A DNA stretch of 64,000 nucleotides. Source: Marinobacter halotolerans. GTDB taxonomy: Bacteria > Pseudomonadota > Gammaproteobacteria > Pseudomonadales > Oleiphilaceae. The stretch is from NCBI RefSeq assembly GCF_008795985.1, contig NZ_VMHP01000002.1:434001-498000 (forward strand), in the 5' to 3' direction. The position numbers and the translations under genes are program-made. This document shows, piece by piece, positions 1-64,000 of the stretch (the stretch's first letter is position 1; each line of letters starts with the position of its first letter). A model generated the notes under the pieces. The model made no database searches. It saw nothing but the letters and a program-made list of their open reading frames with translations, and was not told the DNA's origin.

Positions 1-414
1 GTGAGCTTCCTTCGAGCCTCCCAGGAGCTGCTGCTGGTGGTCTGTGACGAACCCACCTCGATTACCGATGCTTACGCACTCATCAAGCTGATGAACCGCG
101 ATTACGGCACCAACCGTTTCCGAATTCTGGCCAATCAGGTTCGCAACGAACAGGAAGGGCGCCACCTGTTCGAGAAACTGACCCGCGTGACCGAGCGGTT
201 CCTTGATGTAGCGCTACAATATGTTGGTATGGTGCCCTATGACGAAGCGGTCAAGAAAGCCGTCCAGCGGCAAAAAGCGGTTCTGGATGCCTACCCCCGG
301 GCCAAGGCATCACTGGCGATCAAGGCGCTTGCCGAGAAGGTTGACCACTGGCCGCTACCGTCCTCCCCGAGAGGCCATCTGGAATTCTTTGTGGAGCGGC
401 TCGTCGAAGTCTGA
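1..414 (+). CDS. fleN: Flagellar number regulator FleN/FlhG, C-terminal part (gene cut by window edge)
   Basis: This is the last 137 codons of a MinD/ParA-type ATPase. The reading frame is open to the window edge, so the first codon here (GTG) is not the real start and the Walker A region lies outside. Visible parts fit the family: a strand-loop ending in a DEPT sequence near residue 17, the ILANQVRNEQEG segment near 42-53, and a VGMVPYDEAVKKAV stretch near 75-88 typical of the late fold. FleN antagonises the flagellar master regulator FleQ and limits flagellar number in polarly flagellated gammaproteobacteria; that role is family knowledge. It lies 30 nt upstream of fliA, the usual order in pseudomonad-type flagellar clusters. 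Confidence 0.9.
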   Translation: MSFLRASQELLLVVCDEPTSITDAYALIKLMNRDYGTNRFRILANQVRNEQEGRHLFEKLTRVTERFLDVALQYVGMVPYDEAVKKAVQRQKAVLDAYPRAKASLAIKALAEKVDHWPLPSSPRGHLEFFVERLVEV

Positions 415-444
415 TTTTGGTCCTGTCACCGAGTAACTGGATAC

Positions 445-1179
445 ATGACATTGGCGAAAGAACTTGGAATCTACAAGAGAACCGGAAACGGCGGCCCTTC
501 AGCGCTTGTTGAGGAGCACGCACCTCTGGTCAAGAAAATTGCCCTTCACCTGATGGCCCGTCTGCCTCCCTCGGTTCAACTGGAAGATCTGATGCAGGCC
601 GGCATGATGGGTCTGCTGGAAGCCTCCCAGCGATATACGTCTACCAAGGGCGCCACCTTTGAGACCTACGCCGGCATTCGCATCCGTGGTGCCATGGTGG
701 ACGAGATCCGCAAAGGCGACTGGGTTCCCCGTTCGGTCCACCGTAATGCCCGCCGTATTTCCAGTGCCATCAAGGTTGTCGAGGACCGTCTAGGTCGCGA
801 AGCCCAGGACTGGGAAGTGGCGGAAGAGATGGGGCTTGATATTAATGACTATTACGCCGGGCTGAGTGATGCCAACAGCGGACGACTTTTTAGTCTTGAT
901 GAGCTCAATGAATCCGGCGACCTGCCGATAGACGAACAGAACGTGGGCGATAACCCGCTTGAAGGTCTGGCTTCGGCGAAATTCAAATCCAGCCTGGCGG
1001 GCGCGATTGATGATCTGCCTGAACGCGAGAAACTGGTGTTGAGCCTGTATTACCAGGAAGAGCTCAACCTTAAAGAAATTGGTGCGGTACTCGGTGTAAG
1101 CGAAAGCCGCGTCAGCCAGATCCACAGCCAGGCGGCGTTACGCTTGCGCGGGCGGCTCGCAGACTGGCATCAGAAATAA
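445..1179 (+). CDS. fliA: Flagellar sigma factor sigma-28 (FliA)
   Basis: This 244-residue protein is the usual length for FliA, the RNA polymerase sigma factor for late flagellar and chemotaxis genes. Region 2 is visible as the GAMVDEIRKGDWVPRSV segment (about residues 83-97). Region 4 ends with a helix-turn-helix, LNLKEIGAVLGVSESRVSQ, which reads the -35 element. It follows fleN by 30 nt and precedes cheY by 98 nt. Its likely targets in this window are two GCCGATAA-containing promoters, at 7351-7377 and 35460-35486. FliA is normally held inactive by FlgM, which is not encoded here. Confidence 0.97.
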   Translation: MTLAKELGIYKRTGNGGPSALVEEHAPLVKKIALHLMARLPPSVQLEDLMQAGMMGLLEASQRYTSTKGATFETYAGIRIRGAMVDEIRKGDWVPRSVHRNARRISSAIKVVEDRLGREAQDWEVAEEMGLDINDYYAGLSDANSGRLFSLDELNESGDLPIDEQNVGDNPLEGLASAKFKSSLAGAIDDLPEREKLVLSLYYQEELNLKEIGAVLGVSESRVSQIHSQAALRLRGRLADWHQK

Positions 1180-1277
1180 TGCTTTACATAAAGTAGCGGC
1201 TTTCATAAACCGTGGCCTGCTAGACTGTCGGCCAACCGCCGAATATGAATTCCGGGCATTGCTAACTGGAGGTCCCA

Positions 1278-1661
1278 TTGGACAAAAACATGAAAATCCT
1301 GATCGTGGATGATTTCTCAACCATGCGACGGATCATCAAAAATCTGCTGAGAGATCTCGGTTTTAGTAACACCGATGAGGCAGATGATGGCAACACAGCT
1401 CTGCCGATGCTTCGAAGCGGCAAGTATGACTTTCTGGTGACGGACTGGAACATGCCCGGCATGTCAGGGCTGGACCTTCTTAAAGAGGTCCGGGCTGATG
1501 ATGACCTGAAGACTCTGCCCGTGTTGATGGTAACTGCGGAAGCCAAGCGTGATCAGATCGTGGCGGCGGCGCAGGCCGGTGTGAATGGTTACGTGGTAAA
1601 ACCGTTCACCGCAGCCGTTCTGAAGGAAAAGATCGAGAAGATCTTCGAACGGATCCAGTAA
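1278..1661 (+). CDS. cheY: Chemotaxis response regulator CheY
   Basis: Single receiver domain of 127 residues. The acidic pair D11-D12, phospho-acceptor D56 in the VTDWNMPG loop, the Thr in VTAEAK and the Lys in YVVKPF complete the active site. Phospho-CheY binds the FliM switch to change motor rotation. I chose the TTG at 1278 because GGAGG at 1268-1272 is 5 nt away; the in-frame ATG at 1290 would be 17 nt from it. A start at 1290 would shorten the protein by four residues without touching the fold. First gene of the cheY-cheZ-cheA-cheB-motC-motD run. I could not find a convincing sigma-28 promoter in the 98 nt upstream. Confidence 0.96.
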
Positions 1662-1680
1662 CCAGAGGTCGGATGGCTCT

Positions 1681-2475
1681 ATGAGCAAGCAAGAGACGGA
1701 CGGTCAGGGGCTGGAGCCGGAGGCCAAGGCAAAACTTCAAAGCCAGGCTGAACAACTGCTCGAACAGGTAAACGCAGGTGATTATACCGCCGCCATGACG
1801 GTGATTAACGATCTGACCGAGGTTAGGGATCAGAGCCTTTACCGCGAAGTGGGCCGGCTGACCCGGAGCCTGCACGAGGCCATACGGAATTTCCAGATTG
1901 ACCCGCGCAATGCCGAGCAGTCTGAGGCGCTGTCCAAAATGACTGACGCGTCTGACCGGCTTGAATACGTGGTGCAGATGACCAGCAAAGCGGCGAATCG
2001 CACCATGGACCTGGTGGAAGATGCGATGCCCAGGGCCAGTGCCATGCGCGATGAGGCGGCGGAATTACGGGATGAGTGGCAGCGATTGCGCCGCCGGGAA
2101 ATGAAGCCGGCGGAATTCCGGGCCCTGTACAAACGGATCGACAGTTTTTTTGTAACCCTGAATGTCGACGCCAGCGCCACCTATGACAACCTGTCGGAAA
2201 TACTGCTGGCCCAGGACTTCCAGGACCTCACCGGCCAGGTTATTCAAAAGGTAACGGCGCTGGTAAAAGAGGTGGAAGAGCACTTGCTGAGCCTGGTGGT
2301 AATGGCCAGCCACGTTGACCAGATAACCGGGACGGTTTACGAACCCGGTCCAGATCAACGTGAGCCGGAATCGGCCGAGAAGGGCGTTGGCCCGCAGATC
2401 AAAGCGGACGAGCGGGAAGACGTAATGTCTGGGCAGGACGACGTAGACGATCTACTGTCCAGCCTTGGTTTTTGA
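1681..2475 (+). CDS. cheZ: CheY-phosphate phosphatase CheZ
   Basis: The 264-residue product has the CheZ signature AQDFQDLTGQ (about residues 178-187), in which the Asp and Gln insert into the CheY active site and speed dephosphorylation. The central part is predicted long helical hairpin. The acidic linker ends in the tail DDVDDLLSSLGF, the amphipathic C-terminal peptide that docks CheZ onto CheY in the family. It starts 19 nt after cheY and ends 15 nt before cheA. The tail resembles three repeats inside the CheA linker (see findings). Confidence 0.95.
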   Translation: MSKQETDGQGLEPEAKAKLQSQAEQLLEQVNAGDYTAAMTVINDLTEVRDQSLYREVGRLTRSLHEAIRNFQIDPRNAEQSEALSKMTDASDRLEYVVQMTSKAANRTMDLVEDAMPRASAMRDEAAELRDEWQRLRRREMKPAEFRALYKRIDSFFVTLNVDASATYDNLSEILLAQDFQDLTGQVIQKVTALVKEVEEHLLSLVVMASHVDQITGTVYEPGPDQREPESAEKGVGPQIKADEREDVMSGQDDVDDLLSSLGF

Positions 2476-2490
2476 GTAAGAGGATAGCGC

Positions 2491-4587
2491 ATGGCGTTGG
2501 ATGCTGATGAAGAGATTCTGCAGGACTTCCTGGTCGAAGCCGGCGAGATTCTCGAGAAACTGTCGGAAGAGCTGGTAGAGCTTGAGCGCCGCCCTGACGA
2601 CAGTGATTTGCTGAACGCCATCTTTCGCGGCTTCCATACCGTCAAAGGCGGGGCCGGCTTTCTTCAGCTTGACGCGCTGGTGAACTGCTGTCATTCAGCG
2701 GAAAACGTGTTTGACACTCTCAGGAACCACAAGCGCAAAGTGGATTCGGACCTGATGGACGTGGTGCTTGAAGCACTGGACCACGTCAATTCAATGTTCG
2801 AGCAGGTGCGGCAACAGGAAGAACCCACCCCGGCACCGGAAGAGCTGATCAAGGCTCTGGATCGGCTTGCCGTGCCCGCCAGCGAAGACGAAGCCAAAGC
2901 CGGGCCTTCCGACGCTGCGTCAGCCGCGGAGCAGGATGATGGCGAAAGCGAAGACGGCGGAGACATCACCGACGACGAATTCGAGCAGCTTCTTGACGCG
3001 CTGGAAGACGAGAAAAAGGAAACCGCCAGCAACAGCTCGGACGGGGATGAAATTTCCGACGATGAATTCGAGAGCCTGCTGGACGAACTGCACGGCAAGG
3101 GTCAATTCTCCGGCCCACCGGCGGTGGAAAAGCCAGCGGCCAGTGCCCCTGATTCCGGCACGTCATCATCCTCACAGCAAAGTGGCGACCCCGACCTGAT
3201 CAGCGACGACGAGTTCGAGCGCCTGCTTGATGATCTGCATGGCAAGGGTGGCAGTCCCACGGACGGCGCCGCGGCGAAACCTGCAGACAAGCCCGGCGAG
3301 CCTGCCCGGAAGTCGGAGCCAAAGCCGGCATCCAGGGCTGAACAAAAATCCGAACCAAAATCCGAGCCGAAGAAAGAACCGACCACTGCGGCCCCCGCTA
3401 TGCCTGCGAAGGACGCGGCAGCGCCGGTGGCGGAAACCTCGGTACGGGTGGACACCAAGCGCCTGGACGACATCATGAACATGGTGGGCGAACTGGTTCT
3501 GGTGCGTAATCGTTTGCAACGTCTCGGCAGTGAGAGCGAAGACGAACACATGCACAAGGCTGTATCCAACCTGGATGTGGTCACCACCGACCTGCAGTCT
3601 GCGGTTATGGCCACCCGTATGCAGCCGATCAAGAAAGTGTTCGGCCGCTTCCCGCGGGTTGTCCGTGACCTTGCCCGTAGCCTCAAGAAAGAAATCAATC
3701 TGGAGATGCACGGCGAGGAGACCGATCTCGACAAGAATCTGGTGGAGGCGCTGTCCGATCCTCTGGTTCACCTGGTGCGCAATTCCGTGGATCACGGCAT
3801 CGAAGCGCCGGATGTCCGCGAGAAAGCCGGCAAACCCAGGCAGGGCAATGTGGTGCTGTCAGCAGAGCAGGAAGGCGACCACATTCTGCTGTCGATCAGC
3901 GACGACGGTGCTGGCATGGATCCCAACGTGCTAAGGCGCAAGGCGGTTGAAAAAGGCATTTACGATCAGGACGCGGCGGATCGCCTCACCAACACCGAAT
4001 GTTTCAACCTGATTTTTGCAGCGGGCTTTTCCACCAAGGATCAGATCTCCGACGTGTCGGGCCGTGGTGTGGGCATGGATGTGGTCAAGACCAAAATCAG
4101 CCAGTTGAATGGCCAGATTGCGGTGGAGTCCGAAATGGGCAAGGGCTCGCGGATTCTGATCAAGGTGCCGCTGACGCTCGCCATTATGCCAACGCTGATG
4201 ATCAAGCTGGGTGAGCAGTCATTCGCGCTGCCGCTGGTCAACGTGGTGGAGATTTTCCACCTTGATCTGACCAAGAAGAATATTGTCGACGGCCGTGAGT
4301 GTATTGTTGTCCGAGACAAGGTGTTCCCCCTGTTCCATATCAAGCGCTGGCTGGTCCGCAATGGCGGTGAGCCGGAGCCCGATAACGCCCATGTGGTGAT
4401 TGTGGCCATGGGTACACGCCGAGTCGGCTTCGTGGTGGATCAACTGGTCGGCCAGGAAGAGGTTGTCATCAAGCCCCTGGGTCGGGCGCTTCAGGGCACC
4501 CCGGGAATGGCCGGGGCGACGATCACTGGCGACGGTCGCATCGCACTTATTATTGACGTTCCGAGTCTGCTCCAGCACTACGGTTAG
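2491..4587 (+). CDS. cheA: Chemotaxis histidine kinase CheA
   Basis: 698 residues. Order of domains: N-terminal HPt (P1) with phosphorylatable H49 in FRGFHTVKGGAGF; a long acidic, Pro/Ala/Lys-rich linker from about 115 to 325; dimerisation domain P3 from about 326 (VDTKRLDDIMNMVGELV); ATPase domain P4 with N box HLVRNSVDHGIE near 427-438, G1 box DDGAGMD and G2 box GRGVGMDVVKTK; and a C-terminal CheW-like P5 domain. I cannot recognise a folded P2 domain. The linker instead carries three copies of a short acidic motif (I-T/S-DDEFExLLDxL) at residues 159-172, 188-204 and 237-253. The kinase phosphorylates CheY and CheB under receptor control through CheW. Confidence 0.97.
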   Translation: MALDADEEILQDFLVEAGEILEKLSEELVELERRPDDSDLLNAIFRGFHTVKGGAGFLQLDALVNCCHSAENVFDTLRNHKRKVDSDLMDVVLEALDHVNSMFEQVRQQEEPTPAPEELIKALDRLAVPASEDEAKAGPSDAASAAEQDDGESEDGGDITDDEFEQLLDALEDEKKETASNSSDGDEISDDEFESLLDELHGKGQFSGPPAVEKPAASAPDSGTSSSSQQSGDPDLISDDEFERLLDDLHGKGGSPTDGAAAKPADKPGEPARKSEPKPASRAEQKSEPKSEPKKEPTTAAPAMPAKDAAAPVAETSVRVDTKRLDDIMNMVGELVLVRNRLQRLGSESEDEHMHKAVSNLDVVTTDLQSAVMATRMQPIKKVFGRFPRVVRDLARSLKKEINLEMHGEETDLDKNLVEALSDPLVHLVRNSVDHGIEAPDVREKAGKPRQGNVVLSAEQEGDHILLSISDDGAGMDPNVLRRKAVEKGIYDQDAADRLTNTECFNLIFAAGFSTKDQISDVSGRGVGMDVVKTKISQLNGQIAVESEMGKGSRILIKVPLTLAIMPTLMIKLGEQSFALPLVNVVEIFHLDLTKKNIVDGRECIVVRDKVFPLFHIKRWLVRNGGEPEPDNAHVVIVAMGTRRVGFVVDQLVGQEEVVIKPLGRALQGTPGMAGATITGDGRIALIIDVPSLLQHYG

Positions 4588-4614
4588 CAATATGCCCGGA
4601 CATAGGAGAAATGG

Positions 4615-5748
4615 ATGACGGTTTCTGTCCTGGTCGTTGACGATTCAGGGTTTTTCCGCAAGCGACTGACGGAAATCCTTACGGTATCGGGCCAGATCAA
4701 GGTAGTGGGTGTGGCAACCAACGGCCGTGAAGGCGTTGAAATGGCCGAAAAGCTCCGCCCCGACGTCATCACCATGGATTACGAGATGCCGGTGATGGAC
4801 GGCATTTCGGCGGTGCGGGAAATCATGGCCCGGCGGCCGGTCCCTGTGTTGATGTTCTCCTCCCTCACCTATGAGGGTGCCCGCGTCACCCTGGATGCGT
4901 TGGAAGCCGGGGCCGTGGATTTTCTGCCGAAAAACTTCGAAGAAATTGCCCGGGACTCAAGCCAGCTCCAGAAGATACTGATCGACCGGATTCTTGATGT
5001 GGCGGGCAGCCGTCCTGGTGCAAAGGCACCGTCGGCCGAGAAATCTCCGGCCAGCCCCGCCGCGCCATCTCCCCGAACTGATCGACCTGTCAGGCCTCGC
5101 ACCCCGGTTGCACCGCCGCCGGTGAAGCCTGCGCAACCCGAAGCGCCTCGTCCGGGTGCGCGCCGCGGGGCGGCAAAAAGATACAGCGTGGTGGCCATTG
5201 GCACCTCCACCGGTGGGCCCGTGGCTCTGCAACGGGTTCTGACGGGCCTGCCGGCGTCTTTCCCGGCGCCGCTTCTGCTGATCCAGCATATGCCCGCGAG
5301 TTTTACGCCGGCTTTTGCCGAGCGCCTGAACCGGTTGTGCCAGATTGAAGTGCGTCAGGCAGAAGACGGCGATCTGTTGAAGCCGGGGCTGGCATTGCTT
5401 GCGCCCGGCGGCAAACAGATGATTGTGGAAAACCGTGGAGGCCAGGGACGCGTCAGAATTCTGCCAGGAGACGATCGCCTGCACTACCGGCCCTGTGTGG
5501 ATGTCACCTTCGGGTCACTGGCCCGGGGCTTTCCTGGAAAAACACTGGGCGTGATCCTGACCGGCATGGGCGCGGATGGCAAAGAGGGCTGCCGCCTGAT
5601 GAAGCAGAGCGGTTCGGATGTCTGGTCCCAGGATGAAAAGTCCTCGGTCATCTACGGCATGCCCATGGCGGTGGCCAAAGCGGGTCTGACCGACGAAGTT
5701 CTGTCCCTTGACGATATATGTCCCCGGCTTGTGGAAGGGGTCTGCTGA
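4615..5748 (+). CDS. cheB: Chemoreceptor glutamate methylesterase CheB
   Basis: 377 residues. Receiver domain at 1-120 with phospho-acceptor D55 (ITMDYEMP), a proline-rich linker (about 140-185), then the methylesterase domain with catalytic Ser in AIGTSTGGP (Ser about 198), His in LLIQHMP and Asp in GVILTGMGADG. It demethylates or deamidates receptor glutamates to reset adaptation. No cheR methyltransferase is in the window. The stop codon overlaps the motC start (TGATG), so the two genes are probably translationally coupled. Confidence 0.96.
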   Translation: MTVSVLVVDDSGFFRKRLTEILTVSGQIKVVGVATNGREGVEMAEKLRPDVITMDYEMPVMDGISAVREIMARRPVPVLMFSSLTYEGARVTLDALEAGAVDFLPKNFEEIARDSSQLQKILIDRILDVAGSRPGAKAPSAEKSPASPAAPSPRTDRPVRPRTPVAPPPVKPAQPEAPRPGARRGAAKRYSVVAIGTSTGGPVALQRVLTGLPASFPAPLLLIQHMPASFTPAFAERLNRLCQIEVRQAEDGDLLKPGLALLAPGGKQMIVENRGGQGRVRILPGDDRLHYRPCVDVTFGSLARGFPGKTLGVILTGMGADGKEGCRLMKQSGSDVWSQDEKSSVIYGMPMAVAKAGLTDEVLSLDDICPRLVEGVC

Positions 5749-6488
5749 TGGACATTCTCAGCCTGCTGGGGATCATTCTCGCCTTTGTGGCGATCCTGGG
5801 TGGCAATCTGCTGGAAGGCGGCGCCCTCAGTTCTCTGTTTAACGGGCCGGCGGCACTGATTGTGGTTGGCGGCACACTGGCGGCGACGATTCTGCAGACC
5901 TCCTGGCCGTTGCTCAAACGTGCCGTAAGACAGGTTCGCTGGGTGTTTTTCCCGCCCTACATCAGCCTGGAAGACGGCATTGGCAAGGTCATCGACTGGA
6001 GCGTGAAAGCCCGCAAGCAGGGCCTTCTGGGGCTGGAAGGGCTGGCCGAGAAAGAACCGGAGCGTTTTGCGCGAAAGGGCTTGCAACTGCTGGTGGACGG
6101 TTCCGAAGCGGAAACCATCCGCTCGATCATGGAAGTGGAGCTTGAATCCCGGGAACAACGGGATCTGGAGTCGGCCCGTGTATTCGAGGCCATGGGTGGT
6201 TACTCGCCCACCATTGGTATTATCGGGGCGGTAATGGGGCTGATCCAGGTGATGACCAACCTTGAAGATCCCGAGTCTCTGGGCAGCGGCATTGCCACGG
6301 CTTTTGTCGCGACCATTTACGGCGTGGCTCTGGCCAACCTGCTTTTTTTCCCCGTGGCCAACAAGCTCCGGGGAATACTCCGGGAGCGAACCCGTTACGA
6401 AGACATGATGATCGATGGCATTATCGCCATTGCCGAAGGCGAGAACCCGAAATCCATCGAGCTCCGGCTGAAGGGCTTTTTACAGTGA
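5748..6488 (+). CDS. motC: Flagellar motor stator subunit MotC (MotA family)
   Basis: 246 residues starting at the ATG that overlaps the cheB stop. It begins with a membrane segment (LLGIILAFVAILGG), has a second hydrophobic stretch near 30-50, a cytoplasmic region of about 100 residues, and two further membrane spans around the YSPTIGIIGAVMGLI and AFVATIYGVALANLLFF segments. This is the MotA/PomA layout, and the family forms the ion-conducting stator with MotB/MotD. Pseudomonads carry motCD directly after cheAB in addition to motAB elsewhere, so this is assigned to the MotC branch by position. The coupled ion cannot be told from the sequence alone. Confidence 0.92.
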   Translation: MDILSLLGIILAFVAILGGNLLEGGALSSLFNGPAALIVVGGTLAATILQTSWPLLKRAVRQVRWVFFPPYISLEDGIGKVIDWSVKARKQGLLGLEGLAEKEPERFARKGLQLLVDGSEAETIRSIMEVELESREQRDLESARVFEAMGGYSPTIGIIGAVMGLIQVMTNLEDPESLGSGIATAFVATIYGVALANLLFFPVANKLRGILRERTRYEDMMIDGIIAIAEGENPKSIELRLKGFLQ

Positions 6489-7270
6489 TCCGGCGTCGCA
6501 GAATCCAGGATGACGACCTGCACAACAAGGAACGCTGGCTGATTTCCTATGCGGACTTCATAACGCTGCTGTTCGCTTTTTTTGTGGTGATGTACTCGGT
6601 GTCCTCGGTGAATGAGGGCAAATACAAGGTGTTGTCGGAAACCCTCACTGGCGTTTTTAACGCCCCCCAGAGATCGCTACAGCCTATCGAGGTGGGCCAG
6701 AATCCGCCGGCGGCCGGTATCGGATCGGGAGAGGATGTCATCCAGCCCGCGGTGACTGAAGCGCCCCGTAATCCGGATATGGACGAGGCCGGTCGTACCG
6801 AGGCCCTGCGGACGATGGCAGACAGACTCGCGCTGGAGTTTGATGAGTTGATCAACCAGGGCGTGGTGACCGTTGAATCCAACGAAGCCTGGCTGGAGCT
6901 GAGTCTTCGCAACAGTCTGCTGTTTGGCAGTGGCGATGCCGAACCCCACTACGACGCGTTCGAGGTGATCGAGACCATCGCCTCGGTTCTGGAAAACCGG
7001 GACAACGCCATCCGGGTGGAAGGCTTCACGGATAACCAGCCAATTCAGACCAACGCCTTCCCCTCCAACTGGGAGTTGTCGGCGGCCAGGGCCGCGGCGG
7101 TTGTCCGGATGATGTCGATGGAAGGCATAGATCCGGCACGCATGGCAGCGGTGGGATACGGCGAACACCAGCCAGTCGCCCGTAACGACACGGAAGAGGG
7201 ACGCCGCCGGAACCGCCGCGTCGTGCTTCTGATCTCCCGCGACGCCAGCATTCGTGGTGCGCTGAGATAG
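6485..7270 (+). CDS. motD: Flagellar motor stator subunit MotD (MotB family)
   Basis: 261 residues, GTG start overlapping the motC stop by 4 nt. The N-terminus carries the single membrane helix with the conserved channel Asp in WLISYADFITLLFAFFVVM. A plug/linker region follows, then an OmpA-like peptidoglycan-binding domain (VEGFTDNQPI near 178-187; NWELSAARA near 194-202; GYGEHQPVA). It anchors the stator to the cell wall. It is the last gene of the che-mot run: a 158-nt gap with a separate sigma-28-type promoter follows. Confidence 0.93.
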   Translation: MIRRRRIQDDDLHNKERWLISYADFITLLFAFFVVMYSVSSVNEGKYKVLSETLTGVFNAPQRSLQPIEVGQNPPAAGIGSGEDVIQPAVTEAPRNPDMDEAGRTEALRTMADRLALEFDELINQGVVTVESNEAWLELSLRNSLLFGSGDAEPHYDAFEVIETIASVLENRDNAIRVEGFTDNQPIQTNAFPSNWELSAARAAAVVRMMSMEGIDPARMAAVGYGEHQPVARNDTEEGRRRNRRVVLLISRDASIRGALR

Positions 7271-7350
7271 CCGCTGATGCACGAGTTGGCACAATATCTG
7301 TATTTACCCTCCGTAAAACCCTGTAGTGGCAATTGCTTGCCGAAAAATCT

Positions 7351-7377
7351 TCAAGTTGGGCGGATGACAGCCGATAA
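7351..7377 (+). promoter_or_regulatory. Sigma-28 (FliA) promoter for the parA/cheW module
   Basis: TCAAGTTG at 7351-7358, 11 nt, then GCCGATAA at 7370-7377. The flagellar sigma consensus is TAAAGTTT-N11-GCCGATAA, so the -10 part matches fully and the -35 part at 6 of 8 positions. It sits in the motD-parA gap, 51 nt before the GTG at 7429. FliA itself is encoded at 445-1179. Confidence 0.8.
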
Positions 7378-8197
7378 TTCTTTGTATGTTCCGGTTGTTC
7401 CGGAGCGAATCATTCCGGGGAGTAGACTGTGCGGATCTGGGCTGTAGCCAATCAGAAAGGTGGTGTGGGTAAAACAACTTCTGTGGTCGCACTGGGCGGA
7501 CTGCTGGCCGAGCGTGGTAAACGGGTACTGGTGGTCGATCTTGATCCCCACGGGTCCCTGACCAGCTGGTTCGGCCACGACCCCGACACCATCAGCCACA
7601 GTGTGTTTGATCTGTTCCAGTATCAGGGCAAGGTGCCGGAAGGCCTGCCTGCACAACTCATCACTGACACCAGTTGCGAGGGCCTGTCCCTGTTGCCGGC
7701 CAGCACGGCGCTGGCAACACTGGAGCGGAAGATGGTGGGCGTTGAGGGAATGGGGCTGATCATATCCCGCGCGCTGGCCCAGCTGTGGGATGACTTTGAC
7801 TATGTATTGCTGGACAACACGCCGTCGCTTGGCGTGCTGATGGTGAATGCGCTGGCAGCGGCACAGCACCTGATTATTCCGGTGCAGACCGAGTTCCTCG
7901 CGATCAAGGGTCTTGAGAGAATGCTCCATACCCTTGAGATGATCATGCGTTCCCAGAAAAATCCGCTGTCCTATACCATTGTGCCGACACTTTTTGACCG
8001 TCGGACTCAGGCCTCGATGAAAAGTCTGAATCAGCTTCGCAAGAGCTATCCGGACAGTCTCTGGCGTTTTGCCATTCCTGTGGATACCCGATTCCGCGAT
8101 GCCAGCCAGGCGGGAGTTACGCCGTCTGCCTTTGACTCCGAAACCCATGGAGTGCGCGCGTACGCCCGCCTGCTTAATGATCTGACGGAGGCGGCCA

Positions 8198-8977
<780 letters not shown>

Positions 8978-9008
8978 TCCGATTGATTGCCGGCAGCGCC
9001 CTGCGCTA

Positions 9009-9037
9009 CTGGCACGGTTTGTGCCCTGAACTATAGT
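9009..9037 (+). promoter_or_regulatory. Candidate promoter for cheW, sigma-70 or sigma-54 type, overlapping a small palindrome
   Basis: Two readings overlap. CTGGCA (9009-9014), 17 nt, TATAGT (9032-9037) fits a sigma-70 promoter with 4/6 and 5/6 matches. TGGCACG-N4-GTGC (9010-9024) has the GG-N10-GC core of a sigma-54 promoter, with one mismatch to TGGCACG-N4-TTGC. The same bases form GGCAC-ggttt-GTGCC, a short hairpin. The site is 69-97 nt before the cheW start. Confidence 0.4.
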
Positions 9038-9105
9038 AATGGGCGCTGATGATGTTTTTTTGACGATCAGGTTGCCCGCCGGGCAGCCGTACAGGAGAGA
9101 AGGTT

Positions 9106-9594
9106 ATGGCATCCGCGAGCGGACAACAGAATCAGGCTCATGATGATCAGGTACTGCAGTACGTGACCTTCAGGCTGGATGATGAAACCTACGGCATTGA
9201 CGTAATGCAGATCCAGGAAGTGTTGCGGTACACCGAGATTGCCCCCGTGCCTGGTGCGCCGGATTACGTGCTTGGCATTATCAATCTGCGGGGCAATGTT
9301 GTAACGGTTATCGATACCCGGCGGCGCTTCGGGCTGGCAGACGCCGAAGTGACGGATTCCACACGCATCGTGGTGATGGAATCGTCCAACCAGGTCATGG
9401 GTATTCTGGTGGATTCAGTGGCCGAGGTGGTTTACCTCAAGGCCAGTGAGATCGAGACCGCACCGAACGTGGGTAACGAGGAAAGTGCCAAGTTCATCCA
9501 GGGTGTGTGTAACAAGAACGGCGAACTGATCATTCTGGTTGAGTTCGACAAGATGCTGTCAGACCACGAGTGGGCTGAAATTTCCGGACTGTAA
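9106..9594 (+). CDS. cheW: Chemotaxis coupling protein CheW
   Basis: 162 residues spanning one CheW domain: YVTFRLDDETYGIDVMQIQEV at about 17-37, PGAPDYVLGIINLRGNVVTVIDTR near 48-71, and MGILVDSVAEVV near 98-109. It bridges receptors and CheA P5 in the array. The ATG is preceded by AGGAGAGAAGG. A 128-nt gap with a possible promoter separates it from the PE-repeat adaptor upstream. This makes two CheW-domain proteins in a row, as in pseudomonads. Confidence 0.95.
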   Translation: MASASGQQNQAHDDQVLQYVTFRLDDETYGIDVMQIQEVLRYTEIAPVPGAPDYVLGIINLRGNVVTVIDTRRRFGLADAEVTDSTRIVVMESSNQVMGILVDSVAEVVYLKASEIETAPNVGNEESAKFIQGVCNKNGELIILVEFDKMLSDHEWAEISGL

Positions 9595-9663
9595 GAAGGG
9601 CCTGAGGGCCTGACCAGACCGAAGATGGACGTCCCCGTGGTTCCACAAACGAGGACGTTCGTA

Positions 9664-10056
9664 ATGACTGAAATTCTGATTTCACAGGCTCCCTGGCTGC
9701 TGACCGCTGCCATTCTCTGCCTGATGTTTGCCCAGGCCGTGTTCGCCCGCCGACAGATTGGCAAGCTGCGCGCGGAGATGAAACAGCGGTGTGAAGACCT
9801 GGGGCGCGAGCTCCACGCAACGGCCAGCGGCAGTATGGGCATTGGCCAGCGGGTGGTTGGCTGCGAACGCCAGTTGCACGAACTGCGCGGTACACTGGAC
9901 GAAATGCGCCAGAATGACCCCCTGCGGATTTCCTATGATGAAGCTTCCCGCCTGGTGGACCTGGGTGCGGATATCGACGATCTGATGAACACCTGTGGTA
10001 TTTCCCGACCGGAAGCGGAACTTGTGTCGGCCCTGCGCAAACGTCAGGTCGCCTGA
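9664..10056 (+). CDS. DUF2802 membrane-anchored protein of the chemotaxis/flagellar cluster
   Basis: 130 residues from the ATG at 9664, which has GAGGA at 9651-9655 eight nt upstream; an upstream in-frame start at 9625 lacks such a site. One N-terminal membrane segment (WLLTAAILCLMFAQAVFA, about 11-28) is followed by a charged, probably coiled-coil stretch (about 32-85). The end is a small helical motif, SYDEASRLVDLGADIDDLMNTCGISRPEAELVSAL, that resembles a DNA-binding-like helix-turn-helix of the DUF2802 family. The function is unknown. The gene regularly follows cheW in related genomes, which suggests a role near the polar array or flagellum. Confidence 0.75.
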   Translation: MTEILISQAPWLLTAAILCLMFAQAVFARRQIGKLRAEMKQRCEDLGRELHATASGSMGIGQRVVGCERQLHELRGTLDEMRQNDPLRISYDEASRLVDLGADIDDLMNTCGISRPEAELVSALRKRQVA

Positions 10057-10079
10057 TGTCCGGAGAGTAGACCTGCTTC

Positions 10080-10409
10080 CTACTTGTTATCGGGTTTGCG
10101 ATGGGTTTTGCGGTGGAGGGAGCGGCCCGCGTCCTCGGGTGTCCGCCCCTCCAGATTGAAGGCAAAGGCCAGAATCTCTGCAATCACCCGGTACAGGGTT
10201 TCCGGAATTTCCTCATTCAGGTCCAGCCGGGCCAGAATGCCGGCCAGCTCGGCGTTTTCATACAGTGGCACGCCGTGTTCACGGGCAATCCGGATGATTT
10301 CTTCCGCCAGTTCGTGAGTCCCCGTGGCGGCAATGGTGGGCGCCCGTTCACCGTCGTATTTCAGCGCGACTGCCGCCGGAGATGGCGGTCTCTGGTTGCT
10401 GCCTGTCAT
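10080..10409 (-). CDS. FlhB C-terminal-domain-like protein
   Basis: 109 residues. From residue 13 it aligns with the part of FlhB/YscU that follows the self-cleavage site: VALKYDGERAPTIAATG, then ELAEEIIRIAREHGVPLYENAELAGILARLDLNEEIP. The export-gate membrane helices and the NPTH cleavage motif are absent, so the protein resembles the free cleaved fragment. In flagellar export this fragment meets FliK to switch secretion from hook to filament substrates. The start overlaps the FliK-like stop (ATGA), so both are probably made together. Stand-alone FlhB-C homologues are known in other bacteria; the precise job here is not established. Confidence 0.85.
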   Translation of the reverse strand: MTGSNQRPPSPAAVALKYDGERAPTIAATGTHELAEEIIRIAREHGVPLYENAELAGILARLDLNEEIPETLYRVIAEILAFAFNLEGRTPEDAGRSLHRKTHRKPDNK

Positions 10410-11851
10410 GCTCGTGTGTCCACCAGCCGGTGTTCAAGTTGTGTGGTTGCGCCTTTGGGGATGCCTCTGCGGCACTCAAGGTCCACAACCTCCAGCCCAA
10501 GGTCGGTCAGGCTCTTTCGCAGTTCCGGCAACAGGTCGGTGGCCTGCTGAAGAGTGGCCTGCCTTTCCGCCCAGACCTGCGCCGATACCTGACCGAATCC
10601 CAAAGCTACATCGAAATGCAGGGGGCCGGCGTCGTCAAGGTTCATTGCCAGTGACAGTTTCCATTCGGTTTTCTGCCCGCGGGCCCGTTTGTTGGATTCG
10701 TTCTCGCCGGTTTTTTCCTCGAGCCGCAGCTGCATCACCCTGGGCTCGTTGTTCTGGTTCAGCCACGGTAAGTCCACCACCAAGGTGTTGTTCGGCGCTG
10801 GCGCATCGGCGGCGGTTCGGGTGGATAACACCTGGCTGTGGAGTTGATTCACCGTGATCCGGTTCAGTACCCCGGCGAGCAGTCGCAGCATCTGACCAAC
10901 GCCCGTGGGTTCAGCGGAAAACTGCGGCGCCTGGGCGGCAGCCGGATTCGGGAATTGTAGCGGCGACTGGATCAGCTCTGGCGTTGGAATAGGTGTCAGC
11001 CGATTGAAGCTATTGAGGTTCTGCCCCTGCTGCTGAAGCAGGCGGTCGATAATTCTGCCGATGGCCAGTTTCAGATCTGCCGGCGGTGCTTCTGCGCTTC
11101 TGGCGGTGCGGGACTCCGCAAACAGGCCGCTTTGCTCGACCCATTGCCGAATCTGGTTGGCCACCACCGACTCCGGTGCCCGTGTATAGGTGGCCTGCGG
11201 CGTGCCCATTGGCGTCAGCGGTGGTTGAGTGGGTGTCCGGCCATCGGAGGGAGTCGCTGCCGCCAGGGACTGGCGGGAGGGAAGCAGCGATGCAAGCTGG
11301 TCGATGGCCTGCCTGACGCTCGGCGGCAAAGGCTGACTGGCTCCGGCCAGCGGCAGTGCCGCCGGACGGGCGGCGGCCGTGTCGGTTTTCACGCCGGTGG
11401 TCAGGCTTGCAAGTACCTTGGCCAGGCCCGCATCCAGGGATTGTTGCCAGGGCAGGCGCTGGGCCAGTGCCCGGGCGACGCTGGATTCGGCTGTGGGGGC
11501 CAGCTTTCCCATCAGCTGCAGCTCGTTGCCGGCGCGCATCACCTTGACCCAGTCACCTGTCTGCAGCGGCGTTTTACCGATGCTGGCATCGACTGCCAGG
11601 TTCTGGCCACGGATATCCAGCAATAGGCGGCTGGCGCCGGAGGACTGCTGACTTACAATTTCCGCGACCCGGGCCAGCACGGTCTCCCGGTTGGCGATCT
11701 TGAGATGTGCAAGCTGGGCTTTCGCCGAAGTTGCGGTGCTGGCATCCGTTGCCTGGGTGCCGCCCGCGGCGGGGCCAGCGGGTTTCGGAACCCCGTCAGG
11801 ATTGGGTGGTGTTGGCGGGCTGGCGTTCGGTACTTTCATGGTGTCTGACAT
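10406..11851 (-). CDS. FliK-like flagellar hook-length control family protein
   Basis: 481 residues. The N-terminal two thirds are rich in Pro, Ala, Gln, Thr and Ser, as in FliK rulers. The C-terminal third (about 370-475) fits the Flg_hook domain: LPWLNQNNEPRVMQLRLEE, LSLAMNLDDAGPLHFDVALG, VSAQVWAERQATLQQATDLLPELRKSLTDLGLEV. The family measures hook length and triggers the FlhB switch. The gene stands apart from the hook cluster and is coupled to an FlhB-C-like gene by a 4-nt overlap, so it may be a second copy rather than the main FliK. Its divergent neighbour is ccmA, 109 nt away. Confidence 0.8.
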   Translation of the reverse strand: MSDTMKVPNASPPTPPNPDGVPKPAGPAAGGTQATDASTATSAKAQLAHLKIANRETVLARVAEIVSQQSSGASRLLLDIRGQNLAVDASIGKTPLQTGDWVKVMRAGNELQLMGKLAPTAESSVARALAQRLPWQQSLDAGLAKVLASLTTGVKTDTAAARPAALPLAGASQPLPPSVRQAIDQLASLLPSRQSLAAATPSDGRTPTQPPLTPMGTPQATYTRAPESVVANQIRQWVEQSGLFAESRTARSAEAPPADLKLAIGRIIDRLLQQQGQNLNSFNRLTPIPTPELIQSPLQFPNPAAAQAPQFSAEPTGVGQMLRLLAGVLNRITVNQLHSQVLSTRTAADAPAPNNTLVVDLPWLNQNNEPRVMQLRLEEKTGENESNKRARGQKTEWKLSLAMNLDDAGPLHFDVALGFGQVSAQVWAERQATLQQATDLLPELRKSLTDLGLEVVDLECRRGIPKGATTQLEHRLVDTRA

Positions 11852-11898
11852 GGTCTCTGAATTGAGGCCTGATTAAAGTATTCCTCGGGCGCTTTCGT

Positions 11899-11904
11899 TA
11901 TAAT
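11899..11904 (+). promoter_or_regulatory. Possible -10 element for the ccm operon
   Basis: A perfect TATAAT lies 57 nt before the ccmA start in the divergent gap between the FliK-like gene and ccmA. No good -35 hexamer is found at 16-18 nt, so the assignment is weak. Confidence 0.3.
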
Positions 11905-11960
11905 ACCGCCCGCCGGCAGCAACTGCTTTGCCAGCTCAATGAATCAGTTCCGGGGCCCTA

Positions 11961-12596
11961 ATGTCCGAGCCACTACTACAGGCTGTCGATCTACACTGTG
12001 AGCGGGACGATCGCACCCTTTTCCGGGATCTGTCTTTCTCCATACTGCCCGCTACCCTGACCCGTGTCGAGGGGCCTAACGGTTCCGGCAAGACCACGCT
12101 GCTCAGGGTGCTGGCCGGCCTTAATGACAATGCGGACGGGCAGATTCTCTGGCGTGGCCAAAACCGTCGTATCAATCGCGAATCCTTCCTGCGTAATACT
12201 CTTTACATCGGTCACCGCCCCGGCATCAAGCCCTTGCTGTCGCCCCTGGAGAATCTTGAAGCCTTGACCGCCGGCCGCAAACCCCGCTCCCGGTGTGATC
12301 TGTTGCAGGCGTTACGGGGTACTGGCCTGTCGGGCTTCGAGACGGTTCCTTGTCGCAGGCTGTCGGCTGGACAGCAGCGCCGGGTGGCATTGGCCAGATT
12401 GCTGATTGCCGATGAACCCTTGTGGATTCTCGATGAGATCTTTACCGCCATTGATGCCCAGGGTGTGGAAGCCCTCGAAGGGTTGCTGGTTCAGCGGGTC
12501 AGGGAAGGGGGCAGTATTATTGTCACGACTCACCACGATCTGCAGGTGCCGGGTATGCAGCGGATCACGTTGGGGGAGGGCCCGGATGAGTTCTGA
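11961..12596 (+). CDS. ccmA: Heme exporter ATP-binding subunit CcmA
   Basis: 211-residue ABC ATPase. Walker A GPNGSGKTTLLRVLAGL (about 35-51), signature LSAGQQRRVALARL (about 134-147) and Walker B WILDEIFTAID (about 155-165) with the switch His in TTHHD. With CcmB and CcmC it forms the CcmABCD complex that releases holo-CcmE for cytochrome c maturation. It is the first gene of an unbroken ccmA-I operon; ccmB begins 11 nt before its stop. Confidence 0.95.
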   Translation: MSEPLLQAVDLHCERDDRTLFRDLSFSILPATLTRVEGPNGSGKTTLLRVLAGLNDNADGQILWRGQNRRINRESFLRNTLYIGHRPGIKPLLSPLENLEALTAGRKPRSRCDLLQALRGTGLSGFETVPCRRLSAGQQRRVALARLLIADEPLWILDEIFTAIDAQGVEALEGLLVQRVREGGSIIVTTHHDLQVPGMQRITLGEGPDEF

Positions 12597-13284
12597 AATC
12601 TCGGCCGGAGTGCCAGCGGCCATGAAAGCGGTGATATTGGGTGATCTCCGGGCCTGGTTCCGCCAGCCCCAGGACCTGTTGAATCCGCTCCTGTTTTTCG
12701 TGCTGGTGGTGATGCTGTTTCCCCTGGGGGTAAGCCCGGAAATCGGCTTTCTGCAACAGGCCGGTGCCGGTATCCTGTGGGTGGCTGCTCTTCTATCGGT
12801 GCTGCTGTCGCTGGATCATCTTTTCCGTCATGATTTTGACAATGGCACACTGGAGCAACTGGTCCTCCAGCCCCAGCCTCTGTTCCTGCTGGTACTGGCG
12901 AAGTCGCTGGCGCACTGGCTGTTAACTGGCCTGCCGCTGGTGCTGCTGACGCCGCTGTTGGCGGTGATGGTGCATCTGGACGGGAACTCCATTGCCATTC
13001 TCTGTCTAACGCTGCTGATCGGAACACCGGTGTTAAGCCTGATTGGCGCCATTGGCGCGGCCCTGACCCTGGGGCTGAGGTCCGCTGGAGTGCTCTTGTC
13101 GCTGATGATCATTCCGCTGTACATTCCGGTGCTGATTTTCGGCACGGGTACGGTGATGGCTGCCTCCGAAGGCGCGCCAGTCAGCGGGCAACTGGCATTG
13201 ATGGGCGCGTTTCTGGTGCTGGCACTGACCCTGGCACCCTTTGCGGCCGCGGCAGCGCTGCGAATCAGCCTGTCTAACGGATAA
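12586..13284 (+). CDS. ccmB: Heme exporter membrane subunit CcmB
   Basis: 232 residues from the ATG at 12586, which follows GGGGGAGGG at 12571-12579 and overlaps ccmA. About six hydrophobic segments are visible, for example [40 protein letters not shown] and [17 protein letters not shown]. The [14 protein letters not shown] segment is typical of CcmB. It is the permease partner of CcmA. The open frame extends farther upstream inside ccmA, but that part has no supporting start signal. Confidence 0.93.
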
Positions 13285-13316
13285 CCGAAAGACGCAACGA
13301 GGAAGGTGAACACCGA

Positions 13317-14063
13317 ATGTGGCAAATTTTTCACAAGCTGGGGTCTCCCAAGTGGTTCTATGACATCGCGTCCCGGCTGATGCCATGGCTGCTGTGGGCT
13401 GGCGCAGCGCTGTTTCTGGCGGGAATAGTCTGGGGGCTGGCGTTCGCGCCACAGGATTACCTGCAGGGCAACAGCTACCGGATCATCTTCATTCATGTGC
13501 CCACCGCCTTTCTGGCGCAGTCTGTTTACCTCATGATGGCAGCGGCGGCCGTGGTAACCCTGGTGTGGCGTATGAAACTTGCCGATGTGTTCGTGAAGTC
13601 CGCGGCCCCGGTTGGCGCCGTGCTTACGTTTCTGGCGCTGTTTACCGGAGCGGTTTGGGGCAAGCCGACCTGGGGAACCTGGTGGATATGGGACGCCCGG
13701 CTTACTTCCATGCTGATACTGCTCTTCCTGTACTTCGGCGCCATTGCCCTGGGCAATGCCATCTCCGATGAGAAGTCCTCCGCCAAAGCGGTGGCCGTGC
13801 TGGTGCTGGTTGGCGTGGTGAATATCCCTATTATCAAATACTCGGTGGAGTGGTGGAATACGCTGCACCAGCCCGCCACCTTCAAGCTTACGGAAAAGCC
13901 GACCATGCCCGCGGAAATGTGGGTGCCGCTGTTGATGGCGGTTCTGGGGCTGTATCTTCTGTTTGGCTGGCTGGCCTGCCTGAGGATGCAGACGGAAATT
14001 CTCGTGCGAGAGGGGCGCACCCGCTGGGTCAGGAATCTGGTGCAACCCGGGGGTAACGCCTGA
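13317..14063 (+). CDS. ccmC: Heme handling membrane protein CcmC
   Basis: 248 residues, six membrane spans. The WWD-type signature [20 protein letters not shown] (about 118-137) and flanking His residues (HVPTAF near 61; the His in [11 protein letters not shown] near 183) are those used by CcmC to hold heme before it is passed to CcmE. It starts 32 nt after ccmB, with GAGGAAGG upstream, and its stop overlaps the ccmD start (TGATG). Confidence 0.95.
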
Positions 14064-14338
14064 TGGCCTTCGATTCTTTTGAGGCATTTATTGCGATGGA
14101 AGGTCACGGGCCCTACGTCTGGGCCTGTTACCTCGTCTTTTTCGCGCTTTCGCTCGTATTCATTGCCTGGTCGAAAAGACAGCGCAGGGTAGCCCTAGAG
14201 GGTCTGGCGCGGCGCCAGACCACGGCCACTAAAACAGCGCCCGGTTCTGCCGGCGCTGATTTTGCGCGGGTGGGTTCCCCGGGCAATACGGAAAACCTTC
14301 AAACGACTGATGGTAGGCAAAATGCATCCGATTCGTAA
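14063..14338 (+). CDS. ccmD: Heme exporter protein CcmD
   Basis: 91 residues. One membrane helix ([19 protein letters not shown], about 18-36) preceded by the short MEGHGPYVW motif common in CcmD, then a basic stretch SKRQRR. The tail after residue 45 is polar and not conserved; it is longer than the usual 60-70 residues. CcmD helps release holo-CcmE from the CcmABC complex. ccmE starts inside its last 17 nt. Confidence 0.9.
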
Positions 14339-14798
14339 AAAGCGGCTGATGATTGTTCTGTTTCTGGTGGCGGGTGTATCCATCGCCGTGGCACTGACCA
14401 CCTACGCTCTGCGACAGAATATCAACCTGTTCTATGATCCCAGCCAGATTGCCGCGGGCGAGGCACCGGTGGATGTTCGCATCCGGGCGGGGGGAATGGT
14501 TAAGGAGAACTCTGTGGTCAGGGACCCCGAGAGCCTGAAAGTCGTCTTCAGCGTGACTGATTTCACCTCGTCAGTGGCGATGGAGTACACCGGCATTCTG
14601 CCAGACCTGTTTGCCGAGGGGCAGGGCGTTGTCGCCATGGGCCGCCTGAATGAAAAGGGCCTGTTTGTGGCTGATCAGGTTCTGGCCAAGCACGATGAGA
14701 ATTACATGCCCCCGGAAGTAAACGACGCCCTGGAAAAAGCGGCTGGCAAACGCGCCAGTGCAAACGCCGGACAGACTGAAACTTCCACCGGTTACTGA
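14322..14798 (+). CDS. ccmE: Periplasmic heme chaperone CcmE
   Basis: 158 residues from ATG 14322; an alternative ATG at 14310 would add four residues. A basic N-terminus (MHPIRKKRL) leads into one membrane anchor ([21 protein letters not shown]). The periplasmic OB-fold follows, with the heme-binding His and nearby Tyr in the segment [11 protein letters not shown] (His about 125), the CcmE signature. It carries covalently bound heme to CcmF for attachment to apocytochrome c. The start overlaps the end of ccmD. Confidence 0.95.
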
Positions 14799-14830
14799 TA
14801 CGGCCGACCACAGATTTCTGGAGTAAGTTG

Positions 14831-16843
14831 ATGTATCCCGAACTAGGACATATGGCACTGATATTGGCGCTTCTGCTGGCAGCCCTGCTTGCGGTGGTGC
14901 CACTGGTAGGTTCGGTCACCGGCCGGGAGCAGTTGCAGGCGTTTGCCCGGCCACTGTCAACGGGCGTATTCGTGTTTGTGGGACTGGCCTTCGGGTTGTT
15001 GACTTACGCCTTCATGACCGACGATTTCTCGGTGGCCTATGTGGCCAATAACAGCAATAGCCTGTTGCCCTGGTACTACAAATTCAGCGCTGTTTGGGGC
15101 GGCCATGAAGGGTCTTTGCTGCTGTGGATACTGATGCTTGCCGGCTGGACTCTTGCCGTTGCGGTTTTCAGCCGTCGGCTGCCTCCGGTGATGGTGGCGC
15201 AGGTGCTGTCGATCATGGGGATGATCACGATCGGTTTTCTGCTGTTCACCATTCTGACCTCCAATCCTTTCGACCGGATACTGCCCAATGTTCCCGCAGA
15301 CGGTGCTGATCTTAACCCGCTGTTGCAGGATTTCGGGCTGATTATTCATCCGCCCATGCTCTACATGGGTTATGTCGGATTTTCTGTTGCCTTCGCCTTT
15401 GCCATTGCGGCGCTGATTAATGGCCGGCTGGACGCTGCCTGGGCTCGTTGGTCCCGCCCCTGGACCACGGTGGCCTGGTCATTTCTGTCCCTGGGAATCG
15501 CGCTCGGCAGCTGGTGGGCCTACTACGAGCTGGGCTGGGGCGGCTGGTGGTTCTGGGACCCGGTGGAGAACGCTTCCCTGTTGCCCTGGCTTTCGGGCAC
15601 GGCGCTGATTCACAGCCTGGCGGTGACGGAAAAACGCGGCGTATTCAAAAGCTGGACCGTGTTGCTGGCCATAGTTACCTTTGCGCTGAGCCTGTTGGGC
15701 ACTTTCCTGGTCCGCTCTGGGGTGCTTACTTCTGTGCATTCCTTTGCATCGGACCCGGAGCGTGGCGTGTTCCTGCTGGCGTTGCTGGGCATCACTATCG
15801 TGTCGAGCCTTACTCTTTACGCTTTCCGTGCACCGGTGGTGCATGTCCGGGCTCGCTACGCTGGGCTTTCCAGAGAGGTCTTCCTGCTTCTGAACAATGT
15901 GTTGCTGGTGGCAGCCACGCTGCTGGTGCTGCTTGGCACACTTTACCCGCTGGTGCTTGATTACCTGGACATGGGTCGCGTATCGATTGGCGAGCCCTTC
16001 TTCAGCCTGACCTTCAGCCCGCTGGCCATTGCCGCCGGTCTGATGATGGGCGCCGGTATTTTCTCCCGCTGGAAGAAAACCGATGGCGGTTGGCTCGGAC
16101 GCAAGCTGCTCTGGCCGCTGGCGGTCAGCATGCTGATTACCGCGATGGTGCTGGTGGGTTACGGTGAGTTTCGACCCTGGGCCTTTGCCGGTATCTTTGC
16201 GGCTTCCTGGGTGGCGGTGGCAACCTTTTGGGACCTGTGGGATAAATCCGCGTCCCGTAAGGGCCGGCTGCACGGGCTTACCCGTCAGTCCCGCAGTTAT
16301 TACGGCATGGTGTTGGGTCATCTGGGTATGGCGATCGTCATGGCCGGCGCGACCGTTGCGTCCAACTACGGCATTGAGCGGGATGTAAGGATGTCCCCCG
16401 GTGATGAGACCAGCCTGGGGGACTACCGGGTGGCCTTTACGGAAACGGGCAACCGTCGAGGGGCTAATTTCACGGCCGAATATGGTCGTTTTGAAATCCG
16501 CGACAGCAACGGTGAACTGGTGTCCGTCCAGCTGCCGGAAAAGCGTCAGTATCTGGTCCAGCGAAGCGTCATGACCGAAGCCGGCATCGACGCCGGCCTG
16601 TTCCGGGATATCTTTATTGCCGTGGGCGAGCAGGTGGCTGATGATGCCTGGGCCATCCGGCTGCAGTACAAACCGCTGGTGCGCTGGCTCTGGCTTGGCG
16701 CCATATTCATGGCGGTGGGCGGTTTCCTGGCCATTTCCGATCGTCGCTACCGGGTGAGCGACAAGTCCCGGGCCCCGGCAGCCAGCCAGGCATCCGTCGA
16801 GCCGTCCACCACGTCCGGAAAAGCGGCTGGAGCCACTTCATGA
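14831..16843 (+). CDS. ccmF: Cytochrome c heme lyase subunit CcmF
   Basis: 670 residues, many membrane segments. The WWD domain GWGGWWFWDPVENASLLPWL (about 236-255) and several conserved His residues are visible. CcmF, with CcmH/CcmI, ligates heme to the CXXCH motif of apocytochromes. I start at ATG 14831; a TTG directly before it would add one residue. The 3' end overlaps ccmG by 4 nt. Confidence 0.96.
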   Translation: MYPELGHMALILALLLAALLAVVPLVGSVTGREQLQAFARPLSTGVFVFVGLAFGLLTYAFMTDDFSVAYVANNSNSLLPWYYKFSAVWGGHEGSLLLWILMLAGWTLAVAVFSRRLPPVMVAQVLSIMGMITIGFLLFTILTSNPFDRILPNVPADGADLNPLLQDFGLIIHPPMLYMGYVGFSVAFAFAIAALINGRLDAAWARWSRPWTTVAWSFLSLGIALGSWWAYYELGWGGWWFWDPVENASLLPWLSGTALIHSLAVTEKRGVFKSWTVLLAIVTFALSLLGTFLVRSGVLTSVHSFASDPERGVFLLALLGITIVSSLTLYAFRAPVVHVRARYAGLSREVFLLLNNVLLVAATLLVLLGTLYPLVLDYLDMGRVSIGEPFFSLTFSPLAIAAGLMMGAGIFSRWKKTDGGWLGRKLLWPLAVSMLITAMVLVGYGEFRPWAFAGIFAASWVAVATFWDLWDKSASRKGRLHGLTRQSRSYYGMVLGHLGMAIVMAGATVASNYGIERDVRMSPGDETSLGDYRVAFTETGNRRGANFTAEYGRFEIRDSNGELVSVQLPEKRQYLVQRSVMTEAGIDAGLFRDIFIAVGEQVADDAWAIRLQYKPLVRWLWLGAIFMAVGGFLAISDRRYRVSDKSRAPAASQASVEPSTTSGKAAGATS

Positions 16844-17379
16844 AACGGGTTCTGATGTTTCTGCCTGTCGTGCTTGTGGTGGTTCTGGGTGTTGTTCTGT
16901 TTGCCGGTATCGGCAAAGACCCCAATCGGCTGGAATCGGCCCTGCTTGGCAAGCCGGTTCCCCCGTTCAGCCTCGCCAGTCTTCGCGACGCCGATCAGAC
17001 CCTTGGGCCGGACGTTTTCCGTGGCCAGGTGTCACTGCTTAACGTCTGGGGCACCTGGTGCCCCGCCTGTCGGGACGAGCACGACGATCTGCTGTGGCTG
17101 GCCCGGCAAAAGGGCGTTCGCATTGTCGGCCTCAACTACAAGGACAACCGGGACGACGCGCTTAAATGGCTTAGCACCCTGGGTGATCCCTATGCGCTCA
17201 ATATCTTTGATCCCCGCGGCACTCTCGGGTTCGACCTGGGGGTGTATGGTGCGCCGGAAACCTACTTCATCGACCCCGAAGGCATTATCCGTTATCGCCA
17301 TGTTGGCGTGGTGAACCAGAAAGTCTGGGATGAGAAGTTCCAGCCATTGATGGAAGAATACGGGGAAAGCGGATCATGA
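16840..17379 (+). CDS. ccmG: Thiol-disulfide oxidoreductase CcmG/DsbE
   Basis: 179 residues. N-terminal membrane anchor (MFLPVVLVVVLGVVLFAGI), then a thioredoxin fold with the active site WGTWCPACRDEH (about residues 70-81) and a cis-Pro loop in YGAPETYFID. It keeps the heme-binding cysteines of apocytochrome c, or CcmH, reduced in the periplasm. ATGA overlaps on both sides link it to ccmF and ccmH. Confidence 0.95.
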   Translation: MKRVLMFLPVVLVVVLGVVLFAGIGKDPNRLESALLGKPVPPFSLASLRDADQTLGPDVFRGQVSLLNVWGTWCPACRDEHDDLLWLARQKGVRIVGLNYKDNRDDALKWLSTLGDPYALNIFDPRGTLGFDLGVYGAPETYFIDPEGIIRYRHVGVVNQKVWDEKFQPLMEEYGESGS

Positions 17380-17867
17380 TGCCGACGGTAAGAGCCTGCC
17401 TGATGATGGTTCTGGTGCTGTCGTCTGCGATGGCGGCGGCTCAGTCCCGGGATGTCTATCAGTTCGACACCGAAAGGATGGAGCAGCGTTTCCAGACCCT
17501 GACGGCCGAACTGCGTTGCCCCAAGTGCCAGAACCAGAACATCGCTGACTCCAACGCGCCGATTTCCGAAGACATGCGCAATGAGGTCTATCGGATGATG
17601 CGCAACGGTGCCAGCGACCGGGAAATTACCGAGGCGCTGGTTGCGCGTTTCGGCGAGTTCGTAAGATATAAGCCGGAAGTGAATCAACGCACCATCCTGC
17701 TCTGGGTCAGCCCAGCGTTGATGGTGACGATCGGTCTGCTGGTTGTGGTGTTCACGGTCAGGCGTTCCGGGCGCAAGACTGCCAACGACGACGTGCTGAC
17801 CGATGAAGAACGGGCCCGGGCTGCCAGATTACTGAATGACCGCGACGAAAACGGTTCCTCATCCTGA
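17376..17867 (+). CDS. ccmH: Cytochrome c biogenesis protein CcmH (CcmL type)
   Basis: 163 residues. Signal peptide (residues 1-23, ending around AMAAAQS), the redox motif LRCPKCQNQNIADSNA near 47-62, and a membrane helix after residue 105 (LLWVSPALMVTIGLLVVVF). It holds the apocytochrome CXXCH in reduced form for heme attachment. The short form without fused TPRs matches organisms that encode CcmI separately, as here. Confidence 0.94.
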   Translation: MMPTVRACLMMVLVLSSAMAAAQSRDVYQFDTERMEQRFQTLTAELRCPKCQNQNIADSNAPISEDMRNEVYRMMRNGASDREITEALVARFGEFVRYKPEVNQRTILLWVSPALMVTIGLLVVVFTVRRSGRKTANDDVLTDEERARAARLLNDRDENGSSS

Positions 17868-17892
17868 CGTTTAACCATTGACTGACTGATTT

Positions 17893-19173
17893 ATGACACA
17901 GACCTTTTGGCTAACCGCCAGCGTGCTCATCGTGCTGGCCCTCTGTTTTATTGTGGCCCCGCTGGTTTTTCACCGTTCCGGACGCCGTGCCGCTCTGGAC
18001 CTGAGAAACCAGAATCTGCTGGCTTACCGCAGCCGTCTTGACGAGCTTGACCGGGAACTGGAAGCAGGCGCGCTGGATCAGGAAAGTTACCAGCAGCTTC
18101 GGGACGAACTGGCCGCCAGCCTGCTGGACGATGTGCCTGACGCCGACCGTGGGGTTCTGGAGTCGCCGGCCATGATCAAGGGCGGAAGAAGTGCGCTGCT
18201 TGTTGTGCTTGGCTGCGTTATCGCCATTCCCGCAGCGTCGGTATTCTTTTATGAGCGCTGGGGCGCGATGGATCAGGTTGAGCAGTTTCTGGCGATGCAG
18301 GAAATGGCCACTATCGAGGGTGACCGGCGCAGCCAGATGCAGGGGCTGGCGCAGCAATTGCGGGAGAAGCTGGAGGCCAGTCCGGATAACGTCGAAGGAT
18401 GGGGAATGCTCGGCCGGACCTATATGAATCTCCAGCAGTACGAAGACGCGGCCTGGGCTTTTGAACAGCTGGCCGGCAACATCGACAATGATCCCCGGCG
18501 TAAAGCCACGGCCTGGGGGTTGTCGGCCCAGGCGCTCTTCTTCCTGAATGAGGGAGATCTGGCCGGTGGCGTGTCACAGGCGATTGAAAAGGCCCGGGCG
18601 CTGAATCCGGATGAAGTGAATTCACTGGGGCTGCTGGGGATTTCTGCGTTCAGCCAGCAGAATTTCGAGAAAGCCCTTCAGTACTGGGAGCGAATTGTGG
18701 AAGTGGCGCCTGACCACCCGCAGCTTGCGGCTATCAGGGACGGCATTGATCAGGCTTATCAGCGTCTTGGCAAGGAGCCACCGGCGGCATCCGGGGATGA
18801 CCCGGCAAGCTCGGCGGGCGTAACGGTCAGAGTGGAGCTTGATCCGGCGTTCGAGAATGCGGTTGCCGACGATACGCCACTGTTCCTGTTTGCCCGATCG
18901 GCAGACCAGGCCGGCGGGCCGCCTCTTGCGGTGGCGCGGCTGACCGCAGGGCAGTTGCCTGCAGTCGTTCGCCTCGACGACCGCAACGCCATGTCGCCTC
19001 AGGCCAGTATTTCAGGGGCTGAGGCGGTGCGGGTTCAGGCCCGGCTCTCGCCATCGGGCAATGCCATGCCCCGGCCCGGCGACTGGCAGGGGCAGGTGGC
19101 AGACCCGATTCCGGTGACGGCTAATGAATCCGCTCCGGTGACTCTGGTGATCGATACCCAGCTGACGAACTGA
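17893..19173 (+). CDS. ccmI: Apocytochrome c chaperone CcmI
   Basis: 426 residues. Two membrane segments (about 8-27 and 96-117) with a cytoplasmic helical loop between them (LRNQNLLAYRSRLDELDRELEAG), then a periplasmic TPR region from about 150 to 290 (GWGMLGRTYMNLQQYEDAAWAFEQL; NSLGLLGISAFSQQNFEKALQYWERI) and a C-terminal beta-rich domain. CcmI binds the C-terminal helix of apocytochromes and delivers them to CcmFH. Last gene of the ccm operon; it ends 5 nt from the convergent batD gene, with no visible terminator between. Confidence 0.92.
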   Translation: MTQTFWLTASVLIVLALCFIVAPLVFHRSGRRAALDLRNQNLLAYRSRLDELDRELEAGALDQESYQQLRDELAASLLDDVPDADRGVLESPAMIKGGRSALLVVLGCVIAIPAASVFFYERWGAMDQVEQFLAMQEMATIEGDRRSQMQGLAQQLREKLEASPDNVEGWGMLGRTYMNLQQYEDAAWAFEQLAGNIDNDPRRKATAWGLSAQALFFLNEGDLAGGVSQAIEKARALNPDEVNSLGLLGISAFSQQNFEKALQYWERIVEVAPDHPQLAAIRDGIDQAYQRLGKEPPAASGDDPASSAGVTVRVELDPAFENAVADDTPLFLFARSADQAGGPPLAVARLTAGQLPAVVRLDDRNAMSPQASISGAEAVRVQARLSPSGNAMPRPGDWQGQVADPIPVTANESAPVTLVIDTQLTN

Positions 19174-19178
19174 CCGGC

Positions 19179-20933
19179 TTAACCCGCGTTCAGTTCATCA
19201 GGGTAGAGCGCCGGCAGTGGATTACGGGCGGCCGGTCCGGTTTTCATTTGTTGTCGGCAGTCTGTCAGGGCGGTGACCAATGGTTCGCTGTGCCACTGTT
19301 CGGCGTCTGCTCCATTCTGGCTGAAGGTTATGGCCTGCAGCCGCCTCATCTCACGTTCCACCTGCTCGCTGCCCAGCAATTGATACACCTCTTCCAGACT
19401 GACGACGGTGCGCTCCGGATAGCAATGCTGGACCCAGCGCACCAGATGCCCCGAGGTTTCCGGTGCGCCGGCCCTGGCTGATTCCCACAGCACCCTGAAA
19501 AGGGCTTTTTCGGACTCGTCACCTGCTCTGGCTGCGGGATCGGCGGGCGTGCTGGTTTGCCTTGAACGCCACCACCAGATCAGTGCCGTCGCTATCCAGC
19601 CCGTCAGCAGGATCAGTGCGAGGACCTTCCAGGTCCAGGCAGCGTCGGAGGCTGCTCCGGTTTCAGGCATGGTTTGCGGATCGGTTGTGGAGTCGCCGGC
19701 TGCTTCGTTTTCCGCAGGCTCCGGTGCGGGTTCCGGCGGGCTCGCTGCCTGACCGGCGACCGGCTGGACGGTAAATCGGTGGGCCGGAATGACGGCCATC
19801 TTCTGGGTGTCTGTTTTGGTATCCCACCAGGGAATGCGAATTTCCGGAAGTGTGACTTCGCCTGTTTTGACCGGTACCAGGGCGACGGTCTGCTCCAGCT
19901 CGGCGGTCAGACCTTCCTCGGTGGGAACTGTTGTACGCTCGGGGGTTTCTGGGTAGGCCCGGATTCCCTCCGGCGTTTCATTGCTGAAAGGCGGCAGGGC
20001 GGCGGCCGGCAGGCCCTCGGCGCTGAGGGTCAGGGTGCGCGAGAGGTTCTGTCCCGCGTCAATGACCCGTTCATTGGTCAGGCCGGATTCGGACAGCGTG
20101 AGTCGGGTGGCCGGTAGCCAGGTCTCGCCGGTGAAGCTGTCCGGAATATCTTCAACCGGTACCGGGAAAAGCTCTTTGCTGTCACGAAGGAATCTGAGAC
20201 GCCCTGCGGCGTCCCTGGTCTGCCCCTCAAAGCGGATGGCCGGTATGTTCAGCTCCCCCGGTTGCTGGGGGAAGATGGCGTAGCGGCGCTCGACAACCCT
20301 GTAGCGCACGCCATCGCGATAGCGGTTGTATTCGGTCTGCTTACCGAGGGTTTCGATGATGGCATCCGGGTGCGAGGGTTCCGACAGTTCGCCGCGAACC
20401 ATGCTGCCATTGAAAAAGAGTTTGACTGTCAGCACCAGCTCTTCCTGTACGTAAACGCTGGCTTTGTTGGTGGATAGCTCGATAAAGCTGTCGCGCGCGC
20501 TGTTGGCCTGATCCGGTGGCGTGCCATCCACCACTTCAATGGTGACCGGCTTGGACTCGGCGCCCCGGAACTCCAGTGGAGGAATGGTCAGTTTGCCGGT
20601 CTGGCGGGGGGCAAGCTGGTAGGTCCAGGTGACTTCTCCCACCATGTCGCCGTTTACGGTGCGAATGGAATAGCGCTGGTTCTGGCCGAGGATATTGAAA
20701 TCCCCCTCGACCTTTTCAATATCCGGCTGGGGCAGGCTGGAGGCATCGAAATCAAACAGATTACTGAGGTTCAGGTCGATCTCCATGCTGCCCTTGACGG
20801 TCAGGGTAAGCACCTCGCCCTCATAGAGCCGCTTTCGGTCCGGGTCTACCGACAGGGAGGCGGCACTGGCGCTGTTGAGCACTGCCCAGAGAATCGGGAT
20901 CAGAACAAACGGAAAAACCAGCCGGTTTACCAT
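19179..20933 (-). CDS. BatD-family membrane protein
   Basis: 584 residues. Signal peptide (about 1-25), several Ig-like/BatD beta domains (LTVKGSMEIDLNLSNLFDF; YRVVERRYAIFPQQPGELNIP), a Pro/Glu-rich linker near 405-430, and a C-terminal membrane helix near 437-455 (WKVLALILLTGWIATALIWWW) followed by a cytoplasmic helical tail. It is the last gene of the MoxR-DUF58-VWA operon, overlapping the upstream VWA/TPR gene by 7 nt. The Bacteroides aerotolerance (Bat) name is historical; the likely role is an envelope complex assisted by the MoxR ATPase. Confidence 0.85.
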   Translation of the reverse strand: MVNRLVFPFVLIPILWAVLNSASAASLSVDPDRKRLYEGEVLTLTVKGSMEIDLNLSNLFDFDASSLPQPDIEKVEGDFNILGQNQRYSIRTVNGDMVGEVTWTYQLAPRQTGKLTIPPLEFRGAESKPVTIEVVDGTPPDQANSARDSFIELSTNKASVYVQEELVLTVKLFFNGSMVRGELSEPSHPDAIIETLGKQTEYNRYRDGVRYRVVERRYAIFPQQPGELNIPAIRFEGQTRDAAGRLRFLRDSKELFPVPVEDIPDSFTGETWLPATRLTLSESGLTNERVIDAGQNLSRTLTLSAEGLPAAALPPFSNETPEGIRAYPETPERTTVPTEEGLTAELEQTVALVPVKTGEVTLPEIRIPWWDTKTDTQKMAVIPAHRFTVQPVAGQAASPPEPAPEPAENEAAGDSTTDPQTMPETGAASDAAWTWKVLALILLTGWIATALIWWWRSRQTSTPADPAARAGDESEKALFRVLWESARAGAPETSGHLVRWVQHCYPERTVVSLEEVYQLLGSEQVEREMRRLQAITFSQNGADAEQWHSEPLVTALTDCRQQMKTGPAARNPLPALYPDELNAG

Positions 20934-22717
20934 GGTGTGTCGCCCTCGTCGGTTGGTGTGTTCCTTTGCTGATACTGCTGAAGAAATTTTCGCCGCAGCA
21001 GGCCACCGGGGTCGTCGGGAATACGCCTAAGCCACTGTTCCTGTCCCTGGCTCAGGGGTGCTGTCTCGAGTTCAGCCGGCGCCTCGGCCGCTGACTGCTG
21101 ACCGTCCTGCTCCCGGGCATCGCTGCCGGCTGATGGCGGTTGCTGATCTTCCTGTCCGGAGGCCTCGTCCTCTGCAGATTGCTGACCGTCGCTTTCATTT
21201 TGTTGCTGGCCTGAGGGTTGTTCGCTCTGATCCTGTCCGGGCTGGCTCTGTCCGTCCGACTGGTTGTCAGAGTCCTGCTGATTCCCGTCTTGCTGCTGGC
21301 CAGAAGGATCGCCGGATTTATCCCCTTTTTCACCGGACTGGTTCTGCTGTTGTTGCTGTTGTTCTAGCAGCTGTTCAACCAGGTTCCGGTTGAAGCGGGC
21401 ATCCTCATGTTCGGGCTGTTGTTCAAGCACTCTGTCATAGGCTTTCAGGGCTTCTTCCAGCTTGCCGGCCCGGGCCAGTGCGTTTGCCCGGTTATAGAGG
21501 GCATCCCGGGCGTCGCCATTGGCAAAGGCTTCGGCAGCGCGGTCGTAATCACCGGAACGATAGAGCGCACTGCCGCGCAGATCCGGGTCTTCAAGGTCGC
21601 GGGCCGCCTGTTCCGGATCTTTGCGGATCATTTCCGGGGCTCGCTGGTCTTCCCGCAGCCACAGTTGCTCCCACGACTGGGCCTGGGCGGGCCTGGGTAT
21701 CAGCGGCAACAGGGTGAACAGCACCAGAATCATGGCCCCGCGACGCCAGCCCAGCAGCGCCAGGGGAATGACAAGCCACAGCAGCCAGTAGCCGTCGTCC
21801 TGCCAGCGATTGACGGTAAGTTCCTGTTCGCTCTCGCGCCAGTCCTCCGCGTCTTCCGATCGCAGCTCCAGTGCTCTGATGTCGGCGTTGTTGATGGTTA
21901 GCGTGTGGCTGCGGCCACTGCCTGCGTCAGCCATCTCCTGCATGGATGCCGGGTCGGCCCGGGCAATAACCACATCGCCCTGGTCACGGATGAACCCACG
22001 ATCCGCCAGCGGGATGGGGCCTCCCTCTGTGGTACCCACCACCAGGGTACTCAGGGTGTAGGGGCTGTCGGCCAGCAGGGTACGGATGTCATCCTGATAG
22101 CGTTCGGCTACATCGTCAGCAACCAGCAGCAAACGGCCCTTGCCGGGGGCGCCCTGTTGCAACAGCTCGAGCCCGCTGCTGACGCCCAGGTCAGCGCGGT
22201 TGCCGGTCGCCGGCATGATCACCGGGTTCAGTGCACCCAGCATGCCTTCGATGGTCTGGCGGTCGTCGGTCAGGGGGGTAACCACATGGGCATCGCCGGC
22301 GTAGACCACCAGCGCTGTCAGGCTTCCTTCCCGGGCTTCAAGAATGTCGCGGATCTTGCGTTTGGCAACCGTCAGGCGGTCCGGTTCCTGGTCGGTTGCC
22401 AGCATCGACAGGGACAGATCCAGTACGATCACCAGGCTGTCGTCCTGTTGCTGCAACGGCGTCGGAGCCTGGCGCCAGGACGGCCCCGCGAGGGCGATTG
22501 CCAGCAGGGTAATGGCGGCTACCAACGGAGCCGTTGGCGAGCGTGCCCCGGCCCCCTGGCTTCCCGATGAGCGGATAAGCGGTGTCAGTAACTGTGGCGG
22601 AATGATGCGGCTCCAGCCGCTATCGCTGTTGCGGAACTTCCGCAGTACCAGGGGAAGCACCAGCGCGGCAATCAGAAGCAGTAGCCAGAGCGGACGAACG
22701 AAATGGAAATCAGCCAT
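20927..22717 (-). CDS. BatB/BatC-type protein: VWA domain fused to TPR
   Basis: 596 residues from the ATG at 22717, overlapping batA by 8 nt. Two N-terminal membrane helices (about 8-25 and 55-75), a von Willebrand A domain with a MIDAS-like motif VIVLDLSLSMLA near 95-106, a third helix near 315-345, then TPR repeats (GDYDRAAEAFANGDARDALYNRANALARAGKLEEALKAY, about 385-425). The tail is very rich in Gln, Ser, Asp and Glu, with a run of six Gln after the TPR. BatB and BatC are separate genes in some genomes and fused here. Confidence 0.87.
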   Translation of the reverse strand: MADFHFVRPLWLLLLIAALVLPLVLRKFRNSDSGWSRIIPPQLLTPLIRSSGSQGAGARSPTAPLVAAITLLAIALAGPSWRQAPTPLQQQDDSLVIVLDLSLSMLATDQEPDRLTVAKRKIRDILEAREGSLTALVVYAGDAHVVTPLTDDRQTIEGMLGALNPVIMPATGNRADLGVSSGLELLQQGAPGKGRLLLVADDVAERYQDDIRTLLADSPYTLSTLVVGTTEGGPIPLADRGFIRDQGDVVIARADPASMQEMADAGSGRSHTLTINNADIRALELRSEDAEDWRESEQELTVNRWQDDGYWLLWLVIPLALLGWRRGAMILVLFTLLPLIPRPAQAQSWEQLWLREDQRAPEMIRKDPEQAARDLEDPDLRGSALYRSGDYDRAAEAFANGDARDALYNRANALARAGKLEEALKAYDRVLEQQPEHEDARFNRNLVEQLLEQQQQQQNQSGEKGDKSGDPSGQQQDGNQQDSDNQSDGQSQPGQDQSEQPSGQQQNESDGQQSAEDEASGQEDQQPPSAGSDAREQDGQQSAAEAPAELETAPLSQGQEQWLRRIPDDPGGLLRRKFLQQYQQRNTPTDEGDTPW

Positions 22718-23732
22718 GCTCCCCCCTGCGGTTCTCAATGGCGTTGGCCCTGGTCATAATGAGCGCCCGGCCGGCTTGGAGAATCAGCCAGATCAGAACG
22801 GCCAGGCCCGCCGGCCAGAAGTAGAGTTCGGTGACCGGGCGATAGCGCTTGCCCTCAAGCTCGATGGGCTCAAGCTGGTTGATGCTTTCATAGATCATTT
22901 CCAGTTCCGGCAGGCTGCGGGCCCGGAAGTACTGGCCGCCGGTCTGCTGGGCCATGCGTTTAAGCAGGCCTTCGTCCAGGTCCCGGGATGGATTGACCCG
23001 ACGTGAGCCCAGCAGGCCGCGCTGTACCATGGATTCTGCGCCAATGCCGATAGTGTAGATCCGCACGCCGGCGGCTTTGGCGATTTCGGCCGCCTTGTCC
23101 GGAGGAATCTCGCCGGCGGTGTTGGCGCCGTCTGTCAGCAGAATGACGACCCGCTGATCCTGGGGCCGGTTGCGCAACCGCTTGACGGCCAGGCCAATGG
23201 CATCGCCGATGGCGGTGGCACGGCCGGCCATGCCGATGCCGGCTTCATCCAGCAGGGTCTGTACCGTGCCCAGATCAAAGGTCAGCGGTGCCTGTATATA
23301 GGGCTGGGTGCCGAACAGTAACAAGCCAAGCCGGTCCCCCTTGCGGCGCTCGATAAAGTCGTCCAGCACCACCTTCACCGCCTGCAGACGGTTGATGCTC
23401 CGCCCCTGAATGACCATGTCCTGTTCGTCCATGCTGGGGGAGATATCCACTGCCAACAGCAGGTCCCGACCGCTGACCGGTAGCTGAACCTGCTCGCCCA
23501 CGTATTGCGGACGCGCCAGGGCGACGATCAGCAGCGCCCAGACAGTGAGTAGCAACAGGGTCTGAAGCAGAGAGGTGCGGTTGCCGCTGCGGCTGACCCC
23601 CGGCAGATCCGACAGCCAGTGGCCGGTGGGCAGTATCGGCGCCTCCACCGGCTGGGCGCGGCGTTTGCGGGCACGCAACAGCAGTGGCAGGGCGATCAGC
23701 AGCAGCAACCATGGGTAGGCGAAACTCAGCAT
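22710..23732 (-). CDS. BatA-type VWA-domain membrane protein
   Basis: 340 residues. Short N-terminal hydrophobic helix, second helix near 58-75, VWA domain with complete MIDAS pattern DISPSMDEQD (about 94-103) and LLTDGANTAGE (about 200-210), and a C-terminal membrane helix near 305-325 (LYFWPAGLAVLIWLILQAG). The metal-ion adhesion site is expected to face the periplasm. Overlaps the DUF4381 gene by 7 nt and the BatB/C gene by 8 nt, so the operon is tightly coupled. Confidence 0.9.
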   Translation of the reverse strand: MLSFAYPWLLLLIALPLLLRARKRRAQPVEAPILPTGHWLSDLPGVSRSGNRTSLLQTLLLLTVWALLIVALARPQYVGEQVQLPVSGRDLLLAVDISPSMDEQDMVIQGRSINRLQAVKVVLDDFIERRKGDRLGLLLFGTQPYIQAPLTFDLGTVQTLLDEAGIGMAGRATAIGDAIGLAVKRLRNRPQDQRVVILLTDGANTAGEIPPDKAAEIAKAAGVRIYTIGIGAESMVQRGLLGSRRVNPSRDLDEGLLKRMAQQTGGQYFRARSLPELEMIYESINQLEPIELEGKRYRPVTELYFWPAGLAVLIWLILQAGRALIMTRANAIENRRGEHG

Positions 23733-24193
23733 TTTTTCCCTCCCATCCAGAGCCGCGCGAAACGGATGGCGTCATCGGGAGAGCAATCCGGCGTCGCCTG
23801 ATAGCAGCTTTGCACCATGGCCGTGACCGTCGGCCGTGAGGCAATGCGGTCCTTAGGGCTGGTTTCCAGCAGAAAGTCGATCCACTCGGCGCCCGATAGT
23901 GCCTCCGGGTGCCGGTTTGGATAGCGGGCCATGGCGGACTGTTTCAGCAGCCCGTTAAGCTCACTGAACCATTTCGCCGTAACCGCGGCGCGATTGGCAA
24001 GACGGTCCAGATCGCGGTTGGCGATCCGGTACCAGGCATTTTTCTGGCGACGACGGCGAGCCCACAGGGCGAGGGCAAACACCAGGGCGATAATAACCAG
24101 CAACAGCACCCACCAGCCCGGCGCCGGTGGCCAGAAACCGCCGGGCTCGGGAATATGGATGTCTCTGAGTTTGCTCAGCGGGTCCTGTTCCAT
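23726..24193 (-). CDS. DUF4381 membrane protein
   Basis: 155 residues. A short cytoplasmic or periplasmic N-terminus (IHIPEPGGFWPPAPGWW, the typical DUF4381 opening), one membrane helix (WVLLLVIIALVFALALWARRRR, about 28-49), and a helical domain of about 100 residues. The function is unknown; it is always found between DUF58 and VWA genes in this type of operon. It starts 21 nt after the DUF58 gene. Confidence 0.85.
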   Translation of the reverse strand: MEQDPLSKLRDIHIPEPGGFWPPAPGWWVLLLVIIALVFALALWARRRRQKNAWYRIANRDLDRLANRAAVTAKWFSELNGLLKQSAMARYPNRHPEALSGAEWIDFLLETSPKDRIASRPTVTAMVQSCYQATPDCSPDDAIRFARLWMGGKKC

Positions 24194-24214
24194 TGCTATT
24201 CCACAAATTTGTCG

Positions 24215-25159
24215 TTAGCCAATGTGTCCTCGTGGGCCTAGCAGAGCCTGCAGTGCCACCGCGGGTTCGTCGCCGGTCATGACCGTGGCCGGTCTTACGC
24301 CGGCGGTGCGAAAGCACTCCGTCAGCTGCGCGTTGTGCCGGCCAACCTTTTCGGCATAGGCGCGCTGGAACCGGGGGTTGCTGCCGTCAAACCAGACCGG
24401 TCCGTCTTCCCCGGCGATGGCAAAGCGTCCGGATTCTGGCAGCTTCTCTTCCAGCGGGTCCATCACGCGCAGTGCACTGACCGAGTTGTGGCCTGCCAAC
24501 GAACCCAGAAGCCGTGAGGTATCGTTGCTGATATGCATGAAATCGCTGATGACGAAGATCCGGCTGCCGGTATGGGCGACCCTTCTGGCCTCGCTCAGAG
24601 CTGTATCCAGGTTGGCCGCCGGGGCATCGGACGGTCGTTCCGTGGCTTGCTGGCTGCCGATGCGTTGCAGGCTGGCCAGGGTGTCCAGAAAACGCAGCAC
24701 CGACTTCTTGCGCCTTGCCGGCCGCTGGACCGTCAGGGTATTGCCATCAAAGACAATGCCGCCAACCTGGTCGCCGGACCATAGCCCGAGCCAGGCCAGG
24801 ATGCCGGCCAGTTGCGCACAGCGCACCTGTTTATAGGCGCCGGTGCTGGCAAAAAACAGCGAGGGCCCCAGATCGCAGAGCAGCAACACCGGGCGCTCCC
24901 GTTCCTCTTCATACAGTTTGGTATGGGGCGACTGCCGGCGGGCGGTGACCCGCCAGTCAATGCTGCGGATATCGTCCCCCGGCTGGTACTGGCGTACCTC
25001 GGCGAAGGCCATGCCGCGGCCCCGGCGGGGGGATCGCTGCAGCCCGGCCTGCCGGGAACGTACCGGCTTGGCCGCAGGCAGTTTCAGTGCCCGGGCGTCG
25101 GCCTGCAGTCGGATCAGTTGCGGCAGCGCAATGTGGGTGACCGGCGGAGCGAGTGTCAT
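24215..25159 (-). CDS. DUF58 protein of the MoxR/VWA operon
   Basis: 314 residues. The DUF58 core is visible at about 65-80 (QPGDDIRSIDWRVTAR), followed by KLYEEERERPVLLLCDLGPSLFF and a VWA-like Rossmann part with FVISDFMHI near 205. It has no membrane segment, so is probably cytoplasmic, working with the MoxR ATPase encoded 11 nt upstream. The biochemical role is not known. Confidence 0.88.
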   Translation of the reverse strand: MTLAPPVTHIALPQLIRLQADARALKLPAAKPVRSRQAGLQRSPRRGRGMAFAEVRQYQPGDDIRSIDWRVTARRQSPHTKLYEEERERPVLLLCDLGPSLFFASTGAYKQVRCAQLAGILAWLGLWSGDQVGGIVFDGNTLTVQRPARRKKSVLRFLDTLASLQRIGSQQATERPSDAPAANLDTALSEARRVAHTGSRIFVISDFMHISNDTSRLLGSLAGHNSVSALRVMDPLEEKLPESGRFAIAGEDGPVWFDGSNPRFQRAYAEKVGRHNAQLTECFRTAGVRPATVMTGDEPAVALQALLGPRGHIG

Positions 25160-25170
25160 GGTCGCGTCCG

Positions 25171-26133
<963 letters not shown>

Positions 26134-26276
26134 GGGTGATGTTCACTCCGGTGCAGAGACTGTTTTCGTAGGTAGATGCCGCAGTTTTCGCATCTGGCCA
26201 GCAAAAATCAAGGGTTTGACTATCCTTAGGTGACAGTTCGTCGATTACGTTTATTTCACACTGCCAGAGGTTGACT

Positions 26277-29200
26277 ATGAATGCGCTGACAATCGCCAGC
26301 AAGGAACAGTTTTTCCAACAGCTGGACGAGGCATTCGCAGAAAAAATTGCGAAGACAGAAGCGAAAAAAATTACCGAGTTCGCCAAGCAGCATTTCGCCC
26401 ACACACCTCTTGAAGAATTGGCCAGTCGACGATTCTCCGACACCTACGGCGGTATTCTTTCCGGCTGGCAGTTTCTGCAGAAGCGGGAAAAATACGAGTC
26501 GCCCGTGTCGGTCTTTAACCCTGATCTGGAAAGTGACGGATGGCAGTCGACCCATACCGTGATCTTTATCCTGCATCCGAATATACCGTTTATCATCGAC
26601 TCCCTGCGCATTGCCATTAACCAGCGGGAGATCGGAACCCACTCGATACAGCATTCCATCCTGCAGGTGCAGCGGGATGAGCAGGGCAAGTTGCTCAAGG
26701 TCTATCCGCCCAAAAAGAAGGTTGAGAACACCGAGCACGAGGCCTTTATTGTGCTCGAGATTGATCGCCACAGCAGCCAGGACGATCTTCACAATCTCGA
26801 GGAGATGATCCAGACCATTCTTCATGAAGTGCGTATCGCCGTGCACGATTTTCCGATCGTGACCGAGAAGGTCAACGAGATCAGCAAAGAGCTGGACGGT
26901 ATCGCGGCTAAAATCGACGATGAGTACAAGCAGGAAGCCAAGGCGTTCCTGGAATGGCTGGTCAAGGATCATTTCACCTTTCTTGGTTACGACGAATACG
27001 ACTTCGTCAAAGACAAGAAGGGCCTGGTGGTTCGGCGGGTGGAAAACTCCGAGCTGGGTATTCTGCGGGTCAACAACGAGCGGCCGGATATGGTGCGTCT
27101 GAACGAGCTGCCCCAGCGCACCCGCCATGAGATGACCCGCACAGACGATATTTTCATTTTTGCAAAATCCGCCCAGCGCGCCCGCGTCCACCGTCCGGCC
27201 TACCCGGATTACATCGCGGTGAAAAAGTTCGACAGCAAGGGGGAGGTTGTTGGCGAGAGGCGGTTCCTCGGCCTTTACACCTCACGGGTCTATAACGAGC
27301 GTCCGGACGAGATCCCGCTGCTGCGGCGCAAATTCCAGACCGTGATGCGCCGCTCCGGCTTCATGCGGGACGACTATGCGGGCAAAGAGCTTGACCAGAT
27401 TCTGACGGTCTACCCCCGGGATGAACTGTTCGAGATCGAGCCGTCGGATCTGTTGTCGGTGGCCAAGAACATTCTATATATCCAGGAACGTCGTCGCATC
27501 GAACTGTTCATGCGCGAGGACGTCTACGGGCAGTTTGTCACCTGTCTGGCGTTCTTTCCGCGGGATATCTACAACACCGAGCTCCGGCTTAAAGTGGAGC
27601 AGGTTCTAGTGGATGCACTGGACGCGGAGGACATCGAGTTTGTCACGCATTTCTCCGAGTCGGTTCTGGCGCGGGTGCAGTTCACCATTCGTGTGCCCCA
27701 GGTCGAGAACCGTCAGATCCCCTTCCAGGAGATACGGGAGAAGGTCATCGCCTTGGCGCAGTCTTGGCGTGACGGGCTGCTGGAATCCCTGAACGAGTCC
27801 TATGGCGAAGAGCAGGGCAACGAGCTCTATCGGCTCTACGCCTCGGCTTTCCCATCCAGTTACAAGGACATGTTCTCACCCCGGCGTGCGGCCATTGACG
27901 TGGACCACATTGCCCAGGCGACCAGAGAAAAACGCCTTACCATGAGCTTCTACCGGGCTCTGGAAGAGGATGAAAGCACGCTTCACTTCAAGCTGTTTTT
28001 CCCGGACGAAACTCTCCCGCTTTCGGATGTTATGCCCATTTTCGACAACCTGGGTTTCCGGGTCATTGGCGAGCATCCGTTCGAGGTGAATGATCGCAAC
28101 GGCAAGGTCGTGTGGATTCACGACTTCACGCTTCAGACCACCGGCGGAACGGTTGTCGATATTCACCGTATCCGCCCGATCTTCGAGGATCTGTTCAGCC
28201 GGGTCTGGTACGGCGACGCCGAAAACGATGCCTTTAACCGCCTGCTGCTGTCCTCCTACATGAGCTGGCGCGAGATTGCGCTGTTGCGCACCTTTGCCCG
28301 TTACATGCGCCAGATCCGCGTGTCCAATAGTCAGACGTTCATTTCCAACACCCTGGTTCATCATGTGGATCTGGCCCGCCTGCTGCTGGAGTTTTTCGAG
28401 GTTCGCTTCAACCCGGAGCGGTACCAGAGCCCGGGTAAGAGCAAGGCAGCGCAGCAGAAGCTGGAAATCGAGTTCAACGCCGGGCTTGATGAGGTGGAAA
28501 ACCTCAGTGAAGATCGGGTTCTGCGGCTGTTTATCGAGTTGATGCAGGCAACCCTGCGCACCAACTACTATCAGCCCGACGCTGACGGCGGCAACAAACC
28601 TTATATCAGCGTGAAATTCGATCCTCACCAGATTCCGGACGTGCCGCTGCCATTGCCCATGTTCGAGATCTTTGTCTATTCACCGCGGGTGGAGGGCGTT
28701 CACCTGCGGGGCGGCAAGGTTGCCCGTGGTGGCCTGCGCTGGTCGGACCGGTTTGAGGACTATCGCACTGAAATACTGGGGCTGGTAAAGGCCCAGCAGG
28801 TAAAAAATGCGGTGATCGTGCCGGTTGGTGCCAAGGGCGGCTTTGTGGCCAAGCGGTTGCCGGACATGTCGGATCGCGAGGCCTTCCAGGCTGAGGGTAT
28901 AGAGGCCTACAAAACCTTCATCCGGGGCCTGCTGGATATAACTGATAATCTCGTCGATGGTGGTATCAAGCCGCCGGAATCAGTGATTCGCCACGATGAG
29001 GACGATCATTACCTGGTGGTTGCCGCAGACAAGGGCACGGCCACCTTTTCGGATATCGCCAATGGGCTGGCCGCTGAATACGGGTTCTGGATGGGAGATG
29101 CCTTCGCGTCCGGCGGTAGCAACGGGTATGACCACAAGAAGATGGGCATCACCGCCCGGGGTGCCTGGGTCTCGGTGGAGCGTCACTTCCGGGAGATGGG

Positions 29201-31163
29201 TATCAATCCAGCGCTGGATGAGTTTACCGCCATTGGTATCGGTGACATGGCTGGCGACGTATTCGGCAATGGTCTGCTGTCTTCCGAGAAAACCAAACTG
29301 GTGGCCGCATTCAACCATATGCACATTTTTGTGGATCCTTCGCCGGATCCGGAGAAAAGCTACAAGGAACGCAAGCGCCTGTTTGAGCTGCCTCGCTCAT
29401 CCTGGACCGACTACGACACAAAGCTGATTTCCAAGGGCGGCGGCGTGTTCAACCGCAGTGCCAAATCCATTCCGGTCAGCCCGGAAATGAAAAAACTGCT
29501 GGGTATCAAGTCGGACCGCGTGCCACCGAACATGCTGATCAGCCACATTCTTAAATCCCAGGTGGATCTGCTGTGGTTTGGTGGCATTGGCACTTACGTC
29601 AAGGCGAAAACCGAGAGTCACAGCGACGTGGGGGACAAGGCCAACGATGCCCTGCGGGTCGATGGCAGCGAACTGCGCTGCAAGATTGTTGGCGAGGGGG
29701 GTAACCTGGGCATGACCCAGCTTGGCCGCATCGAATTTGCCCTGCGCGGCGGTCGTCTGAACACCGACTTCATCGATAACTCCGGCGGTGTCGACTGTTC
29801 TGACCACGAAGTGAACATGAAGATCCTGCTCAACCAGGCCGTGGCCATGGGCGACCTGACGGAAAAGCAGCGCAATCAGATGCTGGAGGAAATGACCGAC
29901 GACGTTGCTGCCCTGGTGCTGAAAAACAACTATCGCCAGGTCCAGGCCATCAGTATTGCCAGTGTTGGTGCGGCCACCCGGCTGGAGGAATACCGGCGGC
30001 TGATGAACACCATGGAAAGCGAGGGCAAACTGAATCGCAGCCTGGAGTTCCTGCCGGACGACGAGACCCTGACCGAGCGCAAGCTCGACAAGAAAGGCCT
30101 GACCCGGCCCGAGCTCTCTGTGCTGATTTCCTACGTCAAAGGCGACCTCAAACAGACGTTGATCAACAGTTCATTGCCGGACGATCCGCTGTTGGCCGGC
30201 GAGATGTACAAGGTGTTTCCCCAGGATCTGACCCGGAAATTTTCAAAAGAGCTGGGCGAACACCAGCTGCGCCGGGAGATCATCGCCACCCAGATCGCCA
30301 ACGACATGGTCAACCACATGGGGATTACCTTTGTGGAGCGGCTGAAGCAGTCCACCGGTGCTGATGCGGCATCCGTGGCATTAGCCTGGATTATTGCCCG
30401 TGACGTGTTCCGGCTGGATACCTGGTGGGACAAGATCGAGTACCTTGATTACTTTATTCCCGCGAAGCTTCAGATCGAATTGATGAATGATCTGAGTCGC
30501 CTGATTCGCCGTGCCGTGCGCTGGCTTCTGCGTAACCGTCGGGCGGAACTGAGTATTCAGAGCCATATGGAGCGGTTTGCTGACAATGTCTGGATGATTA
30601 CCTCCGATCTGCCAGAGTACCTGGGCGAGCATGCCCGGGACGAGTGGAAACGCCGTCATGATGAACTGGTTGCCGAAGGGCTGCCTGAGGAACTGGCGTC
30701 AGTGGCTTCCGGAACCAACTATCTCTATTCATCGCTCGGCATTATCGAGGCCCACGAAGCCACCGGCATGCCGCTGAAAACCGTGGCCAATCTCTACTAT
30801 GACCTAGGCGACAAGCTCGATCTGAACTGGTTTGCCCGGGCTATTGCCAACCTGGTTCCCGCTTCGCACTGGCAAGCCCTTGCGCGGGAAAGCTTCCGTG
30901 AGGATCTGGATTGGCAGCAGCGGGCCCTGACGACCGGGGTGCTGCGGATTGCGGGCAAGCCGGATGACGTTGGTGTGTGTGTCGACGGCTGGATGAAGCG
31001 CCACGAATCGCTAGTTCATCGCTGGAAAACCATGCTGGCCGAGCTCAAGGGTGTGCGGGAACCAGAGTATGCCATGTTCTCGGTGGCCCTGAGGGAGCTG
31101 CTGGATCTGGCCCAGACCACGATGCATACCCAGCTTGAAGAACTGGTTGGTGAGGTCCAGTGA
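26277..31163 (+). CDS. gdhB: NAD-specific glutamate dehydrogenase, large (180 kDa) type
   Basis: 1628 residues from ATG 26277, with AGAGG 6 nt upstream; a TTG six nt earlier is possible. This is the GDH family of about 1600 residues: N-terminal ACT-like regulatory regions (about 1-650), the catalytic core around GGKVARGGLRWSDRFEDYRTE and VPVGAKGGFVAKR (about 810-860, with the substrate Lys), the NAD-binding part around GIGDMAGDVFGNGLL (near 985) and KIVGEGGNLGMTQLGRIEFA (near 1140), and a long helical C-terminal domain. It converts glutamate to 2-oxoglutarate and ammonia, a catabolic direction. Allosteric control by amino acids is known in the family. Confidence 0.96.
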   Translation: MNALTIASKEQFFQQLDEAFAEKIAKTEAKKITEFAKQHFAHTPLEELASRRFSDTYGGILSGWQFLQKREKYESPVSVFNPDLESDGWQSTHTVIFILHPNIPFIIDSLRIAINQREIGTHSIQHSILQVQRDEQGKLLKVYPPKKKVENTEHEAFIVLEIDRHSSQDDLHNLEEMIQTILHEVRIAVHDFPIVTEKVNEISKELDGIAAKIDDEYKQEAKAFLEWLVKDHFTFLGYDEYDFVKDKKGLVVRRVENSELGILRVNNERPDMVRLNELPQRTRHEMTRTDDIFIFAKSAQRARVHRPAYPDYIAVKKFDSKGEVVGERRFLGLYTSRVYNERPDEIPLLRRKFQTVMRRSGFMRDDYAGKELDQILTVYPRDELFEIEPSDLLSVAKNILYIQERRRIELFMREDVYGQFVTCLAFFPRDIYNTELRLKVEQVLVDALDAEDIEFVTHFSESVLARVQFTIRVPQVENRQIPFQEIREKVIALAQSWRDGLLESLNESYGEEQGNELYRLYASAFPSSYKDMFSPRRAAIDVDHIAQATREKRLTMSFYRALEEDESTLHFKLFFPDETLPLSDVMPIFDNLGFRVIGEHPFEVNDRNGKVVWIHDFTLQTTGGTVVDIHRIRPIFEDLFSRVWYGDAENDAFNRLLLSSYMSWREIALLRTFARYMRQIRVSNSQTFISNTLVHHVDLARLLLEFFEVRFNPERYQSPGKSKAAQQKLEIEFNAGLDEVENLSEDRVLRLFIELMQATLRTNYYQPDADGGNKPYISVKFDPHQIPDVPLPLPMFEIFVYSPRVEGVHLRGGKVARGGLRWSDRFEDYRTEILGLVKAQQVKNAVIVPVGAKGGFVAKRLPDMSDREAFQAEGIEAYKTFIRGLLDITDNLVDGGIKPPESVIRHDEDDHYLVVAADKGTATFSDIANGLAAEYGFWMGDAFASGGSNGYDHKKMGITARGAWVSVERHFREMGINPALDEFTAIGIGDMAGDVFGNGLLSSEKTKLVAAFNHMHIFVDPSPDPEKSYKERKRLFELPRSSWTDYDTKLISKGGGVFNRSAKSIPVSPEMKKLLGIKSDRVPPNMLISHILKSQVDLLWFGGIGTYVKAKTESHSDVGDKANDALRVDGSELRCKIVGEGGNLGMTQLGRIEFALRGGRLNTDFIDNSGGVDCSDHEVNMKILLNQAVAMGDLTEKQRNQMLEEMTDDVAALVLKNNYRQVQAISIASVGAATRLEEYRRLMNTMESEGKLNRSLEFLPDDETLTERKLDKKGLTRPELSVLISYVKGDLKQTLINSSLPDDPLLAGEMYKVFPQDLTRKFSKELGEHQLRREIIATQIANDMVNHMGITFVERLKQSTGADAASVALAWIIARDVFRLDTWWDKIEYLDYFIPAKLQIELMNDLSRLIRRAVRWLLRNRRAELSIQSHMERFADNVWMITSDLPEYLGEHARDEWKRRHDELVAEGLPEELASVASGTNYLYSSLGIIEAHEATGMPLKTVANLYYDLGDKLDLNWFARAIANLVPASHWQALARESFREDLDWQQRALTTGVLRIAGKPDDVGVCVDGWMKRHESLVHRWKTMLAELKGVREPEYAMFSVALRELLDLAQTTMHTQLEELVGEVQ

Positions 31164-31227
31164 GCGTTGCGTTGAGGCATCAATTGCCGTTCAATGCGAC
31201 GGGTAAACGGTAAAAGAGGAGCGTTCA

Positions 31228-31902
31228 ATGGGGCAGCTGGATTCGTTGCTGGAGAAAAACAGGGCCTGGGCGAACGGGATCAAAAAAGAGGATCCGGAGT
31301 TTTTCCAGCGGCTTTCGAGCCAGCAGGCGCCGGAATATCTGTGGATCGGGTGTGCGGACAGTCGTGTCCCGGCGAACCAGATTGTTGATCTGATGCCGGG
31401 CGAGCTCTTTGTTCACCGTAATGTCGCCAACGTCGTGGTGCACACGGACTTCAACTGTCTGTCGGTGCTTCAGTTTGCCGTGGACGTGTTGAAAGTTAAG
31501 CATGTTCTGGTTGTCGGCCACTACGGCTGTGGCGGCGTCAAAGCGGCGCTTCACAACGAAGGTTTTGGCCTGATTGCCAACTGGCTTCGCCACGTGCAGG
31601 ACGTCCGGGACAAATACCAGGACGTTCTGGACGGTATTAGCGAAGAGCAGGACCAAGTGGACCGGCTATGTGAACTGAATGTGGTGGAGCAGGTGTCTCA
31701 TGTGTGCCAGAACAACATCGTGCAGGAGGCCTGGCGAAGAGGCCAGTCGCTGAGGGTTCACGGTTTTGTCTATGACCTGAGGGATGGTCTATTGCGGGAT
31801 ATGGGGCTTCATATCGGCTCTGACAGCGAAAAAGACGCAATCAAGCAGAGCAGTGTTGACGATCTGGTTCTGCGGCCGGTACGTTCCGGGCGTCAAAAAT
31901 AG
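31228..31902 (+). CDS. can: Beta-class carbonic anhydrase
   Basis: 224 residues. Zinc ligands C42, H98 and C101 and the D44-R46 dyad are in WIGCADSRVPA and VVGHYGCGGVKAAL. These are the features of the E. coli Can type, which interconverts CO2 and bicarbonate in the cytoplasm. An AGAGGAG ribosome site precedes the ATG. The gene lies 64 nt after gdhB, so read-through from gdhB is possible. No classical terminator follows. Confidence 0.96.
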   Translation: MGQLDSLLEKNRAWANGIKKEDPEFFQRLSSQQAPEYLWIGCADSRVPANQIVDLMPGELFVHRNVANVVVHTDFNCLSVLQFAVDVLKVKHVLVVGHYGCGGVKAALHNEGFGLIANWLRHVQDVRDKYQDVLDGISEEQDQVDRLCELNVVEQVSHVCQNNIVQEAWRRGQSLRVHGFVYDLRDGLLRDMGLHIGSDSEKDAIKQSSVDDLVLRPVRSGRQK

Positions 31903-31951
31903 CGACATGTACACTGTCAAATTGTGTCAAAAATTCGTGATCAGTGTCACT

Positions 31952-31972
31952 TGATGACCCTCGGCGTCATCA
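31952..31972 (+). other. Inverted repeat between carbonic anhydrase and the small ORF
   Basis: TGATGAC (31952-31958), loop CCTCGGC, GTCATCA (31966-31972): a perfect 7-bp stem with no T-run behind it. It could be an operator or an RNA hairpin in the leader of the 57-codon ORF. Confidence 0.5.
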
Positions 31973-31990
31973 CAGTTAGTGGCTCTTCCG

Positions 31991-32015
31991 GTTGTTACAC
32001 TGTTGATGTAGCAAC
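31991..32015 (+). promoter_or_regulatory. Hairpin directly before the ribosome site of the small ORF
   Basis: GTTGTTACA (31991-31999), loop CTGTTGA, TGTAGCAAC (32007-32015). In RNA all nine positions pair, one as a G-U wobble. The hairpin ends one nt before GAGGAG (32017-32022), so folding could affect translation of the ORF at 32030. It could equally be a DNA palindrome for a repressor. Confidence 0.5.
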
Positions 32016-32029
32016 TGAGGAGAATGATC

Positions 32030-32203
32030 ATGCGAGAGATGATGCAGAAAGCACTGAGTGCACTCAATGGTCGCAAAGAGACAAAAGTGACGGAGCGGGA
32101 CCGCCGTTCAGCTGCAGCTCAGTCCTCCTCCCCCTCGTCTGAAGACTGGGGAATGTCTCCCGAGGACGCCCTGAAAGCCAGCATGGTCTCCGGGTACAAA
32201 TAA
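32030..32203 (+). CDS. Small hypothetical protein, 57 residues
   Basis: ATG at 32030 has a strong ribosome site GAGGAG at 32017-32022 seven nt upstream. An ATG at 32024 is too close to that site to be used. The product starts with a basic amphipathic segment (MREMMQKALSALNGRK), then a charged stretch, a Ser-rich run and an acidic end (SSEDWGMSPEDALKASMVSGYK). No signal peptide, membrane helix or cysteine pair is visible. I do not recognise the family. Support for a real gene is the ribosome site and a coherent frame ending at a clean TAA, with a hairpin and T-run about 100 nt later. Short length leaves some doubt. Confidence 0.6.
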   Translation: MREMMQKALSALNGRKETKVTERDRRSAAAQSSSPSSEDWGMSPEDALKASMVSGYK

Positions 32204-32300
32204 AGCCTTTTCGCAGGCAGGCTTCATCCCTGTCCCCAACGCCTTCAGGTCCGGTTCCGTTCCGGGCGTGTTACCTATAAAGTACTCCGCGGATCATTTG

Positions 32301-32330
32301 GGGAAAGCCTGCTTTCCCGGCCGGTTTTTT
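32301..32330 (+). terminator. Hairpin with downstream T-run before rsmC
   Basis: GGGAAAG (32301-32307), loop CCTG, CTTTCCC (32312-32318), then GGCCGG and six T (32325-32330). The T-run touches the GAGGAG ribosome site of rsmC (32331-32336). The 6-nt gap between stem and T-run is unusual for an intrinsic terminator, so attenuation is possible but not certain. Confidence 0.45.
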
Positions 32331-32347
32331 GAGGAGTGCTGCCATTC

Positions 32348-33394
32348 ATGTCCGTGTTGCCCAATTCCCACCAGGCGTTGCTTAAAAATCTTGATCGATT
32401 GTCAGGGCGTACTACTTTTCTCGGGCTGACCAGCCCTGCGCTTCTGGACCAGGTCGATGTGGATGGCCTGGTGATGACGGACAATGCCGGCACCTACGAT
32501 CTACTGTCTGCCTGCGAGTCCTGCACCCCCGCTTTTGGTTACGACGACCCGGCGCTTGTTCACGCTAGCGCAGACACCGTTGTTGTGTTTTTGCCGAAAT
32601 CGCGGACCGAGCTGTCCCTTCGATTGGCGCTGGCCCAGTGGCTGGTGGCGCAAGGCGGCCGGGTAATACTGGTCGGGGAGAAGAAAGAGGGCATTGCCGG
32701 CGCTGTCCGCCAGCTTCAGCAGCAATTGCCCCGGTCGGAAAAAATCGACAGTGTTCGTCACTGTCAGGTGTGGCAGGCGAAGTCAGTAACGACATCAGAG
32801 GCGTTCCGTCTGGCGGACTGGCTGCAGTGGCACCGGGTGGAAAGGCAGGGCATCGCCCTTGAAGTGGCAGGCCTGCCGGGTATCTTCAGTGAAGGCGAGC
32901 TGGACGCGGGAACGGCCATTTTGCTGGATACTCTGGCCGAGAAACCGCTGATGCAGGGGAGGGTTCTCGATTTTGCCTGTGGCTCAGGGGTGATTGGCGC
33001 CTGGTGGCAGCGTTTCCAGGCTGAAAATGCCGGCGCCGTATCTCCTGTGGATGGCGTTGACGTCCAGTTTCAGGCGGTGACCTGTGCCCGGGCCACGTAT
33101 CGGCGAGCCAGTGTTGAAGGCCGCATTCTGGCATCGGATGGGCTGGCGGTCGTAGAGGGGCAGTACCAGTCGGTCGTGACCAATCCACCCTTTCATACCG
33201 GTGTGCGAACGGATTCATCCATAACGGAGCAGTTTCTTCAGAGTGTGAGTCGTCATCTTGTGAAGGGTGGGGAGCTGAGGCTGGTGGCAAACCGTTTCCT
33301 GCCCTATGAAGCACTGATTCGCCGTTACATCGGGCAACCATCGGTGCTGGCGGAGAACAACCGGTTTGTTGTCTGGTCTGCCCGGAAGGCCTGA
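32348..33394 (+). CDS. rsmC: 16S rRNA (guanine-N2) methyltransferase RsmC-like
   Basis: 348 residues from ATG 32348, close to the 343 of E. coli RsmC. Two-part build: an N-terminal pseudo-methyltransferase domain without an intact SAM motif, and a C-terminal Rossmann domain with the SAM loop VLDFACGSGVIGAWW and the catalytic NPPF motif VTNPPFHTG. The following ELRLVANRFLPYEALI is characteristic of the RsmC/RlmG group. RsmC makes m2G1207 in 16S rRNA. A GTG 12 nt upstream is an alternative start. The paralogue rlmG follows after 181 nt. Confidence 0.88.
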   Translation: MSVLPNSHQALLKNLDRLSGRTTFLGLTSPALLDQVDVDGLVMTDNAGTYDLLSACESCTPAFGYDDPALVHASADTVVVFLPKSRTELSLRLALAQWLVAQGGRVILVGEKKEGIAGAVRQLQQQLPRSEKIDSVRHCQVWQAKSVTTSEAFRLADWLQWHRVERQGIALEVAGLPGIFSEGELDAGTAILLDTLAEKPLMQGRVLDFACGSGVIGAWWQRFQAENAGAVSPVDGVDVQFQAVTCARATYRRASVEGRILASDGLAVVEGQYQSVVTNPPFHTGVRTDSSITEQFLQSVSRHLVKGGELRLVANRFLPYEALIRRYIGQPSVLAENNRFVVWSARKA

Positions 33395-33400
33395 TTTTCC

Positions 33401-33426
33401 AAAAAAAAGCCCCTGGGGTGAGGGGC
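33401..33426 (-). terminator. Intrinsic terminator reading the minus strand, between rsmC and rlmG
   Basis: On the plus strand the order is eight A (33401-33408), GCCCCT (33409-33414), loop GGGGTG, AGGGGC (33421-33426). Read on the minus strand this is a GC stem followed by eight U. On the plus strand no T-run follows. It would stop transcription entering rsmC in antisense. Confidence 0.6.
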
Positions 33427-33575
33427 AAGAGGTTTGTGTCCCGAACAAAGGACCAAACGAAAGGGTAGACTGTAAAAAACGTATAATATGAAGCTTATGG
33501 TTAATTTCTAGAATAATCAGCCTAGAATGTCGGCTTATGCCGTAATTTCCGCAAAATAACCAAATACTGACCTTC

Positions 33576-34727
33576 ATGTCCGATGAAATGCTCCATATTG
33601 CCGGCCTGGGCCTGGCTTTGAAACGCCCGGGGGACGGCGCCAACTATCTGCGTGGATGGGATGCCGCTGATGAACTCCTGCTTGAACACGCCAGTGAGCA
33701 GATTGCTGGCCGGCCTGACCAGAGGGTACTGGTCGTGGATGACCAGTTTGGAGCACTGACGCTCGGGCTTGGTCGACTGTTTCCGGAAATTTCACTGGTC
33801 AGTTTGGCGGACAACGCAACTCTTGCGACGGCCCTCCAGCTCAATAGCGCCTCTATGGCGCCCGTCGCAGGGCCTGCAAGCTGGCTGGAGCCTCCCCTAC
33901 AAACCTTTGATCTGGTCGTTCTGCGAATTCCACGCCAGGCGGACTACCTGGCCTGGGTGCTTCGCTGGTGCAACCAGGTATTGGGTCCGGACGGGGTGAT
34001 CATCGCCGGTGGGATGATCAAACATCTGCCGGACCAGAGTTCAAAGGTATTTGCTGAACTTGTGAATACCCGGATGGTGTCCCGGGCGTGGAAAAAAGCC
34101 CGGGTAACGGTCTCAACACCGGGAGACAGCACATTGGAGAGCTGGAACGCCCAGTGGCAGGGCTACGACCTGCCGGAAAGTGGCGTTCGCGTGGACGCTC
34201 TGCCAGCGGTGTTCTCCCGGCGCAAGCTGGATATCGGTACCCGTGAACTACTGCCGGCCATGGGAAATCGGGTTGTCGATTTGCCCGCCGGCAGCCGTCT
34301 GCTGGATCTGGCCTGCGGCAACGGGGTGCTTGGTCTGGCAGCGCTGTCACTGTGTCAGGATCTGGAGGTGATCTTCTCGGACGTGTCCAGCCAGGCCGTG
34401 CTCAGCGCCCGACACAACGTCGGACGGGCGTTCCCTCAGGCGCTGACCCGTTTTGTTCACTGTGACGGCATGCCGCCGGGCACCGCAGAGTTTGATCTGA
34501 TCCTGCTCAACCCGCCATTCCACGAGGGCGGTGTGGTGGGGGACCATATTGCCCTGACCCTGTTCCGGCAGGCGGCGGCACGGCTTGCGCCGGGCGGGCG
34601 TGTGCTGGTGGTGGGTAACCGTCACTTGGGCTATCACCGGAGCCTGAAAACGTCCTTCTCTCTGGTCAGACAGCTGGCCTCAAGTCCGAAATTTGTGGTA
34701 TTCGAGGCTGGCCATCAGCCCCCGTAG
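33576..34727 (+). CDS. rlmG: 23S rRNA (guanine-N2) methyltransferase RlmG-like
   Basis: 383 residues, close to the 378 of E. coli RlmG. N-terminal inactive methyltransferase-like half and C-terminal catalytic half with LLDLACGNGVLGLAAL (about 244-259) and LLNPPFHEGG; the ending VVGNRHLGYHRSLKTSF matches the RlmG branch, which makes m2G1835 in 23S rRNA. It is a paralogue of the rsmC product just upstream. A perfect TATAAT (33482-33487) lies 88 nt before the start, without a good -35. The 3' end overlaps the convergent ribE by 13 nt. Confidence 0.87.
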   Translation: MSDEMLHIAGLGLALKRPGDGANYLRGWDAADELLLEHASEQIAGRPDQRVLVVDDQFGALTLGLGRLFPEISLVSLADNATLATALQLNSASMAPVAGPASWLEPPLQTFDLVVLRIPRQADYLAWVLRWCNQVLGPDGVIIAGGMIKHLPDQSSKVFAELVNTRMVSRAWKKARVTVSTPGDSTLESWNAQWQGYDLPESGVRVDALPAVFSRRKLDIGTRELLPAMGNRVVDLPAGSRLLDLACGNGVLGLAALSLCQDLEVIFSDVSSQAVLSARHNVGRAFPQALTRFVHCDGMPPGTAEFDLILLNPPFHEGGVVGDHIALTLFRQAAARLAPGGRVLVVGNRHLGYHRSLKTSFSLVRQLASSPKFVVFEAGHQPP

Positions 34728-35320
34728 CCAAGGCGGGCCAGGGTATCCACGATTGTCTGTGTCTGACTGTCTATCTCGATATTGACCTGGTCGGCCAGGG
34801 CAATGTCAGCAAACGTTGTGGCTCGCAGAGTTTCCGGAATCAGGTGAATGTTGAACCGGTTGCCCGTGACCTCACCGATAGTAAGGCTCGCCCCGTTGAT
34901 CGCAATATAGCCTTTGGGAAAAATATACTTCGTCCACTGTTCGGGCACTTCGAAGGTGAGGGTGCAGTTGTTCTCTGGCCGGTCGATGGCGACGACTTCA
35001 GCGGTGGTGTGAACATGGCCGGACAGCAGGTGGCCGCCAATTTCGTCGCCGATGCGGGCCGCCCGTTCGAAGTTGATCCGGTCGCCAGGGGTGAGCGCAC
35101 CCAGCGTTGTCAGCCTCAGGGTTTCCTGCATGGCGTCGAAAAACAACAGATCGTTTTCCTGGCGGGTCACCGTCAAACAGGTGCCGTCAATGGAAACGGA
35201 GGCACCGATGGTGACCCCCTGAACCCGGTCGGCGGGAAACCGGATGGCGAAACTGCTGAGCCCGGGCGCTGCGTCAATGTCTTCAACCACGGCAACGCCC
35301 TGAACAATACCTGTAAACAT
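34715..35320 (-). CDS. ribE: Riboflavin synthase, alpha chain
   Basis: 201 residues forming two similar lumazine-binding barrels: MFTGIVQGVAVVEDID at the start, IGASVSIDGTCLTVT near 38-52, then the second repeat with LSGHVHTTAEVVAI near 98-111 and IAINGASLTIGEVTGN near 137-152. It converts two 6,7-dimethyl-8-ribityllumazines to riboflavin and its precursor. It stands alone: no ribBA, ribD or ribH is next to it, and no FMN riboswitch is visible upstream. It converges with rlmG with a 13-nt overlap. Confidence 0.95.
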   Translation of the reverse strand: MFTGIVQGVAVVEDIDAAPGLSSFAIRFPADRVQGVTIGASVSIDGTCLTVTRQENDLLFFDAMQETLRLTTLGALTPGDRINFERAARIGDEIGGHLLSGHVHTTAEVVAIDRPENNCTLTFEVPEQWTKYIFPKGYIAINGASLTIGEVTGNRFNIHLIPETLRATTFADIALADQVNIEIDSQTQTIVDTLARLGYGG

Positions 35321-35459
35321 GCTTGGCCCTCATACGCTGGTTCTGGCTCCGGCCGGTTTTCCGGAACGGATTGCAAAGAGAAAAAGGATACCGACAGGGC
35401 ATCGCCCTGCCAAGCAGGGTTCGCGCGCGGTCGTGCGGCGCGGATGTGCTATCCGACGT

Positions 35460-35486
35460 TCAAGTAACGGCGGATCAGGCCGATAA
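35460..35486 (+). promoter_or_regulatory. Sigma-28-type promoter upstream of an unrecognised membrane protein
   Basis: TCAAGTAA (35460-35467), 11 nt, GCCGATAA (35479-35486). The -10 part is perfect, and the -35 part shares TCAAGT and exact spacing with the promoter before the parA/cheW module. The A of the ATG at 35494 is eight nt beyond, about where transcription should begin, so the mRNA would be leaderless. Confidence 0.6.
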
Positions 35487-35493
35487 TACGTTC

Positions 35494-36348
35494 ATGGCAG
35501 AAATCAGACGTTCGCAGACCACAAAACCGGAACCGACCCCCGATGAGCCGCTGCTTCGTCAGGGCCGGCCTGCGGACCCTGTGCCAGCAGAAAAGCCGCC
35601 AGAGTCGAAGAACAAGGCGGCTGAGCCCGGTTCAGAGCCTGAGACTGCGGAAACGACGGAGACTGCCTCAGCCGAGCCGGGCAGTTCGAGGGCCGGCATT
35701 GAGAAAACGATTGCCGAATCCCGCCAGAAAAAGTTACGTCTGCTGCTGCGGCAATGCGACCGCGTAATGCTGATGGATTTCGATATTCTTGCCATGTCTG
35801 ACTGGCCCGACAACTACTCCCTCGCCGTGGCCCGGCGCAGCCGTGATCTCTGGCTATTCTGTTCCCTGCTGGCGGCCCTGGTGTTTTTAAGCGGTATGAC
35901 GGGTTTTGTGCCGGCCTGGATTGCCGGTGGCGGTTTCGGCGCTTTCGTCATTCTTCTGTTGTCTGGCCTGCCTGCGGTGCGGGGGTTGGTGACCAGCAGG
36001 CCTTCCTACCTTGATCTGGTTATTCAGCGGCGACGGATGCTGCAGGATGCGCGGAAGCATATTCAGCACCTTGAGGGCAAAGAGGGGCTGGCCTGGCAAT
36101 GTGCCCAGATGGTGGAGTTCAATACGGCCCTGCGGGCGATGCGATTCAGCGAACTGGTAGCGCTCTCGGAGCGGAGAGTGCTGGCGAAACACCTGACCCG
36201 GCGCGAGCATGTCCGGCTGTATCTGATCTACCTGCTGGAGGCTGAAAAAGCCTATCTGCGGGCGGAAAAGGCGTTTTTTGAAGGGCACCAGAAGGCCTTG
36301 GACAACGGTTGGGCGCCGGCCCCCTCCAGCCCGGAGCAGAGTGCTTGA
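35494..36348 (+). CDS. Unrecognised two-helix membrane protein
   Basis: 284 residues from ATG 35494. No ribosome site precedes it; a possible sigma-28 promoter lies 7 nt upstream. The first 75 residues are Pro/Glu/Lys/Ser-rich and probably unstructured. A helical stretch (about 76-115) leads to a membrane hairpin: WLFCSLLAALVFLSGMTGFV and AWIAGGGFGAFVILLLSGLPAV (about 120-165). The C-terminal 110 residues are charged and probably coiled-coil (LVIQRRRMLQDARKHIQHLEGK; LEAEKAYLRAEKAFFEGHQKAL). The frame continues upstream to 35323, but that part does not look like protein. No family recognised. It ends inside the -35 box of psrA. Confidence 0.72.
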   Translation: MAEIRRSQTTKPEPTPDEPLLRQGRPADPVPAEKPPESKNKAAEPGSEPETAETTETASAEPGSSRAGIEKTIAESRQKKLRLLLRQCDRVMLMDFDILAMSDWPDNYSLAVARRSRDLWLFCSLLAALVFLSGMTGFVPAWIAGGGFGAFVILLLSGLPAVRGLVTSRPSYLDLVIQRRRMLQDARKHIQHLEGKEGLAWQCAQMVEFNTALRAMRFSELVALSERRVLAKHLTRREHVRLYLIYLLEAEKAYLRAEKAFFEGHQKALDNGWAPAPSSPEQSA

Positions 36349-36373
36349 CAGAATGACCTATCAAACGTATGTT
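36345..36373 (+). promoter_or_regulatory. psrA promoter
   Basis: TTGACA (36345-36350), 17 nt, TATGTT (36368-36373). The -35 hexamer is perfect and contains the stop codon of the upstream gene (TGA at 36346-36348). The -10 hexamer lies inside the first PsrA operator. Confidence 0.75.
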
Positions 36374-36388
36374 TGAAACAGACGTTTG
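36362..36388 (+). promoter_or_regulatory. Two overlapping PsrA operators
   Basis: CAAAC-GTAT-GTTTG (36362-36375) and GAAAC-AGAC-GTTTG (36375-36388) both fit the published PsrA motif G/CAAAC-N2-4-GTTTG/C. They share one base and have centres 13 bp apart. The first overlaps the -10 hexamer, the second the expected transcription start, so autorepression is likely. Confidence 0.8.
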
Positions 36389-36408
36389 GTAGAGGCGCTA
36401 AAAACAAT

Positions 36409-37086
36409 ATGGCTCAGTCAGATACAGTTGACCGGATACTGGATGCCGCGGAAGAACTCTTTGCGGAACGCGGATTTTCGGAAACTTCCCTTCGCATGAT
36501 TACCAGTAAGGCTAAAGTAAATCTGGCCGCTGTCAATTATCACTTCGGATCCAAGAATGCCCTGATCCATGCGGTTTTCGCCCGCTTCCTGACGCCGTTT
36601 TCCGCCACTCTGGAAGACGCGTTCAACGATCTGGAAACCCGATGCGACGGACAGCCACCGACCCTGAATCAGACGCTGTGGGCGCTGACGGAAAGTGCGG
36701 TGCGAATGCCCCAGCGCAACGAGAATGGTATTTCCATTTTCATGCGCCTGCTGGGCCTTGCCTATACCCAGTCCCAGGGGCACCTGCGACGTTTTCTTGA
36801 GCAGGAGTACAGCCAGCCATTCAGCCGCTTCATGCGGTTGCTGAAAGAATCCACGCCTCAATTGTCGGCGGTTGATCGTTACTGGCGGATCCAGTTCATG
36901 CTGGGGGCCACGGCCTTTACCATGTCCAGCAGCGACGCGCTTCGGGACATCCTGCAGAACAAATTGGGGGTGGAAACCACCGTGCAGGAAATCGCCGCCC
37001 GCCTGGTGCCGTTCTTGGCGGCCGGCATGCAGGCTGAGGACCCGATGCTGATGATGCCCTCTGCCGGTAAATCCTCGGTTGCCTGA
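36409..37086 (+). CDS. psrA: TetR-family fatty-acid-responsive regulator PsrA
   Basis: 225 residues from ATG 36409. N-terminal helix-turn-helix ETSLRMITSKAKVNLAAVNYHFGSK (about 24-48) is close to PsrA of Pseudomonas, which represses itself and the beta-oxidation genes and activates rpoS, released by long-chain fatty acids. The C-terminal part is the helical ligand domain. Two PsrA boxes on its own promoter support the assignment. Unlike P. aeruginosa, no lexA follows; an L,D-transpeptidase-type gene comes next. Confidence 0.88.
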   Translation: MAQSDTVDRILDAAEELFAERGFSETSLRMITSKAKVNLAAVNYHFGSKNALIHAVFARFLTPFSATLEDAFNDLETRCDGQPPTLNQTLWALTESAVRMPQRNENGISIFMRLLGLAYTQSQGHLRRFLEQEYSQPFSRFMRLLKESTPQLSAVDRYWRIQFMLGATAFTMSSSDALRDILQNKLGVETTVQEIAARLVPFLAAGMQAEDPMLMMPSAGKSSVA

Positions 37087-37143
37087 GCATTGCCCCCTCG
37101 GTTAGTCTTCGGCTCTGGTTTCTTTGCCGGAGGCTGACCGCCC

Positions 37144-37650
37144 ATGCCGATGAATCCCGCCCGGGATGTCTACCCAGCCATTGAGATAAGTCTCGAGCGT
37201 CAGACTCTCACGCTTCGGGAAAATGCCGATGCCGAACCCAAGGTATTTTCGGTATCCACTGCGCTGAATGGTGCCGGCGAACAGAACGGTAGCGGCTGTA
37301 CTCCCCGTGGCAGACACTATATTCGCGCTATGATCGGCGCTGGCCAGCCGCTGAACACGGTATTCGTGGGCCGGCGCCCCACCGGCGAGATCCTGACACC
37401 TGACCTGTCCGCACGATATCCGGAACGCGACTGGATTCTTACCCGCATACTCTGGCTCTGTGGCTGTGAGCCGGGCAAAAATCGCGTCGGTGCGGTCGAT
37501 AGTTTCCGCCGTTTCATTTACATTCATGGCACGCCGGACAGCGAGCCAATGGGCGTTGCACAGTCCCACGGCTGTATCCGGATGAGAAACACAGAGGTTG
37601 CCCAATTGTTCAGCCGGGTTCGGGCAGGAACCCCCGTCCACATTATCTGA
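37144..37650 (+). CDS. L,D-transpeptidase (YkuD-fold) protein without signal peptide
   Basis: 168 residues. The catalytic motif is complete: FIYIHGTPDSEPMG with the first His, then QSHGCIRMRN with the nucleophilic Cys (about residue 143) and Arg. Members cross-link peptidoglycan or attach lipoproteins in the periplasm. Here an in-frame TGA at 37135-37137, nine nt before the ATG, rules out any longer N-terminus, and the protein starts with a hydrophilic segment, so no export signal exists. CCGGAGG at 37128-37133 supports the start; ATG 37150 is the only near alternative. It lies between psrA and the MscS gene, 20 nt from the latter. Confidence 0.85.
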   Translation: MPMNPARDVYPAIEISLERQTLTLRENADAEPKVFSVSTALNGAGEQNGSGCTPRGRHYIRAMIGAGQPLNTVFVGRRPTGEILTPDLSARYPERDWILTRILWLCGCEPGKNRVGAVDSFRRFIYIHGTPDSEPMGVAQSHGCIRMRNTEVAQLFSRVRAGTPVHII

Positions 37651-37670
37651 GTCCACCATCGAGGAAGCCG

Positions 37671-40594
<2,924 letters not shown>

Positions 40595-40612
40595 TGGTTC
40601 ATCCGGGCCGCG

Positions 40613-43600
40613 TTACTGGCTCTTTGCCGGGGCCAATTGCCCTAGCATCTCGGAAATGCTCTCGAGTTTACCACTGGTTGACGCATCCTTCAGCCGGAAA
40701 CGGAAACTGTTGGCCCCCTCCAGCCGGTAGTCGTTGGGCGCGGATTGCACTTTTTTAACCAGAATCAGCGGGTCCACCGGTGTCGAGCTGCCGAATTCAA
40801 AGCCCGCCCATTCCTTGCCTGCGTCGACCTTGGTGATGCCCAGGGCTTCAGCGCGGATTCGCAGCTCGGATTGATGCATCAGGTTCTTTGCCGGTTCCGG
40901 TAATAAACCGAAGCGGTCGATCATCTCCACCTGAAGTTCTTTTAATCCTTCTTTGTTGTCCACACTGGCAATTCGCTTGTAAAGCATCAGCCGATTGTGG
41001 ACATCCGGCAGGTAATCGTCCGGTATCAGGGCCGGAATTCGAAGGTTCATTTCGGTTCCGTGGCTCAGCGGTAGCTCCGCGTTTGGCGTGCGCCCCTCGC
41101 GAATGGCCTGGACCGCTTCGTCCAACAACTGCATGTAGAGCGTAAAGCCGATGCTTTCGATCTGACCACTCTGTTCCTCGCCCAGCAGCTCACCGGCACC
41201 ACGGATTTCCAGGTCGTGGGTGGCGAGCATGAATCCGGCGCCCAGGTCCTGGGCTTCGGCAATGGCTTCAAGACGCTTTTTGGCGTCCGCCGTAATGGAT
41301 TTCGGCGGCGGTGTCAGCAGGTATGCATAGGCCTGGTGGTGCGATCGACCGACCCTGCCGCGCAGCTGGTGTAGCTGGGCCAATCCGAACTTATCCGCCC
41401 TTTCGATGACGATGGTGTTGGCGCTGGGAATGTCGATGCCGGTCTCAATGATGGTGGTACATACCAGCACGTTAAAGCGCTTGTGGTAGAAGTCCGACAT
41501 GATCTGTTCCAGTTCCCGCTCACGCATCTGGCCGTGGGCTACGCCCACCCGCGCTTCGGGAATCAGCCGCCGCAGATCTTCCGCGGTTTTCTGAATGGTG
41601 GCCACGTCATTGTGCAGGAAGTACACCTGACCGCCCCGCAGCACTTCCCGCAGGATCGCCTCCTTTACCATGGCCTCATCCCGCTGGCGCACAAAGGTTT
41701 TGACCGACAGGCGGCGAGCCGGCGGGGTGGCAATAATCGACAGGTCCCGCAGATGGCCCATGGCCATGTTCAGGGTGCGAGGGATGGGCGTAGCGGTCAG
41801 GTTCAGCATGTCCACCTCGGCCCGCAGGGCCTTCAGTTTCTCTTTCTGCTGAACCCCGAAGCGGTGTTCTTCGTCGATGATCACCAGTCCCAGGTTCTTG
41901 AACTTCACGTCCCCCTGGAGCAGCTTGTGGGTGCCGATGACAATATCGGCCTTGCCTTCCTCTATGGCCTGCATGGCCTTGCTGGTCTGTCCGCCACTGC
42001 GGAAACGGCTGAGCAGTTCAATACTGACGGCGGTGTCGGAAAACCGGTCGCGGAAAGACGCATAGTGCTGCTGCGCCAGCAGGGTGGTGGGCACCAGTAC
42101 CGCCACCTGTTTGCCGGAATAGGTGGCCATGAACGCCGCGCGCATGGCGACTTCGGTTTTGCCAAAACCCACGTCACCGCACACCAGCCGGTCCATGGGC
42201 TGTTCGCTGACCATGTCCTCGAAGACCGATTCAATGGCCAGTTGCTGGTCCGGGGTTTCCTCGAACGGAAAGCCGGCGGCAAAAGCCCGGTAGGCTTCTT
42301 TCGGATCTTCAAACGCAAACCCTTTACGCGCCTCACGGCGAGCGTAGACATCCAGCAGCTCGGCCGCAGTGTCGCGGATTTTCTCCAGCGCCTTCTGTTT
42401 GGCGTTGCTCCAGCGGTCGGTGCCAAGCTTGTGAAGTGGCGCATGGTCCACATCCGAACCGGTGTAACGGGAAATCAGGTGCAGACTGGACACCGGCACA
42501 TACAGCTTGGAACCGCCGGCGTATTCCAGCATCAGGAATTCGCTGGCTTCGCCTTCCACGGTAATGGTTTCCAGACCCCGGTAGCGGCCAACCCCGTGGT
42601 CGATATGGACCACTGGTGCGCCAATTCGAAGCTCCGAGAGGTCCCGGTAGCCGGAGTCATCTGCTTCGGTGGGCTTCTGGCGGCGCCGACGCTGGAGCAC
42701 CCGCTCTCCGAACAGAGCCGTTTCAGTAATCAGTGTCAGGCGCTGTTCCGGCAAGACCAGCCCGAGCTCCATGGGGGCGATGGTGATGCCCAGTGAGCAG
42801 CCCGTCTCTGACAGGAAGGACTGCCAGCTTTCCAGGGTCTGCAGAGACAGATTCTGGTCCGCCAGAGTGTCAATCAGCGCTTCCCGGCGCCCGGAGGATT
42901 CGGCGCAGATCAGGACGCGGCCATCGAATTCCTCAAGGAACCGCTTCAGGCGACCGGCCGGGTCGGCGGCGCGGCCATCCATGGCGATGTCCGGCAGTGG
43001 GTCAGTCTCGCAATTCACCGCGCCGGCACCCGCTACAGACTCGGTTGTGGTGGTGATTCGCGGGTAGTGCTTCAGCTGTGCAAACAGTTCTTCGTCTTTC
43101 AGGAACAGCTCGGCTGGTGGCAGGATCGGGCGCATGCGGTCATGGCGGCGATCCTCGTAACGGGCCTGGGTGTCAACGGTGAACTGTTCTGCAGCGGTAT
43201 GCAGCCCGTCGGCGGTGAAAACCAGGGTTTCCGCCGGCAAATAGTCAAAAAGCGTGGCGGTCTGGTCAAAAAACAGCGGCAGATAATATTCAATGCCCGG
43301 CGGCGTAATGGCCTGGCTGACATCCTGGTAGATGGGTGAATCTTTGTCTGCGTGCGGGAAAGCCTCGAACCAGCGATTGCGGAAGCCTGACCGGGCCTCT
43401 TTATGCCAGGGAAACTCGTTGGCCGGCAGCAGTTCGACTTTCTCGATCCGGTCAATGGAGCGCTGGGTGTCGGGGTCGAACGTCCGCAGGGTTTCAATCT
43501 CGTCGTCGAACAGATCGATCCGGAAGGGCCGGCTTGCGCCCATCGGAAAGATGTCCAGAATGGCCCCGCGAACCGCGTATTCACCGTGTTCATAGACGTT

Positions 43601-44146
43601 GTCGGCATGCCGGTAGCCGGCGGCCTCCAGCTGCATCCGCCAGGAATTGATGTCCAGGGACTGACCCACCTCCAGCAAAAGCGTGCTGCCCTGAAGATAG
43701 CTGACCGGCGGTAACCGGTGCATCAGGGTTCTCGCCGGCACAACCAATACGCCGTGGCGGGTCGACGGGAGTCTGTGGAGCGCGCGGATTCGACGGGACG
43801 TAATATCCTGGTGCGGCGAGAACAGATCGTAGGGCAGGGTTTCCCAGTCGGGCAGGGATAACAGTTCCAGGCCGTCCTCAGTGACGGCTGCCTGATCTTC
43901 CTCGGTGGGAAGGTCCAGATAGAAGCGCATGGCCTGCTCAAGCCGAATCGCCTCGTCGGTGTTTCGCGTGATGACGAGGGTCAGCCCCTGATGCTCGCGG
44001 GCAGTTTCACAGATGGCCAGGGCATCACTGCTGCCGTGAAGCCGGCCCCAATGCCGGTGGTCGGCGGGTTTTACCGGCGGCGTCGGGGCAATCAGCGCGG
44101 TTCCGGCTGTGGGCTTGGCACCATTGCTGTTTTCACCATTGTTCAT
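40613..44146 (-). CDS. mfd: Transcription-repair coupling factor Mfd
   Basis: 1177 residues from the ATG at 44146; an ATG at 44212 would add 22 residues but lies upstream of the predicted -10. Domains in order: UvrB-like N-terminus (about 30-350), RNA polymerase interaction domain (APVVHIDHGVGRYRGLETI), then the RecG-like translocase with Walker A CGDVGFGKTEVAMRAA, DEEH box VIIDEEHRFGVQQKEKL and motif VI LRGRVGRSHHQAYAYL, and a C-terminal TRCF domain. It removes stalled polymerase at DNA lesions and recruits UvrA. Confidence 0.96.
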   Translation of the reverse strand: MNNGENSNGAKPTAGTALIAPTPPVKPADHRHWGRLHGSSDALAICETAREHQGLTLVITRNTDEAIRLEQAMRFYLDLPTEEDQAAVTEDGLELLSLPDWETLPYDLFSPHQDITSRRIRALHRLPSTRHGVLVVPARTLMHRLPPVSYLQGSTLLLEVGQSLDINSWRMQLEAAGYRHADNVYEHGEYAVRGAILDIFPMGASRPFRIDLFDDEIETLRTFDPDTQRSIDRIEKVELLPANEFPWHKEARSGFRNRWFEAFPHADKDSPIYQDVSQAITPPGIEYYLPLFFDQTATLFDYLPAETLVFTADGLHTAAEQFTVDTQARYEDRRHDRMRPILPPAELFLKDEELFAQLKHYPRITTTTESVAGAGAVNCETDPLPDIAMDGRAADPAGRLKRFLEEFDGRVLICAESSGRREALIDTLADQNLSLQTLESWQSFLSETGCSLGITIAPMELGLVLPEQRLTLITETALFGERVLQRRRRQKPTEADDSGYRDLSELRIGAPVVHIDHGVGRYRGLETITVEGEASEFLMLEYAGGSKLYVPVSSLHLISRYTGSDVDHAPLHKLGTDRWSNAKQKALEKIRDTAAELLDVYARREARKGFAFEDPKEAYRAFAAGFPFEETPDQQLAIESVFEDMVSEQPMDRLVCGDVGFGKTEVAMRAAFMATYSGKQVAVLVPTTLLAQQHYASFRDRFSDTAVSIELLSRFRSGGQTSKAMQAIEEGKADIVIGTHKLLQGDVKFKNLGLVIIDEEHRFGVQQKEKLKALRAEVDMLNLTATPIPRTLNMAMGHLRDLSIIATPPARRLSVKTFVRQRDEAMVKEAILREVLRGGQVYFLHNDVATIQKTAEDLRRLIPEARVGVAHGQMRERELEQIMSDFYHKRFNVLVCTTIIETGIDIPSANTIVIERADKFGLAQLHQLRGRVGRSHHQAYAYLLTPPPKSITADAKKRLEAIAEAQDLGAGFMLATHDLEIRGAGELLGEEQSGQIESIGFTLYMQLLDEAVQAIREGRTPNAELPLSHGTEMNLRIPALIPDDYLPDVHNRLMLYKRIASVDNKEGLKELQVEMIDRFGLLPEPAKNLMHQSELRIRAEALGITKVDAGKEWAGFEFGSSTPVDPLILVKKVQSAPNDYRLEGANSFRFRLKDASTSGKLESISEMLGQLAPAKSQ

Positions 44147-44199
44147 GGGCAAACTGAAACTCCTGGTCTGGGTATCAAGCGCATGGCTGGAAGCCGGGC

Positions 44200-44228
44200 A
44201 TTCTACCGGCACTACCGGGGTCTGTCAT
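44200..44228 (-). promoter_or_regulatory. mfd promoter
   Basis: On the minus strand ATGACA (44228-44223), 17 nt, TAGAAT (44205-44200). Five of six matches in both hexamers to the sigma-70 consensus. It lies 54 nt before the ATG at 44146 and overlaps the longer reading frame, which supports the shorter Mfd start. Confidence 0.65.
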
Positions 44229-44342
44229 GGCTGGCCGAACTTATAGACTACGAACTCCGGGGCACTGCGTATTTGCTGTGGCGGCAATTACGTTGGATAA
44301 TATGCGCCCTAATTTCCAGGTTCCAACAGCAGAGGTTCAAGC

Positions 44343-45812
44343 GTGAGTCACGAGCAGATCAATCAGCACCTGTCTAACTGGACGGAAAGAGAGTCCACTG
44401 CGGAAGCCATGATTCCGCTTATCGGTAGACTCTACCGTAAGAATAATGTGGTGACGTCCGTTTACGGTCGTTCCGTGATCAACCAGTCGGTGATCGACAT
44501 TATCCGGGCGCACCGTTTTGTGCGTCAGGTTGAAGATAGTGAGCTGTCTGTTCACGACACACTGCCTATCCTGCAGATCATGGACAGCATGAAGCTGGGG
44601 CGTGGCCATGTGGATATCGGCAAACTGGCGGTAAAGTTCAAGGAAACCGGTGGAGATCTGGAAGACTTCCTGCATCAGGAGATCGGGCCGATTGTCGGGC
44701 AGTACGACGCACAGTCCGCCGAAGACGCCGAAAACGGCACCAAAGACGTGGTTCTGTATGGCTTTGGCCGTATCGGCCGGCTGCTTGCGCGCATTCTGAT
44801 TGAAAAGGCCGGCGGCGGAAATAACCTGCGTCTGCGGGCGATTGTGGTGCGCCAGGGTGGCGCGGACAACGATCTGGAGAAGCGTGCCAGTCTGCTGCGC
44901 CGGGATTCGGTTCACGGGCCTTTCAACGGCACCATTACCGTGGATGAAGAGAATTCAGCCCTGATCGCCAACGGCAACTTTATCAAGGTGATCTATTCGC
45001 CGGGTCCGGATCAGGTGGATTACACCCAGTACGGCATCAATAAAGCGATCGTCATCGACAACACCGGTATCTGGCGTGACGAGGCCGGTCTTGGTCTGCA
45101 CTTGAAGTCAAAGGGTGTAAGTCGTGTTCTTCTGACCGCCCCGGGCAAGGGTGATATCAAGAATATCGTGCACGGCATCAACAACGACTGGATTACCGAG
45201 GACGATCGGATTCTGTCTGCAGCTTCCTGTACCACCAATGCCATTACGCCCGTTCTGAAAGCGATCCAGGACGAGTACGGCATTGAGGACGGACACGTTG
45301 AAACTGTTCACTCCTACACCAACGACCAGAATCTGATCGATAACTACCACAAGGGTAGCCGCCGCGGTCGTAGTGCGCCGCTGAACATGGTAATTACCGA
45401 GACAGGTGCGGCGAAGGCCGTCGCCAAAGCTTTGCCGGAGCTCAAAGGCAAGCTTTCCGGCAACGCTATCCGGGTGCCAACCCCCAACGTTTCCATGGCG
45501 ATTCTGAACCTGAATCTGGGTAAGGACGTAACGGTAGAAGGCGTAAACGATTACCTGCGCGACATGGCGCTGCACTCCGAATTGCAGAAGCAGATCGATT
45601 TTGTGAACTCGCCGGAAGTGGTTTCCACCGACTTTGTGGGCTCCCGCCACGCCGGTATCGTGGACGCTCAGGCGACCATCACCAGCGGCAAACGCCTGAT
45701 TCTCTACGTCTGGTATGACAACGAGGCGGGATACAGTGCCCAGGTTGTGCGCGTTGTCAATCAGATGGCTGGCGTGGAGTATCCAATTTTCCCCAAGCGG
45801 GTTCGCGGTTGA
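44343..45812 (+). CDS. gap: Glyceraldehyde-3-phosphate dehydrogenase, long form
   Basis: 489 residues. The NAD-binding GFGRIGRLLARIL lies at about 140-152 instead of the first ten residues, so there is a roughly 130-residue N-terminal helical extension not found in E. coli GapA. The catalytic Cys296 is in SAASCTTNAITPV, with His in the VHSYTNDQNLIDNY region. Long GAPDHs of this type occur next to mfd in pseudomonads. AGAGG at 44331-44335 supports the GTG start. A weak promoter TTGCTG-N17-GATAAT (44273-44301) precedes it, and a strong terminator follows. Confidence 0.93.
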   Translation: MSHEQINQHLSNWTERESTAEAMIPLIGRLYRKNNVVTSVYGRSVINQSVIDIIRAHRFVRQVEDSELSVHDTLPILQIMDSMKLGRGHVDIGKLAVKFKETGGDLEDFLHQEIGPIVGQYDAQSAEDAENGTKDVVLYGFGRIGRLLARILIEKAGGGNNLRLRAIVVRQGGADNDLEKRASLLRRDSVHGPFNGTITVDEENSALIANGNFIKVIYSPGPDQVDYTQYGINKAIVIDNTGIWRDEAGLGLHLKSKGVSRVLLTAPGKGDIKNIVHGINNDWITEDDRILSAASCTTNAITPVLKAIQDEYGIEDGHVETVHSYTNDQNLIDNYHKGSRRGRSAPLNMVITETGAAKAVAKALPELKGKLSGNAIRVPTPNVSMAILNLNLGKDVTVEGVNDYLRDMALHSELQKQIDFVNSPEVVSTDFVGSRHAGIVDAQATITSGKRLILYVWYDNEAGYSAQVVRVVNQMAGVEYPIFPKRVRG

Positions 45813-45840
45813 TCTGAATTCACTGCATTGCCTGAGTCAA

Positions 45841-45871
45841 ACCCCGGACAGTGATGTCCGGGGTTTTTTTT
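45841..45871 (+). terminator. Rho-independent terminator of gap
   Basis: ACCCCGGACA (45841-45850), loop GTGA, TGTCCGGGGT (45855-45864), running into eight T (45864-45871). The 10-bp stem is perfect. It lies 29 nt after the gap stop. Confidence 0.95.
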
Positions 45872-45927
45872 GGCCTCAGCAAAGGTTGCCTATTTGTATC
45901 CGGCCATAAACTAGGCGGGGTTTCAGG

Positions 45928-45956
45928 TGGAAATAGTGTTACTTAAACCTTATAAT
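45928..45956 (+). promoter_or_regulatory. Promoter of the nqr operon
   Basis: TGGAAA (45928-45933), 17 nt, TATAAT (45951-45956). The -10 is perfect, the -35 has four of six matches. It leaves a leader of about 175 nt before nqrA; the rest of the 326-nt gap (45813-46138) shows only the gap terminator, and I see no riboswitch. Confidence 0.55.
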
Positions 45957-46138
45957 TGGCACGATTTTGGGTACGTCTGGCACCCGCTTCCCAAGACCTC
46001 CTGCAGTCGTTTGTCTGGCACTTTCTGTCGGCATGATCGGCACTGTGGTTTTGCCCTCCGGTGAGAATCCGTCAGGGCCCGGACCGCAGGAGTCGGGCGT
46101 TAAAATCCACCGAACAAGTTCTGATGATTGGATGAGGC

Positions 46139-47485
46139 ATGATCAAAATCAAAAAAGGCCTGGATCTTCCCATCAGCGGCGCTCCTGAGCAGACCATTAC
46201 AGAAGGCAAACCCGTTCGCCACGTGGCACTGATCGGTTTTGACTATATCGGCATGAAGCCGACGATGGCTGTTAAAGAGGGAGACCGCGTTAAGCGCGGA
46301 ACGCTGCTGTTTACGGATAAGAAGACCGATGGCGTTCGTTACACCTCGCCGGCCGCCGGTGTGGTGAAAGAGATAAATCGGGGTGAACGCCGAGTGTTCC
46401 AGTCCCTCGTGATTGAGGTGGATGGAGACGAGGCGGAGTCTTTTGCCCGGTACAGCGAGTCGGATATCGCCTCTCTGGAGCGGCAGCAGGTTGTCGACAA
46501 CCTGGTAGAGTCGGGATTATGGACAACCTTCAAAACCCGCCCTTACAGCAAGGTTCCGGCTATCGACACGGCGCCGCATTCTATTTTTGTGTCGGTCATG
46601 GATACCAATCCGCTGGCTGCCGACCCTACGGTGATCATTGGTGAGAACAAACCGGCGTTCGAGCGTGGCCTTCGCATACTCACGAAGCTGACCAGTGGTA
46701 AGGTTTTTGTCAGCGGCAGGCCCGGTTCCGATGTACCTGTGCCTGATTCCGATGCGGTCGAGGTTAACCAGTTTGAGGGCAGGCACCCGGCTGGCAACGT
46801 GGGCACCCATATTCATTATCTGGACCCGATTGTCGGCAACAAGGTGGTCTGGAGCATCAACTACCAGGATGTCATCGACATTGCGCGGCTGTTTGAAACC
46901 GGCGAGCTGCCGGCGGATCGTGTGATTGCGATCGGTGGTCCGAAGGCGACTAAGCCGCGTCTGGTGCGTACACGGATTGGTGCGAGTCTTCCGGAACTGC
47001 TGGAAGGTGAGATCGAGACCGACTGCGACGTACGCATGATTTCAGGATCGGTGTTTGGTGGTCGGCGGAGTGATGGCCCCTGCGCCTATCTGGGTCGTTT
47101 TGCCAATCAGGTGTCGATTCTCGAGGAAGGCACCAAGCGTGAGTTCATGGGCTGGCTGTCTCCGGGAACCAACAAGTTCTCTGTGCTGAACATCTACCTG
47201 TCCAAACTGACGAAGGGCAAGCTGTTCAATTTCACCACCACAACCAATGGCAGCGAGCGCGCAATGGTACCTGTCGGTGCCTACGAGAAAGTGATGCCGC
47301 TGGATATTCTGCCGACTCAGTTGCTGCGTTCGCTGATCGTTGGCGATACCGAGGTGGCACAGCAGCTGGGTGCGTTGGAGCTGGATGAAGAAGATCTGGC
47401 GCTCTGCACCTTCGTGTGTCCGGGCAAATACGAATATGGGCCGATTCTCCGTGAGAATCTGACCCGAATCGAGATCGAGGGCTAA
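46139..47485 (+). CDS. nqrA: Na+-translocating NADH:quinone reductase subunit A
   Basis: 448 residues, family length. Opening [18 protein letters not shown] and the segment [23 protein letters not shown] are typical. NqrA is the soluble peripheral subunit that contributes to the quinone end of the complex. First gene of nqrABCDEF-apbE-nqrM; nqrB starts 3 nt after its stop. Confidence 0.97.
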
Positions 47486-47488
47486 CTG

Positions 47489-48694
47489 ATGGCAATTCGA
47501 CAGTTTCTCGATGGCATCGAGCACCACTTTGAAAAAGGTGGCAAGTACGAGCGCTGGTATGCGCTGTACGAAGCAGTCGATACCATTTTCTACACCCCGG
47601 GCAAGGTAACCTCAACCACCTCCCATGTGCGTGACGGCATTGACCTGAAGCGCATCATGATCACGATGTGGATGTGTACCTTCCCGGCTATGTTTTTCGG
47701 CATGTGGAACATTGGTTTTCAGGCAAACAGTTATCTTGCAGCCAACCCCGATGCCCTGATGGGCGACGGCGGTTTGCGGACCATGTTCATCAGTGCGCTG
47801 GCGGGAAATGATCCGTCGAGTATCTTCGATAACTTTATCTACGGCATGGCCTACTTCGTGCCGGTCTACGCGGTCACCTTTGTGGTTGGTGGCTTCTGGG
47901 AAGTGCTGTTTGCGACTGTGCGTCGCCATGAGGTAAACGAGGGCTTCTTCGTGACCTCTGTGCTGTTTGCGCTGATCTGTCCTCCGACCATCCCGCTCTG
48001 GCAGGTGGCCCTGGGTATCACCTTTGGTGTGGTTATCGGCAAGGAAGTGTTCGGCGGCACTGGCAAGAACTTCCTTAACCCGGCACTGACAGGCCGTGCG
48101 TTTCTGTACTTTGCTTACCCGGCACAGATTTCCGGTGACACCGTATGGACCGCAGTGGATGGCTTCAGTGGCGCGACCGCGCTGAGCTGGGCTGCCAGCG
48201 GCGGTGTGGAAGCGCTGGAAAGCCAGATCGGCTGGATGTCAGCCTTTATGGGCTCGATTCAGGGATCCATGGGTGAGACATCGACGCTGGCCGTACTGAT
48301 TGGCGGTCTTATTCTGCTGGCGATGCGCATTGCGTCCTATCGGATTGTTGGTGGTGTGCTGATTGGCATGATCGGCATGTCGCTATTGCTGAACGTGGTC
48401 GGGTCGGAAACCAATCCAATGTTTGCCGTACCACCGCACTGGCATCTGGTTATGGGTGGCTTTGCATTCGGCATGATGTTCATGGCAACAGACCCGGTTT
48501 CGGCCGCCATGACGGACACCGGTCGTTGGTGTTTCGGCATTCTGATCGGCGTGATGACGGTGCTCATCCGCGTGGTCAACCCGGCTTTCCCGGAAGGCAT
48601 CATGCTGGCCATACTGTTTGCCAACCTGTTCGCTCCGCTGATGGATCACTATGTGGTTCAGGCCAACATTAAACGGAGGCTTGCACGTGGCTAA
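47489..48694 (+). CDS. nqrB: Na+-NQR subunit B
   Basis: 401 residues with about ten membrane segments. The FMN-attachment Thr is about residue 230 in GFSGATALS. NqrB carries covalent FMN and riboflavin and is the main sodium channel subunit with NqrD/E. ApbE, encoded in the same operon, would attach the FMN. The nqrC start lies within its last 8 nt. Confidence 0.97.
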
Positions 48695-49493
48695 AGCAAA
48701 AGAAACTGTCTCCAGAACGCTGATGGTAGCGTTGGTGCTGAGCATCGCTTTCTCAGTGGTCGTTTCAACGGCAGCTGTGCTGCTGCGCCCGGCGCAGGTC
48801 AAGAACCAGAATCTGGATATCCGCTCGAACATTCTGGCCGCGGCCGGCATGCTCGAGCCGGGCATGAGCCCTGAAGAGATCGAGGAGATCTTCTCGCGTT
48901 TTGATGTCCGGCTGCTGGATCTGGATTCCGGCGAGTACGTCGAGCCCAGTGCGGTCGGCGTCGAAGATCCGATGAAGTACGACATGTACAAGGCGGCATC
49001 GGACCCGGAAATGTCCACCCGCATCCTGTCTGCGGCGGACGACCCCGCGGGTATCAAAAGCCGTCCCGACGTGGCCAAGATCTATACACTTTCGGAAAAT
49101 GGCGAGCTGGTGCGAGTGGTACTGCCGATACACGGTTATGGTCTCTGGTCTACCCTCTATGGATTTGTATCCCTGGAAGGTGATGCCAATACCATTGAAG
49201 GTCTCGGGTTTTACGACCATGCAGAGACTCCCGGCCTCGGCGGTGAAGTCGACAACCCGCGCTGGAAAAAACAGTGGGTTGGCAAGGAAGTCTACGGCGA
49301 TCAACTTGAAGAGCCCCAGATCAGGCTGGTCAAGGGCGGCGTGGGTGCCGACGCAGCAGACAAGGAACACAAGGTAGACGCTCTTTCTGGTGCCACACTG
49401 ACCAGCCGGGGCGTGGAAAAACTGGTCAACTACTGGATGGGTGACCGGGGCTACGAAACCTACCTGAAAAAACTTCGTCAAGGGGAGGTCTGA
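48687..49493 (+). CDS. nqrC: Na+-NQR subunit C
   Basis: 268 residues from GTG 48687, chosen because CGGAGG at 48674-48679 is seven nt upstream; a longer frame to 48651 has no such signal. One N-terminal membrane helix ([22 protein letters not shown]), then a periplasmic FMN-binding domain with the acceptor Thr about residue 237 in [11 protein letters not shown]. Confidence 0.96.
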
Positions 49494-49495
49494 TC

Positions 49496-50161
49496 ATGGC
49501 CGATGCAACTGCCAAGCAGGTTCTCTTCGAACCGATATTCAGCAATAACCCCATCGCATTACAGATCCTTGGTATCTGCTCTGCGCTGGCGGTAACCACC
49601 AGCATGAACGTGACGCTGGTTATGTGCGCGGCCGTGATTGCGGTAACAGCGTTTTCCAACCTTGCGGTGTCACTGGTACGAAGCCAGATTCCGGGCAGCA
49701 TCCGCATCATCGTGCAGATGACCATCATCGCATCGCTGGTTATCGTGGTTGACCAGCTCCTCAAGGCCTATGCCTACGAAATCAGCAAGCAGCTTTCGGT
49801 TTTCGTGGGACTGATCATCACCAATTGCATCGTCATGGGTCGCGCCGAAGGGTTTGCTATGAAGAATGGCCCCTGGCTGAGCTTCCTGGACGGCATTGGT
49901 AACGGTCTGGGCTACTCGGTGCTGTTGATTTTCGTGGCTTTCTTCCGTGAACTTCTGGGCGCCGGTTCGTTGTTCGGTGTCTCCATCATGCCCGTGGTAA
50001 ACGAGGGCGGATGGTATATCCCCAATGGTTTGCTGCTACTGCCACCAAGCGCGTTCTTTATCATTGGCCTGGCGATCTGGGGACTTCGTACCTGGAAGCC
50101 TGAACAGGTCGAGGAAGAGGACTACAAGATGTCCCGTCATACTGCCAAGGAGGCCTTCTGA
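49496..50161 (+). CDS. nqrD: Na+-NQR subunit D
   Basis: 221 residues, six membrane helices (for example [33 protein letters not shown]). NqrD and NqrE are inverted-topology paralogues that share iron coordination through conserved Cys: here NCIVMGRAE in NqrD and the matching Cys in NqrE. It starts 2 nt after nqrC with AGGGGAGG upstream and ends on the nqrE start (TGATG). Confidence 0.96.
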
Positions 50162-50769
50162 TGGAACACTATATCAGCCTGATTCTGAAAGCTGTTTTCG
50201 TTGAGAACATGGCCCTGGCGTTCTTCCTGGGCATGTGCACCTTTATTGCGATTTCCAAGAAGATCGAGGCGGCAACCGGCCTGGGTATCGCGGTCATCGT
50301 GGTTCTGACGGTCACGGTCCCGGTGAATAACCTGCTCTACAACAGCGTACTCCGCGAGGGTGCCCTGGGCTGGGCAGGTCTGCCCAATGTGGACCTGAGC
50401 TTTCTCGGATTATTGTCGTATATTGGGGTAATCGCGGCGATTGTTCAGATCATGGAGATGGTTCTGGATAAGTACATCCCGGCGCTCTACGCCGCTCTGG
50501 GTGTCTTTCTGCCGCTGATTACGGTGAACTGCGCGATTCTCGGTGCCTCACTGTTCATGGTCGAGCGGGATTACACGTTTGGTGAGAGTGTGGTTTACGG
50601 CTTCGGTGCAGGACTTGGCTGGGCGCTGGCAATCGTTGCACTGGCCGGCATCCGTGAAAAGCTCAAGTACAGTGACGTACCTGACGGCCTGCGCGGCCTG
50701 GGCATTACCTTCATCACGGTTGGCCTGATGTCGCTTGGATTCATGTCGTTTTCCGGCATTTCACTGTAA
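50161..50769 (+). CDS. nqrE: Na+-NQR subunit E
   Basis: 202 residues, six membrane helices. [21 protein letters not shown] near 14-34 and [11 protein letters not shown] near 120-130 hold the two Cys expected to bind the intramembrane iron centre shared with NqrD. Overlaps nqrD by one base; 37 nt before nqrF. Confidence 0.96.
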
Positions 50770-50806
50770 TCCACCCGGTGATTCGATTTAACGAAAAGGC
50801 GAGACC

Positions 50807-52033
50807 ATGAATACAGAAATTCTTCTTGGTGTAGTCATGTTCACCGTTATCGTTCTGGCCCTGGTCGCAATAATCCTTGCGGCCCGTTCCAGACTGGTAA
50901 GCACCGGTGATGTGACTATTGAGATTAATGATGATCCCGAGCATACGGTGAAGACCGAGGCCGGTGGCAAACTTCTGGGTACCCTGGCGAACAACGGGAT
51001 TTTTCTGTCTTCCGCCTGTGGCGGCGGTGGAACCTGCGCCCAGTGCAAATGCAAGGTGTTTGACGGCGGTGGCTCCATGCTGCCTACGGAAAAGACTCAC
51101 TTCACCAACCGTGAAGAAAAGGAAGGCTGGCGCCTGAGCTGTCAGGTTCCCGTGAAGCAGGACATGAAGGTAGAGGTGCCGGAAGAGTTCTTCGGTGTGA
51201 AGAAGTGGGAGTGCGAGGTGGTTTCCAACCACAACGTGGCCACCTTCATCAAAGAGCTGATTCTGAAACTTCCCGAAGGCGAGGAAGTCGACTTCCGCGC
51301 TGGCGGTTATGTTCAGCTTGAGTGTCCTCCCTATGAAATCGCGTTCAAGGATTTCAACATTGAGGAAGATTTCCAGGGCGACTGGAACAAGCTCGATATC
51401 TGGCGCTACAAGGCCATTAACAAGGAAGAGACGATTCGCGCCTATTCCATGGCCAACTATCCGGAAGAGAAGGGTGTTCTGAAGTTCAATATCCGGATTG
51501 CAACGCCGCCGCCGGGAACCGACCATCCGCCGGGCATCATGTCCAGCTATGTGTTCAACCTTAAACCGGGCGACAAGGTTACCGTTATGGGGCCGTTCGG
51601 TGAGTTTTTCGCGAAGAAAACCGACGCGGAAATGGTGTTTATCGGTGGTGGTGCCGGCATGGCACCCATGCGTTCGCACATCTTTGACCAGCTCAAGCGC
51701 CTGAACAGTCAGCGTAAGATCAGCTTCTGGTATGGCGCCCGTAGTGTTCGCGAAATGTTCTACGTAGAAGATTTCGACATGCTGCAGGAAGAGAACGACA
51801 ACTTCGAATGGCATGTTGCTCTGTCCGATGCCTTGCCAGAGGACAACTGGAAAGGCCCAACCGGATTCATTCATAACGTTCTGTATGAGAACTATCTGAA
51901 GGACCATCCGGCTCCCGAGGACTGTGAGTATTACATGTGTGGGCCGCCCATCATGAACGCATCCTGCATCAAGATGCTGAAGGATCTGGGCGTTGAGGAC
52001 GAGAACATCATGCTGGACGATTTCGGGGGTTAA
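50807..52033 (+). CDS. nqrF: Na+-NQR subunit F
   Basis: 408 residues. N-terminal membrane helix ([21 protein letters not shown]), a 2Fe-2S ferredoxin domain with [16 protein letters not shown] (about 67-82) plus the fourth Cys in SCQVPVK, then FAD-binding ([11 protein letters not shown]) and NADH-binding domains ending [14 protein letters not shown]. It is the NADH dehydrogenase input of the complex. Confidence 0.97.
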
Positions 52034-52042
52034 CCAACTCGC

Positions 52043-53092
52043 ATGACATCCGGTATGACACGACCCGTCAGGGCGGTAGTGGCCGGCGCCTTTTTGGCGC
52101 TGGCATTTGCCGCGCTGGCGGGTTGTTCGTTTGAGTCAGAGCAGAAAGTCTGGGAAATCTCCGGCCCGGTTTTCGGGACCCGGTATCACATCAATGTGGT
52201 GATGGAAGACGATCAGGCCCGGCTTGAAAGCCTGGCCAGCGGCATTGAGAAGGTTCTGGAGGAGGTTGATGCCTCCATGTCCACCTGGCGCCCGGATTCC
52301 GAGCTTTCCCGGTTTAACAGCCTTACTGATCAAAGTGAATGGACAGAGATCTCCCCCGCTCTATACAAGGTGCTGGAGCGGGCACGGGAGATTTCCCTAC
52401 TGACCGATGGCGCGTTCGATATAACCGTTGGGCCTGTGGTCAACCTCTGGGGATTTGGACCTGAAGCCCGTCCGGAAAAAGTGCCTGGCGACGAGAAACT
52501 TGCCTCGGTACTGGACGCGATTGGCTATCAAAAGATCGAGTTAAAGGATCAGCCGCCTTCACTGCGGGCAGATCCCCGGCAGTATGTGGACCTGTCGGCC
52601 ATCGCAAAGGGCTATGGGGTGGATGCGGTCGCGAGCTTTCTCGCCGAGGAGGGTATATCGGCCTATCTGGTTGAAATCGGTGGGGAAGTCAGCGTCAAGG
52701 GTCGCAAACCTGATGGCGACTTCTGGCGACTTGCTATTGAACGGCCGGTTTCCGGGCAGCGCCAGGTTGACCGGGTGGTTGCGATCGGTAATCGTGCAAT
52801 GGCAACCTCTGGGGACTATCGTAACTATTACGAATCGGGCGGGGAGCGTTTCTCCCATACAATAGACCCGAAAGATGGCAGGCCAATTGATCACAACCTG
52901 GCATCGGTGACAGTGGTGGCAAATGACTGTATGACCGCCGATGCTCTGGCAACTGCGTTCAACGTGATGGGGCCAGAGAAGGCAAAAGCATTGGCAGTAC
53001 GAGAAAACATTGCTGCCTATTTCATTGTTCGAGGAGAAGACGGCTTTGAAACGGATTTCACACCGGCTTTTTCTTCGTTCCTGACTCAATAA
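52043..53092 (+). CDS. apbE: FAD:protein FMN transferase ApbE (lipoprotein)
   Basis: 349 residues. Lipoprotein signal with lipobox LAGC (Cys about 29). Core motifs FGTRYHINVV, SMSTWRPDSELSRFN, AFDITVGPVVNLWGFGP and GGEVSVKG are those of ApbE, which uses FAD to place FMN on the Thr of NqrB and NqrC. ATG 52043 begins 9 nt after nqrF; ATG 52055 is also possible. Confidence 0.95.
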   Translation: MTSGMTRPVRAVVAGAFLALAFAALAGCSFESEQKVWEISGPVFGTRYHINVVMEDDQARLESLASGIEKVLEEVDASMSTWRPDSELSRFNSLTDQSEWTEISPALYKVLERAREISLLTDGAFDITVGPVVNLWGFGPEARPEKVPGDEKLASVLDAIGYQKIELKDQPPSLRADPRQYVDLSAIAKGYGVDAVASFLAEEGISAYLVEIGGEVSVKGRKPDGDFWRLAIERPVSGQRQVDRVVAIGNRAMATSGDYRNYYESGGERFSHTIDPKDGRPIDHNLASVTVVANDCMTADALATAFNVMGPEKAKALAVRENIAAYFIVRGEDGFETDFTPAFSSFLTQ

Positions 53093-53104
53093 AGGAGAGG
53101 CCTT

Positions 53105-53353
53105 ATGGGGACTTTTCTACTGGTTTTGATGATTGTTTTGCTGCTGGTAGCGGCCATGTCGGTCGGGGTCCTGATGGGACGCAAACCGATCAGTGGCACC
53201 TGTGGGGGTATTGGCGCCATGGGTATCAGCAAAAGCTGCGATATATGCGGGGGTAATCCCCAGAAGTGTGATGAGGAAAACGAGCGCGCTTCCACAGACG
53301 GGCAGTCCGCAGAAGAACTTACCTACGATGCATCAAAGTCCGGCAAGGGCTGA
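53105..53353 (+). CDS. nqrM: Na+-NQR maturation protein NqrM
   Basis: 82 residues. One membrane helix (FLLVLMIVLLLVAAMSVGVLMG), then a cysteine cluster CGGIGAMGISKSCDICGGNPQKC. NqrM is needed for inserting the iron centre into NqrDE. A ribosome site AAAGGAGAGG precedes the ATG. Last gene clearly devoted to Na+-NQR. Confidence 0.93.
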   Translation: MGTFLLVLMIVLLLVAAMSVGVLMGRKPISGTCGGIGAMGISKSCDICGGNPQKCDEENERASTDGQSAEELTYDASKSGKG

Positions 53354-53389
53354 TCCACTGACCGGGCAAAGATAAGGAGTCATTGCGCA

Positions 53390-54781
53390 ATGGCAGAGCA
53401 CCATTACGACGTTGTCGTTATTGGCGCAGGGCCTTCAGGAGAAGGCGCTGCAATGAACGCGACCAAACACGGCAAGCGGGTTGCCATTATTGAAGACAAG
53501 CCGACAGTCGGTGGTAATTGCACGCATTGGGGTACCATCCCCTCGAAAGCCTTGCGTCACTCCGTCAAGCAGATCATCACCTTCAACACCAACCAGATGT
53601 TCCGGGATATCGGCGAGCCTCGCTGGTTTTCGTTCCCGAGAGTGCTGCAGAACGCCCAGAAGGTTATTGGCAAACAGGTGAAGCTGCGCACCCAGTTCTA
53701 TGCCCGTAACCGGGTGGATCTGATCAACGGCCGAGCCAGTTTTCTGGATGCCAACCGCCTGGAGATCCGCGGCAACAAGTCCCACGAAATACTCCATTTC
53801 AAGCAGGCGGTCATCGCAACGGGCTCAAGGCCGTATCTGCCGCCGGATGTGGATTTCCGTCATCATCGTATCTACAACTCCGACACCATCCTGAATCTTT
53901 CCCACACGCCGCGGACTCTGATCATTTACGGTGCCGGTGTCATCGGTTCTGAATACGCATCAATTTTTGCGGGCCTGGGTGTGAAGGTGGATCTGATCAA
54001 CCCGGGTAGCCGCCTGCTGACGTTCCTGGACGATGAGATTTCTGATGCTTTGAGTTACCACCTGCGCAACAACGGCGTGCTGGTCAGACATAACGAAGAA
54101 TATGAGTCCGTGGATGGCGATGACCATGGTGTCGTGCTGTCGCTCAAGTCCGGCAAGAAAATCCGGGCAGACGCCTTTCTCTGGTGTAATGGCCGTAGTG
54201 GTAATACCGAGAAACTGGGCCTGGACAATATTGGCCTGACGCCCAATGGCCGGGGTCAGTTGGCCGTCGATGACCACTATCGCACGGAAGTGGAGCATAT
54301 CTATGCCGCCGGCGATGTCATTGGCTGGCCGAGCCTTGCAAGCGCCGCCTATGATCAGGGGCGTTCAGCGTCTTCCGACATTGTTAAGGACGAATACTTC
54401 CGGCTGGTGTCGGATGTGCCCACAGGCATCTACACGCTTCCGGAAATCAGTTCCGTCGGTCATACCGAGCGTGAGCTGACCGAGGCCAAGGTTCCCTATG
54501 AAGTCGGCCAGGCCTTCTTTAAGGACCTGGCCCGGGCGCAGATTACCGGCGACCCGGTGGGGATGCTGAAGATCCTGTTCCACCGTGAATCCCGTCAGTT
54601 GCTGGGCATTCACTGCTTTGGTGATCAGGCGGCGGAAATCGTTCACATCGGCCAGGCCATCATGAATCAGGAAGGGGAAGCCAATTCCCTGAACTATTTC
54701 ATCAACACCACCTTCAACTACCCCACCATGGCAGAGGCCTACCGCGTCGCAGCCCTGAATGGGCTCAACCGGATCTTCTGA
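53390..54781 (+). CDS. sthA: Soluble pyridine nucleotide transhydrogenase SthA
   Basis: 463 residues. FAD-binding [16 protein letters not shown] (about 8-23), the SthA-type active segment [22 protein letters not shown] in which the second redox Cys of other family members is replaced by Thr, NAD-binding [13 protein letters not shown], and the C-terminal dimer interface. It balances NADPH and NADH. It is 36 nt from nqrM and may be co-transcribed, which would tie nucleotide balance to the Na+ pump. Confidence 0.96.
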
Positions 54782-55561
54782 TCAGCTAGCGGGGGAGGGC
54801 TCACGGCTGGCATTGTTTGCCAGCTGGAGCCGGTTACGGGCGCGGTTGTCAAAGAACATCCGTGTGCTGGTGGGGAAGTCGGTGATGATGCTGTCAACGC
54901 CCATGCCCTCCAGACTCAACATATCGTGAATCCGGTTGACGGTCCAGGTAGACACCTTCATGTCTCTGCGATGGGCGTCTTCCACCATAGCCTGGGTACA
55001 GATTCGCCAGTTCAGGCACAGATAATCGCAGTGCAGCCTGGCCGCCGCATTGACCGGGCGCGGAAACTTCTTGTCTGATACCAGGCCAATGGCGACCTTG
55101 CGGTCACGCCGCCTGACTTCCCGCAGAAACCAGCTATCCGAGGAAGTGACCACCACGCGACTATAGAGACTGCGCCTCTGTATGATCTCGATGATGCGGT
55201 TGCACAGGATGTTCAGACGCTGGCGACCGTCTTTTTTTACCTCAAGCTGAACATGCTCCAGGTCCGGGAACTCGTCCAGAAAGGTTTCAAGCGCCGGAAC
55301 GCCGGCTTTTCGCGGCCAGGCCGTGGTGTTGCGGCGGGCATCCATCTCCGCAAGCTCGGCCGCTGTGAAGTCGTGTACATCGCCCGTTTGCCAGGTGGTA
55401 CGGTCGACACTCAGGTCGTGGATAATCACCGGTTTGCCGTCCTTTGACAGCACCAGGTCCAGCTCGAAATGGTTTATGCCCTGGCGGTAGGCGTGCCTGA
55501 ACCCGGCCAGTGTGTTCTCCGGCGCTTCACCCTTGGCGCCACGGTGTCCGTACACGATCAT
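54782..55561 (-). CDS. Cytoplasmic glycerophosphodiester phosphodiesterase
   Basis: 259 residues, GDPD barrel. Opening IVYGHRGAKGEAPENTLAGF with the catalytic His and Arg, FELDLVLSKDGKPVIIHDLSVDRTT near 33-57, and VNRIHDMLSLEGMGVDSIITDFP at the end. No signal peptide, so UgpQ-like. It hydrolyses glycerophosphodiesters to glycerol-3-phosphate and an alcohol. Its stop abuts that of sthA (shared TGATCA), and its start overlaps the DAHP synthase stop by 4 nt. Confidence 0.92.
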   Translation of the reverse strand: MIVYGHRGAKGEAPENTLAGFRHAYRQGINHFELDLVLSKDGKPVIIHDLSVDRTTWQTGDVHDFTAAELAEMDARRNTTAWPRKAGVPALETFLDEFPDLEHVQLEVKKDGRQRLNILCNRIIEIIQRRSLYSRVVVTSSDSWFLREVRRRDRKVAIGLVSDKKFPRPVNAAARLHCDYLCLNWRICTQAMVEDAHRRDMKVSTWTVNRIHDMLSLEGMGVDSIITDFPTSTRMFFDNRARNRLQLANNASREPSPAS

Positions 55562-56685
55562 TCTGACTGCGCATCCTTCATTCGGCGGTAAATCTGTTGG
55601 CGTTTTTTCCAGGTGTCGTGGCAGAGGCGGATGTCCTCCAGGTAGGCTGGCAGTTCTTCCATCAGCAGCGCCTGTGGACCGTCCACCAGAGCTTTCTCGG
55701 GCCGGGGATGGAAGTCGGCCAGAACCATGTTGGCGCCGGCGATGACCCCTTGGGCTGTCGCGTGCATGACATCCAGCACGCCGTCAGGCGCCTTTTCACG
55801 GCTGCCCACCGAGTGGGAAGGGTCGACACAGACCGGCATGCGTGTCAGCCGTTTGACGGCGGGCACGTGGGCAAAATCCACCATGTTGCGATGAGGCTGC
55901 CCGGCTTCTGTCTTCATGCCCCGCAGGCAGAAGATGACGTTGGCGTTGCCTTCGCTGGCTAGGTATTCCGCCGCATTGAGGGATTCATTCAGGGTGATGC
56001 CAAACCCCCGCTTCAGCAGAACCGGGTAGGTGGTCTGGCGCCCGATGGCCTTCAGCAATTCGAAGTTCTGGGTGTTGCGGGTGCCGACCTGAAGCATCAC
56101 ACCGGTTGGACGGCCCAGCATTTCCAGGCATTCGTCGATTTCCTCGATATGGCTTTCATGGGTGATCTCCATGGCAATCACCTTGATGCCATGCTTGCCG
56201 GCTTTCTCGAATACCCAGGGCAGGCAGCCCTTGCCATGCCCCTGGAATGAATAGGGGTTGGTGCGGGGTTTGTAGGCGCCCATGCGGGTGCAGACTTCGC
56301 CGTGCTGCTCCAGCGCCTGCATCATCTGTTCAACGTGTTCGGGTACGTCTACCGCGCAGAGCCCGGCAAAGACATTCAGGTTGTTCTGATCAAAGGTCAC
56401 GCCATTGTAGGTAAAACCGCTCTGGCGGCGATCGTCCTTGTGGCGACCCAGTATCCGGTAGTCATCGGAGATGCGGATGGCCCGCTCGACCGCCGGGAGG
56501 GCCTCGATTTCTTCCTTGTTCAGGCCTTTGGTGTCGCCCAGCAGGTAGACTTCGGTCAGTCGCTGACGCTCGCCCTGAACTTCGTGAACCCGTACGGAGA
56601 CCCCCGGCAGATTCTCCAGGAAGTGCATGGTCTGTCGATAGGCTTCACTTTCAGTGGAGGTATCCGGGTGAAGTATGGCTAGCAT
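55558..56685 (-). CDS. 3-deoxy-7-phosphoheptulonate (DAHP) synthase, type I-beta-like
   Basis: 375 residues. A ferredoxin-like N-terminal regulatory domain (about 1-80) leads to a TIM barrel with AGLCAVDVPEHVEQM, MGAYKPRTNPYSFQGHG, MLQVGTRNTQNFELLKAIG, PVLLKRGFGITLNESL, and VCVDPSHSVGSREK plus NMVLADFHPRPEKALVDGPQ. These fit a DAHP synthase or close relative, first step of the shikimate pathway. The barrel motif CAVD at residue 110 replaces the more common GPC start. It may be a side-branch aldolase. Coupled to the GDPD gene by overlap. Confidence 0.85.
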   Translation of the reverse strand: MLAILHPDTSTESEAYRQTMHFLENLPGVSVRVHEVQGERQRLTEVYLLGDTKGLNKEEIEALPAVERAIRISDDYRILGRHKDDRRQSGFTYNGVTFDQNNLNVFAGLCAVDVPEHVEQMMQALEQHGEVCTRMGAYKPRTNPYSFQGHGKGCLPWVFEKAGKHGIKVIAMEITHESHIEEIDECLEMLGRPTGVMLQVGTRNTQNFELLKAIGRQTTYPVLLKRGFGITLNESLNAAEYLASEGNANVIFCLRGMKTEAGQPHRNMVDFAHVPAVKRLTRMPVCVDPSHSVGSREKAPDGVLDVMHATAQGVIAGANMVLADFHPRPEKALVDGPQALLMEELPAYLEDIRLCHDTWKKRQQIYRRMKDAQSE

Positions 56686-56710
56686 GGTTTCTCCTCAGGC
56701 TTGCGAAGGC

Positions 56711-57157
56711 TCAGTTCTGGCCTTCGGCGCGATGACGGGCCTGCATGTATTCACGGTGGTTGAGGTGAAGCAGGTCCGCCATGCGGCGGATCAGATGTTC
56801 CTCGTACTTGTCGATGCGACCGTCGGCAAAGGCCACACGCCAGATACTCTCCAGCAGCGCCTGTTTCTCCAGTTGATCCAGGTGTTCATTGATCAGGCCG
56901 GTGAATTCGTAAAGCGAGGTGGAGTCGTCCGCTTGCGCCAAGGCGTCTGACAGAATTTCCTCGGCTTCTTCCCGGGTCACTTCCTGGCTGCGCACGGCAA
57001 AGTCAACGATAGTTCGTAACTCGGATTGGTCCTCGTCATTGTCCACCCGGGACAGCTGCACCATCAGGGCCGTCGCGGCGACGGTAAGCTGGTGCGCGTC
57101 GGGTTTGACCGGTTCATTGTTGTCGGGCGCAAAGAACTGTTTTAGGCGTTCAATCAT
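56711..57157 (-). CDS. TerB-like protein
   Basis: 148 residues, all helical. A central QLTVAATALMVQLSRVDNDEDQSELRTIVDF segment and WRVAFADGRIDKYEEHLIRRMADLLHLN near the end are the TerB repeat pattern of acidic calcium/metal-binding helices. The family is widespread beyond tellurite resistance, and no other ter genes are near, so resistance should not be assumed. It stands 25 nt upstream of the DAHP synthase on the same strand. Confidence 0.82.
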   Translation of the reverse strand: MIERLKQFFAPDNNEPVKPDAHQLTVAATALMVQLSRVDNDEDQSELRTIVDFAVRSQEVTREEAEEILSDALAQADDSTSLYEFTGLINEHLDQLEKQALLESIWRVAFADGRIDKYEEHLIRRMADLLHLNHREYMQARHRAEGQN

Positions 57158-57201
57158 GGTGCTGTGCGTGCTCCTGTGATCTGGCTCAGGGCTCGGGTAT
57201 A

Positions 57202-58167
57202 TCAGGCGGCGTCTGACAGTCGCCTGACCCGGTTCTCCAGCTCAATCTGGTCGTTGGTAAAGCGGCGGATGCCGTCTGCGAGTTTTTCCGTGGCCATGGC
57301 GTCTTCGTTGGACTCCCAGCGGAACAGTTTCTCGTCGATCCGGCCCGGTCGGTCGCTGCTTCTGGCGGTGTCCGGGGAAAGCTGGCGGGCCAGGTTGCCG
57401 GAATCGCCGTCAAGCTCTTCAAGCAGGGCCGGGCTGATGGTCAGTCGGTCGCAGCCTGCCAGCATCTCGATTTCACCGGTGTTACGGAAACTGGCGCCCA
57501 TGACCACGGTCTTATACCCGTTCGTCTTGTAGTAGTTGTAGATGCGGGACACTGACAGCACACCGGGATCTTCGCTAGCCGCGAAGCTGTCGCGGCCCGA
57601 GGCTGCCAGATGCCAGTCCAGAATCCGCCCCACAAAGGGAGAAATCAGAAAGGCGCCGGCATCCGCACAGGCGGCTGCCTGAATGAAGGAGAACAGCAGC
57701 GTGAGGTTGCAGTTAATGCCCTCGCGTTGCAGTTGTTCTGCCGCCCGGATGCCTTCCCAGGTAGAGGCAATCTTGATCAGTACACGGCTGGTGTCCATGC
57801 CGAGGCTGTCGTAAAGCTCAATCAGGCGGCGGGCCCGCGCCAGGGTTGCGTCGGTATCGAATGACAGGCGGGCATCCACTTCCGTGGAAACGACGCCCGG
57901 AACACGCCCCAGAATCTCACGACCGGCCAGCACCGCCAGCATGTCAGTGGCGTAGGTCAGTTGTTCGGCGTCTGAACCGCCCCGTTTCCGAGCGGCGGCA
58001 ACGGCCTCACCCAGCATGGGCCGGTAGGCCTCTGAAGCGGCCGCTTTGAGCAGCAACGACGGGTTGGTGGTGGCGTCCTGGGGTTTCCACTGGGCAATGG
58101 CATCCAGGTCGCCGGTATCGGCCACCACGGTGGTCATGCTTTTCAGTTGTTCAAGCTTGCTGGTCAT
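57202..58167 (-). CDS. tal: Transaldolase
   Basis: 321 residues from ATG 58167; an ATG at 58179 would add four. [32 protein letters not shown] near the start, the Schiff-base Lys in [19 protein letters not shown] (about residue 131) and [32 protein letters not shown] identify the TalB type. It exchanges dihydroxyacetone units in the non-oxidative pentose phosphate pathway. Confidence 0.96.
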
Positions 58168-58275
58168 TCGTCCTGTCATCCCGATAGGTTTGTTATTTCG
58201 GCCCGTCCTGCAGGCGCGTGGTCTATACGCCTACAATAACGGGCTGATAACAAGGGAACAAGACGGACAAAGGTG

Positions 58276-59310
58276 TCAGGCGGGGATTGGCGCCGTTGTT
58301 TCCGGTTCCGGAACTCTGGCCATGGCCGCTTCGATCACCTCAATACCAGAACCCGGCCGGTGGGCATTTTCACTGATGTAGCGCCGGAACTGGCGTCCGC
58401 CGGGCTGGCCGTGAAAAAGGCCCATGAGGTGACGGGTGATATGGCTAAGATAGACCCCGCGATCCAGCTCTTCCTGAATAAATGGTAATACCCGTCGCAG
58501 GGCATTGTGACGGGTGTCGACCGGGGAAGGCTGGCCGAAAAACTCCGTGTCCACCGCCGCCAGTAGCCAGGGGTTATGATAAGCCTCGCGACCCAGCATT
58601 ACGCCATCCGTGTGTTGCAGATGCCGGTGACACTCATCAAAGGTCTTGATGCCGCCATTAATGATGATTTCCAGATGCGGATAGCGGGCTTTCAGATCGT
58701 AGACCCAGTCATACTTCAACGGTGGGATGTCCCGGTTCTCCTTCGGGCTCAGGCCTTCAAGAACCGCAATGCGGGCATGAACAATAAAGGTCCGGCAGCC
58801 AGCAGCCGAGACTTTATCAATGAATTCGCAAAGATCTTCCCAGGATTCGTGCCCGTTGATGCCGATCCGGTGTTTGACGGTGACCGGCAGACGGGTAGCA
58901 GCGATCATCGCTGATACGCCCTCCGCGACCCGATCCGGATGCTCCATCAGGCAGGCACCGATCATGTTGTTCTGCACCCGATCGCTGGGGCAGCCCACGT
59001 TCAGGTTCACCTCGTTGAAGCCGAACTGTTCCGCCAGCGTCGCGCAATGGGCAAGCTCCTCCGGATTGCTGCCGCCAAGCTGCAATGCCAGCGGGTACTC
59101 TTCCGGATTGTGCCGCAGGAAGCGGGCCGTATCGCCATGAATCAGCGCGCCGGTGGTTACCATCTCGGTATAGAGGAGGGCATGGCGGCTGAGCAGTCTG
59201 GCGAGGTAACGATAGTGCGTGGTGGTCCAGTCCATCATCGGCGCGACGCAGAAGCGCCGTGAAGGGCCGAAGTGCTCAGTAGTCGCGTCCTGTGAAGGTG
59301 TTGCTGGCAT
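58276..59310 (-). CDS. dusA: tRNA-dihydrouridine(20/20a) synthase DusA
   Basis: 344 residues. FMN-binding FCVAPMMDWTTTHYRYL near 20-36, the catalytic Cys in NLNVGCPSDRVQNNMIGACLM (about residue 106), the KHRIGINGHESWEDLCEFI segment, and EIIINGGIKTFDECHRHL plus DGVMLGREAYHNPWLL. It reduces U20/U20a in the tRNA D-loop. Monocistronic in appearance. Confidence 0.95.
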   Translation of the reverse strand: MPATPSQDATTEHFGPSRRFCVAPMMDWTTTHYRYLARLLSRHALLYTEMVTTGALIHGDTARFLRHNPEEYPLALQLGGSNPEELAHCATLAEQFGFNEVNLNVGCPSDRVQNNMIGACLMEHPDRVAEGVSAMIAATRLPVTVKHRIGINGHESWEDLCEFIDKVSAAGCRTFIVHARIAVLEGLSPKENRDIPPLKYDWVYDLKARYPHLEIIINGGIKTFDECHRHLQHTDGVMLGREAYHNPWLLAAVDTEFFGQPSPVDTRHNALRRVLPFIQEELDRGVYLSHITRHLMGLFHGQPGGRQFRRYISENAHRPGSGIEVIEAAMARVPEPETTAPIPA

Positions 59311-59616
59311 TGCGTTTACCTGATCGTCTTAATCGCTTTTACCGCGAACTGCTACGTTTTGATTCGTGCCATAGTTTAACAGTGTTGGCACAACGATTTC
59401 CGTAGGGCTTTGGCGAAAGGGCTGATCCATTTCCCGTCGCAACTCCTCGCAGACCGGAAAACGGGAGTGATCAAAGACGTCCGGGTAAAGTTACAGGTGC
59501 AGATTCTCTGCCTTTGACTTCAACTGAAAGGTAAGGTCGCGCCCGGTAACGAAAGGTCTGATTTGAACTTTTCCCGAGGTGGTAGATACTCCTAGTCTCC
59601 AAAAGGCGGTTACGGG
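59311..59616. other. 306-nt gap between dusA and the SDR gene
   Basis: No supported coding frame. On the plus strand TTGAAC (59563-59568), 16 nt, GATACT (59585-59590) is a possible weak promoter for the SDR gene. The minus half should contain the dusA promoter, but I cannot place it. Confidence 0.4.
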
Positions 59617-60390
59617 GTGATTGTGAAGGACACTATTTTTATCACTGGTGCGGGTGCCGGCATTGGTCGGGAGACAGCCCTGCTGTTTGCGTCGCGGGGC
59701 TGGTTTGTGGGTGCTGCGGATGTCGACGCAGCGGCGCTGACTGCGCTTCGGGATCAGGTAGGGGATGACTCCTGCAGCATCCACGTAATGGACGTTGTGG
59801 ATGAAGTGTCGGTCAGTCAGGGGCTTGCCGACTTTGCCAAAAGGACGGACGGTCAGCTGCGGTTGCTGCATAACAACGCCGGGATTCTGAAAGTCGGGCG
59901 TTTCGAGGAGATCGACATGGCCGCACACCGGGCCATCGTGGAAATCAACGTCATCGGTGTGATGAACGCTCTGCACGCCGCCTTCCCGTATCTGAAGGCC
60001 ACCCCGGGCGCCCAGGTCATCAACATGAGCTCTGCGTCCGCTGCTTTCGGGATTCCGGATTTCGCCTCCTATTCCGCCAGCAAGCATGCGGTTCGGGCGA
60101 TGACGGAATCCCTGAGTATCGAATGGGAGCCCCATGGTATTCAGGTGGGGGATCTGATGCCGCCCTTTGTGAACACTGCCATGGTGCAGGCCAATGCGGG
60201 GCAATCCGCCCTGTTTGGCAATATGGGTGTCAATCTTGGGCCCAGGGAAGTCGCCGCTGCGGTATGGGACCAGTCGCAGCAACCACGTCTGCACCGACCG
60301 CTTTCCGCCCAGTTCAGAATGTTGTGGCCGCTCACCAAGGCCGCGCCATCGGCATTGACAAGGTTGGTCATTAAGCGGCTATGGAAATGA
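59617..60390 (+). CDS. Short-chain dehydrogenase/reductase
   Basis: 257 residues. Cofactor loop ITGAGAGIGRETALL near 9-23 (TGxxxGIG), NNAG near 87-90, Ser in INMSSASAAFG (about 141) and the YxxxK pair in SYSASKHAVRAM (about 154-158). D39 in GAADVDAA at the end of the second strand hints at NAD rather than NADP preference. The substrate is unknown. GTG 59617 or GTG 59623 may be the start. Overlaps the following permease gene by 10 nt. Confidence 0.88.
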   Translation: MIVKDTIFITGAGAGIGRETALLFASRGWFVGAADVDAAALTALRDQVGDDSCSIHVMDVVDEVSVSQGLADFAKRTDGQLRLLHNNAGILKVGRFEEIDMAAHRAIVEINVIGVMNALHAAFPYLKATPGAQVINMSSASAAFGIPDFASYSASKHAVRAMTESLSIEWEPHGIQVGDLMPPFVNTAMVQANAGQSALFGNMGVNLGPREVAAAVWDQSQQPRLHRPLSAQFRMLWPLTKAAPSALTRLVIKRLWK

Positions 60391-61304
60391 TTGCCCAGGC
60401 TTTGGTGCCGGTTTTTGTCCTGATTCTGATTGGCTACCTGTTCAGGCGCCTGCAGTTTCCCGGTGACAGCTTTTGGCTTCAGGCCGAGCGTTTTTCCTAT
60501 TACGTGCTGTTTCCGGCCATGCTGATCTTCAAACTGGGGCAGGCCCGGGTGCCGGTCTCCGCCTATAGCGACGTCTTCCTGTTGGTGCTGGCGATGCTTG
60601 GCGTAATGACCGTGGCGCTGCTTATTGCCCAGTGGTTTTTCCGCTGGCCGGGGGCGGTGTTTTCGTCAGTTTACCAGGGTGGGATACGCTTCAATTCATT
60701 TGTCGCCATTGCCACGGCGGGCATGCTGCTGGGTGACGATGGTTTGTCCACCATGGCGATCATCATCGCGGTGAAAATCCCACTGATCAATCTGCTGTGC
60801 ATTCTGATGTTTTCCCTGGCCGTCGGGCAGGATGGGGCGAACTCTATGCGCTGGCGACCGGTCGCCTACGCCATCATCACCAACCCGCTGATTATCGGTT
60901 CGGTTGTGGGCGCACTGTGGGGCTACTTCCGCATTGGTTTTCATCCGCTGCTGGCGGGTGTGCTCTCGCCCCTGAGTGATCTCGCATTGCCGTTGGGCCT
61001 GATGACGGTGGGCGCTGGCCTGCAACTGAAAGCGTTGCGAGGTACGTCGCTCCCGTTTCTGGTGGCGTCGTCACTGAAGCTGGCCGGTTTCCCGCTGATG
61101 ACCGCCGGGCTGGTGCTGGCGATGGGCCTGGACGGAACCATCGCCCAGGCCAGTATTCTGCTGGCAACCCTGCCCACGGCAACCTCTTCGTATATTCTAG
61201 CGCGTCAGTTGGGAGGGGATGCGCCGTTGATGGCTGGGATTGTCAGCGGTCAGACCCTGTTTGCCATAATCTCGATACCGCTGTTCCTGGCTCTACTCTG
61301 GTAG
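60381..61304 (+). CDS. AEC-family (auxin efflux carrier-like) permease
   Basis: 307 residues with about ten membrane segments in two repeats. LVPVFVLILIGYLFRRLQF at the start, GGIRFNSFVAIATAGMLLGDDG (about 95-116) with the crossing-helix break, and LALPLGLMTVGAGLQLKAL near 200-218 fit the AEC family, which exports or exchanges organic anions such as malate. The substrate cannot be read. Coupled to the SDR gene by a 10-nt overlap. Confidence 0.87.
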   Translation: MEMIAQALVPVFVLILIGYLFRRLQFPGDSFWLQAERFSYYVLFPAMLIFKLGQARVPVSAYSDVFLLVLAMLGVMTVALLIAQWFFRWPGAVFSSVYQGGIRFNSFVAIATAGMLLGDDGLSTMAIIIAVKIPLINLLCILMFSLAVGQDGANSMRWRPVAYAIITNPLIIGSVVGALWGYFRIGFHPLLAGVLSPLSDLALPLGLMTVGAGLQLKALRGTSLPFLVASSLKLAGFPLMTAGLVLAMGLDGTIAQASILLATLPTATSSYILARQLGGDAPLMAGIVSGQTLFAIISIPLFLALLW

Positions 61305-61321
61305 TTTTGGCAGGGCTGCCA

Positions 61322-62221
61322 TCACAGGCACTTCGCAACCGCGTTCGCCAGAGATTGCTGGAAGGCCAGATAGCCATCTTGATCGGCTTTGATATCTGTC
61401 GCCAGGGGATCCCAGTCGCTGAACGTTACCTTCAGATCCCCGATGATTGGCCTCCAGCTTTCTTTGTTGGCGGTCCGTTCGGTTAACAGGCAGGGGCGGT
61501 CGGCGGATTCTAGCTGTTTCTGCAGATTGGCCAGGTGTCGGGCACCGGCAGAGACTTCGGATCCGGGGTTCAGAACACCGGCCAGCGTCAGGTCGTAGTG
61601 CTGCGCAAAATGAGTGAACGCATTGTGGTAGGTAAACAGGGAAATGGCACTGGCCGGCTCCAGTTGGCTGCGTATCTCGGATTCCGTCCGGGCGAGGGCT
61701 TTTTCGAACCGGGCAAGGTTAGCATCCAGCGTGGCGTCGTCGGACGTGTTCAGGGATTTCAATACCGAGTGAATATCGCGGGCCATTTCCAGAGCCAGAG
61801 CGGGATCTAGCCAGATATGCGGATCGGAATCTTCGTCATGACCATGATGGTGATGTCCGTGTGCATCACCATGGTCCTCTTCCGCTTCCCCATCGCCCAG
61901 GGCATGGGCGCGGGACCGGAAATCGTCGCCATTCAGCATGCGGCCTAGAAAGGTTTCCATGTCCGGCCCCACCCAGAATATGGCCTCGGCGTCCTGGAGA
62001 GCACGACGCTGAGAGGGCTTCATGGAGTAGTTGTGGGGGTTGTCGCCGGGGCCGACCAGTGTAGTTACGGTGGTATCGGGGGTGGCGATAGCCCGAACCA
62101 GTAATTCCAGGGGCTTGAGGGAAACCACCACCTGTGTGTTGGCGCTCAGGGAAAGTGGCAAAATAATGAGGGCCAGAGCCAGGACTCGCAAGGCCAGGCG
62201 GTGGAATAGTTGGCGGATCAT
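61322..62221 (-). CDS. znuA: Zinc ABC transporter substrate-binding protein ZnuA
   Basis: 299 residues from ATG 62221, which has AGGAG eight nt upstream. Signal peptide (about 1-26), then the cluster A-I fold: SLKPLELLVRAI, GDNPHNYSMKPSQ with a zinc-ligand His, a His-rich flexible loop (EEDHGDAHGHHHHGHDEDSD, about 116-135), DPHIWLDP and TYHNAFTHFAQHY. It captures periplasmic zinc. The longer frame upstream to 62308 crosses the Zur box and is not the start. No znuB, znuC or zur is adjacent. Confidence 0.95.
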   Translation of the reverse strand: MIRQLFHRLALRVLALALIILPLSLSANTQVVVSLKPLELLVRAIATPDTTVTTLVGPGDNPHNYSMKPSQRRALQDAEAIFWVGPDMETFLGRMLNGDDFRSRAHALGDGEAEEDHGDAHGHHHHGHDEDSDPHIWLDPALALEMARDIHSVLKSLNTSDDATLDANLARFEKALARTESEIRSQLEPASAISLFTYHNAFTHFAQHYDLTLAGVLNPGSEVSAGARHLANLQKQLESADRPCLLTERTANKESWRPIIGDLKVTFSDWDPLATDIKADQDGYLAFQQSLANAVAKCL

Positions 62222-62246
62222 CTCGTGGGCTCCTGAAAAATGTAAC

Positions 62247-62259
62247 GTTATAATATAAC
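62247..62259. promoter_or_regulatory. Zur box upstream of znuA
   Basis: GTTATAATATAAC, a perfect 13-mer palindrome matching the core of the gammaproteobacterial Zur site, within an AT-rich stretch. It lies 25 nt before the znuA start, over the likely -10 region, as expected for zinc-dependent repression. Confidence 0.85.
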
Positions 62260-62388
62260 AATATTGATCAATCGAAAAGTAAAAGGCGGCAAACTGCCTG
62301 GTCATCATGCGAATCTGGTCTGTGATCGTTATAATGCAACGCTTTCAACGCAAGGCCTGTTTCAGGCAGAAATCATCAGGATGCTTTC

Positions 62389-63873
62389 ATGACTGTACGT
62401 ACCCGAATCGCGCCGTCACCAACCGGTGACCCTCACGTTGGCACCGCCTTCGTCGCGCTGTTTAACCTGTGTTTTGCCCGCCAGCATGGTGGTCAGTTCA
62501 TTCTGCGAATCGAAGATACGGACCAGGCTCGCAGTACCGACGAGTCGGAAAAGGACATTCTGGGGGCACTGCGCTGGCTCGGTCTTGAATGGGATGAAGG
62601 CCCTGATGTGGGTGGCCCCTACGGTCCCTATCGGCAGTCAGAGCGCAAGGATTCCTACCGCCAGTATGCGGAAGACCTGGTCACCAATGGCCACGCATTT
62701 TACTGTTTCCGCACACCGGACGAGCTGGAAGCCATTCGCGAAGAGCGCAAGGCGCAGGGTATGAACCCTGGCATCAAGGGGGATCTGGAGCTGCCGCCAG
62801 AGGAAGTGAACCGTCGGCTTGAAGCCGGTGAGCCCCACGTGATCCGCATGAAAGTGCCGGAACACGGCGTGTGCGAGATCGACGACATGCTGCGTGGCAC
62901 CATCGAAATCGACTGGGCCCAGGTTGACTGCCAGATCCTGCTGAAATCCGATGGCATGCCCACTTACCATCTTGCCAACGTGGTGGATGACCACGAGATG
63001 AAGATCACCCATGTGTTACGTGGGGAAGAGTGGATCAATTCCGCTCCCAAGCACCAGCTGCTGTACAAGTATTTTGGCTGGGACATGCCGGTGCTTTGCC
63101 ATCTGCCGCTGCTGCGTAATCCGGACAAGAGCAAGCTGTCCAAACGCAAGAACCCAACCAGCATCAATTTCTACGAGCGCATGGGTTTTCTGCCGGAAGC
63201 GGTCACCAACTATCTGGGCCGTATGGGTTGGTCGATGCCTGACGAGCGAGAGAAGTTCACACTTACTGAGATGATCGACAATTTTGATATCCAGCGTGTG
63301 TCCCTCGGTGGTCCGGTCTTTGATGTGGAGAAGCTTCGCTGGCTGAACGGTCAGTGGATCCGCGATGAGCTGACCGAAGACCAATTCATCCAGCGCATGC
63401 GCCAGTGGTGGTTTAACGAGCAGGCATTGAAAGGGTTGGTGCCCCACATCAAGGGCCGCGCTGAAGTGTTCAGCGACGTGGCCCCTATGGCGTCGTTCAT
63501 GTTCTCCGGCATGCTGGATCTGCGCCCCGAGGACTTTGCCCACAACAAGTTGGACGAAGGGCAGGTCAGGCGGGTGTTGCAATTCACCCTCTGGAAGCTG
63601 GAGGCGCAGCGTCACTGGAGCAAGGAAAACATCTTTGCGGACATCAAGGCCCTGGCGAAAGCCATGGACCTGAAGATGGGGGACTTCATGTTCTCAATTT
63701 TTGTCGCCATTGCCGGAACGCCCAATTCCTGGTCGGTGATGGATTCCATGGCGATCATCGGCCCGGACATGACCCGCTCCCGTTTACGCCATGCACTTGA
63801 AGTGATGGGAAGTTTCTCGAAAAAGGAGACCAAGCGGGTTGAAAAAGAGTATGCGTCCCTGCTGGCTGAATAA
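62389..63873 (+). CDS. gltX: Glutamyl-tRNA synthetase
   Basis: 494 residues. HIGH-type motif [13 protein letters not shown] (about 8-20) and KLSKR near residue 248 as the KMSKS counterpart. The C-terminal anticodon domain covers about 320-494. It charges tRNA-Glu, discriminating or not cannot be told from this. The zinc cysteines of some bacterial GluRS are not visible. A tRNA-Ala gene follows after 66 nt with its own promoter. Confidence 0.97.
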
Positions 63874-63897
63874 TCCGAAAAAAAGCCGGGAAAAAGG

Positions 63898-63926
63898 TTG
63901 ACCCCCCCGGGGTCGATCCTTAATAT
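63898..63926 (+). promoter_or_regulatory. Promoter of the tRNA-Ala gene
   Basis: TTGACC (63898-63903), 17 nt, TAATAT (63921-63926), starting 42 nt before the tRNA. The spacer contains the palindrome GACCCC-CCC-GGGGTC (63900-63914). Confidence 0.7.
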
Positions 63927-63939
63927 ACGCATCCGTTGA

Positions 63940-64000
63940 GGGGCCATAGCTCAGCTGGGAGAGCGCAACACTGGCAGTGTTGAGGTCGGCGGTTCGATCC
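63940..64000 (+). tRNA. tRNA-Ala, anticodon GGC (3' end cut by window)
   Basis: Acceptor strand GGGGCCA, T8-A9, D-stem GCTC/GAGC, anticodon stem CAACA/TGTTG around loop CTGGCAG, giving anticodon GGC, then the T-stem GGCGG and TTCGATCC. The 3' half of the T-stem and the acceptor lie outside the window. Confidence 0.93.

Follow-up and report, generated by a model that had tools for sequence, protein, structure and literature searches.

What is a gene with a FliA-type promoter doing next to psrA rather than among flagellar genes? The window analyzed here, a stretch of 64,000 nucleotides of the Marinobacter halotolerans genome, raises this question with a gene for a protein of 284 residues that lies between the vitamin gene ribE and the fatty-acid regulator gene psrA and belongs to no known family (Table 1). 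Although flagella are regarded as well catalogued, all FlgI-positive Marinobacter genomes tested (111/111) carry this gene, and it is lost with FlgI. Its promoter and its distribution make it very probable that the protein is a component of the swimming machinery that has been overlooked.

Table 1. Features of the locus and related features of the window (positions within the window)
Feature	Position	Strand	Remarks
fliA, sigma-28	445..1179	+	PRK06986, TIGR02479; encoded in the same window
Same promoter, before the parC-like ATPase gene	7351..7377	+	exact match
parC-like ATPase, Pro/Glu-rich CheW-domain protein (parP-like), cheW and DUF2802 (fipA-like) genes	7429..10056	+	
ribE, riboflavin synthase	34715..35320	-	syntenic neighbor
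Sigma-70-like promoter on the ribE side	35385..35413	-	
FliA (sigma-28) type promoter, TCAAGT-N13-GCCGATAA	35460..35486	+	exact match; conserved upstream of orthologues
ATG start	35494..35496	+	predicted +1 on its A (box column 34)
CDS of 284 aa; product predicted to be an undescribed inner-membrane protein in the flagellar regulon	35494..36348	+	
Conserved linear motif LRxGRxADP, residues 21-29	35554..35580	+	in the disordered tail
Membrane hairpin, residues about 119-162	35848..35979	+	hydropathy; helices in the model; Arg-rich flanks
Compact all-helical C-terminal domain, residues 172-270	36007..36303	+	block pLDDT 93-98
Sigma-70-like promoter before psrA	36345..36373	+	overlaps the 3' end of the gene
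psrA, TetR-family gene	36409..37086	+	syntenic neighbor; strong match in 10/11 genomes examined

The promoter box and the genes behind it

A preliminary description of this DNA had claimed that the box before the gene is identical to the one before the parC-like gene, and both indeed read TCAAGT-N13-GCCGATAA with equal spacing. When up to three mismatches are allowed, the window contains seven matches, two of them exact, versus 3.43 expected, and the 3.78-Mb genome has no further exact match with N12-15 (the reversed pattern gives one). A wider form of the box, TMAAG-N14-GYCGWTA, has nine sites in the same genome and eight in the reversed control. Since these counts are so close to the control, a single genome shows little beyond chance, and it is conservation in relatives that does. 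A further likeness, a GCGGAT said to occupy the same part of both spacers, did not survive: its two copies are offset by one base, and the hexamer is found in 0/72 spacers of orthologues and in 4/26 of parC. The resemblance to the FliA consensus was borne out, as the window box is close to TAAAGTTT-N11-GCCGATAA, with the same spacing, in the form quoted in an excerpt of PMC7286023. The FliA sites of Escherichia coli at flgKL and fliL likewise consist of TCAAG and GCCGATAA, spaced as here, and in cells without FliA the expression of flgKL decreases only partly and that of fliL not at all (excerpts of PMC4183435).

The regions upstream of orthologues, to which the preliminary description had pointed, do have a conserved box. 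We gathered 75 loci from named genomes (73 from Marinobacter, one from Mangrovitalea, and one from a MAG labelled Halomonas), of which 74 were used for the counts, L138 being left out because its contig begins at the gene. TMAAG-N14-GYCGATA scores 11-12 of 12 upstream of 69/74 orthologues, the number being 69/74 with revised starts as well; both controls in the same upstream regions stay below this, with at most 10 of 12 for the reversed box and 11 once for the opposite strand. Lower scores belong to L134, L136, and L137 (10 of 12) and to Mangrovitalea (L204, 9 of 12), while those of L194 in the first count and of L202 in the revised-start count (otherwise 11) stem from the placement of the start. 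At 72 of the 75 loci (L138, L194, and L204 left out), the TCAAG and GYCGATA columns hold 1.5-2.0 bits (0.87 at the Y position), the columns adjoining the two elements 0.3-1.0, and those farther away mostly less than 0.25, in an alignment anchored on the best box, which favors the box columns.

Two further genera of the family retain the box (12 and 13 of 14 in L127 and L128). The distant homologues L129, L130, and L131, which come from two other families and share 27% identity (alignment A3), reach at best 8-9 of 14, which amounts to no box, and also lack the conserved motif of the protein's tail, although their genomes carry FlgI. The protein family would then be older than FliA control or not always tied to it, and the FliA link, as far as documented, is confined to the family to which the window belongs. 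The neighborhood of these three homologues is unlike that of Marinobacter, and they adjoin a divergent small-protein gene with a pattern like DGxPxxLKLDTxxGDSWFF.

Five of the nine sites in the genome precede the genes for flagellin (MALGINTN), FlgM (identified by TIGR03824 and PF04316), the parC-like protein, a chemoreceptor-like protein (PDC sensor and HAMP domains; its start is 256 nt downstream of the site, and the examined locus ends before its C-terminus), and the gene under study. Three others fall within longer reading frames, including that of an acyltransferase. The box of parC scores 11-12 of 12 in 26/26 relatives, the reversed control reaching 11 once; the parP-like CheW-domain protein encoded behind it (8198-8977) has a long run of Pro-Glu repeats. 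The genus has two types of flagellin (L063-L092), encoded divergently in this genome, and the FliA-type box is found only at the ALGINTN type, where TAAAG-N14-GCCGTTAA occurs in 8/8 loci, versus 0/22 at that score for the other type, which may hence use another sigma factor. One more site (L053, G000 C2:342135-342160, minus strand) reads TAAAG-N14-GCCGATA and stands before a 94-residue protein without a family, divergent from a protease-like gene (ATP-dependent, by eye) and followed by a PilZ gene; this is possibly another unnamed FliA gene.

Judged by these comparisons of sequence, the box at 35460-35486 is very probably a FliA (sigma-28) promoter, and there are strong indications that FliA-RNA polymerase would transcribe the gene from it.

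Start codon and leader

The start codon is supported by an N-terminus that is conserved in alignments A1 and A2. The ATG had been placed eight bases after the -10 element and described as having no ribosome site; seven bases lie between, A35494 being the eighth, and the longest match to the anti-Shine-Dalgarno (anti-SD) sequence in the 18 nt before the ATG is of 3 nt. Weak SD sequences are common in the orthologues too (3 nt in 48/74). Eight bases past the -10 element, 64/72 orthologue boxes have a purine (45 A and 19 G, versus 8 T); this column is the probable +1. The mRNA of the window gene would in that case probably be leaderless, with transcription starting on the A of the AUG. Two other species, Marinobacter sp. 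CHS3-4 (L133) and M. confluentis (L132), likewise have a predicted leader of 0, and together with the window's species they form one clade (support 100/100). The predicted leader measures 20-118 nt in the other 70 orthologues that have a box. The leaderless mRNA of the preliminary description is thus plausible for the window and its two sister species, but it is not a general property of the orthologues.

It is possible, albeit unlikely, that the window mRNA does have a leader on which ribosomes load, owing to a second promoter upstream or to initiation that slips by some bases. Start positions can shift by one or two bases, and leaders of 20-118 nt are predicted in 70/72 orthologues with the box. 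Besides, in four further orthologues (L134, L136, L137, and L139), the predicted +1 coincides with an ATG that is not the conserved start. This ATG would extend the protein in frame by 15 or 21 residues in M. nitratireducens (L139) and M. lipolyticus (L134), and an in-frame stop follows it in L136 and L137, so that an ATG in this place may go unused. Arguments against a leader are the purine at the predicted +1 in 64/72 boxes, the coincidence of that column with the A of the gene's AUG throughout the three-species clade, the lack of an SD sequence, and a search of the plus strand from 35200 to 35494 that found no other promoter of the sigma-70 type. With a leaderless mRNA as the preferred reading, the clade provides natural species pairs with and without a leader behind the same kind of promoter, which makes it well suited for asking if, and in what way, such an mRNA is translated; if true, a leaderless sigma-28 mRNA would join late flagellar timing to ribosome loading without a leader.

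Presence of the gene and of the flagellum

We searched 124 genomes of the genus with the protein profile A1 and for FlgI, used as a proxy for the flagellum. A1 had a match in 115 genomes and FlgI in 111, and none of the FlgI-positive genomes was without the A1 match, imperfect copies among them being those of G081 (one in-frame TGA) and of G088, G136, G008, and G106 (in two pieces). Nine of the 13 FlgI-negative genomes lack the gene, one (G141) has a broken remnant, and three have the gene (G121, G078, and G079); these three are only 58, 82, and 83% complete, and flagellin is present in G078 and G079. In the good-quality set (110 genomes with completeness of at least 90% and contamination of at most 5%), the gene is found in 103/103 FlgI-positive genomes and is intact in 0/7 FlgI-negative ones.

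The genes ribE and psrA remain neighbors in nine genomes that lack FlgI and have a strong psrA match. Counted from the start of ribE, psrA is 120-123 bp away in six of these genomes, 104 bp in G143, and 197 bp in G068 (for comparison, the distance is 1241 bp in the FlgI-positive G081); in G141 (L093), the distance is 311 bp, with a degraded C-terminal remnant of the gene in between. The gaps between ribE and psrA differ in size among the four lineages without an intact gene. Where the gene is deleted, the promoter stretch on the psrA side is still visible.

A tree of psrA-ykuD DNA with 49 rows (two FlgI-negative ones, G124 and G126, are from genomes 82 and 88% complete) groups the six genomes with 120-123 bp in one clade and requires four changes, as does a tree of 84 rows. 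These changes are read as losses because the outgroup genera carry the gene. All four independent pairs in the 49-row tree change together with FlgI (sign test, p = 0.125, the lowest value attainable with four pairs). The parC orthologue is absent from the four FlgI-negative genomes tested, where the best identity is 34-35%, versus 82-90% in 26 others. With FlgI standing for the flagellum, the gene appears to be present only together with a flagellar system and to have been lost together with FlgI.

The protein, its proposed role, and known systems

The protein had no match among Pfam, NCBIfam, or PDB sequences, a structure search against the PDB returned no convincing fold match, and among 369 sampled genomes of the class, only two weak partial matches turned up besides its own genome. 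A Pfam search of 63 members with E values up to 0.1 matched six families, DUF2802 not among them; no MCP signalling or CheW-like domain was found by Pfam, nor by NCBIfam (three proteins), and the family searches detected no catalytic or c-di-GMP-binding family. The titles and abstracts among the literature matches listed mention neither this protein nor a map of Marinobacter transcription starts.

In the full-length AlphaFold2 model (mean pLDDT 80, pTM 0.68), residues 1-60 are disordered, a helix spans residues 63-87, and the hydrophobic stretch, which hydropathy divides into two segments (about 119-139 and 141-162), is also helical. As predictions, the disordered N-terminus and the membrane hairpin of the preliminary description are both upheld, but in place of its C-terminal coiled coil the model shows rather a compact all-helical domain, which modelled alone gives a pLDDT of 88.5 and a pTM of 0.75. 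The Arg-rich segments that border the hairpin on either outer side suggest that both ends of the protein are cytoplasmic. Within the tail, L[RHQN]xGRxAD is present in 62/63 members, while neighboring tail positions are mostly 15-40% identical; a motif fixed amid a variable tail usually marks a partner-binding peptide. Invariant residues are scattered over the helices and the membrane hairpin. The predicted product would be an inner-membrane protein with a long flexible tail bearing LRxGRxADP, a short membrane hairpin, and a rigid helical domain, both ends facing the cytoplasm.

Three lines of evidence favor the earlier proposal that the gene belongs to the flagellar regulon: the FliA box upstream of the orthologues, its presence in the same genome before the genes for flagellin, FlgM, ParC, and the chemoreceptor-like protein, and the loss of the gene with FlgI in four lineages. 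FliA genes are made after the hook-basal body is complete. Since such genes are late and this one is dropped with the flagellum, the protein most likely acts on the assembled organelle, and we consider it likely that the gene is part of the late flagellar cascade, transcribed by FliA, and that its product is an inner-membrane protein with such a role. The product is best read as a lineage-specific accessory protein of the late flagellar class, hitherto undescribed and with its anchor in the inner membrane. More tentatively, it may be a membrane-anchored adaptor, the peptide in its tail holding a cytoplasmic partner of motility or chemotaxis beside the motor or the receptor array. A still bolder reading, and one we would call doubtful as a whole, is that of a new flagellar accessory family, carried by all FlgI-positive Marinobacter genomes tested, that tethers a partner through LRxGRxADP and is leaderless in one clade. 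In any case, a single gene with a single promoter and a single short tail motif makes a ready target.

It is rather improbable that the protein, while controlled by FliA, acts beside swimming, in surface sensing, adhesion, or a c-di-GMP output coupled to the flagellum. Genes of this kind can be under FliA, such as bifA in Pseudomonas putida (excerpt of PMC5300878), another box of the genome (L053) lies near a PilZ gene, and the co-loss data fit any flagellum-dependent task; the lack of a detectable catalytic or c-di-GMP-binding family and the dispersal of the invariant residues argue against it, neither being a strong point. It is very improbable that the box matches a FliA promoter by chance and that the protein works with psrA and ribE in lipid or envelope metabolism, as the genomic neighborhood and the near-control number of sites in the genome might suggest, because the box is conserved in orthologues, the neighbors are retained where the gene is lost with FlgI, and they have promoter-like sites of their own.

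The late accessory gene proposed here resembles the FliA (sigma-28) late flagellar genes of gammaproteobacteria in the sequence and spacing of its promoter, in the genomic company of the box, and in being tied to FlgI. It differs from them in its position between ribE and psrA and in having no known protein family, and also because the gene with its FliA box was found here only in one family and the mRNA is predicted to be leaderless in one clade. ParP (PMC5706961) is a further system for comparison: the parP-like protein of the window shares a Pro/Glu-rich stretch with the 284-residue protein and is encoded in an operon behind the same box, but it has a CheW-like domain, which the 284-residue protein lacks.

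FipA, a small protein for polar flagella with a DUF2802 domain, provides a membrane-anchored cytoplasmic platform, as ours might, but it has a single N-terminal membrane span and DUF2802, and the 284-residue protein has neither (excerpts of PMC11620751). Identity with FipA was rejected, since DUF2802 is missing from the protein and a separate DUF2802 gene is located at 9625-10056. MotV and MotW of Vibrio cholerae, compared by description only, are HubP-dependent polar proteins, and the targeting of MotW needs its transmembrane and periplasmic parts (excerpts of PMC8789113); in our protein, unlike MotW, both ends are predicted to be cytoplasmic. It shares with them the predicted attachment to the membrane and the occurrence in a subset of flagellated bacteria, and like MotV and MotW, which affect motility once the flagellum has been built, it would act at that late stage. 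By analogy, its putative role as an adaptor may be likened to that of the lineage-specific motility membrane proteins MotV, MotW, and FipA.
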